Origin: Pseudanabaena sp. PCC 7367
Lineage (GTDB): Bacteria > Cyanobacteriota > Cyanobacteriia > Pseudanabaenales > Pseudanabaenaceae
Assembly: GCF_000317065.1 (NCBI RefSeq)
Contig: NC_019701.1
Span: forward strand, 2,490,001 to 2,554,000
Length of the DNA stretch: 64,000 nucleotides
Reading direction: 5' to 3'
The notes under the pieces were generated by a model that was given only the letters and a program-made list of their open reading frames with translations, searched no databases and was not told the DNA's origin. This document shows positions 1 to 64,000 of the stretch, one piece after another. Both the position numbers and the translations under genes were made by a program. Every line of letters begins with the position of its first letter. Within the stretch, counting starts at the first letter, position 1.

Positions 1-61
1 ATCAGGGTTGTCAGTACGATCGAGTGGATTTAGACTGATCCTGGTTTGATTTTGAACATAG

Positions 62-300
62 GGTTCAAACTCTCTGCAATTACACCATCGATATAATCAA
101 TGTTGCGATCGATAGGAATAATTAGTTCCTATTCAGAAATCCATTCGCACATCAGTTTGCCATCCACTTTTACCCAACGGGCATAAAGTTTAGTGCGGCT
201 GGTGCGAACTTCATTCCAATCGCCAAAATCATTAATCCGATCGATTGGTTGGTTGATTTGGTTTTGTCTTTTTGTTGTCATGGTTTAAACTCTCTGCAAT
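62..300. repeat. 19-bp direct repeat, two copies
   Basis: GGTTYAAACTCTCTGCAAT occurs at 62-80 and 282-300, differing at one base (C versus T). The second copy lies immediately upstream of the ATG of the 50-aa frame on the minus strand. The spacing of 220 bp suggests a duplicated segment or a repeated upstream signal. Confidence 0.6.
129..281 (-). CDS. Small hypothetical protein (50 aa)
   Basis: An ATG at 281 opens a 50-codon frame ending at TAG (129-131). The peptide is basic and hydrophilic, begins MTTKRQNQINQP and ends MCEWISE; I do not recognise the family. The same frame continues past the TAG without another stop for about 34 codons, so this could also be a longer gene broken by a nonsense mutation. 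The TAG lies inside a perfect 7-bp hairpin (112-132). No clear ribosome binding site is visible. Coding status is uncertain. Confidence 0.35.
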   Translation of the reverse strand: MTTKRQNQINQPIDRINDFGDWNEVRTSRTKLYARWVKVDGKLMCEWISE

Positions 301-747
301 CTGTGAGCAGTCAAAATCGCTCTTTCGACTGAATCTACTTTACCCGGTTGGATGAGCTGATGGGGTGATGCGATCCTTGCTGGGTGGGTGATCTTGCGGA
401 TGATGTGCGGTGATGTAGTGAATGATTATATTTGATCCAGATCAGAACGGAGAAGTGATAAATATCACCCAGGCAATTGCTTGAATGATTCATGACTGCT
501 CTGTGTGGTTCGTGATTTAGGGTATTAAGTAGCAGTGGCCGTAACGGAATTAAGATTATATGGGGCGGCTCAAATCCGCTGTCCATTAACTATCGCTAAG
601 GTAATTGCCGCCTAGTAATGGTTTACTACTAACCGAATGTGTTACATCTACGGATTGATAAAGAGATGCTAGAAGTTAAGAGCGATCGCCAAGCTGCTAG
701 CATAGCCATGTTGCTAAATTCTAAATATTGCTGAATCTAAATCCCAA
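282..747. other. Intergenic, no supported gene
   Basis: Apart from the second copy of the 19-bp repeat I see no convincing gene. An 83-codon minus-strand frame at 335-586 has no recognisable domain and a His/Ser/Pro-rich composition typical of chance frames. Confidence 0.5.
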
Positions 748-936
748 ATGCAAAATTCAGTTGAATACACCTGTGCCTATTGCGGAGAACCGATCTTAAC
801 TTTTGTCGATCTATCGGCTGGATCGCAGCAAAAATATGTGGAAGATTGTCAGGTTTGCTGTCAACCAAATGTGCTGTATGTGCGGATTGATGAAGAGACT
901 TTAGAAGTTGAGATCGATAGTGAGCCGGAAAGTTAA
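748..936 (+). CDS. CPXCG-motif cysteine-rich protein
   Basis: This 62-aa protein carries two Cys-x2-Cys pairs, CAYCGE near residue 10 and DCQVCC near residue 34, followed by an acidic tail. The layout matches the CPXCG (Cys_rich_CPXG) family of small zinc-ribbon-like bacterial proteins, here with Ala instead of Pro in the first knuckle. The family's role is not established; metal binding is inferred from the cysteines. The stop is 13 bp from the convergent stop of the next gene. Confidence 0.8.
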   Translation: MQNSVEYTCAYCGEPILTFVDLSAGSQQKYVEDCQVCCQPNVLYVRIDEETLEVEIDSEPES

Positions 937-949
937 GCTAGACCTGCCC

Positions 950-1687
950 CTAATCTAATTTGACAAAATTAAACGGTGCGGTGAAATCGTTATAGCGGAT
1001 GCGGAGGCGATCGCCAAATTGTTGATCTAATGTCTCGACCAGGTCAGCAAATTCTGGTTCTTTGTCCCAATCGATCAAAAATGCTGCGTTATAGAGCATA
1101 TTATCGGTCATTAGCTCATTCTCGACATATTCATGGCTTAACGGTTGCAATTTATCTTTAAAGGCATCCATAATATCTGCCTGGCGCTGCTCTAAGGCCG
1201 CTTCTAGTTCCTGGCCAATTGCAATCGCATCATCCATACTCAAAATCTTTTCCGCCAGAGAATCGCGCTTTGCCTTTAGCTCTAAGTTCTCTTCTAGTGC
1301 CATATTTAGTTCTAGGGTTGGGTCCCAGAAAATCTTGATCCCCACTTCTCGCCTACCGGTTAGATTGGCAATTAAACCCAGCAGATCTTTTTCATGTCCT
1401 GTGATCAAATCCGTCCTAACCTGCTGCCAATCTTCTACTACCATACCGAACTGTAATGGGAGCGGCACTGCTTCATGCACATCTACTGCTTGCATTACCG
1501 CTTCAATTACCCGTTCATGGGTAAGTAAATGCGCCCTGCTGGCTAAAAACCGCTCACGCTCAGTTTCGCTATAGGCGATCGTAAATGGGGCGATTGAATA
1601 TAACTGCACTGGCTGTTTATCCATCCCCTCGATCGTCAGGGTAGCTAATTTACCCTCTGGTAGCATTGCATATAAATACAAACCCAT
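950..1687 (-). CDS. Gas vesicle protein GvpL/GvpF family
   Basis: The 245-aa product begins MGLYLYAMLPEGK and has the GvpL/F arrangement: an N-terminal Y-A-I/M strand, a central VPLPLQFGMVVED block (about residues 94-106), a GRREVGIKIFWD strand, then a long helical region and a C-terminal RIRYNDFTAPFNFV strand. In gas-vesicle gene clusters these proteins help assemble or cap the vesicle. No gvpA, gvpC, gvpN or other gvp gene is visible in the window, so this is either a detached member of a cluster elsewhere or a homologue with another role. Confidence 0.8.
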   Translation of the reverse strand: MGLYLYAMLPEGKLATLTIEGMDKQPVQLYSIAPFTIAYSETERERFLASRAHLLTHERVIEAVMQAVDVHEAVPLPLQFGMVVEDWQQVRTDLITGHEKDLLGLIANLTGRREVGIKIFWDPTLELNMALEENLELKAKRDSLAEKILSMDDAIAIGQELEAALEQRQADIMDAFKDKLQPLSHEYVENELMTDNMLYNAAFLIDWDKEPEFADLVETLDQQFGDRLRIRYNDFTAPFNFVKLD

Positions 1688-1873
1688 AGAAATCCAGCCC
1701 TAGTTTAATGTGTGATGTTTGCAACCCTGCGGCAAATAGCTATACCAAGATATTTCAACTATTTCAGCCCAGCGATCGCAACATTTTGCCCGATTCTTGC
1801 ATTCATATGCCTTCTTGTCTAGATCGGTTAACAATGGCATCGGGGCTATTTGCGGTTAGATGGAGGGTATTTC

Positions 1874-2118
1874 ATGACTTTGGTCAAAATGATTTTTATG
1901 GACTGGATGTTATGGTTTGGCCAAAAGCAGTGAATAATGAAGCGATTATGGCAATCGAGGATCAATTTGAATGATTATGTGGAGCTAACCGACTTAGCCC
2001 GTGAGTTTTTGGAGATCAAGGAAGACTTGGCATAAAAAAAGTGACTTCGCAATCGCTGAGCGAGGATGAGCTTGAAGAACCAGCGATCGAGATGGAAACA
2101 GCCATGCCGGATACTTAA
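1874..2118 (+). pseudogene. Possible decayed small gene
   Basis: A good Shine-Dalgarno (GGAGGG, 1862-1867) precedes ATG 1874, but the frame stops after 19 codons at a TGA, then continues in frame from ATG 1938 for 32 codons (includes YVELTDLAREFLEIKED). A shift into the next frame across the A-run near 2034-2040 would extend it through LSEDELEEPAIEME to the TAA at 2116-2118. One nonsense codon and one frameshift suggest a decayed gene, but I cannot name a family, and an 88-codon overlapping frame (1708-1974) is an alternative. Confidence 0.3.
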
Positions 2119-2233
2119 CTATTTACAATTACCTGAGGTGATCTGGCATCCAGCCAAACAGCGATCGCCGCTATTGATCACAACTACCTTGACAAAGTAG
2201 TAGGCTAATTAAGCCACTCTATGATTAAAACCC

Positions 2234-3637
2234 TTGGATTACTTGGATTATGTTGAATTAGCCAGCGATCGCCTGGAGCAATATTTAGCCCAAACTGCCG
2301 GAAAATTGACGGAGCTAGAAATAACCCGGCTGAAGTCGCTCCAAGCAAAGCTGAAAACCCGTACCATTGAGATCGCGGCTTTTGGGCTGGTATCACGGGG
2401 CAAGACTGCTTTGCTCAATGCGTTGGCAGGCAAGAAAATTGGCGCAACTGGGGCGACCCACGGCACTACTCAGGCGATCGCCACTGAGAGCTGGGCAGAT
2501 ATTGGCAAGGCCGCGATTGAACCGATAAGTAATGTCCCAGATAGTAATGTCCCAGATAGTAATGTCCCAGATAGTAATGTCCCAGATATTAATAGCTTAG
2601 ATATTGATAGCTCAGCTAAATTAGCAAACAACTTCGCACCAGCAGCCCCATCTACCAGCCAAGGTGAGAAGCCAACGGAGCCAGCGATAATACAAAGCGA
2701 TCGCAGCTATATAGTTCAATATTCCCATAAGGCCAGGCTAAAACTAGTCGATACGCCTGGATTAGATGAGATCGATGGTGAAGCCAGGGCAGAAATGGCG
2801 ATCGCTGCTGCCAAACAAGCCGATCTAATTTTGTTTGTGGTGGCTGGAGATCTCAACCGCACCGAGTATGAAGCCTTGAAATTACTCAAGCAAACTGGCA
2901 AACCCCTGCTATTGGTATTTAATAAGGTTGATTTATATGCCACTGCTGATCAGCAAGCTATTTTGGCATCATTGCAGCGGGCGGCCTCGGAACTGGGGAT
3001 CGCCACGGAGGAAATTATCCTGGCCGCAGCGGAGCCTATGCCAATGAGGGTAAGAATTCAATATGCAGGTGGTACTGATCCTGCTGATTCTGTTGATGCA
3101 ATTGAAATTGTGGAAAAATATGAACAGCCCATGCCCCAAATCGAACCATTAAAAAAGCATCTGCTGGATTTGTTGAATCAGTCCGGCAGGGCTTTGCTGG
3201 CGATCAATGTATTACAGCAACTGCGCGAAATTCAAATTACCCTTAGCGATCGCCACATCCAAGATTTACCCACCCCGCGCACCTTGGCCAGTATTTCATT
3301 TGTGATCAAGGTAATTACCCTGGCCATCTTGCCTACTTTTGAGCTAGATGTTTTAGCTAGTGCTGCGATCGATAGCTGCTTAATCCTGGCTTGGGTGTGG
3401 GGCTATCCATTGCCGCGAGTTGGTTGGTGGGGCATAGCGATCGTTCTCAATGCAATTATCTCAGCGGGTTGGGCGATCGAGGCAGAACTTACTCAGATTG
3501 TCTGGATCGGGGCAACAATGCCAGCAATGTTGACATTATTGCAAAGGGAGTTACAAGCTGGTGCTGCTGGTGGCAAATTAGGTGCAGCATCTTTACTAGC
3601 CAAAATTCATCAAGAGACGGCAAATGCTCCTACTTGA
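2234..3637 (+). CDS. Membrane-associated Era/dynamin-like GTPase
   Basis: The 467-aa protein has a complete G domain: P-loop GLVSRGKT (51-58), a Thr-rich switch I (about 75-79), DTPG (173-176) and NKVD (230-233). Residues about 355-450 contain two or three hydrophobic helices, so the protein is probably membrane bound, as in cyanobacterial GTPases with a C-terminal membrane region. Start is TTG at 2234; the only nearby ATG (2221) is in another frame and closes at once. Between G1 and G3 there is an unusual low-complexity insertion (about 95-150) built partly from four SNVPD units. It converges on dnaE with a 20-bp gap. Confidence 0.85.
   Translation: MDYLDYVELASDRLEQYLAQTAGKLTELEITRLKSLQAKLKTRTIEIAAFGLVSRGKTALLNALAGKKIGATGATHGTTQAIATESWADIGKAAIEPISNVPDSNVPDSNVPDSNVPDINSLDIDSSAKLANNFAPAAPSTSQGEKPTEPAIIQSDRSYIVQYSHKARLKLVDTPGLDEIDGEARAEMAIAAAKQADLILFVVAGDLNRTEYEALKLLKQTGKPLLLVFNKVDLYATADQQAILASLQRAASELGIATEEIILAAAEPMPMRVRIQYAGGTDPADSVDAIEIVEKYEQPMPQIEPLKKHLLDLLNQSGRALLAINVLQQLREIQITLSDRHIQDLPTPRTLASISFVIKVITLAILPTFELDVLASAAIDSCLILAWVWGYPLPRVGWWGIAIVLNAIISAGWAIEAELTQIVWIGATMPAMLTLLQRELQAGAAGGKLGAASLLAKIHQETANAPT
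2528..2587 (+). repeat. 15-bp tandem repeat, 4 perfect copies, in frame
   Basis: AGTAATGTCCCAGAT is repeated exactly four times (2528-2542, 2543-2557, 2558-2572, 2573-2587), followed by a degenerate unit. It encodes SNVPD repeats inside the GTPase insertion. The perfect identity suggests recent expansion; a 15-bp unit preserves frame on gain or loss. Confidence 0.97.
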
Positions 3638-3657
3638 GATGGGATTGCGGCTATTCG

Positions 3658-6600
3658 TTATTTTGTAATCAAATGATCGGAGGCAGCATCAAATCCCGCC
3701 GCTTTGAGTGCTTCGACTGTATCAATATCATTCTCAACCCAGAACTGATTGCCCATTCGCACCACAAAATTTGGATAGGAATCTACGGTGGCGATCACTG
3801 GGATCTTGGTGCTGCCATTGTGGCTTTGTTGATATCTTCGCTTGCTATAGCCGTTCCCATTGCCACCGCCATTGTTCGGCTGCTCGCCACTTTTACTTTT
3901 CAATACCTCACGCAACTGATGCCATTCCTGCATACTGGTCACTTGATCAGGACTCAACGAAACTTTAACCAATCGCACCGATTCGATCGGTTGCATGTCG
4001 TTAATAATCAACTGAGTTTGCTCGTCACGCCGATCGACTTTGCCCCAAATCAGTAAGCGATTGTCTTTCTCGATATATTGCTTCACCTTCTCGTAAACCC
4101 GTGGGAATACCACCGCTTCCGAGCTACCAGTGAGATCCTCAAGCTGCAAGATCGCCATTGCATCACCTTTCTTGGTCACCACATTTTTGATGTCTAGCAC
4201 CAGCACGATCGCCGTAACCGTAGATTCTTCGCGCGATTCTTCTAGGTCGGCTAAATTCATTGGTGCCATCAATCGCGCCGCCGAGTTAACGATCTTGAGC
4301 GGATGATCGGAGATATAAAAACCCAGTAGTTCTTTTTCCAGGCTGAGCTTTTCCTGGGATTCATATTCAGCAACAGGCTTACCCACTGGTGCATCAGCAA
4401 AACTCAATACATCATTACTATCATCGCCGCCACCAAACATATCAAACAGATTGCCCTGCCCAGATGCTTTTTCCTTCGCTTTTTTTGAAGCCCATTCCAA
4501 AGTTGGTTCCAGATCGCTGATTAACTGCCGCCGATTCGGATTGATAATATCCAACGCCCCAGTTTGGATCAGCGCTTCCAAGCCTTTTTTATTCACAACT
4601 CTGGTATCAACCCGGCTACAGAGATCGGCCAGAGATTCAAATGCACCACCTTCGTCCCTGGCGATCAAAATTGCCTCGATCGCCCCAGATCCAAGGTTCT
4701 TAATCGCCGCCAAGCCAAACAGAATCTGTTGACCACTGGGGGTAAAATCTACACCAGAGCGATTGATATTCGGTGGCAAGATCTCAATGCCCATACTCAA
4801 ACAAGAAGCAATATACTTTTGCACCTTGGCTTGATCGCCACTGGCCGAAGACAGCAACGCTGACATATATTCCACTGGATAGTTCGCCTTCAGATAAGCA
4901 GTCTGATAGGTCACATAACCATAGGCCATGCTATGACTGAGGTTAAAGCAATATTCCGCAAACATCACCATCTGGTCAAACAGGCTCACTGCCACCTGGT
5001 TGGGAATGCCATGATCTTCCGCACCAGCAATAAAAATACCGCGCTGCTTCTCCATCTCCGATACTTTCTTTTTCCCCATTGCCCGTCGCAACAGATCAGC
5101 TTCACCGAGGGAATAACCAGCTAGATCCTGAGCCATACGCATGATTTGTTCCTGGTAGCACAGCACCCCGTAGGTAGACTTGAGGATCGGCTCCAGGGAG
5201 GGATGTTCGTAAGTGATCGGCTCGCGGCCATGCTTGCGATTGATGAACTTAGGAATTAGGCCAGCATCAAGGGGGCCAGGGCGATAGAGCGCCAGGATCG
5301 AAGAAATATCATCGATCACCGAGGGTTTGAGATCGCGCACGATCTGCTTCATCCCCGACGATTCAAGCTGAAAGATCCCTTGCAAGGTTCCTTTTGCCAA
5401 GAGCGCATAGGTTCTTTTATCTTCTTCCGAGCCATCATCGGGAACCGCTTCTTCAATGCTAAAATCTGGCTTCTTATATTCCCGCACCAGATCAACCGTA
5501 CGCTGGATTGTAGTCAGGTTACGCAAGCCCAAAAAGTCCATTTTAAGAATACCCAGGGATTCAAGATCCTCCATTGGGTATTGGGTGGTAATTGCGCCAT
5601 CATTATTCCGTTGCAGCGGCACCAACTGATCCAATGGCATCGGCGCGATCACCACGCCCGCAGCATGAACGCCGGAGCTTTTGTTTACTCCTTCGATCCG
5701 CATCGCCATATCCAGCCAGCCAAACACATGATCTTCTTTTTCGTAGCGTTCCTTAAACTCTGATGCGGGGGTATCGTCGCTAATCATCACGCCCAGCTTG
5801 GTTGGCTTACCGCGCACCACCGGGATCATCTTCGCCATTTTATCAGTTTCGCCATAGGAAATATCCAACACCCGTCCCACATCTTTTAGCACTGCCTTAG
5901 AAGTAAGGCGATTGAAGGTAATGATTTGCGCCACCTTATCCGCGCCATATTTCTCGGTTACATATTTAATCATTTGATCGCGGTGCTCAATGCAGAAGTC
6001 GGTGTCAATATCTGGCATTGATTTCCGTTCTGGGTTTAAGAATCGCTCAAATAGAAGGCCATGATGAATCGGATCGATATTCGTGATTCCCAATGCATAG
6101 GCCACCAGCGAGCCCGCCGCACTACCGCGACCGGGGCCGACCGGAATTTGTTGTTCCTTGGCATATTTAATGTAGTCCCACACAATTAAAAAGTAGGTGG
6201 CGAAGCCCTTTTGCTGCATGATTCCCAGTTCATACAACAATCGCTCCCGATCTTCATTGCTAACTTCTTCGGGCGACGTTACGCCACGCCGATCGCATAG
6301 ACCATCCCAGGTCACCTTCTCTAGATAGGTATCGGCAGTATATCCCGGTGGTACATCAAAATTAGCGGCCTTGGGCTCACTCATCACGTCATAGGCTTCC
6401 ACCTTGGCGGCCACTTCCAGGGTATTGGCGATCGCTTCGGCAATCACTTCATCATCGAGGTGATCGCGGTATAATTGCGCCATTTCCTCGGCAGATTTAA
6501 CATATTCAGTGCCGCTGTAGCGGAGGCGATTGACATCCCTGATCAGCTTGCCGGTTTGAATACACAGCAATGCATCATGGGCTTCTACGTCATAACAAGA

Positions 6601-7233
6601 TACAAAGTGTGCATCATTGGTGGCAACTACTTTAATGCCCAATTCACGGGCGATCTTAACGATCTCTACATTCACAATTCGATCTTCGGGATAGCCATGA
6701 TCCTGAATTTCCAAATAATAATCTTCACCAAACTGCTCTTTATATAAAGCCGCCACATCACGGGCAATATCCGGGTGCTTTTGCAGGATTGCTTGCGGTA
6801 CTTCCCCCGCCAGACAGCCAGAAGTGACAATTAGCCCCTCTTTATATTTAAATAAATACTCTTTATTAATGCATGGCCGTGCAAAAATCCCCTTGCCCTG
6901 ATAGCCATCTAAGTGCGAAATCGAGGTGAGCTTAACCAGGTTGCGATAGCCCTGCATATTCTTGGCTAGCACCACCTGGTGATATTTGCGCTTTTTCTCC
7001 TGCTTGGTAAAGTCACCATTGAGGATATACATCTCATTACCGATAATTGGCTTGATCCCTTTTTTTTCGCAGGTTTTGATCAGTTCGATCGCCCCATACA
7101 TCACGCCATGATCGGTGAGGGCAACCGCATCCATGCCCAATTCTTTGACCTTATCGACCAGATTAGAAATCTGGCTAGCGCCATCAAGCAAGCTATATTC
7201 GGTGTGGACATGCAAACCAACAAAAGATGACAT
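3658..7233 (-). CDS. dnaE: DNA polymerase III subunit alpha, intact (no intein)
   Basis: This is the replicative C-family polymerase, 1191 aa from ATG 7233; an upstream in-frame start (7275) adds 14 atypical residues. Order: PHP domain ([11 protein letters not shown] near residue 8), polymerase core with the metal-binding Asp motif SMPDIDTDF near residue 405, beta-binding and helix-hairpin-helix region, and an OB-fold ([20 protein letters not shown]). Many cyanobacteria split dnaE at Tyr/Cys-Phe-Asn and rejoin the halves by a split intein; here [12 protein letters not shown] is continuous (junction at 4950/4951, C762), so the site is empty. The gene follows a 745-bp spacer and appears monocistronic. 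Confidence 0.98.
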
Positions 7234-7978
7234 AGGACTAGGGGATGGTACTAAACCTTGAACTACACAAACCAATTAAACTACTAGAGGCTAAAGGGCG
7301 ATCGCGCCAACTCTTTCCCAGACAATCAGTCTGTTAAGCGATCACCATGATCAAGACATCAATGCTTATCTAGCGTGTTAGATCGGGGATGATCCATATT
7401 AAACCACTGTATTTAGTATTTTTGGGATTACTAGAGGATTTTTAATTTTTATCGCTGCTAACCAACCATGCAAATTGGGCTGGATGTTAGGCTAATTGAT
7501 TAGCTAGTTTAGGTCAGCAAAAATCGATTTGATTTAATTTGATTTAAATTGATCAATAATTGATCAATAGCTGATTGTTCTGAGCAACCCTGAGCGATCG
7601 GGTGGATTTCTGCATTGGTAGGCTTGCATTGTAGTAATGGCAACATTCTTCGATCTCTTCAAAGCGATCGCCCTTGTCTAGCAAAAATGGCAATCGCCGA
7701 TCGAGATGATGTTAATATTGTACATAAATCACAGTGTCGATTAGCAAAAAAATACCGCGAGTATAAATTTATACCCACGGTTGAGATTTAAATATCTCAC
7801 GGTTTTGATTTGATTTATAAAAGAGTAGTAAGTCTGAATCTATCTATTGCAGATTATTCTATTGCAGACTATTGATTAAATGGGGCGTAACCTAATTGTA
7901 ATTCTCGATCGCACCTGGCATAAATTCGCCCCTGCACAATCATCAGTTGCTGAGTAGATTATCAATTTGTTGCAATTA
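7234..7978. other. Intergenic spacer upstream of dnaE
   Basis: No gene is supported in these 745 bp. The part next to 7233 should contain the dnaE promoter. AT-rich quasi-repeats of ATTTGATTTAA and TTGATCAATA lie at about 7525-7570, and two palindromes lie at 7754-7799 (listed separately). Confidence 0.6.
7754..7799. other. Two abutting palindromes
   Basis: The first (7754-7781) reads ACCGCGAGTATAAA then TTTATACCCACGGT; seven inner pairs (GTATAAA/TTTATAC) and the outer ACCG/CGGT are perfect. The second (7782-7799) is the near-palindrome TGAGATTTAAATATCTCA. They lie about 180-225 bp beyond the stop of the linker gene. They could be a terminator-like structure without a U-tract or a binding site; I cannot tell which. 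Confidence 0.5.
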
Positions 7979-8740
7979 CTACCTCTTGGTCATGCCTTGG
8001 CTCAGAGCTCTGCGCTTAGCGATCTCACTTTGCCGATTGGCTAGCTCCTGCTTCTTTCTGGCTAACTCCTCTTCCTCACGCTTCAGCGCCTGAACCATTT
8101 CGATCATTTTGTCATCAATTAAATTAGCATCCAAGGCTTCCAGTAATTCTTCTTTCATCCGGTATTTGCCATCTACTTCTGGATGAACGCAGGTACCACC
8201 ATCGCAATTTAGTCCCAGTTCACGCCAGAACATAGTCGGCACCTTTGTGCCACGTTGGCAGGTGTGCTCATGGTTTAGAATGCCTGATTCAATAAAATTC
8301 TGGGGCGAATGGTAAACATTCATCTGCCGGGGATGGGGAATAGTAAAGCAACCAAAGGCCTTAGCATATTCATCGGAACCAAGGATGGCGCTAATTACAC
8401 CATTGGTGCCGGATTGGGCAAAGATAATTGCATAGGATTGCATCTCTTGATGGTCAACCGGAGCCCGACCCAGAAAATGCTTGAAACAGAACTCAATGAA
8501 TTTGGGGGTTGAGGTATTGAAATAGAAATTGTCAAGGTAAACGCTAGACGCTGCGAGTTCACGGATAAAGTGACGCACTCCCAATTTACCTTTTAAGAAA
8601 TCTTTCTCAAGTTTTACAAGTAATCTTCTTTCAAACTCGTAGGGCTGCCGCTCTAAAACCTGTCTGTAGACTTGGATGAGTGCAGCTTCGCGCTCTGCTT
8701 TGGTGGATTTGCGATCGATTGAGGTTTTAGTAAAAGTCAT
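7979..8740 (-). CDS. Phycobilisome linker-domain protein with charged C-terminal tail
   Basis: The 253-aa product has a phycobilisome linker domain (PF00427 type) over about residues 15-150: IQVYRQVLERQPYEFERR, a LGVRHFIRELAASSVY segment and FCFKHFLGRAP. These domains sit inside phycobiliprotein rings and join rods or cores. There is no CpcD-like domain and no hydrophobic anchor. Instead the C-terminal third has a Cys-containing stretch (LNCDGGTC) and a Glu/Lys/Arg-rich predicted coiled coil (about 205-253). It is the last of three same-strand genes with two divergent phycobiliprotein-like proteins upstream, so a shared complex is likely. Exact type (rod, rod-core, other) is unclear. Confidence 0.85.
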   Translation of the reverse strand: MTFTKTSIDRKSTKAEREAALIQVYRQVLERQPYEFERRLLVKLEKDFLKGKLGVRHFIRELAASSVYLDNFYFNTSTPKFIEFCFKHFLGRAPVDHQEMQSYAIIFAQSGTNGVISAILGSDEYAKAFGCFTIPHPRQMNVYHSPQNFIESGILNHEHTCQRGTKVPTMFWRELGLNCDGGTCVHPEVDGKYRMKEELLEALDANLIDDKMIEMVQALKREEEELARKKQELANRQSEIAKRRALSQGMTKR

Positions 8741-9056
8741 GGCTTAAGGTCTCCAAGAAAATGCCAATATTTTTGATGTTTCATGTTTCAGTAGCTAGCT
8801 GCGTTTAGATCAACTCTGTATATGTCTACATATGTCTACATACTTTTAATTAAAATGAACGATCTCTACCTAGCTACAAATCTGTCTGCGTCTAATTCCT
8901 GGTTGTAAATCCAGTTATGATTGGATTCATAAGTAAGTTAAGACTCATAAATAAGTATCAGAATGGTGCTAATCACATCCCCAGAAGTGACGATCGGGTA
9001 GATAGATGCGTACCACTAAAAAACTAAGCCAATTGGCTTAAGAGCCGATCGGATTC
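8741..9056. other. Intergenic spacer, presumed linker-gene promoter
   Basis: No gene is seen. It contains a 10-bp tandem duplication TATGTCTACA (8821-8840). The length suggests the linker gene has its own promoter or a long leader. Confidence 0.5.
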
Positions 9057-9536
9057 TTAATAGGCTCCTCTTAAAGTGCCAACCACCATATCTGTATAGG
9101 GTTTGGCCAATGCGGCACATTTAGCCGGTAACACCTGACTGATTACTTCGTACAGATGGGAATAGGCGGCAGCGCATTCGGTTGTGACCTGGTAGGAAAC
9201 GAGAATTGTGTTCAACCAGTCAACCATCTGGTCACGGAAATAATGCTCATCATTACGCAGAATAGATGAAGCCATATAACGCAGGACTTCATGTATATCA
9301 TACTTACAGCGATCGCCCCGTTTTTGCATCAGAGCAGGATAATCTCTTGCCAATAGCTCCAGTGCACCATTGGCAATCTGGTCAGCATGATCACGGAGCA
9401 TCTCATAGGTTTTTAGGCGCTCGGCGAACCCAGTAGCATACTGCTCTAAACTAAACAAGTCACTATCCTTTAGATAGGCACATTCCAGTGCAGCAATCTT
9501 ATCTTCAACCGATCGTGTAATCGCAAACATAATCAA
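9057..9536 (-). CDS. Divergent phycobiliprotein-like protein (paralogue 1)
   Basis: The 159-aa product has the length and helix pattern of a phycobiliprotein subunit: YLKDSDLFSLEQYA at the N-terminus (compare YLSPGELDQIKSFV in allophycocyanin alpha), and DRCKYDIHEVLRYMASSIL in the bilin region. The latter preserves Cys-x2-Asp followed by LRY, the arrangement around Cys84/Asp87 that binds phycocyanobilin. Overall it is far from ApcA/ApcB, CpcA/CpcB or phycoerythrin subunits. It is roughly half identical to the product of 9882-10361. It probably binds a bilin and assembles with its paralogue or the neighbouring linker; this is inference from family and position. Confidence 0.72.
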   Translation of the reverse strand: MIMFAITRSVEDKIAALECAYLKDSDLFSLEQYATGFAERLKTYEMLRDHADQIANGALELLARDYPALMQKRGDRCKYDIHEVLRYMASSILRNDEHYFRDQMVDWLNTILVSYQVTTECAAAYSHLYEVISQVLPAKCAALAKPYTDMVVGTLRGAY

Positions 9537-9881
9537 ATCCCCCGAAAATTTTTATTAGCAGTAATCAATGAATCTCAGACACAGATACAGGCAACAAAGA
9601 TAGATCGAGCAAGCCCAAAATAAATCAAACAAAAAGCCTTGAATATATTTCGAAAAGTGGCTATTAAATCGCTAATATTTCATTTTAAGGTCAAAATTTC
9701 TTGCTTACCTCCTCACTCAAGTTAGTAAATCTACTCGATTCCTTGGGGCAAGTGTCTAGTTAGAAATATGTAACCTCAATCTCTAAGCCTGATTAATATT
9801 GCCTATCTGGTATCTAGATTCAGCAAATGCCTAGCAGTGAAATAAGGATTTTTAGCCAATAAGATCCGGTTCCAATTGGTT
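9537..9881. other. Intergenic spacer between the two paralogues
   Basis: These 345 bp contain no gene. Spacing this long inside a functional cluster suggests separate promoters or a processed transcript. Confidence 0.5.
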
Positions 9882-10361
9882 CTATTGCAAAGAACCCTTG
9901 AACGTAGCGATCGCAATATCAATATAGGGCTTAAACATTACTGCCCGATTGGCAGGCAATCTGCTACTAATTACTTTATACAATTTGGTATAGCCATCCG
10001 CACATTCAGCCCGAACATGGCTTGAAGTAATCACCGTTCCCAACCAGTCAATCATTTTGTCGCGGAAGAAATGTTCATCTTCACGCAGCATCGATAGAGC
10101 CATATAGCGCAAAACGATCGTCATATCGTATTGACACTTGTCTTGCTTATTAGCTCTAGCTTGCTCTGGATAGTCCGCAGCCAATCGCTTGAGTGCATCC
10201 AGCACAATTTCGTCAGCATAATCACGAACTAGCTCATAGGCCTTTAGGCGATCGGTAAAACTATGGGCATATTGCTCTAGCTCACGGAGATCATTATCTT
10301 GTAAATAAGACCGCTCCGGCTCCAGGATCATGCCTTCAAATGAGCGTGTAATCGTAAACAT
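9882..10361 (-). CDS. Divergent phycobiliprotein-like protein (paralogue 2)
   Basis: This 159-aa protein is the paralogue of the product of 9057-9536. It begins MFTITRSFEGMI, has YLQDNDLRELEQYA in the N-terminal helices, and DKCQYDMTIVLRYMALSML at the bilin site, where Cys, the Asp three residues on and LRY are conserved. The C-terminal half (FFRDKMIDWLGTVI, then FKPYIDIAIATFKG) also matches its paralogue. Two similar but distinct subunits suggest an alpha/beta-like heterodimer or two interchangeable homomers. Absorbance cannot be inferred from sequence. It is the first gene of the minus-strand group. Confidence 0.72.
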   Translation of the reverse strand: MFTITRSFEGMILEPERSYLQDNDLRELEQYAHSFTDRLKAYELVRDYADEIVLDALKRLAADYPEQARANKQDKCQYDMTIVLRYMALSMLREDEHFFRDKMIDWLGTVITSSHVRAECADGYTKLYKVISSRLPANRAVMFKPYIDIAIATFKGSLQ

Positions 10362-11295
10362 TCTCCCCCTAAATCACCAATAAGCCTTGATTGTTGAAAG
10401 TCGATCAAAAATTGACTGATGATTTAATCCTAGTAATCTGCGGTGTAAACAGCATAATGTTCAGGAGCTTCTGAAACTATGTTAGTTGAGTTAAAGGCCA
10501 TTTCAATCAGGCCGATCGCTGGATTTACTAGTATTAATTTAAATAATTTGAGTAGCTAGGTAACTGCTTGAATAGAAAGCAAAGCTACTGTCCCCTAATT
10601 ACCTGTCAATTTTGTTGCCTGCCTTAAATATCTAGTTCATAGCTCCGATTGGTTCCCAGGGAAGGCTGAATTTAGCCGATTCAACTAGTCTTATGACGTT
10701 ACCTTATGCATTAAGCCCGTTGCCAAACTGACCTAATCTCAACTTGCTTGAAACCCATATAGATAAATGTCCATCACCGTTAAAGCTATATGATTTGAGC
10801 AACCTTGATTAGTGTTGATGCAATAATTTATTGCGCATTTAAGAACATTTTAAATGCTTTAGTTTGTTAAGCATCAGCATAAATGATTAAGACTGAACTT
10901 ACACAGTTTTTAAAGAAAGTTAACCTTAATCATAGTTTCTTCACGCAGTCTGCAGCTTTCGCTTCAATGATGATCATGCGCTAAATTGCTGGATTATTAT
11001 TTGAGTCTAGATCCTGGCAATTTGATTGATACTGATTTGACTGATACTGATAAGAGCAACACAATTACTAAAAATCGATTATTAAATTAATCCTATCGGC
11101 AAGTATGCCCAGGAGTATGTTTAATCAATTTGTCCCCCTAAGACTTGTCCTGTTTGGTCGCGTGTCCTAAGTATTATTGATGCTAGTCTACCCACATAAA
11201 TGCCGAGTGACAGCATTTGTCTGTGTAACAATTTGTTAAACAAGAGTAGAATACATAATGTAGGAAAATATAAAGCCAATTCAGGTTTTGAGGGT
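10362..11295. other. Long divergent intergenic region
   Basis: About 930 bp separate the phycobiliprotein-like group from the divergent ABC gene. It is AT-rich and I see no gene, RNA or clear operator. A frame that extends the ABC gene upstream to 11200 looks non-coding. Confidence 0.5.
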
Positions 11296-12303
11296 ATGGA
11301 GCCAGCAATTTTAGTCCAGGATCTACATAAAAGCTATGGCGATCGTGAGGCGGTAAACGGCCTTTCCTTGCAGATCGAGCCAGGTCAAATCTATGGATTA
11401 TTGGGGCCAAATGGTGCTGGGAAAACCACCACAATTCGCTGTATTTGCACCCTCACCAAACCCGATCGCGGCGTGGTTAAGGTCTGTGGTCAATCAGATG
11501 CCCGGGCGATCCGCACCTGTTTGGGGTATGTGGCACAAGAAGTTGCCCTTGATAAGGTGCTCACTGGCAAAGAATTATTAGAATTACAAGCGGCCTTGTA
11601 TCATATTCCCCGCAAACAAATCCGCGATCGGGTGCAGTCTGTGCTGGCGCTGGTTCAACTCAGTGAATATGCCAACGAGAAAACCGGTAATTATTCCGGT
11701 GGCCTCAAAAAACGCCTCGATCTAGCCGCTGGCCTGTTGCATCAGCCTCAAGTCCTGGTTTTGGATGAACCAACCGTGGGCCTGGATATTCAAACCCGCT
11801 TGATTGTGTGGGATTTTTTGCGCCAGCTCAAAGCTGATGGCATTACGATCCTGATTACCAGCCATTATCTGGAAGAAATTGATGCCCTGGCCGATCGGGT
11901 GGCAATTATCGATCGTGGCAAGGTGATTGCCGAAGGTACGCCAACCCAGCTCAAATCAGAAGTAGGTGGCGATCGGCTCACAATTAAAATTCAGGAATTC
12001 ACCGAACGATCGCAAGCGGAACAAACCCTGGAGCTGCTCAAAGATCTACCCTTTGTGCGCAGTAGCTCGATCAATCCCACCCAGGGTAATGCCCTCAATT
12101 TAGTAATTACGCCCGACCCCGATGCGATTAGTAAGGTGCAAAGTGTGTGCGATCGCCAGGGTATTAGTTTGTTCAGCCTGACCCAATCGCGTCCCAGTTT
12201 GGATGATGTGTTTCTAACTGCCACCGGGCAAACAATCCAGGATATTGAGATCGCCCAGGCTGAGGCGGAAGCGGCGATGGGTAAGAAAAAAAAGAAAAAG
12301 TAA
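11296..12303 (+). CDS. ABC transporter ATP-binding protein (DrrA-like)
   Basis: The 335-aa ATPase has Walker A GPNGAGKT (37-44), the signature NYSGGLKKRLDLA, Walker B VLVLDEP and a switch His in TSHYLEEID, followed by the roughly 100-residue C-terminal domain typical of DrrA/CcmA-type drug or polysaccharide exporters. ATG 11296 with GAGG just upstream is preferred to an in-frame ATG at 11200, which adds 32 residues before the conserved start. No permease gene follows, although such ATPases are normally paired with one. The last six residues are all lysine. Confidence 0.9.
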   Translation: MEPAILVQDLHKSYGDREAVNGLSLQIEPGQIYGLLGPNGAGKTTTIRCICTLTKPDRGVVKVCGQSDARAIRTCLGYVAQEVALDKVLTGKELLELQAALYHIPRKQIRDRVQSVLALVQLSEYANEKTGNYSGGLKKRLDLAAGLLHQPQVLVLDEPTVGLDIQTRLIVWDFLRQLKADGITILITSHYLEEIDALADRVAIIDRGKVIAEGTPTQLKSEVGGDRLTIKIQEFTERSQAEQTLELLKDLPFVRSSSINPTQGNALNLVITPDPDAISKVQSVCDRQGISLFSLTQSRPSLDDVFLTATGQTIQDIEIAQAEAEAAMGKKKKKK

Positions 12304-12330
12304 GTTTGTGAATTTGTCTGCTTAATTTGG

Positions 12331-12462
12331 GTGAAGCGAAGCGCCATCATCGATCTAACTAAGCAATATCGCTATTTGCTGCGGCGTGAGTGGGATATAA
12401 CCAAACCGCAAGTGGTTTTTATTATGCTAAATCCCAGCCCTGCCAATGAGCAGCGTACCTAA
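12331..12462 (+). pseudogene. DUF1643-like remnant
   Basis: A GTG-initiated 43-codon frame encodes RYLLRREWDITKPQVVFIM followed by LNPSPANEQRT and a stop. This matches the N-terminal block of DUF1643 proteins (R-Y-x-L-x-R-x-W ... F-x-M-L-N-P-S-x-A) and breaks off where the family normally continues for another 100 residues or more. The next 200 bp do not restore it in any frame I could follow. It sits where a permease gene for the ABC ATPase might be expected. Confidence 0.55.
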
Positions 12463-12681
12463 GTAAATGGGACATTAATGAACCTAGTCATAGAGAGCGG
12501 AGTCTAAAAGTTAGGTCAGTATTAGTCTCGATCGTATGATGATATTTTTTGGATTGAATTTGTCTTTGAGTCTTTAGATGAGGATAGCTTTAGGATCTAA
12601 TCTTTTTTGCTACATCCTTTGTTATTGCATATCCGGCATACCGACATTAATTCCCGATCGAAATTTTAGGTCATAGCTGTA

Positions 12682-13443
12682 ATGAAATTAGCGATCGCCT
12701 TTTGTCTCTTATTCCTGGTGTTTGGCACTCTGGAGCGCCTATTCCCGCTACGCAGGGAGCAAAAATGCTTTCGCAAAAATTGGCTTACCGACGTGGCTCA
12801 CTTTTTTATTAATCATGTGGCGATCAATGTGGGTACGTTTGCGATCGGCGTGATTTTATATGTCCTATTCCATGCATCGATCGATCCAACATTACAGACC
12901 GCAATTCGATCGCAGCCGCCCTTGCTGCAATTCCTGGAAGCCTTTTTTCTGGCTCAACTAATTTTCTATATCATCCATCGTGCTGCCCACACTCTGCCCT
13001 GGTTGTGGCGATTCCATGCGATCCACCACAGCAGCACCGAACTCGATTGGTTAGCTTCGGCGCGATTGCATCCCATGGAAATGATTTTGGTGAATTTGGC
13101 GACCGGAGTGCCCCTGTTCTGGTTGGGGTTCACGAAGGAAACCTTTGGTGCTTATTTGATCGTAGGCGCGTTTTTGCCAATTTTTAACCATGCCAACATC
13201 AAGGTGAGGTTGCCGATCCTGCGCTGGATTATTGCCACCCCTGAGTATCACCATTGGCACCACAGCAATGACCCACAGGCTAGGGACAAGAATTTTGCGG
13301 GATTACCAGTTATCGATCTGATGTTTGGCACTTTCTATCTGCCTGAACAAAAAATGCCGAAAACCTATGGGGTGGATGAGGCGATCCCGTCGGGCTATTG
13401 GCGACAGATGTTGTATCCGTTTAAAAAAGTTAAGCCTGATTAA
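12682..13443 (+). CDS. Sterol desaturase / fatty acid hydroxylase family protein
   Basis: The 253-aa integral membrane protein has several hydrophobic segments and the histidine clusters of the fatty acid hydroxylase superfamily (PF04116): HRAAH (99-103), FHAIHH (111-116), H170 and YHHWHH (189-194). These ligate a di-iron centre that oxidises lipid or carotenoid-like substrates. Length is normal. The substrate cannot be predicted; carotenoid, sterol-like or fatty acyl substrates are all possible. Confidence 0.88.
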   Translation: MKLAIAFCLLFLVFGTLERLFPLRREQKCFRKNWLTDVAHFFINHVAINVGTFAIGVILYVLFHASIDPTLQTAIRSQPPLLQFLEAFFLAQLIFYIIHRAAHTLPWLWRFHAIHHSSTELDWLASARLHPMEMILVNLATGVPLFWLGFTKETFGAYLIVGAFLPIFNHANIKVRLPILRWIIATPEYHHWHHSNDPQARDKNFAGLPVIDLMFGTFYLPEQKMPKTYGVDEAIPSGYWRQMLYPFKKVKPD

Positions 13444-13621
13444 ACAAGCTATATAATCAGTGCCATTAAAGACTGACTAGCTCAGCTAAATCTACGGTTT
13501 AATATATGGCGTATTAGCCTGTATAAATTATCGCCCATGTTTTTACGGTTATGATGAGGCTCAATGAGTCGATCGCTTGTAAGCTATTACCCCCACTCCA
13601 AGATCCTTGTAGCTAATAAAT

Positions 13622-14968
13622 ATGTGGAACCTCGTCAGCACCGCCATCATCACCGCCTCGATCCAATATTCTGGGCAGATTGCCGCCGCGCCGATCGTGA
13701 CCCAGTTGCCGCGATCGCTGCTTAGTTCTGCCTCCCGTCCAGTTTTGGCAGTCAACCCACCCCAAACCCAGCATCAAACTCAAGATGCCGAGGCAACCAA
13801 AGCAATTCGGGTACATTTAGCCAGTCTCCAGGATGCCGGTTATAGCCCGACCGGGCAGGGGGTTTGGCTCCAGGCCAATGATGGTGTATTGCTAGGTGAG
13901 CATCGATCGACCCAAGCCCTACCCGCTGCTTCGATCACCAAGGTGGCAACTACTCTGGCAGCGCTCCACACCTGGGATCCCAATCACAAATTCATGACCA
14001 ATGTCAGCACCAATGGCACGATCGTGGGCGATACCTTGCAGGGCGATCTGATCATAGAAGGGAATGGCGATCCGCTGTTTGTGTGGGAAGAGGCGGTAAC
14101 TTTGGGTAATGCCCTCAATCAAATTGGGATCAAGCGGGTGCAGGGCGATCTGATCGTGGCGGGGCGGTTTTATATGAACTTTGAGAGCGATCGCCAGAAA
14201 GCGACCCAACTATTAGCGATCGGCCTGGACTCCCAGAACTGGACAAATGAAGCGCTTTATCAATGGCGACAAATGCCACCGGGAACCGCTGCACCCCAGG
14301 TTGAGATTTTAGGTAACCTCCGCCCCGTGAATACTCTGACTGCTGCCGATCGGCTTTCTTCGGTGCAACTGGTGCAACATGAGTCCTTGCCCCTATGGCA
14401 ATTGCTCAAGCGGATGAATATTTATAGTAATAATGCGATGGCCGAGATGCTGGCAGCGGCAGTGGGTGGACCTGGAGCTGTCTCCCAAAAAGCTTCGCAG
14501 GCAACGGGTGTGCCCCGATCGGAAATTCGCTTAATTAATGGTTCAGGGCTGGGGCAACAAAACCAAATTTCGGCCAGGGCGGCCGTGGCAATGATGATTG
14601 CAGTGCATAATCGGGCGATCGAATCGGGGTTGACGATCGCGGATCTGTTCCCGATGAGTGATTGCAACTGCGGCACAATCAAAGATCGCAATTTGCCCAC
14701 TGGGGCGATCGTTAAAACTGGCACCTTGTCTGATGTCTCGGCATTGGCGGGCGTAATTCAAACCCGCGATCGTGGCCCAGTTTGGTTTGCCATCCTCAAT
14801 CGCGGTAATGGTGATGTTCGTTTTTTCCATCAAATTCAAGATCAGGTGCTGCAAACCTTAACTCAGGTGTGGGGGAATCCACCGGCGATCGCCACCCGCA
14901 ATTTCTCTCCCTTTCAACCAATTCCCTGGCAGGATGGTAACCGCGATCGGATTTTGATTAGTTACTAA
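13622..14968 (+). CDS. dacB: D-alanyl-D-alanine carboxypeptidase/endopeptidase (PBP4, family S13)
   Basis: The 448-aa protein has the three penicillin-binding motifs: SITK (104-107) with the nucleophilic serine, SNN (269-271) and KTG (365-367). The spacing from SxxK to SxN contains the family's large inserted domain. A hydrophobic N-terminus suggests export to the periplasm, where such enzymes trim or cut peptidoglycan cross-links. No partner genes adjoin. Confidence 0.9.
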   Translation: MWNLVSTAIITASIQYSGQIAAAPIVTQLPRSLLSSASRPVLAVNPPQTQHQTQDAEATKAIRVHLASLQDAGYSPTGQGVWLQANDGVLLGEHRSTQALPAASITKVATTLAALHTWDPNHKFMTNVSTNGTIVGDTLQGDLIIEGNGDPLFVWEEAVTLGNALNQIGIKRVQGDLIVAGRFYMNFESDRQKATQLLAIGLDSQNWTNEALYQWRQMPPGTAAPQVEILGNLRPVNTLTAADRLSSVQLVQHESLPLWQLLKRMNIYSNNAMAEMLAAAVGGPGAVSQKASQATGVPRSEIRLINGSGLGQQNQISARAAVAMMIAVHNRAIESGLTIADLFPMSDCNCGTIKDRNLPTGAIVKTGTLSDVSALAGVIQTRDRGPVWFAILNRGNGDVRFFHQIQDQVLQTLTQVWGNPPAIATRNFSPFQPIPWQDGNRDRILISY

Positions 14969-15536
14969 ATCACTCAATAGATGATTGATTATGTAGCCTG
15001 ATCCACAGAATCGATAGTGGATCTTAGTTAAATCTAGTCAATAACTTGTTTAGATTACAATCCCTCGCCTTCAACTTAGTTAATTCTTGCTCTATAATCC
15101 ATTTAACCAGGTATAGCAATAATCCAATAGCTCGGGTGCGTGCGTTGCAAAACTGGTAACTGTTTATTTCCTGTTTGATTAAGCCCTAATTGGCTCACCT
15201 ACTTAATTCTATCCCTACTAATCTGCCAAGTGCCAAGTTAGGATTGAGCAGTAGCAGGCTGAATAGGTTGCTCGATATACAGGTGGTCTAAGACAGAGCT
15301 ACTTAGCATAACTATCTTGATGAAACAATAATGTTGGATGCTTGATTTCCTTCTTTACGATCGGGTTCATTCAATCGGTCAATCGAACGATAATGCAAAA
15401 GCAGCATAGATATTATGACCAAATCTGGTAATACAACCCCGATCAAAGCTAAACTGATACAAAGCTGTGGCAGTAAATCGATAAAGTTTGGTGATTGAGA
15501 TAATCCTGGTGCATAAATTGGGGGATAAGCAATTTA
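14969..15536. other. Intergenic spacer
   Basis: No gene is seen in these 568 bp apart from the hairpin at 15000-15023. The 3' part must contain the promoter of the STAS-receiver gene. Confidence 0.5.
15000..15023 (+). terminator. Possible weak terminator after dacB
   Basis: GATCCAC (15000-15006) pairs perfectly with GTGGATC (15017-15023) across a 10-nt loop, 32 bp past the dacB stop. The following sequence TTAGTTAAAT is only weakly U-rich. Confidence 0.4.
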
Positions 15537-16298
15537 ATGGATGGTCAGGTGCAAACCGAAAGAATTAGTGAAAATACTGCTGTATTCATACTCCCAGAAC
15601 GTCTTAGTAATAGATTTGGGATCGATGCGACTAAGCTTTTAAGAGATATCCTGGCGCAAGGATATGTAAATTTGTTGTTTGATTGTTCTCAGGTTGTTTA
15701 TATTGATAGCTCTGGTTTGAGCGTAATCCTAAATAGCCTCAGGCATACGCGCCAATGCGGCGGTTACATGTGCATTTTTGACCCTTCTGATGCGGTTACC
15801 AGTATTTTGAATCTGAGTAACATGAAGAAGATCATCCCGATCTTTGCCGATCAGGATCGGGCGATCGAGTTTGTGACTGGTTCTAATACCACCAAAATTC
15901 TGGTGATTGATGACAACAAAATGATCCTGACTCTGGTCTCTTCAATTTTCAAGGGGGAGGGATATGTAGTGTTGATCGCCAATGATGGCATGACCGGCTT
16001 GGAGATGGCTCAACAAGAGCAACCGGATTTGATTATTTGTGATGTGATGATGCCCAAGGTTAATGGTTATGACGTGCTGTCAACGATCCGACAGAACCCA
16101 GGGACAGAAGTAACCCCATTTATTTTTCTAACCGCTAAGGACACCAAAAGCGATCTACGCCACGGCATGAGCCTGGGAGCAGAGGATTATTTAACGAAAC
16201 CCTTCACCAAAGCAGAAATTACCAGTGCGGTTAAAACGCAACTACAAAAGCGGGAAGCGGAGATTCGTCATTTCCGTAAAACTTTCCTTGGTGAGTAA
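15537..16298 (+). CDS. STAS domain fused to response-regulator receiver
   Basis: Residues 1-113 form a STAS domain of the anti-sigma-factor-antagonist type, with the DSSG motif (57-60) whose serine is phosphorylated in partner-switching systems. Residues about 118-245 form a CheY-like receiver with acidic pair D125-D126, phosphoacceptor D169 in ICDVMMP, and the later T and K in FLTAKD and LTKPF. The fusion suggests that aspartate phosphorylation and partner switching act on one output. There is no DNA-binding domain. No kinase or phosphatase gene is adjacent. Confidence 0.9.
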   Translation: MDGQVQTERISENTAVFILPERLSNRFGIDATKLLRDILAQGYVNLLFDCSQVVYIDSSGLSVILNSLRHTRQCGGYMCIFDPSDAVTSILNLSNMKKIIPIFADQDRAIEFVTGSNTTKILVIDDNKMILTLVSSIFKGEGYVVLIANDGMTGLEMAQQEQPDLIICDVMMPKVNGYDVLSTIRQNPGTEVTPFIFLTAKDTKSDLRHGMSLGAEDYLTKPFTKAEITSAVKTQLQKREAEIRHFRKTFLGE

Positions 16299-16349
16299 TA
16301 TTAAATCCTAAAGTTCGAACATGATCGCAATGCATTACCAATAATGTTG

Positions 16350-16377
16350 GCAGTCGTTCTTATGGACTGCTTTTAAT
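16350..16377 (+). terminator. Intrinsic terminator of the STAS-receiver gene
   Basis: GCAGTC (16350-16355) and GACTGC (16365-16370) form a 6-bp stem with a 9-nt loop, followed directly by TTTTAAT. It lies about 50 bp past the stop codon. Confidence 0.65.
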
Positions 16378-16511
16378 CGAATTTGCCATAAGCGATCGCC
16401 TAACCCTCAGATCTTTCTACGGGTCATTATGAGGTAGTCAAGGAATCTTGAGCCAGCCTCGCACCTATGGTTGGAAGGTAAAGAACTCAAGATCGTTGAA
16501 TTTTAAATAGC

Positions 16512-17651
16512 CTATACCGCGATCGATGCCTTGCTAACTTCAATCACCTTGTCATAATAATTTTGCAGTTGGCTGGTTGCCGCTTCCCAACCCCACTTTT
16601 CAGCTTCAAGGCGGGCATTATGCTTCAGGTCATCGGCGATCGCCGGACTACAATCCAATAGCTGTTGAGTGGCGGTGAGTAAGCCATCCTCAGCGATCGG
16701 ATCAAACATATAACCATTCAAGCCATTGGTGACAATATCGGGAATACCACCAGAATTCGCCGCCACCACTGGGCAACCTGCCGCCATTGCTTCTAGCAAA
16801 ACCAACCCCAATGTTTCGGTGCGGGAAGGGAATAAAAACACATCACTGGAGGCAAATGCTGAAGCTAGATCAGTGCCCTGTAGATAGCCCACAAAATTAG
16901 TATTAGTACCAGCAAAGATTTTTTCTAATTCCTGGCGATAGGGGCCATCGCCCACCAGTGCTAAGCGGCTATTGGGGATCGCTTGCAAAACGGGCAAAAT
17001 TTCATCGATCCCTTTCTCGGCGGATAACCTACCCACATACAGCAATAGGGTCGCTTCGGGATGACCTTCAGTCAGGCGCGATCGCATTTCGGCATGTTTG
17101 TACTGTGGGTGAAATAGTTCAGTATCTACACCCCGCTGCCACAGATCGACTTCCTTTACGCCATGCTCGCGGAGTTGCTCCACCATCGCATTAGAAGTAC
17201 ATAGGTTTAGCTCGGCGTTATTATGAGCAGTTTTAATCAACTCCCACATCGCATTTTCTAAAAAGCCCAGACCATAGTGCTGAAGGTACTGGGGCAAATG
17301 AGTATGATATGAGGCGATCAGTGGTAGTTTCATCGACTTGGCATAGAACAGACCCGCCAGGCCAAGTACTGCTGGATTGATTAAATGCACAATATCCGGT
17401 TGAAACTGTTCTAGCGCATAGCCGATCGAAGGGCGGGGTAGAGCTAGCTTTAATTCAGGATACATGGGTAGCGGGAACCCAGATACACCATAAATTTTGG
17501 CACCGCAATATTCTGTCAAACCGCCATCTGGAGCGAATATCATCACCTCGTCCCCCAGCTTAACCAGGTTCTCGACGGTGTGTTTCAGGCGAGTGACAAT
17601 CCCATCGACTTTGGGTAGGAATGTTTCTGTGAATATGGCAACCTTACGCAT
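16512..17651 (-). CDS. sqdX: Sulfoquinovosyltransferase SqdX (GT4)
   Basis: The 379-aa enzyme begins MRKVAIFTETFLPKVDGIVT and contains GFPLPMYPELKLALPRPS, both highly characteristic of cyanobacterial SqdX. SqdX transfers sulfoquinovose from UDP-sulfoquinovose to diacylglycerol, the last step of sulfolipid (SQDG) synthesis for thylakoid membranes. The C-terminal GT-B half has YVGRLSAEKGIDE and the E-x7-E motif region (FPSRTETLGLVLLEAMA). sqdB is not adjacent in this window. Confidence 0.95.
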   Translation of the reverse strand: MRKVAIFTETFLPKVDGIVTRLKHTVENLVKLGDEVMIFAPDGGLTEYCGAKIYGVSGFPLPMYPELKLALPRPSIGYALEQFQPDIVHLINPAVLGLAGLFYAKSMKLPLIASYHTHLPQYLQHYGLGFLENAMWELIKTAHNNAELNLCTSNAMVEQLREHGVKEVDLWQRGVDTELFHPQYKHAEMRSRLTEGHPEATLLLYVGRLSAEKGIDEILPVLQAIPNSRLALVGDGPYRQELEKIFAGTNTNFVGYLQGTDLASAFASSDVFLFPSRTETLGLVLLEAMAAGCPVVAANSGGIPDIVTNGLNGYMFDPIAEDGLLTATQQLLDCSPAIADDLKHNARLEAEKWGWEAATSQLQNYYDKVIEVSKASIAV

Positions 17652-18055
17652 CCGAACTTTTTTAACTCTGCTGCGATCGTTAATTACTTACTATTAACAT
17701 TATTAAGCAATTCTTTCCTAAAAACTTTTAAAGTTTGGTTGTTCACATCCCAAAGCAATAAATATATTGCTATTTATTTTGCCATTAATAATCTACTTAG
17801 CACACCTGGGTTGGGGGGCTGGTAGTTATGGATAATCACGCTATATTCACCACCCGCTAACTAAGGTAAGAAATGGGTAAGCCAGAGCCCAATGGGTATG
17901 CATAAAAAGACAGCGATCGCGCTGAGCTGAGGGCAATTGCTAGCGGGTATCTCAGGTTAGGAGACATAATTTATCTTCTGGGGTGAGCAATGTATAGATA
18001 TTTGTAATGAAATGGGTAACTAAGCAATAAAATACCAAATCAATGGTGGGGTGTA
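17652..18055. other. Divergent promoter region (sqdX / antiporter)
   Basis: 404 bp without a gene. It contains a G-rich stretch (17808-17822) and a GGTGGGG ribosome-binding-like sequence just before ATG 18056. No named riboswitch could be fitted convincingly. Confidence 0.5.
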
Positions 18056-19684
18056 ATGTTAGAGAGCATTATTTGGATTCTTTTACTAGGCTTCTTTGGC
18101 GGCCAGGTTGCCCATCGTCTCAAAGTGCCAGCATTGGTAGGAATGGTGCTTGTTGGTATTTTATTAGGCCCCCAGGTTGGCGATCGCCTCAGTGCTGAAG
18201 TGCTTGATGCCGCTGACTCTCTGCGCACGATCGCCGTGATGGTGATTTTAATGAAAGCTGGTCTGGGATTGGATCGAGAAAAACTAGCTCAGCAGGGGAC
18301 TGTGGCATTGCGATTGGGATTCCTGCCTGCCGCCTGTGAGGTGGTTGCGATCGCCATAACTGCAACCTGGCTACTGGGATTGGATTTTTTAACTGGCTTG
18401 CTGCTGGGCTGCATTCTGGGGGCGGAATCACCAGCGGTAATTGTGCCAGCAATGCTGCGGCTCAAAAGTCTGGGTTGGGGCGTTAAGAAGGGAATTCCAG
18501 ATGCAATTCTAACTGGTAGCGCCCTTTCTGATGTGTTGATGCTACTGGGGTTCAGCCTGTTGTTATCATTCTTAGCACCGGGAGCAGGTGGTAACCAAAT
18601 GACTTGGCTGGGTGGGCTTAGTTTGAGTCCCTGGCTAATGCTGCCATTTCAAGTGATCGGCCAGATTGGGCTGGGCATCTTGTTGGGCTGGGCGATCGCG
18701 CATATTTTAGTGTTGTTATTGGCCAGGCAGAACTGGACTGATAATGCTACCCAGGATGCTTTAGTGGTAGCTGGGTTTGCCTTGTTGCTGGTGGTGTTGG
18801 CTGAAGCGATGCCATTTTTCTCTGGCTATTTGGCGGTGATGGCGGTTGGATTTTTTCTGATTGAGTTGGATGCACCATTGGCAAGAAGGCTACGGCATGG
18901 GTTTGATAGTTTATGGACGATCGCCCAAATTGTCTTGTTTGTCTTGCTGGGCGCTAGTATTCAAATCAATGTCTTGAGTGATATCTGGTTCACAGGGTTG
19001 TTGGTATTGGCGATCGGTACTTTGGTGGGGCGATCGTTGGGTTGGTATTTTTCTACATTGGGTAGTAATTGGAGCAGGTCAGAGCGATTGTTTTTGCTGC
19101 CAGGTAATTCAGCTAAGGCCACCGTACAGGCAGCGATCGGCGCATTACCCTTAGCCCACGGTGTTATTGGTGGCGAGATCATTCTGGCGATCGCCGCCCT
19201 GTCAATTCTGGTTACTGCGCCGCTGGGAGCCTGGGCGATTCCCACCTTTGCGCCCAAATTGTTGACCCGTGGGGAAGTTGACCCAACCAAAGTAACGGTC
19301 GATCGGTCAGTTGTTTTGCTGGCCGCGATTGATACTTCGGCCTTGGCGATCCAGGTTTTGACCAAGGTGGCGGAATTGGCGCGTCGTAGTGATGCTGAAA
19401 TCCTGGTCTTGCATGTAATCCGGCTCGATGATCCACAGGCAATTAAGTGGCTAGCAGAACAGTCTAAGCGACTCCTAGCCGATATTCGTCATCGATTTAT
19501 AACCACATCGGGGGCAGTACCAGAAGCAATTATCCAGACCGCCCAAACCTGGGGTGCGACTGAAATTATAATCGGCAAGCGCGGCCACCGATCGATCGAG
19601 GAGGTGTTAATTGGCTCCGTTTCGCAATCGGTGCTGGAAATTAGCCCTTTACCTGTGATCGTAGTAGAAGAAAAACATCAATAA
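18056..19684 (+). CDS. Cation:proton antiporter with C-terminal Usp domain
   Basis: Residues 1-400 form about 11-12 hydrophobic helices of the Na+/H+ (CPA) exchanger fold, with VPALVGMVLVGILLGP early and GAESPAVIVPAM as the conserved central segment. Residues about 415-542 form a universal stress protein domain ending in GKRGHRSIEEVLIGSVSQS, which fits the ATP-binding pattern G-x2-G-x9-G-S exactly. The fusion suggests that ion exchange is gated by nucleotide binding. The transported ion (Na+ or K+) cannot be told from sequence. Confidence 0.9.
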   Translation: MLESIIWILLLGFFGGQVAHRLKVPALVGMVLVGILLGPQVGDRLSAEVLDAADSLRTIAVMVILMKAGLGLDREKLAQQGTVALRLGFLPAACEVVAIAITATWLLGLDFLTGLLLGCILGAESPAVIVPAMLRLKSLGWGVKKGIPDAILTGSALSDVLMLLGFSLLLSFLAPGAGGNQMTWLGGLSLSPWLMLPFQVIGQIGLGILLGWAIAHILVLLLARQNWTDNATQDALVVAGFALLLVVLAEAMPFFSGYLAVMAVGFFLIELDAPLARRLRHGFDSLWTIAQIVLFVLLGASIQINVLSDIWFTGLLVLAIGTLVGRSLGWYFSTLGSNWSRSERLFLLPGNSAKATVQAAIGALPLAHGVIGGEIILAIAALSILVTAPLGAWAIPTFAPKLLTRGEVDPTKVTVDRSVVLLAAIDTSALAIQVLTKVAELARRSDAEILVLHVIRLDDPQAIKWLAEQSKRLLADIRHRFITTSGAVPEAIIQTAQTWGATEIIIGKRGHRSIEEVLIGSVSQSVLEISPLPVIVVEEKHQ

Positions 19685-19852
19685 AGCTTTTGCGCAACAT
19701 TGGTTTAATAAAAAAAAGCGCTAATGAACAAAATAAAGCTTGAAGATGATCCCTGCTTTAGTATTCGACCAATTTAAATATGATGGATCTCGATCTAGAC
19801 AAGGTATTTAATCGATCGGAGTAGTAACCACCATAATTTTTATGGTTGACTC

Positions 19853-20623
19853 CTAGATCATGGCTGCGATCGGTTGGCTAAGTTCCGTAAAGCCGATCGC
19901 CTTGATTTGATCTAAGCGGGGTGAATCCTGGTGCACCAATAGCAAATTATGGCTGTCTTGATACCTGAGTGCCACATAGCCTGGTGGAATATTAGGATTC
20001 TCAGTGATAATTACTTCGAGCAGAATCATCGGCCGGAATTTATCAATTACATGCTTAGCACCTGCCAGCACTTCATTTTCCACCCCTTCAGCATCAATTT
20101 TAATGAAATCTAATCTCGATAGCCCTTCTGCCTCAAACAGCGTATCAATCCTCTCCACGCGGGAATTAAAGCAATTGTAACCAGGTGTTTCTAGCAAGGT
20201 GAAGGAATTAGGCTTATTCGCTTTCATCCAAAAATCCTGATGGCCATCCCTGTCTGCCACACAACAGACCCGTAGGCGAACGTTATTAAAATTATTCCTG
20301 AGCGCATTACTCAAATTCATAGCGGCCATGCGTGGAAATGGCTCAACGGCAATAACCATACCGCTTGGCCCTACGATCTTGGCCGATCGCATCGTGTAAG
20401 TACCAATGTTGGCACCAACATCAACTACCACATCACCCTTATTTAGGAGCGATGGCAACAGTCGTAACTCATGTTCTTGGGCTTCACCAAAAATAAATAC
20501 ACCACGACCGCCATATCCGGGCTTGTTTTCACCACAAACGATCGTACCATCGCTGAAAGTAGTGCGGAGAATGGTATTCCGAGGCAGCAGAAAAACCGCG
20601 ATCTTCTTTAATAGAGTTTTCAT
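19853..20623 (-). CDS. FkbM-family SAM-dependent methyltransferase
   Basis: The 256-aa protein has the SAM-binding motif VVVDVGANIGTYTMRSA (about 65-81), the acidic motif II VIAVEPFP, and the family segment DFIKIDAEGVENEVLAGA. FkbM-family enzymes O-methylate sugars or polyketides. ATG 20623 is preferred to an in-frame TTG at 20629. The gene stands alone between long spacers with no glycan cluster nearby. Confidence 0.9.
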   Translation of the reverse strand: MKTLLKKIAVFLLPRNTILRTTFSDGTIVCGENKPGYGGRGVFIFGEAQEHELRLLPSLLNKGDVVVDVGANIGTYTMRSAKIVGPSGMVIAVEPFPRMAAMNLSNALRNNFNNVRLRVCCVADRDGHQDFWMKANKPNSFTLLETPGYNCFNSRVERIDTLFEAEGLSRLDFIKIDAEGVENEVLAGAKHVIDKFRPMILLEVIITENPNIPPGYVALRYQDSHNLLLVHQDSPRLDQIKAIGFTELSQPIAAMI

Positions 20624-21340
20624 GGTCAAACAATCTAATTAATTGGCTATTGCTTACTATTCTTAGACCTATTAAGATGCCATGCCTGATCAAAATTGTG
20701 GCGTGACTGTTCTTCATCATGTCGATTGATAGTAGGGAAAACTGGCTCCTTGATTAGCTTCTGAAATCATGAAAATCATGGATGGAAAATTTTTTCCGTA
20801 TTTCATGTGCCAATCTCCAGCTTTTATTCAAGAGTCGCAAATAGGCATTGAATTAGACTTGGGAGTAATTCTCTGGAAAGCTAGCAATACCAGGCTTTCT
20901 CAAGATCGCACCAACATATTTATAACAACTTTATAACAACACCCATAAGTAACCTCTATTCCCATGCACATATGGTTGAATATATGGTCAAATTCAAACT
21001 AACATATTTAAAGTTGTAGATCTATCAGACATATTACGCAAATAATTCTTGGTTGATAGTTAGAATTAAAACTTAAATCCAATTAGCCTAAGCACGAATT
21101 TAATATTTTGAGCGGACTACTACCAGATAGTTCTCAACCATAAATAATTATAATTTAAGATGGCTATAGATCAATGCGAGCTAGATCAGCACAATCTAGC
21201 CCCATTTAAATTACCCATTTAAATTACTGGCATGGCTATATTAAGGATTTTTAGTTTTAGTAAAGCACAATTGAGCCAGTCTCGATCCTATGGCCAGATC
21301 CATTACCAGATACACTTATATGTACATGCCGACTCTATAC
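20624..21340. other. Intergenic, no supported gene
   Basis: About 715 bp of AT-rich sequence. A 66-codon plus-strand frame at 21232 has no recognisable features and overlaps the next gene's 3' end, so I do not call it. Confidence 0.5.
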
Positions 21341-21688
21341 CTAGATTATACCTAAAGCCCCCGCCAGCAGAACATTCATCCCCGCGATTAAACCAGGGTG
21401 AATCACGATCGCCCACAAGCCCGGCACATTGATTTTTTTACATAAAGGTAGCGCTAACCAACCGATTAGGATATTGGCGACCAAAAATACGATCGCCCAG
21501 ATCGCAATATGCGGACGTAGTCCGGCAAAAATCAACCAGGTCAAAAAATTGGCACCCATAACTAGCCCCATCCCCTGCAACCAGCCAGATGAGCCAATTA
21601 CAGGCATCTCGGGAGACATCCACACTAAACCGGCCCAAGTTAGAGCTGAAATTACGCCACAGACGATCGCGTCAATCACCAAAGCCAT
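21341..21688 (-). CDS. Small integral membrane protein (unknown)
   Basis: The 115-aa product consists almost entirely of four hydrophobic segments (about 5-25, 36-58, 62-80, 90-112) with short loops, so it is an inner or thylakoid membrane protein. I do not recognise the family. It lies 37 bp downstream of the SPOR-domain gene on the same strand and may be co-transcribed with the sigma-like/SPOR pair. Confidence 0.6.
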   Translation of the reverse strand: MALVIDAIVCGVISALTWAGLVWMSPEMPVIGSSGWLQGMGLVMGANFLTWLIFAGLRPHIAIWAIVFLVANILIGWLALPLCKKINVPGLWAIVIHPGLIAGMNVLLAGALGII

Positions 21689-21725
21689 ATTAAATTTAAT
21701 TATTTAAGCTGAGCAAACCTAATCA

Positions 21726-23597
21726 CTAGTCAAGCTGAGCCGGAATACCCTGGCGACGCAGTTCTTCAATACGTTGCTGAGCAGCACTAGCATCATTGTA
21801 TGCCCCTACCTGTAACTTACCATCACTCGGCCGCACATAGGCATTTTGATCAATCTGTTGGGTTTGATTGGCATAACTTTGATCAACCACCACCTTATGC
21901 ACAGGATTATTGACTGGCCTGGAAGTGCTAGGGGCAGGAGGAGCGATCGCCCTAGTTGGCGCTGGCGCAGGTGCGGGATTATTCGCCCTGGCTGATTCCG
22001 CCGATAGTAATGGCGCATATTGCACTGGAATATTATTCGCTGGTTCAGACACCGTGCGCGACTGGGCGGGATTAGAAACCCGATTCGGACTATTTTTGAG
22101 TTGCTGACTATATCGCCCTTCATTACTCTTTTCGATCGTGGCCGAGACAACACTGCCGCGATGTTCTAGCTGGGCAGGCTTGTTAGATTGATTAGCCGGG
22201 GCATTATTCGGCTTCTGGGTTGGTAAGGGCTGAATTGCGATCGGTTTGTTGCTGCGACTTGGCGAAGAATTTGGTGGAATAAAATTAGGTGAACTAGTAG
22301 CGGTCTCAATATTTTGAATCGGTGGAGTAGAAAGCTTAGGCGGCGCTTGGGGCGCTCTTTTGGCCACTGGTGCTGGTCGGGAATAATTTTGCTGGGGTCG
22401 AATTTTTACCGCTGGTTCCACATAGGAATCATAGCGCGGTGGAATTGCCGCCGGTGGATTATAGCTATTGTAATCGGGCAGATCGGTTACTGGAGGCAAA
22501 CTAGAAAGACTATCCAGGCTTGGTTCTAGTTCCGGTGGCAACGCTGAAACCGATGGCAGATCATTCAGGCTTTCGGTGATATCCGGTGAGATCGCCGTAA
22601 ACTTATCCAGGCTTTGGCCAGGAATACCATTATCCCCAGGCAAAGTGGCATAGGGCAGATCGGGGAAGATTTCCTCGTCGGCCAGCAAACTATCGATGTC
22701 ATGCTCAGCCCGCAGCGTAATATCAGCCTCGCGCTGCAAATCTCGCTGCGATTGCTGTTGATTTAGCATGTTGGCAAAATCCGATGGCCTGACCAATAAA
22801 TAGCCCACCACCGCACTGGCCATCAATAGCAAGAACATCGCCGCGATCCCCAGGGGGCTGGTGATAGTGAACTGTGCTTCCTCTTCTTCTGGGGCTACCG
22901 GTGGCACAGGTGCATCCTCTGGAGCGTAGGGCGCAGTATTGTTATTGTCGTAGCCCTGATTAATTTCCTGTAGCAACTGCTCATCAATCAAGCTATTATT
23001 TGGCAAATTACTATTCGGCAGGCTGCCATTAGCATTTGCGTTGCTAGGATTGAGATTAACCTCAACTGTTTCCTGGTCATCATCACCATAGAACCTCGAA
23101 CCGATCTGAGTGGCCTCTGGATCAACCGTGTTAGGCATGATCGGCATGGTGGGTGGTTGATTGCTTTGAATACTAGGATTGCCATTACTATTCTGCGCGA
23201 TCCTGTGGCTGGCTCCAGCAGATGCGGCCATCTCCATTGGTAGGGGCAAATGATGACCATCTACCATTAGTTTTGGTGGTAGCTTGGGCTCGACAGGTGC
23301 AGCGGCCTTAGGATTGTCAACACCAGGTGTAATTGGCCGATCGCTGGCGATCGCATTGCGGACTTCTTCACTCATCGAAAGCTTGAGCGGTTGATAGGCA
23401 TTGAGGTAGGAAAAACTCTGTCCGTTGTCCTGCCAGTGATGATAGCGGCTTAGCTCATCTTCGAGCGTGGTATCCAGGCCAGTCAGCGCCGATTGCAACA
23501 TTTCTGATTGCGATAGCTCAGCTTTGGCGATCGCTTTGGATTCTGGCTGATTCGACTTGGCAGGACTCGCAGGACTCGCAGGACTAAGTGTATGCAT
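21726..23597 (-). CDS. Membrane-anchored SPOR-domain protein
   Basis: The 623-aa protein has a long Pro/Asn/Gln-rich N-terminal region, a single transmembrane helix (about residues 253-275, GIAAMFLLLMASAVVGYLLV), a long Pro/Ser-rich linker and a short C-terminal SPOR-like segment (KLQVGAYNDASAAQQRI to the end). SPOR domains bind denuded glycan in septal peptidoglycan, suggesting a role in division or wall maintenance. ATG 23597 has GAGG 9 nt upstream and follows the previous stop by 11 nt; an in-frame TTG at 23612 would overlap that stop (TTGA). Coupling to the sigma-like gene upstream is likely. Confidence 0.75.
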   Translation of the reverse strand: MHTLSPASPASPAKSNQPESKAIAKAELSQSEMLQSALTGLDTTLEDELSRYHHWQDNGQSFSYLNAYQPLKLSMSEEVRNAIASDRPITPGVDNPKAAAPVEPKLPPKLMVDGHHLPLPMEMAASAGASHRIAQNSNGNPSIQSNQPPTMPIMPNTVDPEATQIGSRFYGDDDQETVEVNLNPSNANANGSLPNSNLPNNSLIDEQLLQEINQGYDNNNTAPYAPEDAPVPPVAPEEEEAQFTITSPLGIAAMFLLLMASAVVGYLLVRPSDFANMLNQQQSQRDLQREADITLRAEHDIDSLLADEEIFPDLPYATLPGDNGIPGQSLDKFTAISPDITESLNDLPSVSALPPELEPSLDSLSSLPPVTDLPDYNSYNPPAAIPPRYDSYVEPAVKIRPQQNYSRPAPVAKRAPQAPPKLSTPPIQNIETATSSPNFIPPNSSPSRSNKPIAIQPLPTQKPNNAPANQSNKPAQLEHRGSVVSATIEKSNEGRYSQQLKNSPNRVSNPAQSRTVSEPANNIPVQYAPLLSAESARANNPAPAPAPTRAIAPPAPSTSRPVNNPVHKVVVDQSYANQTQQIDQNAYVRPSDGKLQVGAYNDASAAQQRIEELRRQGIPAQLD

Positions 23598-23608
23598 AGG
23601 AATGAACC

Positions 23609-24229
23609 TCAAGCGGTGATTAAATTCTGAGCTAGATAAATGTCTTGAATGTCGGCGGGCAGAGCCGATCCGAGCGCCTGATATGCCTGGGATAGTAAAT
23701 CTTGGACATCAGCGGCGGAAACGCTATCGCCCTCGGCTTGGAGGTAGGCGGCGATCCGGGTGGGGCTCCATTTAAACGTCTGGGAGAGCAGCAGCACCAG
23801 GCGCAAATCCCCCGACAACTGAGCCAGGGCTTGATTGAGATAGCACCAGAACACGGGTGGTGTATCGCTGAGGGAATATTGGATTTCTTCGACCGGGGGC
23901 AATTGACCGTGATTGATCATCATCGCGGTGACGTTGATCAACCAACTTTGCAGGGAAATTTTACTGGTGGCCGATCGCAAGGTGAGCGATCGCATTTCGT
24001 TAAAAATGTATTCCCAGGTTTTGACGAATAGATAGTCGGATTGGACGGGCGATCGGGTAGCTGTGGATACCAGCGTGTAGATCACCTGACCATAGCGACA
24101 AAAGATCGCCGCAAAATATTGGCCGCGTTCGGGATGGCGCTGAAACAAGGTCAGCAGTTCCTGATCACTTTTCTGGGAAAGTGCCTGAACGTTGGGGTCG
24201 TTGATTTCGGGAAGAGGTGGAAGTTGCAC
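23609..24229 (-). CDS. Sigma-factor-like protein
   Basis: The 206-aa product (GTG start) resembles small sigma-70 proteins: DQELLTLFQRHPERGQYFAA and an FCRYGQVIYTLVS segment correspond to region 2, and the C-terminal LLLSQTFKWSPTRIAAYL followed by VSAADVQDLLSQAYQALG to a region-4-like helix-turn-helix. Conservation of DNA-contact residues looks weak, so it may be a divergent ECF-type sigma factor or a degenerate regulator. It is directly followed by the membrane SPOR protein, a place often taken by anti-sigma factors. Confidence 0.65.
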   Translation of the reverse strand: MQLPPLPEINDPNVQALSQKSDQELLTLFQRHPERGQYFAAIFCRYGQVIYTLVSTATRSPVQSDYLFVKTWEYIFNEMRSLTLRSATSKISLQSWLINVTAMMINHGQLPPVEEIQYSLSDTPPVFWCYLNQALAQLSGDLRLVLLLSQTFKWSPTRIAAYLQAEGDSVSAADVQDLLSQAYQALGSALPADIQDIYLAQNLITA

Positions 24230-24779
24230 TGTCGCTTGCCAAACCTAATATGATTCGATCGCTATGCTTTGTTTATATGCCGCTGCCGATCGAGCCGGGA
24301 CAAGATCGGATAGGTGTTTCTATGCGGGTGTGGGGAGGGAGGTGTAGTAGAAATGGCGTAGATCGCCTTTCTTTACGTTGGATTTTTATGTTCACAGGGT
24401 AGCAGAAAAGTCAAATAACGCAACCCAACGATTACTTTTGGTGAATTTAGCAACTATTTCTTAATATTTCGATCGCTTTTTGTACCTGTTTGTACCTGTC
24501 TGGCCTGATACCCAGTTTGCCAGCGGCCACCCCGTTGATGCTTCGATCGCCCTTGACGTTGATCGTTTATGCTTTGTTTCCTTCATTATATTAAATACGG
24601 TTTGCGAATATTCTTTTGTTTACTTACCTTAATTCCAAATAGCAATCAGTAAAGTTAAACCATCACCAATCGATTGTGTAGTCTAAAGTAATCAAGTAAA
24701 AACTGTATTTATTGCAGTATGATTTCACATCAAGGCTCAATAAGGCTCAATATAGATATAGATCATTGGAATACCTGAA
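24230..24779. other. Divergent intergenic region
   Basis: 550 bp without a supported gene, between the sigma-like gene and the winged-helix gene. The short frame at 24217-24402 is probably chance. Confidence 0.5.
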
Positions 24780-25046
24780 ATGGCCGAAACCTACTACGAA
24801 CTTACTACAGAAGAATTAATACGTTCTTGTCATGAGCTTACAGGCGCTGAGCAGGGGGTATACTTTTATCTTCAGGCTTCTTCAATTGAGGAATTAACCT
24901 TGAAGAGTATATCCGAAGATCTGAATTTCCATAAATCTACTGTGTCTAGGGCAATTAAGCAACTTAGGAATAAGGGATGGCTTAACGTATCTGTTGTTAG
25001 GGCTGGGACTTTGAGAATTGATCCATATCCTGAAAACAAGAATTAG
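24780..25046 (+). CDS. Small winged-helix DNA-binding protein
   Basis: The 88-aa protein has a helix-turn-helix, SISEDLNFHKSTVSRAIKQL (about residues 42-61), followed by a wing (GWLNVSVVRAGTLRI), the MarR/replication-protein type of winged helix. There is no ligand-binding domain. The gene lacks HIP1 motifs and is richer in AT than its neighbours, so horizontal origin is possible. It converges on the YvcK-like gene with a 35-bp gap. Target unknown. Confidence 0.7.
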   Translation: MAETYYELTTEELIRSCHELTGAEQGVYFYLQASSIEELTLKSISEDLNFHKSTVSRAIKQLRNKGWLNVSVVRAGTLRIDPYPENKN

Positions 25047-25081
25047 GATTATTATTGTTAACAAAGTTCTAAAGATTAAGC

Positions 25082-26446
25082 CTACTGGCGGTTATACCAC
25101 CGCATCAACACCCCCGCCAGCTTATCCGAGTCGTGCTTAACCGTGCCATCGCGGTTCTCCTTCATGATGTTGGCCAGTACCAGCGGACAGCCCAGCGCCC
25201 CCAGTTCTTCCCGATCGACCTCGATGAAATTGCTCCCACTGGCGGCATACTTCTCGATCGCCTTGGCCGAAGGTGGATTCTTCTGCGCCAGCACCACATC
25301 AAACAGCCTGGTTTGCGCCACCCGATCGATCGCCCGCACATGATCCGACACCGTATAACCATCAGTTTCGCCCGGTTGCGCCATGATATTACACACATAC
25401 ACGCAGGGGGCACGGCGGTTTGCGATCGCCTCCAAAATCCCCGGCACTAGCAAATTAGGAATAATACTGGTATAGAGGCTACCAGGGCCAATGATAATAA
25501 AGTCGGCCTTTTGAATGTCTGCGATCACCTGGGGCAAAGCGATCGGGTTCTCTGGCACACAACCCACCTTCACGATCGTGCCACCCGCTTCGGGAATATT
25601 CGACTCGCCCTCGATCCGGCGACCATCTTCCATCTCCGCCCACAGCATCACATTGTCCAACGTGGCAGGCAAGACTCTGCCTCTGACCGCGAGGACTTTG
25701 GAGCTAGCCGCGATCGCCTTGTCCAGATCGCCAGTGATGTCGCTCATCGCGGTTAAAAATAAATTGCCAAAGCTGTGCCCCGACAAGCCCTCGCCCACCT
25801 CGAAGCGATATTGAAACAGCTCCGTCATCAACTTTTCTTCATCGGACAACGCCGCCAGGCAATTACGAATATCACCCGGTGGCAAAACGCCATGCTCTCG
25901 CCGCAATCGCCCCGACGAGCCACCATCATCGGCCACGGTCACCACGGCGGTAATGTTGGCGCTATATTTTTTTAAGCCCCGCAGCAACGTAGACAAGCCG
26001 GTGCCACCACCCACGGTCAATAATCGGGGGCCTTTGTTTAATTTATGGTGGGTAATTAAAACATCGACTAATTCTTCATCGCCATCCGGCATCAACACCC
26101 GCGTGATCGACGACAACACGCGCCGTTGTCCCCAGGCCAGCAAAAAAATACCAATTAATAAGGCCAATGGCCCACTCACATAGCGGGGGATCGCATTGGC
26201 CAAAGTATCGATCGCCGCATTAATAAACTTAACAATAAAAAAGACTGGGGTCAGCCGCGCGGTGATCGCCAAACCCAGCACCACCAGCAGAATACCTACC
26301 AGACTAATAAACAGCCATCGTTTGACGAATAAACCTGGCAGCATCCATTTCAGCCAACCAAGCGAGAACCAGGTCAATCGCCTGGTCAATCGGGGGGATA
26401 CACGTCTCGATCGCTTGATTAGTTTTCTTTTCTTGCGCCGCGCCAC
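25082..26446 (-). CDS. YvcK/CofD-like protein with N-terminal membrane helices
   Basis: The 454-aa protein (GTG start) opens with a very basic stretch and two or three hydrophobic helices (about 30-125), then the YvcK-type Rossmann core: [45 protein letters not shown] and the nucleotide-binding [14 protein letters not shown]. YvcK proteins are needed for cell wall and central carbon homeostasis in other bacteria and bind UDP-sugars in Bacillus. The membrane extension is absent from Bacillus YvcK; it suggests a membrane-associated form. Confidence 0.9.
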
Positions 26447-26621
26447 TTGGTCTTAGTCTTAGATAATGCTTGATTAGCAGTTGCGTTGCTAACCTGGAGT
26501 TGCCTGAAAATGCAGAAAATGCATAAGTCTTGACTAATATAGCCTAATTGCGTGACCAGAGCGTAAATCAACTAGTAATAATTACTTATGAATGGCGATC
26601 GGTAATTAACTCAGGAATAAA

Positions 26622-27056
26622 CTAATTCCCGGCAATATGCACCACCACTTCCCTGGTGCGGCCGCGATCGCGGTGCTCCCACACGTAAATCCCTTGCCAG
26701 GTGCCGAGTACCAGCCTACCCTGGGCGATCGGGATATTCTCTGAGGTGCTGGTTAGCACGGTGCGAATGTGGGCTGGCATGTCGTCGGGGCCTTCATCGG
26801 CATGAATATAATCGCGGCCATTTTCTGGGACTAGCTTGGCAAAGAATCGCTCTAGATCCTTAAGCACGTCAGGGTCGGCGTTTTCTTGAATGATCAAGCT
26901 GGCCGAGGAATGCCGCAGAAATAAAGTACACATGCCGGTTTGAATCCCGGACTTTTGGACTGCGTTTTGCACTGCAGAAGTGATATTTTGCAGTGTTTTG
27001 CCGGAAGTGCCCAGCCGGATTGCCTGTTGATAGATGTTTTGGCTATTTGTAATCAT
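26622..27056 (-). CDS. YjbQ family (UPF0047) protein
   Basis: The 144-aa protein has the family signature: TGMCTLFLRHSSASLIIQEN, HADEGPDDMPAHIRTVL and GTWQGIYVWEHRDRGRTREV. YjbQ proteins are annotated as secondary thiamine-phosphate synthases because E. coli YjbQ can replace ThiE weakly; the physiological role is uncertain. The start codon overlaps the 3' end of rsmE by 14 bp, so the two are co-transcribed. Confidence 0.92.
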   Translation of the reverse strand: MITNSQNIYQQAIRLGTSGKTLQNITSAVQNAVQKSGIQTGMCTLFLRHSSASLIIQENADPDVLKDLERFFAKLVPENGRDYIHADEGPDDMPAHIRTVLTSTSENIPIAQGRLVLGTWQGIYVWEHRDRGRTREVVVHIAGN

Positions 27057-28044
27057 CTGCTTGCATTACCCCATTGACTATTGCTAATGCTACCACTGGT
27101 GCTGTGGTGGCGGTCAAAATTGAGGTTCCCAATGAAACAGCTTGAAAACCCTGGGTTTTGGCGATCGCCTCTTCTGCTTTTGTCCAGCCACCTTCTGGCC
27201 CTGTGGCAATAATTAGCTGAATGCGATCGGTTGTTATTAATTGATCCCGTTGCTCCCGATCGGTGGAGTTTGTCGGCAAATTTCGATCGTTTTGCTCAAG
27301 ATTAATACTTTGCTTACTTTGCTGATCTGAGATCAGGAATTGACTTAGCGATCGCCATTCTTGTTGCCAGCTTGATAATAAATGGGGTGCGTGATCAGTT
27401 ATGCAAATGTATTTAAATTGCTGAGCTTGATTAGGTTCAGGCCGATCGCTAATACCCTGGGCAAAATCCTGGAAGTTCTGCGGCAATTCAATTTGGGCAA
27501 TCCTGGTTTGTAAAGACTGCTCAGTGGCTTCTTGGGCGATCCGCTGCCAGCGTTGTTGCTTTTGCTGACCGATCGGTTTGTTGGCATTAAACACAGTGCG
27601 ATCGCTGTAGAGGGGCACAATCCGATCGACCCCTAGTTCAACTGCAGGTTTAACGATCGCCTCAAAACTATTGCCCTTGGGCATTGCCACCGCCAGGATG
27701 ATTTCTATTTGATTAGTGTGATCGGTCAGGATTAATTCAAGTAATCGCGCTGCTGTTTTTTCGCCCTGACTCAATTCAATTTGGGCGAGCCACCACCTGC
27801 CACTACCATCGATCGCCACAAATTTATCCCCTGCGCTCAATCGCAACACCCGGATCAGGTAATGCTCCTGCTCGTTGGTTAATTCAACTGGTTGATAACT
27901 AGCAAGATCGATTACAACTGGGGGGGATTGATGCGATCGCAGGGTTAACCGTTGTAAGCGCTGCCCCAGTTGTTGTTGAATTTGCTGGAGTTTGTGGGCA
28001 GGCGTGGGGCGATCGGACATGATTGTTTTTATTAGGCGCGGCAT
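27043..28044 (-). CDS. rsmE: 16S rRNA (uracil1498-N3)-methyltransferase
   Basis: The product has the RsmE layout: N-terminal PUA-like part (LTNEQEHYLIRVLRLSAGDKF) and SPOUT methyltransferase domain with the knot motif IATGPEGGWTKAEEAIAK and LGTSILTATTAPVVALAIV. It methylates U1498 of 16S rRNA in the decoding centre. ATG 28044 (MPRL, as in many RsmE proteins) is chosen; a GTG at 28050 adds two residues. The N-terminus carries about 55 extra residues and the middle a Q/N-rich insertion (about 245-275), making it longer than usual. Confidence 0.88.
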   Translation of the reverse strand: MPRLIKTIMSDRPTPAHKLQQIQQQLGQRLQRLTLRSHQSPPVVIDLASYQPVELTNEQEHYLIRVLRLSAGDKFVAIDGSGRWWLAQIELSQGEKTAARLLELILTDHTNQIEIILAVAMPKGNSFEAIVKPAVELGVDRIVPLYSDRTVFNANKPIGQQKQQRWQRIAQEATEQSLQTRIAQIELPQNFQDFAQGISDRPEPNQAQQFKYICITDHAPHLLSSWQQEWRSLSQFLISDQQSKQSINLEQNDRNLPTNSTDREQRDQLITTDRIQLIIATGPEGGWTKAEEAIAKTQGFQAVSLGTSILTATTAPVVALAIVNGVMQADDYK

Positions 28045-28282
28045 AAACACAAAATGAATTTGGTAATGAAAAACTGAGTATTACCTTCATGCTGCCCAAA
28101 TGTCGGCATAAGAAATTAGCACTTTGCAAACCTGAGAAACTCTCTATTTGTTTAAAGTTAGGCTGGATCAGATCGCCGTTGCCTGTTTAAACTTTTGCAG
28201 CGCTCAAATTTGCTAGTTCTTTAGCTATTAAACCACTTCCCAAAATAGCTTAAGTAATCATAAAATATTAATCAGGGACTAG

Positions 28283-28310
28283 TTGCAATCAACTAGAATC
28301 TGTTAAGATA
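28283..28310 (+). promoter_or_regulatory. Putative sigma-70 promoter of tRNA-Ser
   Basis: TTGCAA (28283-28288) and AAGATA (28305-28310) are spaced by 16 bp and lie 16 bp before the tRNA. The match to consensus is moderate. Confidence 0.45.
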
Positions 28311-28325
28311 AGTAGTCCGCAGCCT

Positions 28326-28414
28326 GGAGAGGTGGCTGAGTGGTCGAAAGCGGTAGATTGCTAATCTGTTGTACGCTGTAAGGCGTACCGAGGGTTCGAA
28401 TCCCTCCCTCTCCG
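28326..28414 (+). tRNA. tRNA-Ser (GCU)
   Basis: The 89-nt gene folds as a class II tRNA: acceptor stem GGAGAGG/CCTCTCC (28326-28332 with 28407-28413, discriminator G 28414), D arm around GGCTGAGTGGTC, anticodon loop TTGCTAA with anticodon GCT at 28360-28362, a long variable arm (GTACGC...GCGTAC) as expected for serine, and T arm GGGTTCGAATCCC. It reads AGU/AGC. No CCA is encoded. Confidence 0.98.
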
Positions 28415-28446
28415 TTCGATGCAGTAGCTAAGTTGGGGTAACCACC

Positions 28447-28668
28447 ATGAGCACCAAACAAGCATCAGAAGTAACCGAAGTCGATATCGAAAAGCTAACG
28501 CCCGAAGATGTGGCGGAGCTGGCCGAGCGGCTGGAAAAAGATGACTATGACAATCCGTTTGAAGGATTGAAGGATTGGCACTTGCTGCGCAGTCTAGCCT
28601 TTACCCGATCGGAATTGATCGAAGGTTATTACCATTTGCTCGACCTCGAAGAATATGATGAATGTTAG
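28447..28668 (+). CDS. Conserved cyanobacterial protein (probably DUF2555)
   Basis: The 73-aa acidic protein contains AERLEKDDYDNPFEGLKDWH and LIEGYYHLLDLEEYDE, a pattern I associate with a small family conserved across cyanobacteria (probably DUF2555). Function is unknown. The gene starts 32 bp after the tRNA-Ser and may share its transcript. Confidence 0.75.
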   Translation: MSTKQASEVTEVDIEKLTPEDVAELAERLEKDDYDNPFEGLKDWHLLRSLAFTRSELIEGYYHLLDLEEYDEC

Positions 28669-28787
28669 GCAAGGTGGTTACTAGGTTAGTTAACTAGCTA
28701 GTTTGGGCAGTGTTAATCAGCCTGGTTTTGGCTTTTAACCTAATAACCTAATCATCTAAACAAGAAAAAAATTACACTAATTACACT

Positions 28788-29585
28788 ATGCCACTGGCGC
28801 TAATTACTGGGGCATCAAGTGGTATTGGTGCAGCCTTTGCGATCGAACTGGCTCAGTCTGGCTACGATCTGGTGCTGGTGGCGAGGCGAACTGAGAGATT
28901 AGCAGCGATCGCCCAGCAAATTAAAAACACTTACCAGATATCAGTAAAAACTCTCACCGCCGATCTCAGTAGCGAGGCGGGCATGAGCTTACTTGAAGGT
29001 GAGATCGCCTCAATTCAAAATCTCTCGCTCTTAATCAACAATGCTGGTTTTGGCACTAGTGGCAACTTTGCCGACATTGACCTGCGCAAGCAAATGGACA
29101 TGATCAACTTGCAGATTATGGCGGTGGTGCGATCGTGTCGTGCTGCTCTGCCAGGTATGATGCAACGTAATCAGGGCAGCATTATTAATGTATCTTCGAT
29201 CTCGGCCTTTTTGCCCACCGCTGGAAATGCTAACTATGGCGCAACCAAGGCTTATTTGGTTAGTTTCTCTGAGGCGCTGCAAGCGGAATTAATCAACACT
29301 GACATCAAAATCCAAGCGCTTTGCCCTGGCTTTACCTACAGCGAATTTCACGACAGTGCTGAATTTTCCCATTTCGATCGCCGCCTTGTCCGCCAATGGC
29401 TGTGGCAAGAAGCAAATACAGTGGCGCAATTATCGCTTGCTGCCTTATGGGCAAATCGATCCCAGCGATCGGTAGTTTTTATCCCCGGCTGGATCAATCG
29501 CCTGCTGATCGCCATCACTCGCCCTAAGCTAATGCGAGTTTTATTGGGGTTGTCTCCCCAAAGAACAGTTAAAACAGTTAAGTAA
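28788..29585 (+). CDS. Short-chain dehydrogenase/reductase
   Basis: The 265-aa enzyme has the classical SDR features: TGASSGIG cofactor motif (about 7-14), NNAG near residue 84, catalytic Ser in NVSSISAF, and YGATK as the Tyr-x3-Lys catalytic pair. The Arg pair after the second beta strand (VARRTERL) suggests NADP preference. Substrate unknown. Confidence 0.92.
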   Translation: MPLALITGASSGIGAAFAIELAQSGYDLVLVARRTERLAAIAQQIKNTYQISVKTLTADLSSEAGMSLLEGEIASIQNLSLLINNAGFGTSGNFADIDLRKQMDMINLQIMAVVRSCRAALPGMMQRNQGSIINVSSISAFLPTAGNANYGATKAYLVSFSEALQAELINTDIKIQALCPGFTYSEFHDSAEFSHFDRRLVRQWLWQEANTVAQLSLAALWANRSQRSVVFIPGWINRLLIAITRPKLMRVLLGLSPQRTVKTVK

Positions 29586-29666
29586 ACGTGAGCTTGACCG
29601 ATCTGAATCAATACCAAGCAATATCAAGCAATATCAAGATTGAGCTAATTATTAAGCATCATTTTA

Positions 29667-30002
29667 TTAAGCATCATTATTCGTCGCATCATTTTGTTGA
29701 TTGACAGCGACAGAATTGCCCACCGGATCAGAGCCAGAGATACTATTCCCGTTGGCCTTACCGCCATTTCTAGCATTTGCTTCATTGAGTGACCAGCGAT
29801 AGGTTGTAGCGATCCCCCGATGTTCGCAGTTTTCTTCAAACTGTTTCTGCAAGACCAGCGCCTTACGCAGCATGATAATTGTATTTTGAATATTTTCCCT
29901 GGCCACCCGATCAGACAGATCGATCGCCGGTAAGGTCTGCCGCTCTAGCAACTGTAAGAGTAGTTCGTAGTGAATGTGAGATGGAATTGGGATTGGCTCC
30001 AA
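29667..30002 (-). CDS. Conserved hypothetical (possibly DUF5340)
   Basis: The conserved part begins at EPIPIPSHIHYELLLQLLER and runs through a helical region to YRWSLNEANA, which resembles a cyanobacterial family I recall as DUF5340. TTG at 30002 is chosen because AGAGG lies 7 nt upstream and it gives the conserved start; a longer in-frame ATG (30155) adds 51 unconserved residues. The C-terminal 35 residues are Asn/Gly-rich and look disordered. Function unknown. Confidence 0.6.
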   Translation of the reverse strand: MEPIPIPSHIHYELLLQLLERQTLPAIDLSDRVARENIQNTIIMLRKALVLQKQFEENCEHRGIATTYRWSLNEANARNGGKANGNSISGSDPVGNSVAVNQQNDATNNDA

Positions 30003-30418
30003 AGTTACCTCTTTAGCTCTAGGTTGGGTTAAGAATATGGTAGCAATATGGATAAGGGAGCGGGGTTCCAAAGATTCAAGCCTAATCGGTGGGCTGGTTC
30101 TCAGCTCCAACATATATGCCAATATACTCATATCCTTAGCATTACTACCAAGCATATATCTGAACTTTGCCTAGGTTTTTATGGTTAGGCAAACAACATC
30201 GATCTAAGCAGGATTAATCCTTCAGCTTCAGACTAAATCACAGGACTAAACCCAAACCTCAGGCCATCTAACACAATTTGGTTTCACATTCTAGAGGAAA
30301 TATACTCTCTCTAGATTTACTATCTTAAGCCAGAAACCCTATTTTCAAATGAGAGAATTGCGGATTTGATTTAAGGCCGCGATCGCAAATAACTTACATA
30401 GCATCAACTAACATCAAC
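30003..30418. other. Intergenic spacer
   Basis: Apart from the possible N-terminal extension of the preceding gene (to 30155), nothing is recognised. Confidence 0.45.
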
Positions 30419-31423
30419 CTAAAAACTGGGTAGGGGTGGCAAATCGGCGATCGCATCTAGCTCCGCATCCTCAATTACAAGAATTTCTTGCCATTGATAC
30501 CCCAATGCTTCAAAGGTTTTTTGATTGGGAATCAACCGCTTGCGTCCCGAATGGATTACATAGACCGCCGGAGCTGAACCCTTAATCAGAGTACCATCTT
30601 TGAACCTGGGTTCGACCTTGCTGGCCAAGGGTAATGAGAGGGGGATTTGGGCTAGTTCTCGATCGCTAATTTGGATCACATCTTCCCATTTATATCCCAA
30701 TGCCTCGAACGTAAAAGCATTAGGGACTAAGCGACGCTGACGGCCACTGATTAAATACACCGCTGCACTATCACCTTTTAATAATGAGCCATCGGCATAA
30801 TTCACCTCCCCTATTTCACTAATATCTTGAATATCCTCGCTCGGGTTTAATTCGGGAATTGCGGCTAATTGTTGGGGCGGAATTGACACCACATCTTCCT
30901 GTTGGAGGCCAAGTGTCCCTAAAGTTGTTGGGTCGGTTAATTCACGGCGTTGCCCCGCCAGAATTGTATAGAGCCGATCGCTATCACTGGCCTTAACAAT
31001 CGTACCCTCAGCTAGGGGCTGATTTAAGACACTTTTAATCGGTGGGAGTTCGGGAATATTATTGAGGTGATGATCGGGGATTTGAATCACCTCGTCCCAG
31101 CTATATTCAAGGTGATTGAAGGTGGCCTCGTCGGGGATCAACCTGCGCCCACCCCGATCGATTACATAAATTGCGGCGCTACTACCCCTCAGCAGAGTGC
31201 CCTGAGATAGGTTGAGCTGAGCTTGGAGATAGTAATAATGAGGCTGATGATTGCTAGGCGGGTGGGGACGGTTGAGGGTGCTTGCTTGCAGGCCAAAGGG
31301 CTTGGCGATCGCAAAGCAGCCAAACAGCGATGTAGAAATACCGATCGCCAAACTATACTTATGCGACTTATGCGGGAAGCGATTCATTTTGATTTTGAAT
31401 GTTTTGCAACGAGTTTGGGGCAT
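30419..31423 (-). CDS. Secreted protein with four tandem repeats
   Basis: The 334-aa product has a basic N-terminus and a hydrophobic signal-like segment (about 24-45), then four tandem units of roughly 55-60 residues. Each has an opening L-x-x-x-x-A-x-Y-x-I strand, a basic R-R/K-R-x-I/L-P turn, a F-x-x-L-x-Y-x-W-x-x-V helix and ends around IPxLPP. The second unit is the most divergent. Similar repeats occur in exported bacterial proteins of unknown role. An alternative start at 31387 (MNRFPHK) gives a more typical signal peptide. No partner gene adjoins. Confidence 0.75.
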   Translation of the reverse strand: MPQTRCKTFKIKMNRFPHKSHKYSLAIGISTSLFGCFAIAKPFGLQASTLNRPHPPSNHQPHYYYLQAQLNLSQGTLLRGSSAAIYVIDRGGRRLIPDEATFNHLEYSWDEVIQIPDHHLNNIPELPPIKSVLNQPLAEGTIVKASDSDRLYTILAGQRRELTDPTTLGTLGLQQEDVVSIPPQQLAAIPELNPSEDIQDISEIGEVNYADGSLLKGDSAAVYLISGRQRRLVPNAFTFEALGYKWEDVIQISDRELAQIPLSLPLASKVEPRFKDGTLIKGSAPAVYVIHSGRKRLIPNQKTFEALGYQWQEILVIEDAELDAIADLPPLPSF

Positions 31424-32260
31424 GATTGAGCGTTAATTACCGCCATACAACATACAGCTTAGGCATAATCTAGTGCTGTTTCAATCGAGATGTTGTGCAA
31501 GGAGTAACCCGAATGCTAAGAGCCACAAGATACCAATGCAAAAGAAGTCTTTTGAAGATGCATTAGGCATAAGTGGATGCAGATTTAGACGCTCTAGATC
31601 AGACTATGGTTCAAATAATTCAAATAATTCAAATAAAGTTTGAGTATGGCTTAAATTAAGCTGGGGCATGAGTAGATAGTGATCCCTAATTTGTGGCAAG
31701 TTAGGAATTACACAAGACCATCAGATTTATTATGTTGATTATGTTGATCAATTGGTTGATCAATGTGACGCGATCGCTAATTAGAAGTTCCAGGTCAATT
31801 AGCAATTTTGGGCAAAAAGTTGCTTAGCCACTGATCACGCAAATCTGAACTGGCTCATTTCAGCCCAGAAAATGGTAAGAATAGATCAATGGTTTAGCAA
31901 AATTATGGCAACAAAACTGTAGCGATATATAAGCAAGATTTTTAGCAAACGCGCTTGAGCCATTCTGGCTGCTTTGACTGAATGCTGCTTTGACTAAATT
32001 ATGGCTAAATAATGTCTTTAATATCATTACCTGTGCAGAATTACCGCCAAAAGTTATAGTTGTTAGCGCAATGCGATCGTAAAGCTGCTAAGGTATTAAC
32101 CTGGTTTTGCTAATGGCTTAGAATCATTCTGAACAAGGGGAAAAATAGGCTAGCTGGATTATTGCTCAAAGGAGCGATCGCACCAGATAATAACGCTTAA
32201 TATTCAGGGTAAGCTTAAAGTTATAAGCATAAAGTTTAAATCCACCAACGTGCAAAAACA
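31424..32260. other. Long intergenic region upstream of lysA
   Basis: About 840 bp with no supported gene. It contains a perfect 9-bp tandem triplication TTCAAATAA (31610-31636) and AT-rich sequence toward lysA. Confidence 0.5.
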
Positions 32261-33673
32261 ATGACCACCGTTCTCAGCGATCTATCCCATCAGCTTGTTA
32301 GCAGCCAAATCGATCAGGCTGTGTTGAATAGTCTTTCCCCCAACCAGCAACTACTGCCAATTACGGCCAAAATCAATCAAGCTGATCATCTGGAAATTGG
32401 TGGCTGCGATGTGGTTGAACTGGTTAAGCGCTATGGCTCCCCCCTCTACATTTTGGATGAAGCCAGTTTGCGATCGGCCTGTGGTCAATATCGTCAGGCA
32501 TTTACTAAATATTATGATGGCCAAGCCCTGGTGCTTTATGCCTCCAAAGCCTGGAGCTGCCTTGCGATCTGTGCGATCGTCTCAGCGGAAGGTTTGGGCC
32601 TGGATGTGGTTTCTGGTGGTGAGCTATATACTGCGCTCAAAGCTGGTGCCAATCCTGAGCAGCTTTATTTGCATGGTAATAACAAAGGCATTGATGAATT
32701 AGAGTTAGCGATCGAGGCAAACATCACGATCGTAGTTGATAACTGGTATGAGCTAAAAACCTTGGCTCAATTGGCCAAAGCACATCAAAGCCCTACCAAA
32801 GTAATGCTACGGATCACGCCAGGGATTGAATGCCATACCCATGAATATATTCGCACTGGGCATTTGGATAGTAAGTTTGGTTTCGATCCCAATCATGTGG
32901 AAGCTGTACTGGCATTTCTGGCGCAGCCGGAAGTATCGGCTCATCTCGATTGTATTGGCCTCCATGCCCACATTGGCTCACAAATTTTTGAACTGCAACC
33001 CCACCGCGACATTGCCCAGGCGATTTTACCCTGGTTTAAGCTGGCACAGGAAAAATATGGCTTGAACTTGAGCGAACTGAACATTGGTGGTGGCCTGGGG
33101 ATTCGCTACACCGAAAGCGACGATCCGCCTAGCATTGACGATTGGGTGAAAACAGTCTGTGAAGGGGTGAGCCAGGCCTGTGCTGAAATCGGTCTAGCCT
33201 TGCCGAAGTTGCTGTGTGAACCGGGGCGATCGCTGGTTGGCACTACCTGTGTGACCGCCTACACGATCGGCAGCAGCAAAACTGTGCCCGATATCCGTAC
33301 CTACATCACCGTAGATGGGGGCATGTCTGATAATCCTCGACCGATTACCTATCAATCGCTCTATCGCACTGTGATTGCCAATCGGCTCAGTGCCCCAGCA
33401 GATCAATTGGTCACAGTAGCTGGTAAGCATTGTGAATCGGGCGATATTCTGATCAAAGATGTACAATTGCCAACCACAGAACCCGGTGATGTATTGGTAG
33501 TTTTGGGCACCGGTGCCTACAATTACAGTATGGCTTCTAATTACAATCGGATTCCCCGCCCTGCCACTGTTTTAGTGCAAGATGGAGAAGCAACTACGAT
33601 TATTAAACGGGAAACCTACAGCGATCTATTACGGCAAGACATTTTACCGGAGCGATTAACCCCACAGCACTAA
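32261..33673 (+). CDS. lysA: Diaminopimelate decarboxylase
   Basis: The 470-aa PLP enzyme converts meso-diaminopimelate to lysine. It has YASKAWSC with the PLP lysine K96, HIGSQIF, the phosphate-binding GGGLGIRY, CEPGRSLVG, and the active-site KHCESGDIL donated across the dimer. It starts the group lysA-cdaA-uppS, an arrangement I have seen in other cyanobacteria, with a 100-bp gap to cdaA. Confidence 0.96.
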   Translation: MTTVLSDLSHQLVSSQIDQAVLNSLSPNQQLLPITAKINQADHLEIGGCDVVELVKRYGSPLYILDEASLRSACGQYRQAFTKYYDGQALVLYASKAWSCLAICAIVSAEGLGLDVVSGGELYTALKAGANPEQLYLHGNNKGIDELELAIEANITIVVDNWYELKTLAQLAKAHQSPTKVMLRITPGIECHTHEYIRTGHLDSKFGFDPNHVEAVLAFLAQPEVSAHLDCIGLHAHIGSQIFELQPHRDIAQAILPWFKLAQEKYGLNLSELNIGGGLGIRYTESDDPPSIDDWVKTVCEGVSQACAEIGLALPKLLCEPGRSLVGTTCVTAYTIGSSKTVPDIRTYITVDGGMSDNPRPITYQSLYRTVIANRLSAPADQLVTVAGKHCESGDILIKDVQLPTTEPGDVLVVLGTGAYNYSMASNYNRIPRPATVLVQDGEATTIIKRETYSDLLRQDILPERLTPQH

Positions 33674-33774
33674 ACTCTAAAACTATCAGCACCAGCACCT
33701 TGAGACCTTGTAAAGCCTTTGTTTTTAACCTGGTTCACCATAGCCATTTTCAGCAGCAGATGAGAGGTTTATGA

Positions 33775-34677
33775 ATGCAATTTTTATCCAACCTAGATTG
33801 GCTTGCATTCATACGAGTAATAATTGATTTACTGGCAGTTTTGCTGCTGGTCTATTTGATGCTGGCATTGAGTAGCGATCGCCGTACCCTTTTGATGGTG
33901 CGCGGCTTTATTATTTTGCTGATCTTGCTGGCGGTGAGCGATCGCTTTAATTTACGGTTGTTGGAGTTTATTCTCGATAAACTACTAATTGGTGCAGCCG
34001 TGGCGATCGCCGTGATGCTGCAACCAGAATTACGGCGGTTCCTGGAACAATTGGGCAGTGGTAAATTTGATGTGTTGCTGTCACCGGTCAAGGCCAAGCT
34101 GAATGACACCCTGGCCGACTCACTGGTTGATGAAATGATGGAGGCCGTAGTTGAATTATCTCAAAATCGCACTGGGGCATTGATAATTATAGAAACCGGT
34201 GAGCCGATCGATGAGCGGGACTTTTCGGTGCCCGGTGTAGCGATTGATGCCAAGTTGTCAAAGGAGTTATTGCAGACTATCTTTCAAACTAACACCTTGT
34301 TGCATGATGGCGCAGTTTGGGTGCGAGAGGATCGGGTCTTGGCGGCGGGGGTAATTCTACCAATTTCTGAACGAGCCGCCTCGCGGGAAATCGGCACCAG
34401 ACATAGAGCCGCCATGGGGATCACCGATCGGGTCAGCAATTGCTTTTGTGTGGTGGTTTCGGAAGAAACAGGTTCGATCGCCATCGCCGAAAATGGCAAA
34501 CTCGATCGCCCTCTTGCCAGCAGCAAACTCCGGGAAATCCTAGAGCAAAAGCTAGCACCAGAACGCAACATCACCCTGGCTCAGCGGGTATCTCGATTTA
34601 GGCTGATCTGGAAATGGCTCAGATTAGATAAGTTAGTCAACAAGTTATTGAAACGGAATCTATCAGTAAAGAAATGA
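33775..34677 (+). CDS. cdaA: Diadenylate cyclase (CdaA type)
   Basis: The 300-aa protein has three N-terminal transmembrane helices (about 10-80) and a DAC domain with HDGA (177-180) and GTRHRAAMG (207-215), the two catalytic motifs that join two ATP into cyclic di-AMP. The nucleotide controls potassium and osmotic balance in many bacteria. GAGAGG lies 7 nt before ATG 33775. Its stop overlaps the uppS start by 4 bp (ATGA), indicating translational coupling. The CdaR regulator is not present nearby. Confidence 0.95.
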
Positions 34678-35432
34678 CAGCAAAGCTATTGCAAACCTTG
34701 CCCGCTGATCTCGATCGCCATCGCCTACCTAAGCATGTAGCCGTGATTATGGATGGTAATGGCCGCTGGGCTAAGCAGCGAGGCTTGCCAAGAGCCCTGG
34801 GACATCGCCAGGGGGTTGAAGCCCTCAAGGATTTGCTGCGCTGCTGCATCGACTGGGGAATCCAATCGCTTACGGCCTATGCCTTCTCGACCGAAAACTG
34901 GCAACGGCCTTCGGAGGAAGTTAATTTTTTGATGTTCCTGTTCGAGCATATGTTGCGGTTGGAACTAAAAAATTTGCAAGCAGACCAAATTAGAATTAAT
35001 TTTATTGGCGATCTAGAACCTTTGCCGGTTTCTTTGAAAGCAGAAATTCAACATGCGATCGATGTGACGGCCAACAATCAGGCGGTCAATTTTAATGTGG
35101 CGGTCAATTATGGCGGACGGGGTGAGATTGTGCGGGTTTGCCGACAGTTGGCGGAAATGTCGCAAAATGGCGAACTTCACCCTGACGCGATCGATGAGGC
35201 TTTATTTAGCCAGCATCTCTATCAATTTGGCGCTAGTGATCCGGATTTGTTAATTCGTACCAGTGGCGAAATGCGCTTAAGTAATTTTTTGCTGTGGCAA
35301 ATGGCCTATGCGGAGATTTATTTTTCGGAAATTCTGTGGCCCGACTTCGATCGCCATGAATTTCATTTGGCGCTGAGTGCTTTCCAGAGCCGCGATCGAC
35401 GCTATGGCAAAGTTAACCAGACTCCATCGTAA
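34674..35432 (+). CDS. uppS: Isoprenyl (undecaprenyl) diphosphate synthase
   Basis: This 252-aa cis-prenyltransferase has the catalytic Asp in [21 protein letters not shown] (D27), the [12 protein letters not shown] motif and the C-terminal [18 protein letters not shown]. It makes the C55 lipid carrier for peptidoglycan and glycan export. The tight overlap with cdaA links wall lipid supply with c-di-AMP synthesis. Confidence 0.96.
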
Positions 35433-35805
35433 TCGTCAGCGATCGCCTTGGTGTGATGTGATTATTGATTATTACTTGATTTGCTCAAGTTACCCACCTT
35501 TTACACACCTTAAAACTCTTGCAAAAGTGCCGTATTGAAGCGACGGAATTACGATCGCGTCAGTTATGTGAACATTTATTCAAAAAGTCGGTTGAATCTT
35601 AATTTCGGCCATGAACATTGATCAGGCTGGATAATTTATCCCCATAGTCATACCCGCATCAAGCCAGAAGTTCATACACTAGATCCTAGGGAAATGAATG
35701 GTGCTTTTGCCCCAGCCTAGATCGTAGAATCCAGTTATTATCATGAGCCTTGACATCCCAAGAGCAGAACTCAATTCAATCAAGATTAATTTAACGAGTA
35801 ACTCA
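35433..35805. other. Intergenic spacer uppS-ndbB
   Basis: Nothing recognisable. The final 63 bp could encode a 21-residue N-terminal extension of the next gene. Confidence 0.45.
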
Positions 35806-37014
35806 ATGAGTCAGATTTGTATTGTTGGTGGTGGTTTTGGTGGTTTATACACAGCCTTACACCTGACCCGTCTGCCCTGGAATCAAAAACCGTCCATCGT
35901 GCTAATCGATAAGAGCGATCGCTTCTTATTTACACCTTTGCTCTACGAACTGATCACGGCGGAGCTAGAACCCTGGGAGATCGCACCATCATTTGTGGAG
36001 TTGCTCAAAAATACTGGCGTTAGATTCATTCATGCCACGGCTACGGCGATCGATACCGAAAACCGCCGCATTAGCCTATCTGGTGAAGTTGCCCCTGCCG
36101 AAATAAGTTACGATCGCTTGTTGCTGGCGCTGGGGGGTGAAACGCCGATTAATATTGTGCCCGGTGCCACTGAATATGCATTGCCATTCCGTACCCTCAA
36201 GGATGCGCAGCGTTTAAACGAAAGGCTGACTCAATTGGAAGCTTCGAGCAAAGATAAAATCCGGGTCTGCATTGCTGGTGGGGGCAGCAGCGGTGTAGAA
36301 CTGGCCTGCAAAATCAGCGATCGATTAGGCGATCGGGGGCGGGTGAGGCTGGTCGATCGAAATTCCACGATTCTGACCGATTCGACCACGGCAAACCGTG
36401 CTGCCGCCGAAAAAGCCCTACTGGCTCGCAATGTCTGGATTGATCTGTCTACCAGCGTAGTGCAGATCAATGATGGTGAAGTGGTCTTAGACTATGGCGG
36501 CGGCAATGATATTCTGCCCGTTGATATTGTGATGTGGACAGTGGGTAATCGCATGTCTAAGCTAGTCGAGAGCCTGCCTCTGCCCCATAGCCCCCGTGGC
36601 GGCCGCGTAATTACCGAGCCAACCTTGCAAGTGCAATATCACCCTGAGCTTTTTGCGATCGGCGATCTGGCGCTATGTCGGGATGCCGATGGTCAACTTT
36701 TGCCAGCCAATGCTCAGGTGGCCTACCAGCAATCGCAATATTGCGCTACGAATATTTGGGCAAGTTTAAATCAGCGCCACCTCACGCCATTCAAATATTT
36801 AGAACTGGGCGAGTTCCTGAGCCTGGGGATCGAGGATGCGGCGATGTCGGTGTTTAATCAGTTCACGGTTGAGGGCGTTCCGGCGATCATGGCGCGGCGC
36901 TTGATTTATTTAATGCGGATGCCAACCCTAGAACATCAAATGAAGGTGGGTTTAAATTGGTTGACTAAGCCAATGGTGAATGCGATCGAGAAGGTAACCG
37001 GTGCGATTAATTAA
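35806..37014 (+). CDS. ndbB: Demethylphylloquinone reductase-like NAD(P)H dehydrogenase (NdbB type)
   Basis: The 402-aa flavoprotein has two Rossmann folds: ICIVGGGFGGLYTALHL for FAD at the start and RVCIAGGGSSGVELACKI for NAD(P)H. RFLFTPLLYELITAELEPWE is very like Synechocystis Slr1743 (NdbB), which reduces demethylphylloquinone for phylloquinone synthesis. ATG 35806 starts the FAD motif immediately; ATG 35743 would add 21 residues with no role. NdbA/NdbC-type NDH-2 activity is the alternative. Confidence 0.85.
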   Translation: MSQICIVGGGFGGLYTALHLTRLPWNQKPSIVLIDKSDRFLFTPLLYELITAELEPWEIAPSFVELLKNTGVRFIHATATAIDTENRRISLSGEVAPAEISYDRLLLALGGETPINIVPGATEYALPFRTLKDAQRLNERLTQLEASSKDKIRVCIAGGGSSGVELACKISDRLGDRGRVRLVDRNSTILTDSTTANRAAAEKALLARNVWIDLSTSVVQINDGEVVLDYGGGNDILPVDIVMWTVGNRMSKLVESLPLPHSPRGGRVITEPTLQVQYHPELFAIGDLALCRDADGQLLPANAQVAYQQSQYCATNIWASLNQRHLTPFKYLELGEFLSLGIEDAAMSVFNQFTVEGVPAIMARRLIYLMRMPTLEHQMKVGLNWLTKPMVNAIEKVTGAIN

Positions 37015-37283
37015 AAATCTTAGATCTTAGTTAGGCATTTTCTGGTTATTGCTGACTTATTGCCACTGAGGTGATTACAGCTTGGCGATCGAACCTGAGG
37101 GGCTTGGGTATTGCCAATCGGCGATCGACACAGTTGTTATTACTGCTAATCTTCATGGAATTAACCCTGCCAGCGAGTGAATTGCTGAACCCAGCCATAT
37201 ACAAAAATTTAAGGATTGTCATAATAAATAATATGATTAATAGAGGCTTCACATTTTTTTGAGTAGTTAGCAGCTAGAGCTTG

Positions 37284-38636
37284 ATGGGTGAAATAGATTT
37301 CAACGAAAAGGGCGAAGGACGCAGAATTAAGGCAGCGACATTATTAACTCTGATTTACGGCGGTGTGTTTTTATTACATTTGTCGTCCTGGGGCATTAGA
37401 GTGATCCAGGCGGGGATCGCCCTGATGGTCGTGCATTTCCTGCGGCTATTCCTGGCGCGATCGCACCCAGGCCATAGTAGTGAGCGCGAATATCAAGACT
37501 ACCAGCCCAAGGTTTCCCTATTGGTGGCGGCTAAGAACGAAGAGCAAGTGATTGCTAATCTGGTGGCAGGGCTTTGCCAACTGGAATATGACCCAGAGCT
37601 ATGGGAGTTGTGGGTGATTGATGACAATAGTAGCGATCGCACACCGGAAATCCTGGAGCAACTCAAGCATAAATACCCCCAACTCAAAACTCTAAATCGT
37701 GATGCTGACAGTTTTGGTGGTAAATCTGGGGCACTTAATCAGGTTTTACCCCTGACTATGGGTGAGATTATCGGTGTGTTTGATGCGGATGCCCAGGTGA
37801 GCAAAGATTCCTTGCAAAAGGTTATTCCCCTCTTTGCTAAACCCAGGTTGGGGGCAGTGCAACTCCGCAAAGAGATCGCCAATGCCAACTTTAACTTTTG
37901 GACAAGAGGACAATCGATCGAAATGGCGCTGGATATCTGGTTCCAGGATCGTCGTGCCAAGGTTGGCGGTGTGGGCGAGTTGCGCGGTAATGGCCAGTTT
38001 GTGCGGCGATCGGCTCTGTTTAGCTGTGGTGGCTGGAATGAACAAACGATTACCGATGATCTGGACTTAACCCTGCGCTTGCACCTGGACAGGTGGGATG
38101 TCCGTTGCCTGTTTCATCCGGCGGTGGCGGAAGAAGGGGTGGTGGGCTGGTGGCAGCTTTGGCATCAACGCAATCGCTGGGCGGAAGGTGGTTATCAACG
38201 CTATCTAGACTATTGGTCTTTGATTGTGCGCAATCGGGTTGGCGTGGTCAAGTCGTTTGACTTGCTCATTTTTATGATCATTCAATATATTCTACCGACA
38301 GCGGTAGTTCCGGATTTGCTGGCAGCCTATATTCTGCAACAACCACCAATCCTGATGCCGTTGTTTTCTACCTCTTTTGCGATGTTCACGATGGTGATGA
38401 TCATGGGCAATCGCCAGTCCTATCAGTTGCCCTGGTATCGATTGTTGTGGCATACGATCCTCGGTAGCATCTATATGACCCACTGGTTGTTTGTGGTGGC
38501 GAGTGTGACCCATCGGATGTCGATTCGGCCGAAGCGATTGAAGTGGGTAAAAACAATCCATCAGGGGATCAGCGATTCGCTGGCGTTTGAGGATTACGAT
38601 GAGATCGATGGGCTGGGGAGCCAGAGTAGTAAGTAG
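37284..38636 (+). CDS. mgdA: Monoglucosyldiacylglycerol synthase-like GT2
   Basis: The 450-aa membrane glycosyltransferase has N-terminal hydrophobic helices, GT2 motifs VIDDNSSDRTP, GVFDADAQV and TDDLDLTLRLHLDRWDVRCL, the processive-type HQRNRW box and C-terminal helices. ELRGNGQFVRR and RWAEGGYQRYLDYW match Synechocystis Sll1377 (MgdA), which makes the glucolipid precursor of galactolipids. ATG 37284 is preferred to the adjacent TTG 37281. Together with sqdX it gives this window two thylakoid glycolipid genes. Confidence 0.88.
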   Translation: MGEIDFNEKGEGRRIKAATLLTLIYGGVFLLHLSSWGIRVIQAGIALMVVHFLRLFLARSHPGHSSEREYQDYQPKVSLLVAAKNEEQVIANLVAGLCQLEYDPELWELWVIDDNSSDRTPEILEQLKHKYPQLKTLNRDADSFGGKSGALNQVLPLTMGEIIGVFDADAQVSKDSLQKVIPLFAKPRLGAVQLRKEIANANFNFWTRGQSIEMALDIWFQDRRAKVGGVGELRGNGQFVRRSALFSCGGWNEQTITDDLDLTLRLHLDRWDVRCLFHPAVAEEGVVGWWQLWHQRNRWAEGGYQRYLDYWSLIVRNRVGVVKSFDLLIFMIIQYILPTAVVPDLLAAYILQQPPILMPLFSTSFAMFTMVMIMGNRQSYQLPWYRLLWHTILGSIYMTHWLFVVASVTHRMSIRPKRLKWVKTIHQGISDSLAFEDYDEIDGLGSQSSK

Positions 38637-38908
38637 TTTTGCTTGACCTGACTAGGTTTTGCTAAGAAGCGATCGTTGTTCTGATTGTGCCTAATATGCA
38701 AAGAAAAGAGAGTATCTCTACTATGCGCTAATAGAATCATGCTCAGCTTTAATCAGACTTTACGATTATCAAGATATCAGGTTATTATTTAGATACTTTG
38801 TACTTTGGCACAATACTTATTAGGTTTAAATTATAGTGTTTATCCTGCGCTACTTAAGAATTTAGGCATTTATTAACTAATTTCTCTAAATACAGTAGTT
38901 GGAATATT

Positions 38909-39478
38909 ATGATTAGCGAGCAAAATTCTTTTCGATCTGCTGCCACAAAAGCATTGAAAAAAACGATCGGTTTCTCCGGTGCTGTTCTTGTTTGCACCTT
39001 CAACATTGCCCCTGGTTTTGCAATGGTGCAATCAACTAATCGGTTTAATCAACCTGAATCTAGTTTGCCAAGTAATGTCAAGCTAGCTCAATTCGGTTTG
39101 ATTCGAGATGCGATCCGAACGGGCGAGCAAATTCAACGGATTGAAGAAAATGAAAGGGAAAATGAAGTGGACGCAGAGCGCGATGAGATCCGCATTGAGC
39201 GGGAAAAATTGCGCCTAGAGCGGGAAAGGCTGCGCCTGGAGCAAGAGCAATACCAATTTGAAGCTAAAAAAGCAGAAGATGAAGAAAAACGGCTAGCAGC
39301 CGAACGCCGTCGTCAATACTTTAATAGCCTCTCTCCAGAGGAGAAAAAAGCATATATCGAACATCAGCGAGCCCTACAACTAGAGAGGGAACAACAAATC
39401 ACCGAAGGTATAAGGGCAAGTGGTGAATTTTTTGACATGATATCTGATGACCCAGACACTGTCATTATATTTGACTAA
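38909..39478 (+). CDS. Exported coiled-coil protein (unknown)
   Basis: The 189-aa protein has a basic N-terminus and a hydrophobic stretch (GFSGAVLVCTFNIAPGFAM, about 21-40) like a signal peptide, then an uninterrupted charged coiled coil (about 75-155) with many E/R heptads (EREKLRLERERLRLEQEQ). The acidic C-terminus is short. I do not recognise the family. A strong hairpin follows the stop. Confidence 0.7.
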   Translation: MISEQNSFRSAATKALKKTIGFSGAVLVCTFNIAPGFAMVQSTNRFNQPESSLPSNVKLAQFGLIRDAIRTGEQIQRIEENERENEVDAERDEIRIEREKLRLERERLRLEQEQYQFEAKKAEDEEKRLAAERRRQYFNSLSPEEKKAYIEHQRALQLEREQQITEGIRASGEFFDMISDDPDTVIIFD

Positions 39479-39492
39479 GATTAAGGCTTTAC

Positions 39493-39531
39493 TGCTCCCT
39501 TAACTAACCACACAGTAGGGAGCAATAAAAA
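39493..39531 (+). terminator. Intrinsic terminator after the coiled-coil gene
   Basis: TGCTCCCT (39493-39500) pairs perfectly with AGGGAGCA (39517-39524). The region after the stem is A-rich rather than U-rich on the plus strand (ATAAAAAC), so efficiency is uncertain. Confidence 0.5.
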
Positions 39532-39613
39532 CAAGCTGATTGGTGCTTTTGATTGGAAGCGATTACACCCTCTGAGGGAAAGAATAAACGCGATCGCCCC
39601 AGATTATAAATTT

Positions 39614-40156
39614 TCAATTCTCAACATTTAAAGTTAACCAATGGAATTTAGCCTCAATCAGCTCTAAATCCTCTTGCTTTAGCGGCGAAAATTCTGGCGT
39701 AACTGTCTCCAGATAACTATCATCGGATTGATATCCCAACCGTTTGACCGTACCCCGCATCCGATCGGCCAAGCACTGACAAATGCCGCGATAGAAACGA
39801 ACCGCAAATGCTTGGTCTGTGCGCAGTTTATTCAAGAGCTGAATGCGGGGGATTTCCAAAATGGTGCAATCGCCTAGTGCCTCAACTGTAGCGATCGGCA
39901 CGCTGGCATCAATAAACGAAATCTCGCCAACCATCTCACCAGCAGATATTTGAGCCAGTTCACGCTCTTGCCCTGCCTCCCCTGGTTTGATGTAGACCCG
40001 CAAGGTACCATCCAACACCATATAAAGAGCACTAATACTCTGCCCTTCATAGATCAAAGTGGTGCCTGGCTCGAGGTTTTTTTTATGTCCATTTTTTGTG
40101 ATCCAGTTTAAATCCTCATTATCTAGCTCACTCAGGATTAAATATGCTTTTTTCAT
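39614..40156 (-). CDS. Cyclic-nucleotide-binding-domain protein
   Basis: The 180-aa protein has one cNMP-binding domain: LEPGTTLIYEGQSISALYMV, GEMVGEISFIDASVPIATVEA (the phosphate-binding cassette region, though lacking the R-x-A of classic cAMP sites) and a C helix. No helix-turn-helix follows, so it is not a Crp-type regulator. The ligand is uncertain. Confidence 0.82.
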   Translation of the reverse strand: MKKAYLILSELDNEDLNWITKNGHKKNLEPGTTLIYEGQSISALYMVLDGTLRVYIKPGEAGQERELAQISAGEMVGEISFIDASVPIATVEALGDCTILEIPRIQLLNKLRTDQAFAVRFYRGICQCLADRMRGTVKRLGYQSDDSYLETVTPEFSPLKQEDLELIEAKFHWLTLNVEN

Positions 40157-40574
40157 GAATTTTGTGCCAGTATATTCAGCGAATGGAGTTAGCCGATCGC
40201 CAGCTAAAAAATATTATTATTTGGTTATTTTTGCTCTGTGTCTGGATATATTCGGTCGCCAAAATATGATTGATAGCAACTTTGATCCAGGTCTTTTGAA
40301 CAGCTCAATATTAATCAATATTAAATTGAGATAGAGAATTTAATTTGTGCTATCTCGTCTCATACTCATCTTGCCCGATCGAACCCAGATTGAACTTCAT
40401 GTTCAATTTAACTGCTTCAATTTTGCCACTAACCTTGTTTGGCCAGGTTTAATAATTAGTATTACTTAAACATTCCTTATTTAATGTTTGCATCATACTC
40501 TAAGCCCGGTGACCTCTGGCTAAGCTTTATCGCTTGTTTTAGAATTTACTATAATTTATTGTCCCAGCACGCTA
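40157..40574. other. Intergenic spacer before the IS630 element
   Basis: No gene is seen. The right edge is the TA target dinucleotide (40573-40574). Confidence 0.5.
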
Positions 40575-40582
40575 GTGGATTG

Positions 40583-41198
40583 TCAGCTTTCAATTTGTGG
40601 GTAAAGTCGCTTAAGGCGAATACGAGCATCTGCAGTTGTGAATTGCCAATCTACCGACTTCTGCAAATGATTACGCTCAATGAACCAAGCTGATGTTTCT
40701 TGTTCAAGAGTTTCTCGATCTGGGATCCGTCGATCCAGACATTGTCGGGTTAGTGCAGACAGCTCGATTTCGGCAATATTTAGCCAACTTCCATGTTTGG
40801 GCGTATGGTGAATTTCTAGCCGTTCGACCAACCGACGCGCAGTGGACGGAGCAAAGGCCTGATAGAGCGAGGCAAGTTTGTGAATGTTCAAATTGTCACA
40901 TACCAAAATGACAGTCTCGCAATCGGCGTAGTCTTGTTCAAGTAAGCGTTGAATTTCGATCGCCCAATCAACTGAGGTTCTGCGTTCACTCACAACTGCT
41001 TTACGCCAACCGGCCAAAGGTTCTGTAAACAAGAAAATATTAGCGGTGCCATTGCGCTCATATTCATAATCTACCAACTCTGGTTGTCCTGATTTAGCCG
41101 GCAATGGAATGCGTGTTTGTTTAACCAATTGCACCGGTTTTTCATCCATGCAAATTACCGGATGCTTAGAATCATAGGGTTGGTGATAAATCTCTAGT
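40583..41198 (-). pseudogene. IS630 transposase, C-terminal part
   Basis: This fragment carries the DDE catalytic half: CMDEKPVQLVK, CDNLNIHKLASLYQAF and the final acidic region HTPKHGSWLNIAEIELSALT. It is separated from its N-terminus by the IS21-family insertion at 41205-43784. The open frame from the internal ATG spans 40583-41149; the coding sequence extends to the junction. Confidence 0.93.
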
Positions 41199-41355
41199 AC
41201 ATCTTGTTAAATGTCAATTACCAATTTCGACGGCGTCAATTACTTGGCAAATAGCGGATGTAAATGACGTGTGCAAATGACAACTAAAACTAAGCTGAAA
41301 GGAACTGCATATGTTGAACCTCAAGGAGCAGTAAGATTCGGATTGATAGCGATTA

Positions 41356-42126
41356 TTATTTTTGCGAGCGCTCAACAGCGTTGCGTTTACGGAAACTATC
41401 AGCATGAATTTCAACAATGAGAGCATGATGAATGAGGCGGTCAACGGCAGCAACAGTCATCATGTCATCGGCAAAGATGTGATCCCATTGCGAGAAAGGC
41501 TGATTAGCAGTAATGATGAGGCTTTTGCGTTCATAACGATGAGCAATCAGCTCAAACAGGACGGAAGTTTCAGCCTCAGATTTTTTGACATAGCCAAGAT
41601 CATCAATAATGAGTAAATCAAAGCGGTCAAGTTTGGCAAGGATAGAGGCAAGCTGAAGTTGTAGTTTGGCTTGCTGTAGATGTTGTAGCAAAGCATAGGC
41701 CGAGAAGAACTTAACCCGTTTGCCCATTTCAATCATCGAGCGCCCGAGCGCAGCAGCAAGATGAGTTTTACCGACCCCGGAAGGTCCAAATAGCAAGCAG
41801 TTTTCGGCCCTATCCAACCAGGCCGTATCTTGTGCCAGTTGGATCAGTGGCGCTGATTTGAAACTAGGGCAATGTTCAAAATCGAAAGAGGTAAAGCTTT
41901 TACCAGTAGGTAATTTAGCCTCAGCGAGAGCTCGTTTGATCCGATTCTGTTGGCGATAATCCAGTTCCAATTCGCACAGAGCGAGCAAGAACCGGTCGTA
42001 AGCCCAATGCTGTTGGGTGGCCTTCTGCTCGATAGTCTGCCAATGTTGGAGCATGTGCGAGAGTCGTAGCTGTTTGAGTATCAGGCTCAGAGTATTGTTC
42101 GGGTTTGGTTTCGAGGAGTTGGTCAT
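41356..42126 (-). CDS. istB: IS21 helper ATPase IstB
   Basis: The 256-aa AAA+ protein begins with the IstB helical domain (LKQLRLSHMLQHW, then RFLLALCELEL) and has Walker A GPSGVGKTHLAAAL and Walker B LLIIDDLGYV. IstB forms oligomers on target DNA and stimulates the IstA transposase. Length is normal. The start lies 206 bp inside the istA frame, a longer overlap than usual. Confidence 0.95.
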   Translation of the reverse strand: MTNSSKPNPNNTLSLILKQLRLSHMLQHWQTIEQKATQQHWAYDRFLLALCELELDYRQQNRIKRALAEAKLPTGKSFTSFDFEHCPSFKSAPLIQLAQDTAWLDRAENCLLFGPSGVGKTHLAAALGRSMIEMGKRVKFFSAYALLQHLQQAKLQLQLASILAKLDRFDLLIIDDLGYVKKSEAETSVLFELIAHRYERKSLIITANQPFSQWDHIFADDMMTVAAVDRLIHHALIVEIHADSFRKRNAVERSQK

Positions 42127-43609
42127 AGGCTGAAAGCGAATGTTGTTGTACGTTTAGTTGAGGTACGCTCAATTGCTGCTGGGGTAGTAGGAACTGTTGC
42201 TGTAGAGCCTTCAGGCTGAGAGTGCCCTGCTGCAGTTGGGTTTCAAGATAGTCGGCCACTGTAGTTTCTCTATCGTGCTTGGCAGCAATATAGAGGGCTT
42301 CAACCATGATGCGCGCTGCATTATCGATTTCAAAATCAGCCTGTAACCTCTGCCACAGCTGCCGCCATTGTTGATTAGGCAATAGGTCTTGCTGCCAGGT
42401 GCAGTAAATAAAGGCACGGGGTTTACGCCTGAGGCTATCAATTACATGGCGGTAGTTAATACAGCGAGCACGGCGGATTTTGGCTGACCCATGTACTCGC
42501 AAACGGGGTAGTTCCACCACTTGTTGCTGCCCCAAATAACCGACCAGGCGGTTGTGATAGATATGAATATTCAGCTGCCTGCCAATCAGTCTTGATGGCA
42601 CCGTGTAAAGAATGCAGCGCACCGAAATGGTGCTGTGGCAGGTCACCCGCACCGTCAATTCTTCGTAATCGGCACAGCGATATCTCGGTAGTGGTTGTAG
42701 GGTTACTTTTTCCTCGGCAAACTTGGCGCTGCATTTACAATTGAGCTTGGCAACCACCTGCTCGATAAATTCTTGATATGCACTCACTGACTCAAACTCA
42801 AAGCTGCCACGCAAATACAGAGCTTGGCGCAACCGGCGCTTGAAATGTCCATGGGGAGATTCGATGGAGCCATTTTCATGAGCCACGCCTGGGTTATTGC
42901 GACTTGGACTCATGCCATAGTGTTCACATAGCTCGGCATAGAATTGGGTTAGTGGTTTATGCCGTTTGCCCGCCATATTCCGATAGGCAGCACTCAAATT
43001 ATCGGTGCGATGCTGCTTTGGTACACCACCACAGGCATGCAGCGCATTCTGTAATCCTTCAGACAAGCCGATAAAGCTCTCGCCACCCTCGATTACCTGC
43101 ACATATTGCCAGCCACTGTAGGCCAGACGGTAGTGGTACAGCAGGTGCTCATATTGTTTCCCTTTGATGGTAACTTCCACCTGTTTGAGCTCGGTAAAAT
43201 CTGATAGACCCATTTCGCCGGGCTGATGGCGGATCTCAAACATTACCTCCTGCGGTTTGCCATGGATACTTTTCCATACCTGCACTCGCCTTTGTAAGGT
43301 ACGCAATTGTTGCTCATATTGGCCTGGATAATGCTCGGCTAGATATTCATACAATGTCATCGCCTCTAGACGAGGCTCACGTCGAAGCATTGGCTCTAGC
43401 TCTTCCTCCCACACTCCTGATAGCGGATCTCGGCGGGTGCGCCAATCTCGCTCACCTTTACTCTTGGGCTGGTGTTTGCCTTGCTCAATACGGCTGCCGC
43501 TACGGACTGATATGCCGGCAATCTCGGCTGACTCATTTTGATTGCAGCCGACCTCTCGTGCTTTCTTGTACACTTGCACTTGATATTGTTTTATATATTG
43601 ACCTGACAC
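41921..43609 (-). CDS. istA: IS21 transposase IstA
   Basis: The 562-aa transposase has an N-terminal helix-turn-helix (NQNESAEIAGISVRSGSRIE) and an integrase-type catalytic core: D in GLSDFTELK, D in HRTDNLSAAYR, E in HENGSIESPHGHFKRRL. Its final 68 codons overlap istB in another frame, so the C-terminal tail (THEN Q/T/L-rich) may not be essential. The frame is intact. Confidence 0.93.
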   Translation of the reverse strand: MSGQYIKQYQVQVYKKAREVGCNQNESAEIAGISVRSGSRIEQGKHQPKSKGERDWRTRRDPLSGVWEEELEPMLRREPRLEAMTLYEYLAEHYPGQYEQQLRTLQRRVQVWKSIHGKPQEVMFEIRHQPGEMGLSDFTELKQVEVTIKGKQYEHLLYHYRLAYSGWQYVQVIEGGESFIGLSEGLQNALHACGGVPKQHRTDNLSAAYRNMAGKRHKPLTQFYAELCEHYGMSPSRNNPGVAHENGSIESPHGHFKRRLRQALYLRGSFEFESVSAYQEFIEQVVAKLNCKCSAKFAEEKVTLQPLPRYRCADYEELTVRVTCHSTISVRCILYTVPSRLIGRQLNIHIYHNRLVGYLGQQQVVELPRLRVHGSAKIRRARCINYRHVIDSLRRKPRAFIYCTWQQDLLPNQQWRQLWQRLQADFEIDNAARIMVEALYIAAKHDRETTVADYLETQLQQGTLSLKALQQQFLLPQQQLSVPQLNVQQHSLSAYDQLLETKPEQYSEPDTQTATTLAHAPTLADYRAEGHPTALGLRPVLARSVRIGTGLSPTESDQTSSR

Positions 43610-43790
43610 TGCTGACGTTCCACTTTCCTGTTTGAACGTCTTTAGTGTCTTTCTTTTTTCCCGTTTTGATCTCTTTTTTTCTAGTTGACGCCTACCTCCA
43701 CTTGCGATCTCATATCCTTGCTGGCGATCATCTTTTTATGCCAAGTAATCGTCATCCAGACGCCAAGGTAATTGTCGCCTAACAACATCT

Positions 43791-44301
43791 TCCATATGAG
43801 CAACAAAATCGGCATTTTGCTCAGGTGGAATCACATACTGTTGACGTAGATGTGGTTTCAGTTCGTTTTTTTCAGCACTTGTCGCACGGTCTCGTGACAA
43901 ATAGCTGGTACAATTTCTAACTCCACCGCTTTATCAGCAAGCAATCGCAATGTCCAGCGAGCATGACCAGCAGGTGGTTCGCTACAACGTAAGGCTATTA
44001 GCTTTGCCTCCGACTCTCCATCACATACGTGTGGTCGTGGCGCACTTTGGCGAGGTTTGCGTGCCAAGGCCGACTCTAAACCTCCTTCAATCAATCGTTG
44101 ACGCAGGTTGGCTACTGTATTGCGATGGCAACTAAAGGTGGCGGCGGCTTCCGCATCTGTCCAGTTCTGGCCATTTATATCGATATTTAACAGAATGTTG
44201 GCATGTTTGATTTTATAGGCGGCGGCCTTACCAGTAGACACAAGATTTTGCAGCTCTTCGCGCTCTTCCTTGCTCAAACGGACGATATAGCGTTTAGGCA
44301 T
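43791..44301 (-). pseudogene. IS630 transposase, N-terminal part
   Basis: The product starts MPKRYIVRLSKEEREELQ (ATG 44301; an upstream ATG at 44322 adds seven residues) and has the IS630 helix-turn-helix (WTDAEAAATFSCHRNTVANL). After VRQVLKKT the frame shows a stop at 43858, but a -1 shift at the A7 run (43866-43872 on the plus strand as T7) continues into NELKPHLRQQYVIPPEQNAD up to the IS21 junction. Programmed -1 frameshifting at such A-runs occurs in IS630 elements. Confidence 0.88.
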
Positions 44302-44377
44302 AATATACTGCTCGGATAACATAGGTATAGTTTATCCATCTTTCCCTTAACTCACAAACCCAAGATTGACAGAACAC

Positions 44378-44791
44378 TAGTCAAAACTATGCACTTTCAG
44401 TGCAAGATTTGGTAGTCATGCAGTAGTAAGGATAATTGGCAATCGATTTAAAATTCGGAGCTTAGCTTGTTTGGGTTATGGATATTCAACTATTTCCTAG
44501 ATCCTTACTTGTTAAGCACTACCTAGGATTTAAATTTGGCGGCATTAGGATCAGCGTCAATGCGATCGATCGCAGCTAAGTAATCTTGCCAAGTAGCATT
44601 AACCCACAAATTAGTAGGTGTCTGGGCATCTATTTTAGATGTTTTAGGTGTTATGAGCAGAACTCCTTCCCAACTTTTGAAACTATTAATTAGCCTGGTC
44701 GGTAAGATATTTGTAGATACACCAATTAACTAAAGCCTGAACTAATCCTAACCCATGATCGATCGGGCGATCGGCGCAATAAGAGCTAAAT
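44378..44791. other. Spacer with Uma2-like remnant
   Basis: Between the IS630 right end and the peroxiredoxin gene the only coding trace is the Uma2-like fragment at 44523-44660. Confidence 0.5.
44523..44660 (-). pseudogene. Uma2-family (DUF820) N-terminal fragment
   Basis: A minus-strand frame ending at TAG 44523-44525 reads TPTNLWVNATWQDYLAAIDR followed by IDADPNAAKFKS. This resembles the N-terminus of a Uma2-type nuclease-like family abundant in cyanobacteria (NLWVxATWxxYLAxID..., followed normally by KAYYY and the catalytic domain). It stops just where the domain should begin, so it is a truncated remnant. No start codon with a ribosome binding site is convincing. Confidence 0.4.
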
Positions 44792-45400
44792 CTATTCCAG
44801 GGTTTCAAAGAAGCCTCTAGCGGACTTGGAACTTGGGGTGATTGTTTTTTGGCCAGGTTGCCAATCGACCGGACAGACTTCATTGGCATTCACTTGGGTA
44901 TGGTGGATCGCCTTGAGGGTGCGCAGCGTTTCATCCAGGCCACGACCGAAGGCAAAATTATTAATTGAGGCATGCTGAATAATGCCGTCCTTATCAATAA
45001 TAAATAAACCGCGTAGGGCAATCCCAGCCGCTGGATCGAGCACATTGTAGGCAGTGCTAATCGCCTTGGTGATATCGGAAACCAGGGGATAGTTAAGATC
45101 GCCCACCCCTCCTAATTTGCGATCGGTTTGAATCCAGGCCAGGTGGGCAAACTCACTGTCTACCGATACACCTAACACTTCCGCACCCAGTTGCTTAAAT
45201 TCGGCATAGCGATCGCTAAATGCCATCACCTCCGTCGGGCAAACAAATGTAAAGTCCAGTGGGTAGAAAAATAGCACCACATATTTTTTACCCCGATAAT
45301 CAGACAGCTTGACGATCTTAAATTCTTGATTAACCACCGCCGTCGCACTGAAATTTGGAGCTGGCTGACCAACCCGCAAACAATTATTTGCCTCGATCAT
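44792..45400 (-). CDS. Typical 2-Cys peroxiredoxin
   Basis: The 202-aa enzyme has the peroxidatic cysteine C54 in DFTFVCPTE and the resolving cysteine C176 in [11 protein letters not shown], so it forms the inter-subunit disulfide of the AhpC/Prx1 group. It reduces peroxides with electrons from thioredoxin. LFFYPLDF and [10 protein letters not shown] (residues about 97-106) match the family. It lies between two IS630 copies but its frame is intact and HIP1-rich, so it is a resident gene. Confidence 0.95.
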
Positions 45401-45510
45401 TCCTATCTATCCTTAAGCTTTTGCATAGGTCTGTTGCATCAAACCTGTATATCACTAGCCAATTTCAGTATAAAATTCTACATGCTATGAAAACCAGTAT
45501 ACAGCGCATT

Positions 45511-46083
45511 TCAGATTAGAGACGCACAGAGATCGGCCTCAAGGAACCAGCCCATAATATCGTCTAGAGAAACCTTGGCAAGAGCGTTAGAAATAGCTTT
45601 ATGCAAGTCATCATAGTCCCTGGCCGCCCAAGAGCGTAGAAACTGTTTCACCTTTGACCACAGCATCTCAATCGGATTTAGCTCTGGTGAATAAGGCGGT
45701 AAGTAAACCAAGTGAGCACCGACGGACTCAATTAACTCTCGCACAGGATCAACCTTATGTACACTGAGGTTATCCATAATCACAATTGCACCAGACCATA
45801 GGTTAGGCAGCAATTTATCTTTGAGATAGGACACGAAAGTATCAGTATTATTGCTACCAGTAAAAGTAAAATTAGTCAGCACACCGCGTAATGCCATAGC
45901 CCCAATTATAGTAACGTTTTTGCCTCGAGCAAGTGGTTTACTAGCATAGGCTCTCTCACCTAGAGTAGCCCTTGCATACAACCTGGTCATTGCCAGGTTA
46001 ACGCCTGTCTCATCAATGAATACCAGGTTTTCCATTGCCTGTGGCCAAAGCCAGCGTTGATAATCTGCTCTCAGCTGTTGCAC
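45511..46083 (-). CDS. IS630 transposase orfB (DDE domain)
   Basis: The 190-aa part has the DDE triad regions: FIDETGVNLAMTR, IVIMDNLSVHK and LPPYSPELNPIEMLWSKVK. It is read in a different frame from orfA upstream; the coding homology continues leftward as TFHADERDTER before the listed start, so it is probably made as a fusion by frame change. Confidence 0.9.
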   Translation of the reverse strand: MQQLRADYQRWLWPQAMENLVFIDETGVNLAMTRLYARATLGERAYASKPLARGKNVTIIGAMALRGVLTNFTFTGSNNTDTFVSYLKDKLLPNLWSGAIVIMDNLSVHKVDPVRELIESVGAHLVYLPPYSPELNPIEMLWSKVKQFLRSWAARDYDDLHKAISNALAKVSLDDIMGWFLEADLCASLI

Positions 46084-46099
46084 TCGTTCTGTATCCCTT

Positions 46100-46465
46100 T
46101 CATCGGCGTGAAAAGTTTTTTTTTCGAGTTAACTCCTGCCTTTGCAACGTACGGCACATGGTTGGTTCTGATACCCTGATGCCAGTACGTTCATACATTT
46201 GCTCACATAACTCCGACAGTGTGGCATCATTTTTAGCGGCTACTAACTTTGCTAACTCAGCCAGAGCAGCTTCATTAAACTTGGCTTTTGCTCCTGCCTT
46301 GTATGGAATTGGCTCAACTGAACCAGTAGTGCGATAAAGTTGGAGCAGCTGATGGACACTGTCTTTACTAACGCTGAATCGGGTTGCCAACTCACGGATT
46401 GAACCTTCTTTATTTTCGTACGCTGTGACTATGCGCTGACGCAAATCTAGAGAATGGGCTCTCAT
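46100..46465 (-). CDS. IS630 transposase orfA (helix-turn-helix)
   Basis: The 121-aa part starts MRAHSLDLRQRIVTAYE and has the winged helix-turn-helix (IRELATRFSVSKDSVHQLL). It ends in RKKNFSRR just after a run of nine A. Homologous full transposases read RKKTFHAxERDTER here; eight A would keep one frame, so this copy has one A too many, or uses slippage at the run. Confidence 0.88.
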   Translation of the reverse strand: MRAHSLDLRQRIVTAYENKEGSIRELATRFSVSKDSVHQLLQLYRTTGSVEPIPYKAGAKAKFNEAALAELAKLVAAKNDATLSELCEQMYERTGIRVSEPTMCRTLQRQELTRKKNFSRR

Positions 46466-46536
46466 ACTTTTTGATTCTTACTTTACTCCTATCATGTCAT
46501 ATTCTATTGCGGAATCTGCTGTATTGTGCTTATACT

Positions 46537-46851
46537 ATGGCAAAAGAAATTCCGATAAAAGCAGAACCAGAAGAGTTCCGAAATGCTTGTAGTGATGGAT
46601 ACGTATATGGGATATGCACATACTACGGTGATAAAGCAACAAAAAAGCTGCATGTATATGTTGAGCTTGGGAAGGAAGTAAGCCTTAGTGATAGAAATAA
46701 AAGTGATTTATTCTCAGATAGGAAAAAATTTATTGGTTGCACAGTTTACGCATCACTGACTAGAGAGGAAGTCGATGAAGGTAAGTTTATTGGCAAGCTG
46801 GGGGAAGATATCGACGTTACTGTCATGCTAGTTGATCAAATTTCAAATTAA
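46537..46851 (+). CDS. Hypothetical protein, AT-rich, next to IS630
   Basis: The 104-aa protein begins MAKEIPIKAEPEEFRNAC, is charged and probably cytosolic, with a mixed alpha/beta look (KLHVYVELGKEV; EDIDVTVMLVDQ). I do not recognise it. ATG 46537 is chosen; an in-frame ATG (46471) lies inside the IS. The IS end is 16 bp upstream, so the native promoter may have been displaced. No HIP1 site occurs here. It converges on the next gene with a 9-bp gap. Confidence 0.6.
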   Translation: MAKEIPIKAEPEEFRNACSDGYVYGICTYYGDKATKKLHVYVELGKEVSLSDRNKSDLFSDRKKFIGCTVYASLTREEVDEGKFIGKLGEDIDVTVMLVDQISN

Positions 46852-46860
46852 TTTGTACAA

Positions 46861-47457
46861 CTAAACTCTACGTTTACCCTTGGGGCTGACTTGTATATAC
46901 TCAAGTTCACCACCTTCATCTATAAACTGAACCAACTCTCCGACTTTCATTTTTGTATCGCCAATTCCCTTTACAGAAACACAGGCTTCTATGTTTCCTA
47001 GTTCTTGAGATTTGGTATTGTATTCAAGAATATTAAGTATGTTTCTAAGGCTTTTTGTAGATCTGGAAAAAAAGTTTTCTTTAAGCTTGATTGAAGCCCA
47101 TAAAACAGAAACTAGCAAACCTAAAACCATTAGCCATTCTTTAGGAAAGGAAGGCGAATCGTTCTGTTCAATTTGCTCATAAGGCTTTTCGTGATTTTTT
47201 CTAATGGAATCAAGGATACTTTGCCACTCTTGATCCAATATCTTTTCTATCTCTTCCAGTATTTCCACAAAAGCACTAATGGTTTCTGGAGAATAGAAAT
47301 ATTTGATAGAAGAGCTATTACGGTTTTCTTTTTGACTATTTAGGATTTGAGGAAAACCAGCTAAAATAGAGCTTGGTTCTAGCTTATTCTGTGAGCGAAG
47401 CTCCAAGAAAAAATCCAGCAAGTGATTTTTGTCTTTCAGAAGTATTGCTGTATCCAT
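46861..47457 (-). CDS. Hypothetical protein with one central membrane helix
   Basis: The 198-aa protein has an N-terminal helical domain (Glu/Lys rich, about 1-95), one transmembrane segment (about 108-123, WLMVLGLLVSVLWASI) and a C-terminal beta-rich domain (IEACVSVKGIGDTKMKVGEL). I do not recognise it. The gene is AT-rich and free of HIP1, like its convergent neighbour, which suggests a shared foreign origin. A membrane sensor or a small defence or toxin-type module is possible but unsupported. Confidence 0.65.
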   Translation of the reverse strand: MDTAILLKDKNHLLDFFLELRSQNKLEPSSILAGFPQILNSQKENRNSSSIKYFYSPETISAFVEILEEIEKILDQEWQSILDSIRKNHEKPYEQIEQNDSPSFPKEWLMVLGLLVSVLWASIKLKENFFSRSTKSLRNILNILEYNTKSQELGNIEACVSVKGIGDTKMKVGELVQFIDEGGELEYIQVSPKGKRRV

Positions 47458-47702
47458 TGTTCAAACCCATTAGAGATAGATTAGTTAGTTTTTAAGCCTT
47501 TAGGACTATGTATGACTCTAATAATATTCTTCAGCCATGTCTTGAATATAACAGATATTATTACTCTCAATACGTTTGAGATACTAATGGTTAATCCATG
47601 TGTAATGTAAGCTAATCGAAGTTTTCAACGTCACTCTTTTCAAACTGCTATGCTATTTACAGTCTTAGTAGTCATAATTAATTAACTCTTAGGTTTAGGG
47701 TA

Positions 47703-48155
47703 ATGACACAAGCGCAAGAAGTTTCCACCTCAATCTCTAATCTCAATGGTGCTAGTAGTGATTTAAATAATTCCAATGGCTTAAGCCCAACCCCTAGACC
47801 CTGGGGCTCATTTACGGTGCTAGAAGAAGGGCGTGGTTATAAAATCAAGCGGATCGAAGTTAAGCCAGGTCATCGTCTCAGCTTGCAAATGCACCACCAT
47901 CGCAGTGAGCATTGGATTGTCGTTTCTGGCACCGCCAAGGTCACCTGTGGCGATAGCGAAATCATGATCAGCAGTAATCAATCGACCTATGTACCGATGT
48001 GTACGCGCCATCGACTCGAAAATCCTGGTGTAATTCCGTTGGTGATCATTGAAGTGCAAAATGGTGAATATCTGGGCGAAGACGATATCACCCGGTTCCA
48101 GGATGATTATGCCCGTGCTAATAATGGCAATAACGGCTCTAATGGTGCTAAATAA
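47703..48155 (+). CDS. Mannose-6-phosphate isomerase type II-like cupin
   Basis: The 150-aa cupin resembles the C-terminal domain of bifunctional GDP-mannose pyrophosphorylase/phosphomannose isomerase: PRPWGSFTVLEEGRGYKIKR, metal-binding SLQMHHHRSEHW and GVIPLVIIEVQNGEYLGEDD. It interconverts fructose-6-phosphate and mannose-6-phosphate for GDP-mannose. The N-terminal 35 residues are Asn/Ser-rich and disordered-looking. No pyrophosphorylase domain is present. Confidence 0.9.
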   Translation: MTQAQEVSTSISNLNGASSDLNNSNGLSPTPRPWGSFTVLEEGRGYKIKRIEVKPGHRLSLQMHHHRSEHWIVVSGTAKVTCGDSEIMISSNQSTYVPMCTRHRLENPGVIPLVIIEVQNGEYLGEDDITRFQDDYARANNGNNGSNGAK

Positions 48156-48318
48156 TCGCAATTTAACTTTAAACTCGTGGTAATCGATAGAATCACGATC
48201 GCACCGATTACCCCAAACAGATTAAATCGCCAAAAAATCCCTAAACCTAAGCGATCTAAGATTTAATAGGTTAAGAATATAGTTTTAGGCAGTTTAGGAA
48301 ATACTAAACAAATTTGGC

Positions 48319-49425
48319 GTGGTTAAAGTTCCCCCCTTCGATGCAACCGAACAATTTCGACAGATTGGCGATCAAATAAATCAAGCGGTCGCGGCGGTGT
48401 TGGCTTCTGGCCAATATGTTGGCGGCTCTAATGTCAAAGAATTTGAGCAGGAGCTGGCTGCTTACGTGGGTTGCACCGATGCTGTGGCCTGTAATTCTGG
48501 CACCGATGCGCTGTATCTGGCACTGCGAGCCCTGGGTATTGGTGCTGGTGATGAAGTGATTGTGCCGCCATTTACTTTTTTTGCTAGTGCAGAAGTGGTT
48601 AGTTTGGTTGGTGCAAAGCCGGTATTTGTGGATATTGAGGCCGATAGCTTTAATATCGATGTGACCAAAATCGAGGCCGCGATCACCGATCGCACCAAGG
48701 CGATTATGCCCGTGCATTTATTTGGTCGCCCCGCAAACATGACCGCAATCATGGCGATCGCCAAGCAACACAACCTCTATGTAGTAGAAGACTGCGCCCA
48801 GGCGATCGGTGCCACCTGGAATGGTCAGCAGGTGGGCAGTATTGGTGATGTGGGTTGTTTTAGCTTCTATCCCACCAAAAATTTGGGCTGTTGTGGGGAT
48901 GGTGGCATGTTAACCACCAGTAACCCAGATCTGGCACAGCAAAGCCGAGTAGTTAAAGAGCATGGTAGCCCCAAACGTTATTATCACAGTACGATCGGGA
49001 TTAACTCACGCATGGATGCGGTGCAGGCGGCGATCCTGCGGGTGAAATTGCCCTACCTGGACAAGTGGAATCACCTGCGCAAAGAGGCGATCGGCCGCTA
49101 TGATCAATATCTCAAGCACATTGACGGCATGATCACGCCCAAGCATTGCCCCGGCAGCGTGTGGAATCAATATTCAATTCGCTTTGCCCATGCCGATCGG
49201 GACGCGATCCAAGCCCAAATCAGAGCACAGGGCGTAATTACAATCACCTATTACCCGGTGCCGTTGCATCTCCAGGATGCCTATGCTGATCTGGGGCATA
49301 AGTCAGGTGATTTCCCCGTTTCAGAACTAGTCAGCCAGCAGGTTTTGTCATTGCCAATGTTCCCAGAGATTAGCGATGAACAGCAGCAATATGTGGTGAA
49401 TACGCTCAAGGATGCGCTGGCATGA
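48319..49425 (+). CDS. DegT/DnrJ/EryC1-family sugar aminotransferase
   Basis: The 368-aa PLP enzyme (GTG start) has VACNSGTDALYLALRALGIG, VEDCAQAIGA with the ring-stacking Asp, and the PLP-lysine segment GCFSFYPTKNLGCCGDGG. Such enzymes aminate keto-sugars in surface polysaccharide or antibiotic sugar synthesis. It follows the mannose isomerase-like cupin and overlaps purU by 4 bp (ATGA), an unexpected pairing. Confidence 0.92.
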   Translation: MVKVPPFDATEQFRQIGDQINQAVAAVLASGQYVGGSNVKEFEQELAAYVGCTDAVACNSGTDALYLALRALGIGAGDEVIVPPFTFFASAEVVSLVGAKPVFVDIEADSFNIDVTKIEAAITDRTKAIMPVHLFGRPANMTAIMAIAKQHNLYVVEDCAQAIGATWNGQQVGSIGDVGCFSFYPTKNLGCCGDGGMLTTSNPDLAQQSRVVKEHGSPKRYYHSTIGINSRMDAVQAAILRVKLPYLDKWNHLRKEAIGRYDQYLKHIDGMITPKHCPGSVWNQYSIRFAHADRDAIQAQIRAQGVITITYYPVPLHLQDAYADLGHKSGDFPVSELVSQQVLSLPMFPEISDEQQQYVVNTLKDALA

Positions 49426-50294
49426 CTACGGCTACCCTGTTGGTTTCCTGTCCCGATCAAAAAGGTCTGGTGGCCAAGGTAGCTGACTGGCTCTACTCCC
49501 ACAATGGCAATATTATCCATGCCGATCAGCATACTGATGCCTCGGCTGGTTTATTTTTGATGCGGGTTGAGTGGCAGTTAGCTGGTTTTAATTTAGAACG
49601 CCAGGAGATTGCCGCTAGTTTTCAACCTTTGGCGGCGGCGATCGATGCGAAATGGCAACTCCACTTCTCCGATCGGGTACGGCGGGTAGCAATTTTTGTG
49701 ACTAAGCAAGACCATTGTCTCTATGACTTGATTTTGCGGCACAAGTCCGGTGAAATTAACAGCCAGATCCCGCTGGTGATTGGCAATCATCCCAACCTGG
49801 AAGCGATCGCCCATAACTTTGGGATCAACTTCCACCATGTGCCGATTACGGCCGAAACCAAAGCCACCCAGGAAAAACTCCAGCTTGATTTGTTGCACCA
49901 ATACCAGATCGATTTAGTGGTTCTGGCTAAATATATGCAGGTGCTCAGTCCTCAGTTTTTAGCGGCCTTTCCCCAGGTAATTAATATTCACCATTCCTTT
50001 TTGCCTGCTTTCCCTGGCGCAAAACCCTACCATCGTGCCTATCAGCGCGGCGTAAAAATTATTGGTGCTACGGCTCATTATGTGACTGAAGATCTAGACG
50101 AAGGGCCGATCATTGAGCAGGATGTAATCAGGGTTTCCCATCGAGATGCGGTGGCTGACTTGATTCGCAAAGGCAAAGACCTGGAACGGATTGTGTTGGC
50201 GCGGGCGGTGCGATTGCATCTAGAAAATCGCGTGTTAATTTATGGTCAAACGGCTAAGTCAAAGCTGGGGCTCAGAACAGTAGTGTTCGATTAG
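49422..50294 (+). CDS. purU: Formyltetrahydrofolate deformylase
   Basis: The 290-aa enzyme has an N-terminal ACT domain (ATLLVSCPDQKGLVAKVADW) and a formyltransferase domain with INIHHSFLPAFPGAKPYHRA and ATAHYVTEDLDEGPIIEQDV, which carry the catalytic Asn/His/Asp set. It hydrolyses 10-formyl-THF to formate and THF, balancing the one-carbon pool. It is translationally coupled to the preceding aminotransferase. Confidence 0.95.
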   Translation: MTTATLLVSCPDQKGLVAKVADWLYSHNGNIIHADQHTDASAGLFLMRVEWQLAGFNLERQEIAASFQPLAAAIDAKWQLHFSDRVRRVAIFVTKQDHCLYDLILRHKSGEINSQIPLVIGNHPNLEAIAHNFGINFHHVPITAETKATQEKLQLDLLHQYQIDLVVLAKYMQVLSPQFLAAFPQVINIHHSFLPAFPGAKPYHRAYQRGVKIIGATAHYVTEDLDEGPIIEQDVIRVSHRDAVADLIRKGKDLERIVLARAVRLHLENRVLIYGQTAKSKLGLRTVVFD

Positions 50295-50476
50295 TTGCCA
50301 ACTAGGTTTTAATTTTTGCTAAAGTGCTGTTAATAAATTGTCTGTGAGCATAATTGCCTGTGGGTTTGCCCTGAAATAACTTATCTGTGCTTGGGGCATT
50401 ATCATACTTATACTTAGGTACTTAGAGGTACTTAGGGAACCATTTTAAATCGTCTTAATTCAATTGGGCTAACGCT

Positions 50477-51415
50477 TTGGCTAATCCATCTAATCAATCT
50501 GATCAGGTCAAATCAACCACATCGCTGCTGGGTCAAGCGATCGCCGATCGCAAATTCTTGGTTACGGCGGAAGTTGCCCCTCCCAAAGGTAGCGATCCAT
50601 TTCATATGCTGGAACAAGCCAGACAACTCAAAGGCCGAGTTCATGCGATCAATCTCACCGATTCCAGTCGGGCGGTGATGGCAATGAGTCCGTTGGCAGC
50701 CTCTGTGTTGGTGCAACAGCAAACGGGAATCGAAGCGGTGTATCAACTGGCCTGCCGCGATCGCAACCGGATCGCACTGCAAGGGGATTTGTTGGGGGCA
50801 AGTGCCCTGGGCTTATGCAATATTCTGGCGTTGACCGGTGACCCAGTCAAATCGGGCGATCATAAGGATGCTAAGTCTGTGTTTGATCTTGAATCGGTGA
50901 GGTTGCTCAAACTAATTGCCAAACTCAATCAGGGGATTGACATCAATGAAAAGCAACTTGCCAATGGTGGTACAAACTTGCTGGCGGGGGCAGCGGTCGA
51001 TCCGCAATTGGGGAGTTGGTCAGGATTGGTGCGCAGATTTGAACGCAAACTAGAGGCTGGGGCGCAGTTTTTCCAAAGCCAGTTGATTACGGATTTCGAT
51101 CGCCTCGATAAGTTTATGCATGAGGTGGGGAATGCCAGCGGTAAACCAATCCTGGCGGGGATTTTTCTGCTCAAGTCGGCCAAGAACGCCAGATTTATTA
51201 ATAAATATGTGCCGGGGGTAAACATTCCTGATTCGATTATCGATCGCCTTGCCCAAGCGGAGCAGCCATTACAGGAGGGGATTGCGATCGCGGCGGAACA
51301 GGTCAAAATGGCCAAAGATATTTGCCAGGGGGTGCATTTGATGGCGATCAAAACTGAACACCTGATCCCGCAAATTCTTGATCTGGCTGGGGTTGAGCCG
51401 ATCGCCCAGGACTGA
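50477..51415 (+). CDS. Methylenetetrahydrofolate reductase family protein
   Basis: The 312-aa product (TTG start) is a PF02219-type TIM barrel: VTAEVAPPKGSDPFHMLEQA with the catalytic Glu, INLTDSSRAVMAMSPLA, YQLACRDRNRIALQGDLLGA and ILALTGDPVKSGDH. It would reduce methylene-THF to methyl-THF. It is divergent from E. coli MetF, so a related folate or corrinoid reaction is possible. Together with purU it forms a one-carbon cluster. Its 3' end overlaps the convergent DUF1460 gene by 68 bp. Confidence 0.8.
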   Translation: MANPSNQSDQVKSTTSLLGQAIADRKFLVTAEVAPPKGSDPFHMLEQARQLKGRVHAINLTDSSRAVMAMSPLAASVLVQQQTGIEAVYQLACRDRNRIALQGDLLGASALGLCNILALTGDPVKSGDHKDAKSVFDLESVRLLKLIAKLNQGIDINEKQLANGGTNLLAGAAVDPQLGSWSGLVRRFERKLEAGAQFFQSQLITDFDRLDKFMHEVGNASGKPILAGIFLLKSAKNARFINKYVPGVNIPDSIIDRLAQAEQPLQEGIAIAAEQVKMAKDICQGVHLMAIKTEHLIPQILDLAGVEPIAQD

Positions 51416-52433
51416 TCGGTCTGGCCACCAGAATGCCGATCGCCTGCGGTTGCCGCGCAATATAGGCTTGTAGATCATGGGAAACCACCACCCTGCCCAC
51501 TGGCGAGGCATGAATCAAACCAAAATTGCCATCACTATGTCGATAGGCCAAGCCCGTATGAGTTACGTCTAGACCTTCGATTTCAGTGGCGATCGCAATG
51601 ATGTCACCCGGTTGCAGTTGACCATAGGCAGCGCGAATCTTGTCCGTTGGCACATAGGATATTTGCTGAGTATTGATGCCTTTTTCCATCGCTGTGATGC
51701 AATCTCGATTAGCTTTGCTACCGATCAGCTTGGGATAGAGCTGCCAATGGTTACTCATAAATCGGAGCGGTTTATTGAGCGGAAGACCACCCAGGCGATC
51801 GCCAATTTCCACCACCTGCCCCCGCTTTTGATTGTCATTAATCCAGTCGGAAAAATAATGTAATCGACTGCAATAACCATTAACCTCGCCATCGCTATAG
51901 CGCAAGCTCTGCACATTCTTAGCCAGAGTGGTAGGGGTATAGTCTTCAACTGCTACGCCCATTGCCAGAGCCAGGGCTATTTCCACCAGCAATACACAAT
52001 CGAATTGAGTCAGCGAAACAACCAGCTTTTCCTGGGGCGATCGATCCAGCAAACCTTCCCGATAGCCAGAGCCAATTAATTGCGCCGCCATGCTTTGCAC
52101 CATCTCGCCATAGGATTGTTGATGTAGCTCCTGGGCGATCGCCACTTGCATAATTTGCTGGAATTTGGGATCACTAGCCGGATCGAGTGCAGCTAATAAT
52201 TTGCGATCGCTGGTTGGTGCTTGCGTTAAAGTTACTGATTCTGGATCATCAATAATTTTGGTTTGAGGAGCAGTAGCGATCGATTGCTTTGAAGAGTGGG
52301 TGAAGCTGGCTGCATATTGATCATATTGAGCCACATATTGCAAATCATCAGCCAAACCAAGACCAGTCTGGGATGGGACTAAATTGGCAATTGGCAGCAG
52401 ACTAATCAGAGCAAGGGCGATCGCTGAGTTCAT
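51348..52433 (-). CDS. DUF1460 amidase-like exported protein
   Basis: The 361-aa protein has a signal peptide (MNSAIALALISLLPIANLV) and the DUF1460 fold: catalytic Cys in TQFDCVLLVEIALALA (C146 from this start), GDIIAIATEIEGLDVTHTGL with the His, and FGLIHASPVGRVVVSHDLQA. The family is related to NlpC/P60 peptidases and acts on muropeptides. ATG 52433 is preferred to an upstream TTG (52445). The 3' end overlaps the MetF-like gene tail to tail. Confidence 0.88.
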   Translation of the reverse strand: MNSAIALALISLLPIANLVPSQTGLGLADDLQYVAQYDQYAASFTHSSKQSIATAPQTKIIDDPESVTLTQAPTSDRKLLAALDPASDPKFQQIMQVAIAQELHQQSYGEMVQSMAAQLIGSGYREGLLDRSPQEKLVVSLTQFDCVLLVEIALALAMGVAVEDYTPTTLAKNVQSLRYSDGEVNGYCSRLHYFSDWINDNQKRGQVVEIGDRLGGLPLNKPLRFMSNHWQLYPKLIGSKANRDCITAMEKGINTQQISYVPTDKIRAAYGQLQPGDIIAIATEIEGLDVTHTGLAYRHSDGNFGLIHASPVGRVVVSHDLQAYIARQPQAIGILVARPISPGRSAQPQPDQEFAGSGVQF

Positions 52434-52624
52434 GATGACTGGCAAAAATTGATGATTCTAAGATTCAAAGCTCTGGCCATAATGGCTAATTAAATCTATT
52501 GATTGCTGATATTGACTGATTTATGACGACAAATGTTCTCTAGTCTAGATTGCAGTGATGTTAAGCGATTTAGCAGCATTCAACTACGCTAATTTGTGGT
52601 GATATGGAATCCTGCTCTAGGCTG

Positions 52625-53110
52625 TTACACAGGCGCCAATAAAACTACCGCATGGGTAGCGATCGCTTGCTTATGACCAATCGCATCTAATTTTTCATTT
52701 GTGGTCGCCTTCACGCTCACTTGCGAAACATCGATCGACAGGGCAGCCGCGAGGCGATCGCGCATTAATTTAATATGCGGCTTTAGTTTCGGCGCTTCCG
52801 CCACCACCATCGCATCAATATTGCCAATCTGCCAACCCTGAGCCGTAATAATCTGGTTCACTTCCTTGAGCAACTCAATGCTGTCTGCCCCAGCCCATTT
52901 GGGATCACTGGGCGGGAAGTAATGGCCAATGTCGCCCAATGCCAATGCCCCCAACATCGCATCCATGATCGCGTGAGTCAACACATCCGCATCGCTATGC
53001 CCCAGCAAGCCTAGCGCCGATTCGATCGTTACGCCACCGAGAATCAAGGGGCGATCGCTAACCAACTGATGGATGTCGTAACCATTACCAATCCGTATAT
53101 TCATGGACAT
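52625..53110 (-). CDS. ispF: 2-C-methyl-D-erythritol 2,4-cyclodiphosphate synthase
   Basis: The 161-aa enzyme has [11 protein letters not shown] (metal ligands Asp and His), [26 protein letters not shown] and [10 protein letters not shown], all diagnostic of IspF. It catalyses the fifth step of the MEP isoprenoid pathway. A second in-frame ATG (53104) lies two codons in. It starts 9 bp after the pentapeptide-repeat gene. Confidence 0.97.
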
Positions 53111-53119
53111 TTATGACGT

Positions 53120-53695
53120 TTAAACTTCAGTGGTATTGGGTCGCATTTGATAAATATTGCCATCGGGCATGATTGCACCCCGAAAATCCGCCCCAGCTAG
53201 GTCAGCATCGGTCAAAATCGCTTCATGGAGATCGCTGCCACGCAGATCGGTTTTATGGAATATTGCCCCAGTAAAATTCGCACCCCGCAAATCCGCCCCC
53301 TTAAAATTTGCCTCCGACAGATCAGCATTGATTAATTCTGCCACCCCCAGATCAGCAGCACTGAGATCGGCCTTACATAAACTGGCACGGTTTAAAGAAG
53401 CGCCGCGCAAATCAGCCGAGCTAAGATCCGCATTGGCAAGGTTAGCCTCCTTGAGGTTGGCTCCGCGTAAACAAGCCGCACTGAGATCGCAACTACTCAG
53501 ATTTCCTCTGCTCAGGTCTGTGCCGATTAAATCACTGCCACTGAGATCGACCTTACTCAGGTTTGCCCCGGCTAGTTTTGCACCCCGCAAATTTGCGCCG
53601 CACAAATCAAGGTTCTGCAAGCTGCCATTATTTCTGACATTATTCCAGTTGGCAACGCTCTGTTTGAGCAATTCCACCTGCTTGTCGATCGCCAT
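53120..53695 (-). CDS. Pentapeptide-repeat protein
   Basis: The 191-aa protein consists from about residue 27 to 180 of tandem pentapeptides of A(D/N)LxG type (about 30 units), which form a right-handed beta helix. Such proteins are numerous in cyanobacteria and mostly of unknown function. It is probably co-transcribed with ispF (9-bp gap), although no functional link is known. A pentapeptide homologue lies at 57007. Confidence 0.93.
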   Translation of the reverse strand: MAIDKQVELLKQSVANWNNVRNNGSLQNLDLCGANLRGAKLAGANLSKVDLSGSDLIGTDLSRGNLSSCDLSAACLRGANLKEANLANADLSSADLRGASLNRASLCKADLSAADLGVAELINADLSEANFKGADLRGANFTGAIFHKTDLRGSDLHEAILTDADLAGADFRGAIMPDGNIYQMRPNTTEV

Positions 53696-54103
53696 CTATT
53701 TCCCATCTCCTGTGCTACCAGCTAGCTTTGACTAGTGTTTTATTGCTTCACCAAATCCGCTAGCCTGTTGATCCCCGTTTCCTGTCACATATCATCCTAT
53801 ATTAACTAACTAAACAAATTCTTAATATATTTTATTCCCTAAACTTTGTCGGTTGGCTACTATTAGCGCCTGGCCATTCACAAATGGCATTAAGACCTCC
53901 CACAAAAAGCATGAAAATAAAGCATAAAAATAAGGATGCACACGATCGCAAATGATCAGGCATCCTTACTCCAAGTTATTCAATACTCTAAGTTATTCAA
54001 ATATTCATCAAATATGCAACTGAGCGCGAAACCAATTGACCTGGTTTAGATTATTAGATTAACTGGTCTCTTCTCTAGTTGATTACTTGATTAATAATCG
54101 AAA
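53696..54103. other. Spacer holding the groEL terminator
   Basis: About 400 bp separate groEL from the pentapeptide/ispF pair. The terminator at 53926-53968 lies in the middle and the promoter of the pentapeptide gene must lie between it and 53696. Confidence 0.6.
53926..53968 (-). terminator. Strong intrinsic terminator of groESL
   Basis: TAAGGATGC (53931-53939) and GCATCCTTA (53960-53968) form a perfect 9-bp stem. Read on the minus strand it is followed directly by TTTTT, the classic rho-independent form, about 135 nt past the groEL stop. Confidence 0.85.
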
Positions 54104-55741
<1,638 letters not shown>

Positions 55742-55919
55742 TTACCTATTTTTACCTATTTCTATAGTTAACTATGATTTCAAGGATTTCAAGATTTTGA
55801 TAATTAGCGGCGATCGCTATAACTTTTAATCAAACTTGGTGTTAGTCGATCGCTGCTAAACCCAACCCAGCAATGACTGCCGATTGGTAAGAATGCTAGT
55901 TTCAGCTCAGAAATTCCAG

Positions 55920-56228
55920 CTAAGAAACGATCGCCAAAATATCTTTTTCTGCCAACAGGATATAGTCGTCATCAGCAATCTTGACATCGGTGCCAGCATA
56001 CTTGGAGTAAAGCACCTTGTCGCCAACTTTGACCTCTGGTTCTTGGCGAGAGCCATTTTCACTGCGCTTGCCAGGACCCACTGCGGCAACTTCACCGACC
56101 TGAGGCTTCTCTTTAGCGGTGTCGGGTAGAAAGATGCCGCCAGCGGTCTTTGCTTCCTTGGCGCTAACCTTGATAAAAACTCGATCGCCAAGGGGTTTGA
56201 CGGTAGATACATTTAAAGTTGTTGCCAT
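55920..56228 (-). CDS. groES: Co-chaperonin GroES
   Basis: The 102-aa protein reads [20 protein letters not shown] at the start and has the mobile loop ([15 protein letters not shown]) that docks on GroEL, then [19 protein letters not shown] 56228 has GAGG upstream; an in-frame TTG (56237) adds three residues. The CIRCE operator lies 405 bp upstream. Confidence 0.98.
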
Positions 56229-57006
56229 AGTTTCCAATCCTCAACGCTAATGCTGTTAGTGAATATCAGTGAATAACAATTCTGTGAATACAAGCCAACC
56301 GATTTCTATACTTAACTGCTTAAACTGCTTAACTGCTCCACCAAAGATCTGACCAACTTTGCTGTCCGATCGACAGGGATCGACTAGCTCGCTGCCCAGA
56401 GGTCAAATGTTAAGCATGAGAAATTCAGTTATCCTTTATCCTTTCTAAACTCGACCCTGCATGTGATCAATCAATATCAAGCAATTAATTGAATTATGGC
56501 CACGACCAAGCTGAAGACGCTGAAGGCTGTGACAAAGTAATTAATCGAATTGAAATACCTGTGCGATCGAGTCAAACCCTTACTATATAGAATTAATAAT
56601 CTAGTCAGGGGGAGTCGAGTGACTTTATGGGCTTAGCACTCTCACTCGCTGAGTGCTAATTTATCGGAAAGCTGGAACCAACTTCGAGTGTGGTTTACCG
56701 AACTATGCGATCGAGAGCAGGTTTAGAAATTTTGAATATGCAGGCTGAACGTTAACCAAACAGGGCTATTCAGGCACTTATCAAACCTTGGTGTAATCAA
56801 AAATACTCGCTAACGAAATAGCTAAGGTTTATAGACGATCTACTACTCGACCACGTTAATTATGATTGGTCGCACTCTTGCAAAAGAGCTATCACAATCG
56901 CAAATTAAGCATCAAATTCTTTGTGGTGGACTACTGTGGACTACTACAGTAACGAAAAGCCAGAGTTTTCAAAGATTTAGTCGCACTGAGCTTAGTTATC
57001 CAGCAT
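56229..57006. other. groES upstream region
   Basis: About 780 bp without a gene. Apart from CIRCE (56633-56659), a TATATAG sequence (minus strand, about 56583-56589) and TTGACT (about 56571-56576) could belong to promoters downstream of CIRCE, but no complete pair is convincing. Confidence 0.5.
56633..56659. promoter_or_regulatory. CIRCE operator (HrcA site)
   Basis: TTAGCACTC (56633-56641), a 9-nt spacer TCACTCGCT, then GAGTGCTAA (56651-56659): a perfect match to the CIRCE consensus bound by the heat-shock repressor HrcA. It is the only CIRCE seen in the window and should control groES-groEL on the minus strand. Confidence 0.96.
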
Positions 57007-57804
57007 TTAGAGATGCACCGTGCCATCCGGCATGATCGCACCAGTTAAAGTAGCCTGCTGCAAATTAGCTCCTTCTAGATCGGCCTTGCTCAAATTAGCC
57101 CCCGTTAGATCGACCCGGCACAAATTTGCTCCCCGTAAATCAGCGCTGATCAACCTGACACCGATCATATTAGCCATTTGGAGCTGCGCCCTGGTGAGAT
57201 TAACCCGATTCAGGTATGCCCCGACTAAATTGGTGTCGGTCAAATCGGCCTCATATAAATTAGCGTCATTTAAAATCGCACCGCGCAGATCGGCAGAGTG
57301 GAGATCGACTTTAGTTAAATCCGCCCAATTCATAAAGGTAGACAGCAAGCAAGCCTGGCTCAGCCGAGCTTCCCTCAAGCTGGCCATTCTCAGGTTAGTT
57401 AATAGCAGTCTGGCTTTGCCTAGTTTGGCCTGGTCGAGATTGGCACGACTGAGATTAGTTTCACTCAGATTTGCGCGATCGAGATCGCTGGCGATCAACT
57501 TGGCTTCAATTAGCTCCGATTCCACCAATCTCACCTTACGCAGGTTCGAGCCACTGAGATCGACTTGGTTTAATCTGACCCCATCTAGCCTGGTGCCACG
57601 CAGGTCTTCATTACAAAAACTGCGCTCGCCTAATTGATAGCGTCTGGCGAGGCGGTGGCAAACATCCTGGTCATAGGTGGAACGGTTTGCCGGATGCGAC
57701 TCAGCGCGATCGCGATCAGAACCAAGCACCTGACTAGGGCGATCGATTTGTGACCAATGAGCACTGCCAAGGGCGACATCCTGTTGATCTGGGTGATTGC
57801 TCAT
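57007..57804 (-). CDS. Pentapeptide-repeat protein
   Basis: The 265-aa protein has a hydrophilic N-terminal region (1-65) followed by about 38 pentapeptide units of A(D/N)Lxx type up to residue 255. Its C-terminus (LTGAIMPDGTVHL) matches that of the other pentapeptide protein (FRGAIMPDGNIYQ), so the two are paralogous. Function unknown. Confidence 0.92.
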   Translation of the reverse strand: MSNHPDQQDVALGSAHWSQIDRPSQVLGSDRDRAESHPANRSTYDQDVCHRLARRYQLGERSFCNEDLRGTRLDGVRLNQVDLSGSNLRKVRLVESELIEAKLIASDLDRANLSETNLSRANLDQAKLGKARLLLTNLRMASLREARLSQACLLSTFMNWADLTKVDLHSADLRGAILNDANLYEADLTDTNLVGAYLNRVNLTRAQLQMANMIGVRLISADLRGANLCRVDLTGANLSKADLEGANLQQATLTGAIMPDGTVHL

Positions 57805-58326
57805 TAGAAATTAATTACACAAATAATATGGTTACTAGACCAATTCAAATATTACCCCCAGCCCCAGCCCCATAATGGCGGGGAAATACCCTATTGCTTA
57901 GTTAAACTTAGAGTTGCATTTTGGAAACGATCGCCAGAAAACCCTATCCCTTCATTATCGATCGTTTCTTCTTGAACTAAATATATTTAATCAGGTTGAC
58001 GCTCCACGCCTAAATCAAGCACCTGAATCAAGCACCTGAATCAAGCAGCTAAATCAGGCAAAAGCATTGGCGATTGATAAACAGCCTTTATTACTACGTC
58101 GATCGGTGGTCATAAGATTTAATTACCGCCGTATCTTAAAGAATATGATTAAATTAAAAATCCTGTTACACTGGCAGCCTAGATTTGGCTATGCTGTCCA
58201 GTTGAGCTTTTGGGCATTTGTAGTAGTATTTACCTAATGCAGCCCTAATGTCGCTAAGATTAAGTTTCCAATTGACAGGCTAGCTAAAAATTTAGAATCG
58301 ATCGGTAGCAAAGGTAGTAGTGGCTT
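57805..58326. other. Divergent spacer with 13-bp tandem repeat
   Basis: 520 bp without a gene. AATCAAGCACCTG is repeated at 58013-58025 and 58026-58038, with a third copy (two mismatches) at 58039-58051. Confidence 0.6.
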
Positions 58327-59586
58327 ATGGTACAAGATAATCCAAATCCTTCCCCTCAAGAGTCGGGTGCGACAAGTGATCAGCCAGATCAGGCTGTTGG
58401 ATCGGTTGTGCCGCCCAAAGCAAAATTACAAGCACTAAGCCTCAAGGCCGTGCAAGCCGTGATTCCACCATTGGCGAAGTTAACTCGGCAACTGGAGCAG
58501 GCAGCCTCCGCTGAATTAGAAAATAATGCGGAGCCATCTGAATCTTCTGAATCTCCTGAATCCTCTGAAGCTCAAAGTGATTCTGGTGCTGCGCCTGCGA
58601 AATACCTGGCCATGGCTCGATCGCAAGCGGCGAAATTATTACAACTGTTGCTCCAAGGTTTGCAAAATCTGCAACAAAAGCTAACCCAGAGTTTAGAAAA
58701 TCAGCCGATTGCAACACCAGCTACATCGACGACCACGGCAGATCCTACTGGCTCAGCGATCGCTGCTGAAGAACCCATTGCCCCACTCCCTGCGGCACAG
58801 GATGGCGATCCCTTTGCCCAAAATAATCCCAAGGGACAATTTAAAGAATTTGGTAAAGTGGTGGTGACCAATACGATCTTTGTGCTGGATTGGCTCGATC
58901 CCAGGGTGGCTAAATATTGGCAAAAATTCTCTAGCCTCCCCGTGGTGCAAACCAACTGGCAGAAAGTAGAATCCAGCGATTACTGGAAAAAGTTTGTGAC
59001 GGCGGCAGGATCGCTATTGCGTCCGCTGGGCGAAAAGGCTGCCAATGCGCCAGATGCAGTCAAAACCATCTTGAGCAAAAAGGCGGCATTGATTTTTATC
59101 CTGGTGGTGCTGGTATTTTTGAATATCACTAAACCGCTGGGCATCTTTCATCGCAATCCAGTAGCCAAAGCACCACAACCAGTTGCTGCCCCCAACCAGG
59201 TGATTTCTGAACCGATCGATCTAGAACTTGTGCCCCCCGAACGTGGTGATGCGCCAATCTCGCCTGAAAAAATCATGATCGCGGATATTCAAGATCAGGT
59301 GATCGAGGTGTCCAGTAAGTATGGCGAAGCCTTGATCAAATCAGTTAAAACCAACTTTCGGCTGGGGCGATTGGTGGTGCAGTTAAATGATTCCTGGTAT
59401 CAGCTTGATCCATTACAACAGGAACGACTGATGGCTGATTTGTTGGGTCGATCGCAATCGCTTAACTTTAAAAAGCTGTTGGTTTCTGATGCTGATTTGA
59501 ACCTGGTGGCGCGCAGCCCGGTGGTCGGCAATCAAATGGTGATTTTGCGCCAAGCGATCACAAGTAACGATCAAGCAATTAACTAA
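58327..59586 (+). CDS. Single-pass membrane protein (unknown)
   Basis: The 419-aa protein has an acidic, Ser/Pro/Glu-rich N-terminus (1-95), a helical region, one transmembrane helix (about 255-273, KKAALIFILVVLVFLNI) and a C-terminal globular domain (about 315-419) with VQLNDSWYQLDPLQQERL. The C-terminal domain resembles small cyanobacterial domains that I cannot name. It is followed after 23 bp by the DUF3288 gene. Confidence 0.7.
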   Translation: MVQDNPNPSPQESGATSDQPDQAVGSVVPPKAKLQALSLKAVQAVIPPLAKLTRQLEQAASAELENNAEPSESSESPESSEAQSDSGAAPAKYLAMARSQAAKLLQLLLQGLQNLQQKLTQSLENQPIATPATSTTTADPTGSAIAAEEPIAPLPAAQDGDPFAQNNPKGQFKEFGKVVVTNTIFVLDWLDPRVAKYWQKFSSLPVVQTNWQKVESSDYWKKFVTAAGSLLRPLGEKAANAPDAVKTILSKKAALIFILVVLVFLNITKPLGIFHRNPVAKAPQPVAAPNQVISEPIDLELVPPERGDAPISPEKIMIADIQDQVIEVSSKYGEALIKSVKTNFRLGRLVVQLNDSWYQLDPLQQERLMADLLGRSQSLNFKKLLVSDADLNLVARSPVVGNQMVILRQAITSNDQAIN

Positions 59587-59609
59587 AACTTTGACTGGGC
59601 TAAGTAACT

Positions 59610-59900
59610 ATGGCTAAACAGGAAGTCAAGGATCAAGAGCATCCCCAATATTACAACGATCGCCAACTGCTGAACGAGCTACTGGCAGGCGAACCAACCG
59701 ATCGCAATTTAGCTGATCTAGCTCGATTAAAAATTAGATATAACGGCTTTCCTGGTGCAAGGGATATTCAAACCGATCTCGATCGGGCACTCAGCAAATG
59801 GCAACTAGATCAAGCACAGTTGTTTGCCAAAACTCGCCAAATCCATGCCAATAAGCCCGTATATGCGAGCCAGAATACTGGTCGGGATGACTGGGCTTAA
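59610..59900 (+). CDS. DUF3288 protein
   Basis: The 96-aa protein contains DQEHPQYYNDRQLLNELLAG, a LADLARLKIRYNGFPGARDI segment and FAKTRQIHA, matching the cyanobacterial DUF3288 family. Function unknown. It is likely co-transcribed with the preceding membrane protein gene and ends at a terminator shared with serA. Confidence 0.85.
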   Translation: MAKQEVKDQEHPQYYNDRQLLNELLAGEPTDRNLADLARLKIRYNGFPGARDIQTDLDRALSKWQLDQAQLFAKTRQIHANKPVYASQNTGRDDWA

Positions 59901-59928
59901 TCATAGTTAAAAAGTTAAGCATAACCAT

Positions 59929-59979
59929 AAAAAACGATCGGTTGCCTGTTTAGAGCTAGGAGCCGATCGTGATGTTTTT
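59929..59979. terminator. Bidirectional terminator between DUF3288 gene and serA
   Basis: ACGATCGG (59934-59941) pairs perfectly with CCGATCGT (59963-59970). On the minus strand the stem is followed at once by a T6 tract, an excellent terminator for serA; on the plus strand it is followed by GATGTTTTT. Confidence 0.8.
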
Positions 59980-60043
59980 GCAAAATACTAACTAATTAAC
60001 TAATTAACTAATGAGACTAAAGCTAAATAGCCGCAATTAAGCG

Positions 60044-61627
60044 CTATAGCGTTACCGTAAACGCATCGGTCACGCCATTGATATCAATGATTTCATTCAG
60101 CATCGCCGCTGGCAAAGGATCATCGATGTTGAGTACCATCACCGCTTCACCACGTACCATCCGTCGCCCCACTTGCATACTAGCAATGTTGACATTGTAG
60201 CCACCCAGCAAAGTACCAATTCTGCCAATAATACCGGGCATATCCTGGTGCAGAGTTAGCAACATATGGTGGGTGGGTGCCACGTTAATCGGGAAACGAT
60301 TGATATTGGTAATCCGAATCTCGTTATTGCCCAGCAATGCCCCAGTCACCGATTGTTCACCTTCGGAACCTTTGGCAGTCAGGTGCAGTGAGCCAGTGTA
60401 ATCCTGGATCGAAGGATCGCGGGTTTCTACCACATGAATACCGCGCTCTTTGGCCTCGATCGAAGCGTTGACAAAATTCACCCGTTCGCGCAGGGCAGGC
60501 GAGAGCAGACCTTTCAACGATGCCACCACGATCGGCGTGGATTCACTGTTGGCGATCTCACCTTGCAAACGCACATCCAGGCTATCAACCCGACCGCCGG
60601 CCAATTGACCCACCAGATTACCCAGCATTTCCGCCAGTTGCAAATAGGGCTTGAGCTTCTGCCATACTTCCGGCCCCACACCAGGAATATTCACGGCGGT
60701 TTTGGCCGGCAAACCAAGTAACACATCGCGGATTTGCTCCGCCACATCGATCGCCACATTGGCCTGAGCTTCTTCAGTGGAAGCACCCAGATGAGGGGTC
60801 AGGATCAAATTTCTACCTACTGATCGCAACACCGAGCCATCTTCGAGTGGTTCATTTTCAAATACATCGATCGCCGCGCCGCCAATAACACCAGACTCGA
60901 TCGCATCAACTAAGGCCGCTTCATCAATAATGCCACCACGGGCACAATTGACAATCCGGGCATTGGGCTTCATTTTGGCCAGCGTTTCTGCATTGATTAA
61001 ATGGTAGGTTTCTGGCGTTTTGGGGATGTGCAAGGTGATATAGTCAGCTTCACGCAGCAAGATTTCCATCTCCACCAGCGACACACCCAGGGTCGCAGCT
61101 CGCTCGGCGGTGATATAGGGGTCAAAGGCGAGGATTTTCATCCCCATTGACTTGGCCACATTGGCCACATGGGAACCAATTTTACCCAGGCCAACTACGC
61201 CCAGCACTTTTTTGTAGACCTCAACGCCGGTGAATTTTTTGCGATCCCACTTGCCTTCTTTAAGCGAGGTATTAGCTTCAGGGATATGGCGTGATAGGGC
61301 TAGCATCATCGCCACGGCATGTTCAGCGGCAGCGATCGTGTTACCTTCTGGTGAATTGACCACCACGATCCCTTTGCGGGTAGCAGTGGGTACGTCCACA
61401 TTATCCACACCAACGCCAGCCCGACCGATGATTTTGAGGTTATTACCTGCTTCAACAATTTCTGCGGTTAGCTTGGTGCCAGAACGGATCATGATGGCAT
61501 CATAGTCACCAATCACATTAAGTAGCTCTTCGGGAGACAGCTTGGTACTAATGTCTACGGTGGCAACTTGGGAGAGGATATCGATCCCCTTTTGATCAAT
61601 CGGATCAGAGACTAAAACTTTCGGCAT
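60044..61627 (-). CDS. serA: D-3-phosphoglycerate dehydrogenase (three-domain type)
   Basis: The 527-aa enzyme has a nucleotide-binding VVGLGKIGSHVANVAKSMG, catalytic Arg (NCARGGIIDE), Glu and His (LTPHLGASTEEAQ), an intervening domain, and a C-terminal ACT domain (LTLHQDMPGIIGRIG) for serine binding. It oxidises 3-phosphoglycerate in serine synthesis. ATG 61627 (MPKVLVSDPID) matches family starts; the longer frame to 61690 is atypical. Confidence 0.97.
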   Translation of the reverse strand: MPKVLVSDPIDQKGIDILSQVATVDISTKLSPEELLNVIGDYDAIMIRSGTKLTAEIVEAGNNLKIIGRAGVGVDNVDVPTATRKGIVVVNSPEGNTIAAAEHAVAMMLALSRHIPEANTSLKEGKWDRKKFTGVEVYKKVLGVVGLGKIGSHVANVAKSMGMKILAFDPYITAERAATLGVSLVEMEILLREADYITLHIPKTPETYHLINAETLAKMKPNARIVNCARGGIIDEAALVDAIESGVIGGAAIDVFENEPLEDGSVLRSVGRNLILTPHLGASTEEAQANVAIDVAEQIRDVLLGLPAKTAVNIPGVGPEVWQKLKPYLQLAEMLGNLVGQLAGGRVDSLDVRLQGEIANSESTPIVVASLKGLLSPALRERVNFVNASIEAKERGIHVVETRDPSIQDYTGSLHLTAKGSEGEQSVTGALLGNNEIRITNINRFPINVAPTHHMLLTLHQDMPGIIGRIGTLLGGYNVNIASMQVGRRMVRGEAVMVLNIDDPLPAAMLNEIIDINGVTDAFTVTL

Positions 61628-61944
61628 AGCTATCGATGGTGGAATGATTATGCAATGTTGTTGATTGAGTGAATTTAGAGCATTTGCCAAGGATCAATAC
61701 CGCGCAGGGATCATGGTTGCGGCAGCAGTTTGAGCCTTTAGGCAAGGGATCTATTCAAAGTTGTGTTAATTGTGCTAGTGCGCAGGTAACTCAAGGCATA
61801 TTCTAATACCTAAGCGTACCTAAGCGGCAGATTGCTGATCTGTTTTACGGTGCTTTATGGTGCTTTTATGATTGGCGATCGCTTAAAGGATAGGGTTAAT
61901 ATTTAGTTAGTGGCTGTAGCTGGAGCAAAATACAAGATTTAAAC
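61628..61944. other. Divergent promoter region (serA / phoH)
   Basis: 317 bp without a gene; it contains a perfect tandem duplication of TACCTAAGCG (61807-61826). Confidence 0.5.
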
Positions 61945-62910
61945 ATGGTCGATCGCCAAATCATCAATTTACCTGACCCAAGCAGTGCTATATGTTTGGC
62001 GGGAGCCGACGGCCAAAACCTGAAGCTGATCAGCGAACATACTGGTGCCCAATTGGTGTTGCGCGGCCAGGAATTAATAATTAATGGCACCACGGTACAA
62101 ATTAACCTATGCAAAGAATTAGTCTTAGCCCTTGAGAAACTCTGGTCGCAGGATCTGGTGATCGCCCAGGCGGATATTCTGGCAGCCAAGCAAGCGATCG
62201 AAAATGATCAAGCCGATCAATGGCGACATCGAGAGGCGATCGCCAAAAGTCGTCGCGGTGAAATAATCCAACCACGCACGATCCGGCAACAGCAATATGT
62301 CAAGCAGATCGAAAAGCATGATTTAGTGTTTGGGATTGGCCCGGCTGGGACTGGTAAAACCTATTTGGCGGTGGTTTCAGCGGTTAAGGCGATGCAGGCC
62401 AGTGCTTTCGATCGTTTAATCCTGACTCGCCCCGCCGTGGAAGCAGGAGAACGACTGGGCTTTCTACCGGGCGATCTGCAACAAAAAATCAATCCCTATT
62501 TACGGCCGCTCTATGATGCTTTGTATGATTTGCTGGAGGCCGAAAAAATTCCGCAGATGATGGAGCGGGGTGTAATTGAAGTAGCGCCTTTGGCCTATAT
62601 GCGCGGGCGGACTTTGAACAATGCGTTTATTATTGTCGATGAAGCCCAGAATACTACCTCTGCCCAGATGAAAATGATCTTAACCAGGCTGGGGTTTAAA
62701 TCTCGCATGATAGTCACTGGCGATATCACGCAAATAGACTTACCTCACCACCAAAAGTCGGGGTTGGTGATGGCGCAAAAAATGCTCACAGGGATCGAAG
62801 GGATTGCCTTTACCCAGTTTGATAAGTCTGATGTGGTGCGTAACCCTCTGGTGCAGAAGATCGTGGCGGCCTATGAGCGGGCAGAGTCCAAACAAAAGCG
62901 TAACCGCTAA
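61945..62910 (+). CDS. phoH: PhoH-family ATPase
   Basis: The 321-aa protein has an N-terminal KH-like part (1-100) and a PhoH ATPase domain with Walker A GPAGTGKT (132-139), RPAVEAGERLGFLPGDL and Walker B FIIVDEAQNT followed by VTGDITQIDLP. PhoH proteins are phosphate-starvation-induced ATPases in E. coli and are implicated in RNA processing. No Pho box was identified in front of it. Confidence 0.93.
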   Translation: MVDRQIINLPDPSSAICLAGADGQNLKLISEHTGAQLVLRGQELIINGTTVQINLCKELVLALEKLWSQDLVIAQADILAAKQAIENDQADQWRHREAIAKSRRGEIIQPRTIRQQQYVKQIEKHDLVFGIGPAGTGKTYLAVVSAVKAMQASAFDRLILTRPAVEAGERLGFLPGDLQQKINPYLRPLYDALYDLLEAEKIPQMMERGVIEVAPLAYMRGRTLNNAFIIVDEAQNTTSAQMKMILTRLGFKSRMIVTGDITQIDLPHHQKSGLVMAQKMLTGIEGIAFTQFDKSDVVRNPLVQKIVAAYERAESKQKRNR

Positions 62911-63116
62911 TGCATCTATGCCTGACCAATTAAAATCACCTGCAAATAAAGCTTACTCTCGATCGCTATGCCCATCTCAGATAATCAGTGTTAATACTGT
63001 TAATCAGTAACCAGGCTTACCCAAGTAATTTATTAGTCCATCTCTGAATCCTCTGCTGAATCTTTTTTAATAAAATTAATCAAACCGCTTTAATCAAACC
63101 GCAAGCGGCAGTCGTT

Positions 63117-64000
63117 ATGCCAGATTCATTAAATAAAACTCCCCAGATTCGATCTAATCAACCTAGTCAATCGATTCAAGCCAATCAGCAACTCCAATCT
63201 TCATCAGCAATTTACCCCGACCAACCAGATCGATCGCCGCAAGGTACACCACAGTCAATCATTCACCCGATTACTGCCCAGAGCTTTGCAATCATCGATC
63301 AAGAAATTGGCGAGCATAGCTTTACGGCGGCAGAATATGCGATCGTGCGACGGGTAATTCATACCACCGCTGATTTTGAGTTTAAAAATTTGATCAAATT
63401 CACCCCCAATGCGATTGAAAACGGGATCAAGGCGCTCAAATCTGGTCAGCCGATCGTGGTGGATGTGGGCATGGTCAAGCAGGGAATTACTGGCCTGGTT
63501 AACAAAACTTTTGGTAATGAAGTTATTAATGCGCTCGATTATGCCGATTTGACCAATCCAAGTAGTGATGTTGATCTAGATTTAGATTTAGACCTGGATC
63601 GGGATAAATCATTACATGACCAGGGACAATATGGCGATCGTGTCGATGTTAGCCCTGAGGTAACCAGTACCAAAAATAAACTTATTGCTGAGGCTCCAAG
63701 CCTTGATCTAACTGGCGCTGAGCGGCTAAGCAAAAAAAATCACATAAAACCGCAAACCACCCGATCGGGTAGAGGAATGTATATCTGCGCCAAACAGCAT
63801 CCCGATGCGATTTTTGTGGTGGGTAATGCGCCGACTGCGTTACTAAGCCTGTGTAGACTGGCTCAGCGCGATCCTAGTTTCAAACCCAGCTTAGTGATTG
63901 GTGTGCCCGTTGGTTTTGTATCAGTGGTCGAATCAAAAATGCTCTTGACCACATCCCGCCTCAGCCATATTCGCAGCGATCAACGCAAGGGCGGATCACC
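63117..64000 (+). CDS. cobH: Precorrin-8X methylmutase (partial at window edge)
   Basis: The frame from ATG 63117 runs through the window end (294 codons seen). It has the CobH/CbiC core: RRVIHTTADFEF with catalytic His82, QPIVVDVGMVKQGITG, FVVGNAPTALLSL, VIGVPVGFVSVVESK and the final RKGGS. It moves a methyl group from C11 to C12 in corrin synthesis. A 50-residue Gln/Ser-rich N-terminal extension and an acidic insertion (about 148-212, with DVDLDLDLDLDRD) between GNEVINALDYAD and TRSGRGMYI are unusual for the family. Confidence 0.88.
   Translation, partial: MPDSLNKTPQIRSNQPSQSIQANQQLQSSSAIYPDQPDRSPQGTPQSIIHPITAQSFAIIDQEIGEHSFTAAEYAIVRRVIHTTADFEFKNLIKFTPNAIENGIKALKSGQPIVVDVGMVKQGITGLVNKTFGNEVINALDYADLTNPSSDVDLDLDLDLDRDKSLHDQGQYGDRVDVSPEVTSTKNKLIAEAPSLDLTGAERLSKKNHIKPQTTRSGRGMYICAKQHPDAIFVVGNAPTALLSLCRLAQRDPSFKPSLVIGVPVGFVSVVESKMLLTTSRLSHIRSDQRKGGS

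Follow-up and report, generated by a model that had tools for sequence, protein, structure and literature searches.

A conserved cyanobacterial protein with a modelled sigma fold, most likely no sigma factor, is paired with a SPOR membrane protein in two orders

In the alphaproteobacterial general stress response, the sigma-like domain of PhyR has a sigma2 and sigma4 fold and does not act as a sigma factor; it binds the anti-sigma factor NepR (excerpts of PMC4598750 and PMC8999054). The first of these sources, again in excerpt, describes the region 2.2 helix of sigma factors as binding the beta' coiled-coil of RNA polymerase (PMC4598750). We analysed a locus of Pseudanabaena sp. PCC 7367 that recalls such systems, its sigma-like protein resembling PhyR in the sigma2 and sigma4 fold and SigmaE-RseA, AlgU-MucA and SigW-RsiW in fold, size and the membrane protein gene located downstream. 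We conclude that this conserved sigma-fold protein is most likely no sigma factor. No published report of the protein, or of its pairing with a SPOR protein, was found in the openly licensed literature.

The window, by which we mean the whole 64,000-nucleotide stretch analysed, carries three open reading frames on the minus strand at 21341-24229, just as the first-pass annotation had read them. The first (23609..24229, GTG start) encodes the sigma-like protein of 206 residues, with a modelled ECF-type sigma fold that lacks the usual core- and promoter-binding residues; the second (21726..23597) encodes a SPOR membrane protein of 623 residues and the third (21341..21688) a small multi-span membrane protein of 115 residues. 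Relatives of the sigma-like protein begin [M/V]QLPPLPE or similar in their alignment, and those of the SPOR protein share the start M[HQ]TLSP, i.e., the ATG at 23597. Counting the 623 residues from this conserved codon, and not from the TTG at 23612 given in the open reading frame list, reproduces the annotated gap of 11 nucleotides between the sigma-like stop and the SPOR start. Across the aligned family loci, identity to the window's orthologues is 68-77% for the sigma-like protein, 30-37% for the SPOR protein and 42-51% for the small membrane protein, conservation that speaks against a chance arrangement. The latter gave zero Pfam matches, and its hydropathy profile shows three to four hydrophobic stretches; of its earlier description as a four-helix protein, the multi-span character stands, while the exact number is unsettled. 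It had also been counted as part of the arrangement, a place that the genome search does not support, the protein having been detected in the window's family alone, in 2 of 194 genomes (at most 23 candidates were scored per genome; absence elsewhere is unproven).

Divergent from the three-gene unit, at 24780-25046 on the plus strand, lies a gene for an 88-residue winged-helix protein with TrmB/HTH_36 matches above the Pfam cut-off. The HIP1 octamer GCGATCGC, known to abound in cyanobacteria, occurs 74 times in the whole window, against about one copy expected from uniform base composition.

Sequence searches with the sigma-like protein returned Sigma70_r4_2 below the Pfam cut-off (E 0.0071), and the region 2 domain was not detected by Pfam. 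None of 10 family members scanned reached the cut-off, the best E-value among 26 others being 1.7e-6. A search of PDB sequences with the family profile gave a chance row only; compared with the three ECF sigma factors of the own genome, the profile gave a weak match (probability 54) that yet covers both domains. The structural model, calculated from 26 family sequences, has a mean pLDDT of 89.7. The top Foldseek row against the PDB is AlgU (8z6g, E 5.4e-4), the sole row at or below 0.001, and the best 24 rows consist without exception of sigma chains or of F chains from initiation complexes; by their titles, 21 belong to entries of known ECF sigma factors. The sigma2-like domain (residues about 20-112; 23894..24172, minus strand) was superimposed by VIA-align onto 4nqw_A (Z 8.8, rmsd 2.4, 85 aligned) and 2map (Z 9.0, rmsd 2.7, 88 aligned), and the sigma4-like domain (residues about 126-192; 23654..23854, minus strand) by Foldseek onto 3hug_E (rmsd 0.7 over 60 columns, probability 1.00, E 0.43). 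VIA-align matches range over Z 8.0-9.1, rmsd 2.1-3.6 Å and 82-92 residues for sigma2 and over Z 7.1-8.7, rmsd 1.1-2.6 Å and 47-76 residues for sigma4, Z values of 7-10 being modest for a helical model and the tool warning of common helical arrangements. Each row listed is a sigma factor, a sigma-like domain or an initiation complex, the PhyR entries 3t0y and 9cb6 being among them, and the domain order agrees. Superpositions over the full length are poor (rmsd at least 9.7 Å), which makes a different arrangement of the two domains probable. As modelled, the protein appears to possess both the sigma2 and the sigma4 domain of ECF sigma factors; the region 2/4 fold on which the first-pass annotation had made its proposal depend is present in the model and in the PDB matches.

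Residues Q406 and E407 of sigma70 matter for core binding. The alignment with ECF sigma factors took in 41 sigma-like members, drawn from 24 families; the control rows number 12 (10 distinct), nine from the 30 control loci that gave a usable open reading frame and three from the own genome. Region 2.2 mostly reads YLFAxTW in the members and DLxQ[DE]xF in the ECF sigma factors. The D, the Q and the following acidic residue of the core-binding DLxQ[DE] occur in 0 of the 41 members (40 have residues there, the partial L095 having a gap at the motif), against 11, 11 and 12 of the 12 control rows, respectively; Q followed by D or E is found in 11 of the 12 rows and in nine of the 10 distinct cyanobacterial ECF sigma factors. 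DLxQ is likewise absent from all nine sequences of a second taxonomic order, that of G177. There, L255 alone ends the motif with an acidic residue, and in six of the nine (L250-L255) the 2.2 helix is closer to that of sigma factors and terminates in R-E-[QE]-V-W-L-R-L-Y. In regions 2.3-2.4 the members have on average 0.7 basic residues and a net charge of −1.8, against 7-10 and +2 to +9 in the three own-genome ECF sigma factors that serve as controls here, the segment compared being shorter in the window protein (23 residues) than in the ECF sigma factors (32-40). In region 4.2, both the K/R and the R of the motif are retained in six of the 41 members, and the median net charge is −1 against +5 in the ECF controls, a control that is circular for this region as these were chosen by their region 4 motif, whereas their 2.2 score is not. 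Aligned with the three own-genome ECF sigma factors, the 4.2 helix-turn-helix also carries an insertion of about five residues (AEGDS, at 23723..23737 on the minus strand, with approximate borders), and the QAEGD columns hold five residues in 39 of the 41 members. Arg143, Trp154, Leu163, Asp193 and Tyr198 are identical in all 41, strong conservation that indicates that the gene is not decaying.

Judged from the alignment, the family appears to lack both the region 2.2 DLxQ[DE] and the basic promoter-recognition residues of regions 2.4 and 4.2; failing these two features, the protein is not filed here as an ECF sigma factor. The earlier proposal that a wall-sensing regulator controls a sigma factor becomes doubtful, since the protein is without the usual core- and promoter-binding determinants. 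A canonical ECF sigma factor with atypical contacts to core and DNA, for which the SPOR protein is the anti-sigma factor that keeps it at the membrane, would agree with the ECF-type fold of both modelled domains, with the membrane protein gene directly downstream in two orders and with the more sigma-like 2.2 helix of L250-L255. The missing DLxQ[DE] and the depleted basic residues of 2.4 and 4.2 speak against it, and we consider it quite improbable.

The SPOR protein consists of an N-terminal motif, LxxALxxLDxxLxxELxRYR, one membrane span, a proline-rich stretch and a C-terminal SPOR fold, an architecture which we take to be FtsN-type. The N-terminal motif, LQSALTGLDTTLEDELSRYHHWQ in the window protein (23430..23498, minus strand), is predicted to be helical, is kept in linked and unlinked orthologues and is a candidate docking site. 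Hydropathy shows one hydrophobic span at about residues 246-277, the best 19-residue window being at 22791..22847 (minus strand), so the protein is single-pass as annotated. The C-terminal 62 residues (SPOR domain at 21729..21914, minus strand) were modelled with strands and helices in the SPOR order and a pLDDT of 86.5, the second strand being two residues long. The first Foldseek row is the CwlC SPOR domain (1x60; probability 1.00, TM-score 0.73 on the query, E 0.059), with no row at or below 0.001, and the Pfam SPOR match is sub-threshold (E 0.016, 15.9 of 21 bits); on the model, the protein would have a C-terminal SPOR fold. A half or truncated SPOR domain, suspected from the 27 residues of the Pfam match, was dropped after inspection of the model and the orthologues. 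We assume that the N-terminus lies inside: a SPOR domain is expected on the outer side of the membrane, and export of so long an N-terminal part is improbable when no signal peptide precedes it. The charges flanking the span do not support this orientation, lysine and arginine being more numerous on the N-terminal side in just seven of 31 orthologues.

No anti-sigma domain (ASD/ZAS, RseA/MucA or NepR-like) was found in the SPOR protein among Pfam and NCBIfam matches up to E 1, a sequence search that such domains can escape. The first-pass annotation had placed the SPOR gene at the anti-sigma position; neither this search nor the N-terminal motif, which is also kept where the genes are unlinked, bears that out. 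The result likewise counts against a canonical ECF sigma factor with the SPOR protein as its anti-sigma factor, and a plain sigma/anti-sigma pair, considered as a candidate, is weakened by the absent 2.2, 2.4 and 4.2 residues together with the lack of a detected anti-sigma domain.

With the window protein as query, 292 genomes sampled from across the phylum included 84 with a sigma-like match, 61 of them at 49-59% identity. The family profile (E at or below 0.001) found the protein in 106 of 386 sampled genomes and did not find it in those of families f20 and f6 listed in this search; nearly all matched genomes have one copy. A 2024 census of cyanobacterial sigma factors, as its excerpts state, required scores above the Pfam thresholds (PMC11119718). 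Since none of the 10 members scanned reaches the cut-off, the family would largely escape a census with that requirement, although some members may not (best E 1.7e-6). Beside the sigma-like gene, 23 of 40 loci (L065-L104; 14 of 24 families) have a divergent gene of about 200 codons without a Pfam match, and 12 of the 40 (nine families) a TPR gene downstream, one sequence of each having been scanned. The relative positions of these neighbours carry an offset at minus-strand loci, of which the pair-adjacency counts are free, and no function follows from them.

In the window's family (f1), the sigma-like gene is present in 36 of 38 genomes, G325 having the SPOR gene only and G302 neither. According to the position lists, a SPOR-model match follows it on the same strand, with nothing seen between, in 36 of 36 genomes from eight genera (a partial match only in G299, G293, G295 and G327), and the spacing is 10-13 nucleotides in 15 of the 22 loci L001-L022. 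In the second order the sigma-like gene is present in nine of nine genomes and a SPOR orthologue lies downstream on the same strand in eight, seven with gaps of 56-171 nucleotides and the eighth (L256) with a gap of 517 nucleotides and a listed SPOR reading frame that begins only at the span. At the ninth locus (L251, L293; G333), a transposase-like reading frame comes right after the sigma-like gene and is followed by the contig end. Outside f1, the pair is adjacent in one of 44 loci (L023-L027, of which L025 has only 572 nucleotides downstream, and 39 of L065-L104), that one being L084 of G177 itself; at L096, the SPOR gene is 3.6 kb away on the opposite strand. The conserved gene order expected by the first-pass annotation is thus found in the window's family and in the second order and breaks down elsewhere. 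Because the region 2/4 fold is modelled and the order is kept in two orders, neither a missing fold nor a lack of conservation can be held against that annotation outright. The unlinked genes at 43 of the 44 loci are a further point against a canonical ECF sigma factor.

Between the window and the G177 locus, the sigma-like gene alone is in common by blastp (1e-5), the SPOR relation requiring a profile. In the tree of the sigma-like protein, f1 is nested with support 1.0, and the second-order sequences are basal and not monophyletic (deep node 0.75, for a short protein); f1 and the order of G177 are not sisters. This topology points to a pair that is ancestral with loss in most lineages or that arose on two occasions; a single recent transfer that carried both genes from one order to the other is at odds with the tree.

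Adjacency in two orders suggests, at the level of gene order, that the sigma-like and SPOR proteins work together. They may alternatively be co-transcribed neighbours with separate jobs, their adjacency in two orders being an ancestral leftover, and indeed both genes occur apart in other lineages, e.g., in G011, G022 and G060. The unit persists while its neighbours turn over, however: when the 11-37 kb part of the window is compared with two Pseudanabaena loci, the three unit genes alone are in common, plus an antisense shadow reading frame. Together with the 10-13 nucleotide spacing in f1, this makes separate jobs unlikely.

Sixteen loci with SPOR matches outside f1 were examined, and 15 have the same kind of SPOR protein, L148 having a different one. 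A PspA/Vipp1-type gene, a label that agrees with the positions of PF04012, comes after the SPOR orthologue at 12 of the 16 (L135-L150; also L157, L160, L163 and L164). Before it, a divergent gene read as DciA is found in 13 of the 16; this label, like menB, thioredoxin, aminotransferase and transposase, was read from sequence and not from scans, PF05258 having been searched in the own genome alone. The N-terminal motif is still kept at loci distant from the sigma-like gene, implying that it serves something there too, and its partner may be a protein other than the sigma-like one. Among genomes with a SPOR match and without a sigma-like gene, we inspected G118, G131 (twice), G005, G080, G095, G097, G105, G133, G147 and G075, leaving out G244. 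In G118 (by eye) and G131 the SPOR orthologue includes the motif, the sigma-like gene being undetected; the matches in six f6 genomes, the f3 genome and G075 and the second match in G131 lack the motif.

This gene order suggests another reading, in which both proteins take part in envelope or thylakoid membrane maintenance around PspA/Vipp1 and the sigma fold is structural or regulatory, with no role in transcription. In five of 48 genomes (of the 84), from four of 19 families, no more than 25 kb separate the sigma-like gene itself from a PspA-family match; drawing one genome per family, 2.75 linkages are seen against about 0.3 expected, a test chosen after seeing two cases and hence a lead only. 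Besides this post hoc character, the distance of the PspA-family matches in two genomes that have the pair, 530 kb in the window's genome and at least 400 kb in G177, tells against membrane maintenance around PspA/Vipp1, which we regard as rather unlikely. No paper linking Vipp1 with a SPOR protein through this gene order turned up in a search of the openly licensed literature.

The reading we prefer, held tentatively and with somewhat more doubt than confidence, is that of a membrane-tethered sigma-fold mimic that has the single-span SPOR protein as its partner and acts by anti-sigma titration. It draws on the modelled fold, the absent determinants and the conserved pairing of the genes, from which binding between the two proteins, the orientation of the SPOR protein and the titration step are inferred. 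The ECF-derived protein would no longer be a promoter-reading sigma subunit and would serve as a protein-interaction module instead. The conserved helix motif of the SPOR protein, ahead of the membrane span, would dock the mimic at the membrane, and the SPOR domain, if extracytoplasmic, would link the complex to the state of the peptidoglycan. The mimic would bind a sigma-handling protein, in the simplest case titrating an anti-sigma factor in a PhyR-like manner. Against this mimic stand the pair's separation at 43 of the 44 loci outside f1, the two genomes (G118 and G131) with the SPOR motif only, the persistence of the helix motif beside PspA/Vipp1 and the flanking charges. The circular 4.2 control, the acidic residue of L255 and the modest VIA-align Z values also weigh against it. 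A wider proposal, an ancestral cyanobacterial family of SPOR-tethered sigma mimics, paired in two orders, that relays the state of peptidoglycan or division to transcription by partner switching, is speculative and would probably not hold as a whole. If the protein is a mimic, sigma mimicry would extend beyond PhyR, and cyanobacteria would have a candidate link from envelope to transcription; even if it is not, the SPOR-PspA-Vipp1 gene order points to a possible partner in membrane maintenance.

Compared with the systems described so far, the cyanobacterial pair shares individual features with each. Its C-terminal SPOR-like fold, following a proline-rich stretch and one span, is that of SPOR peptidoglycan-binding proteins such as CwlC (1x60), from which the cyanobacterial family differs in having its own N-terminal motif and in its linkage, either with a sigma-fold protein or with PspA/Vipp1. 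In SigmaE-RseA, AlgU-MucA and SigW-RsiW the residues for core and promoter binding are not missing as they are here, and the partner here bears a SPOR domain, with no anti-sigma domain detected. The window protein would at most work like a sigma mimic and is not a PhyR, since it has no receiver domain by Pfam scan and its 206 residues end soon after sigma4; it is also cyanobacterial, with no NepR known, and, unlike PhyR, is paired with a SPOR membrane protein.
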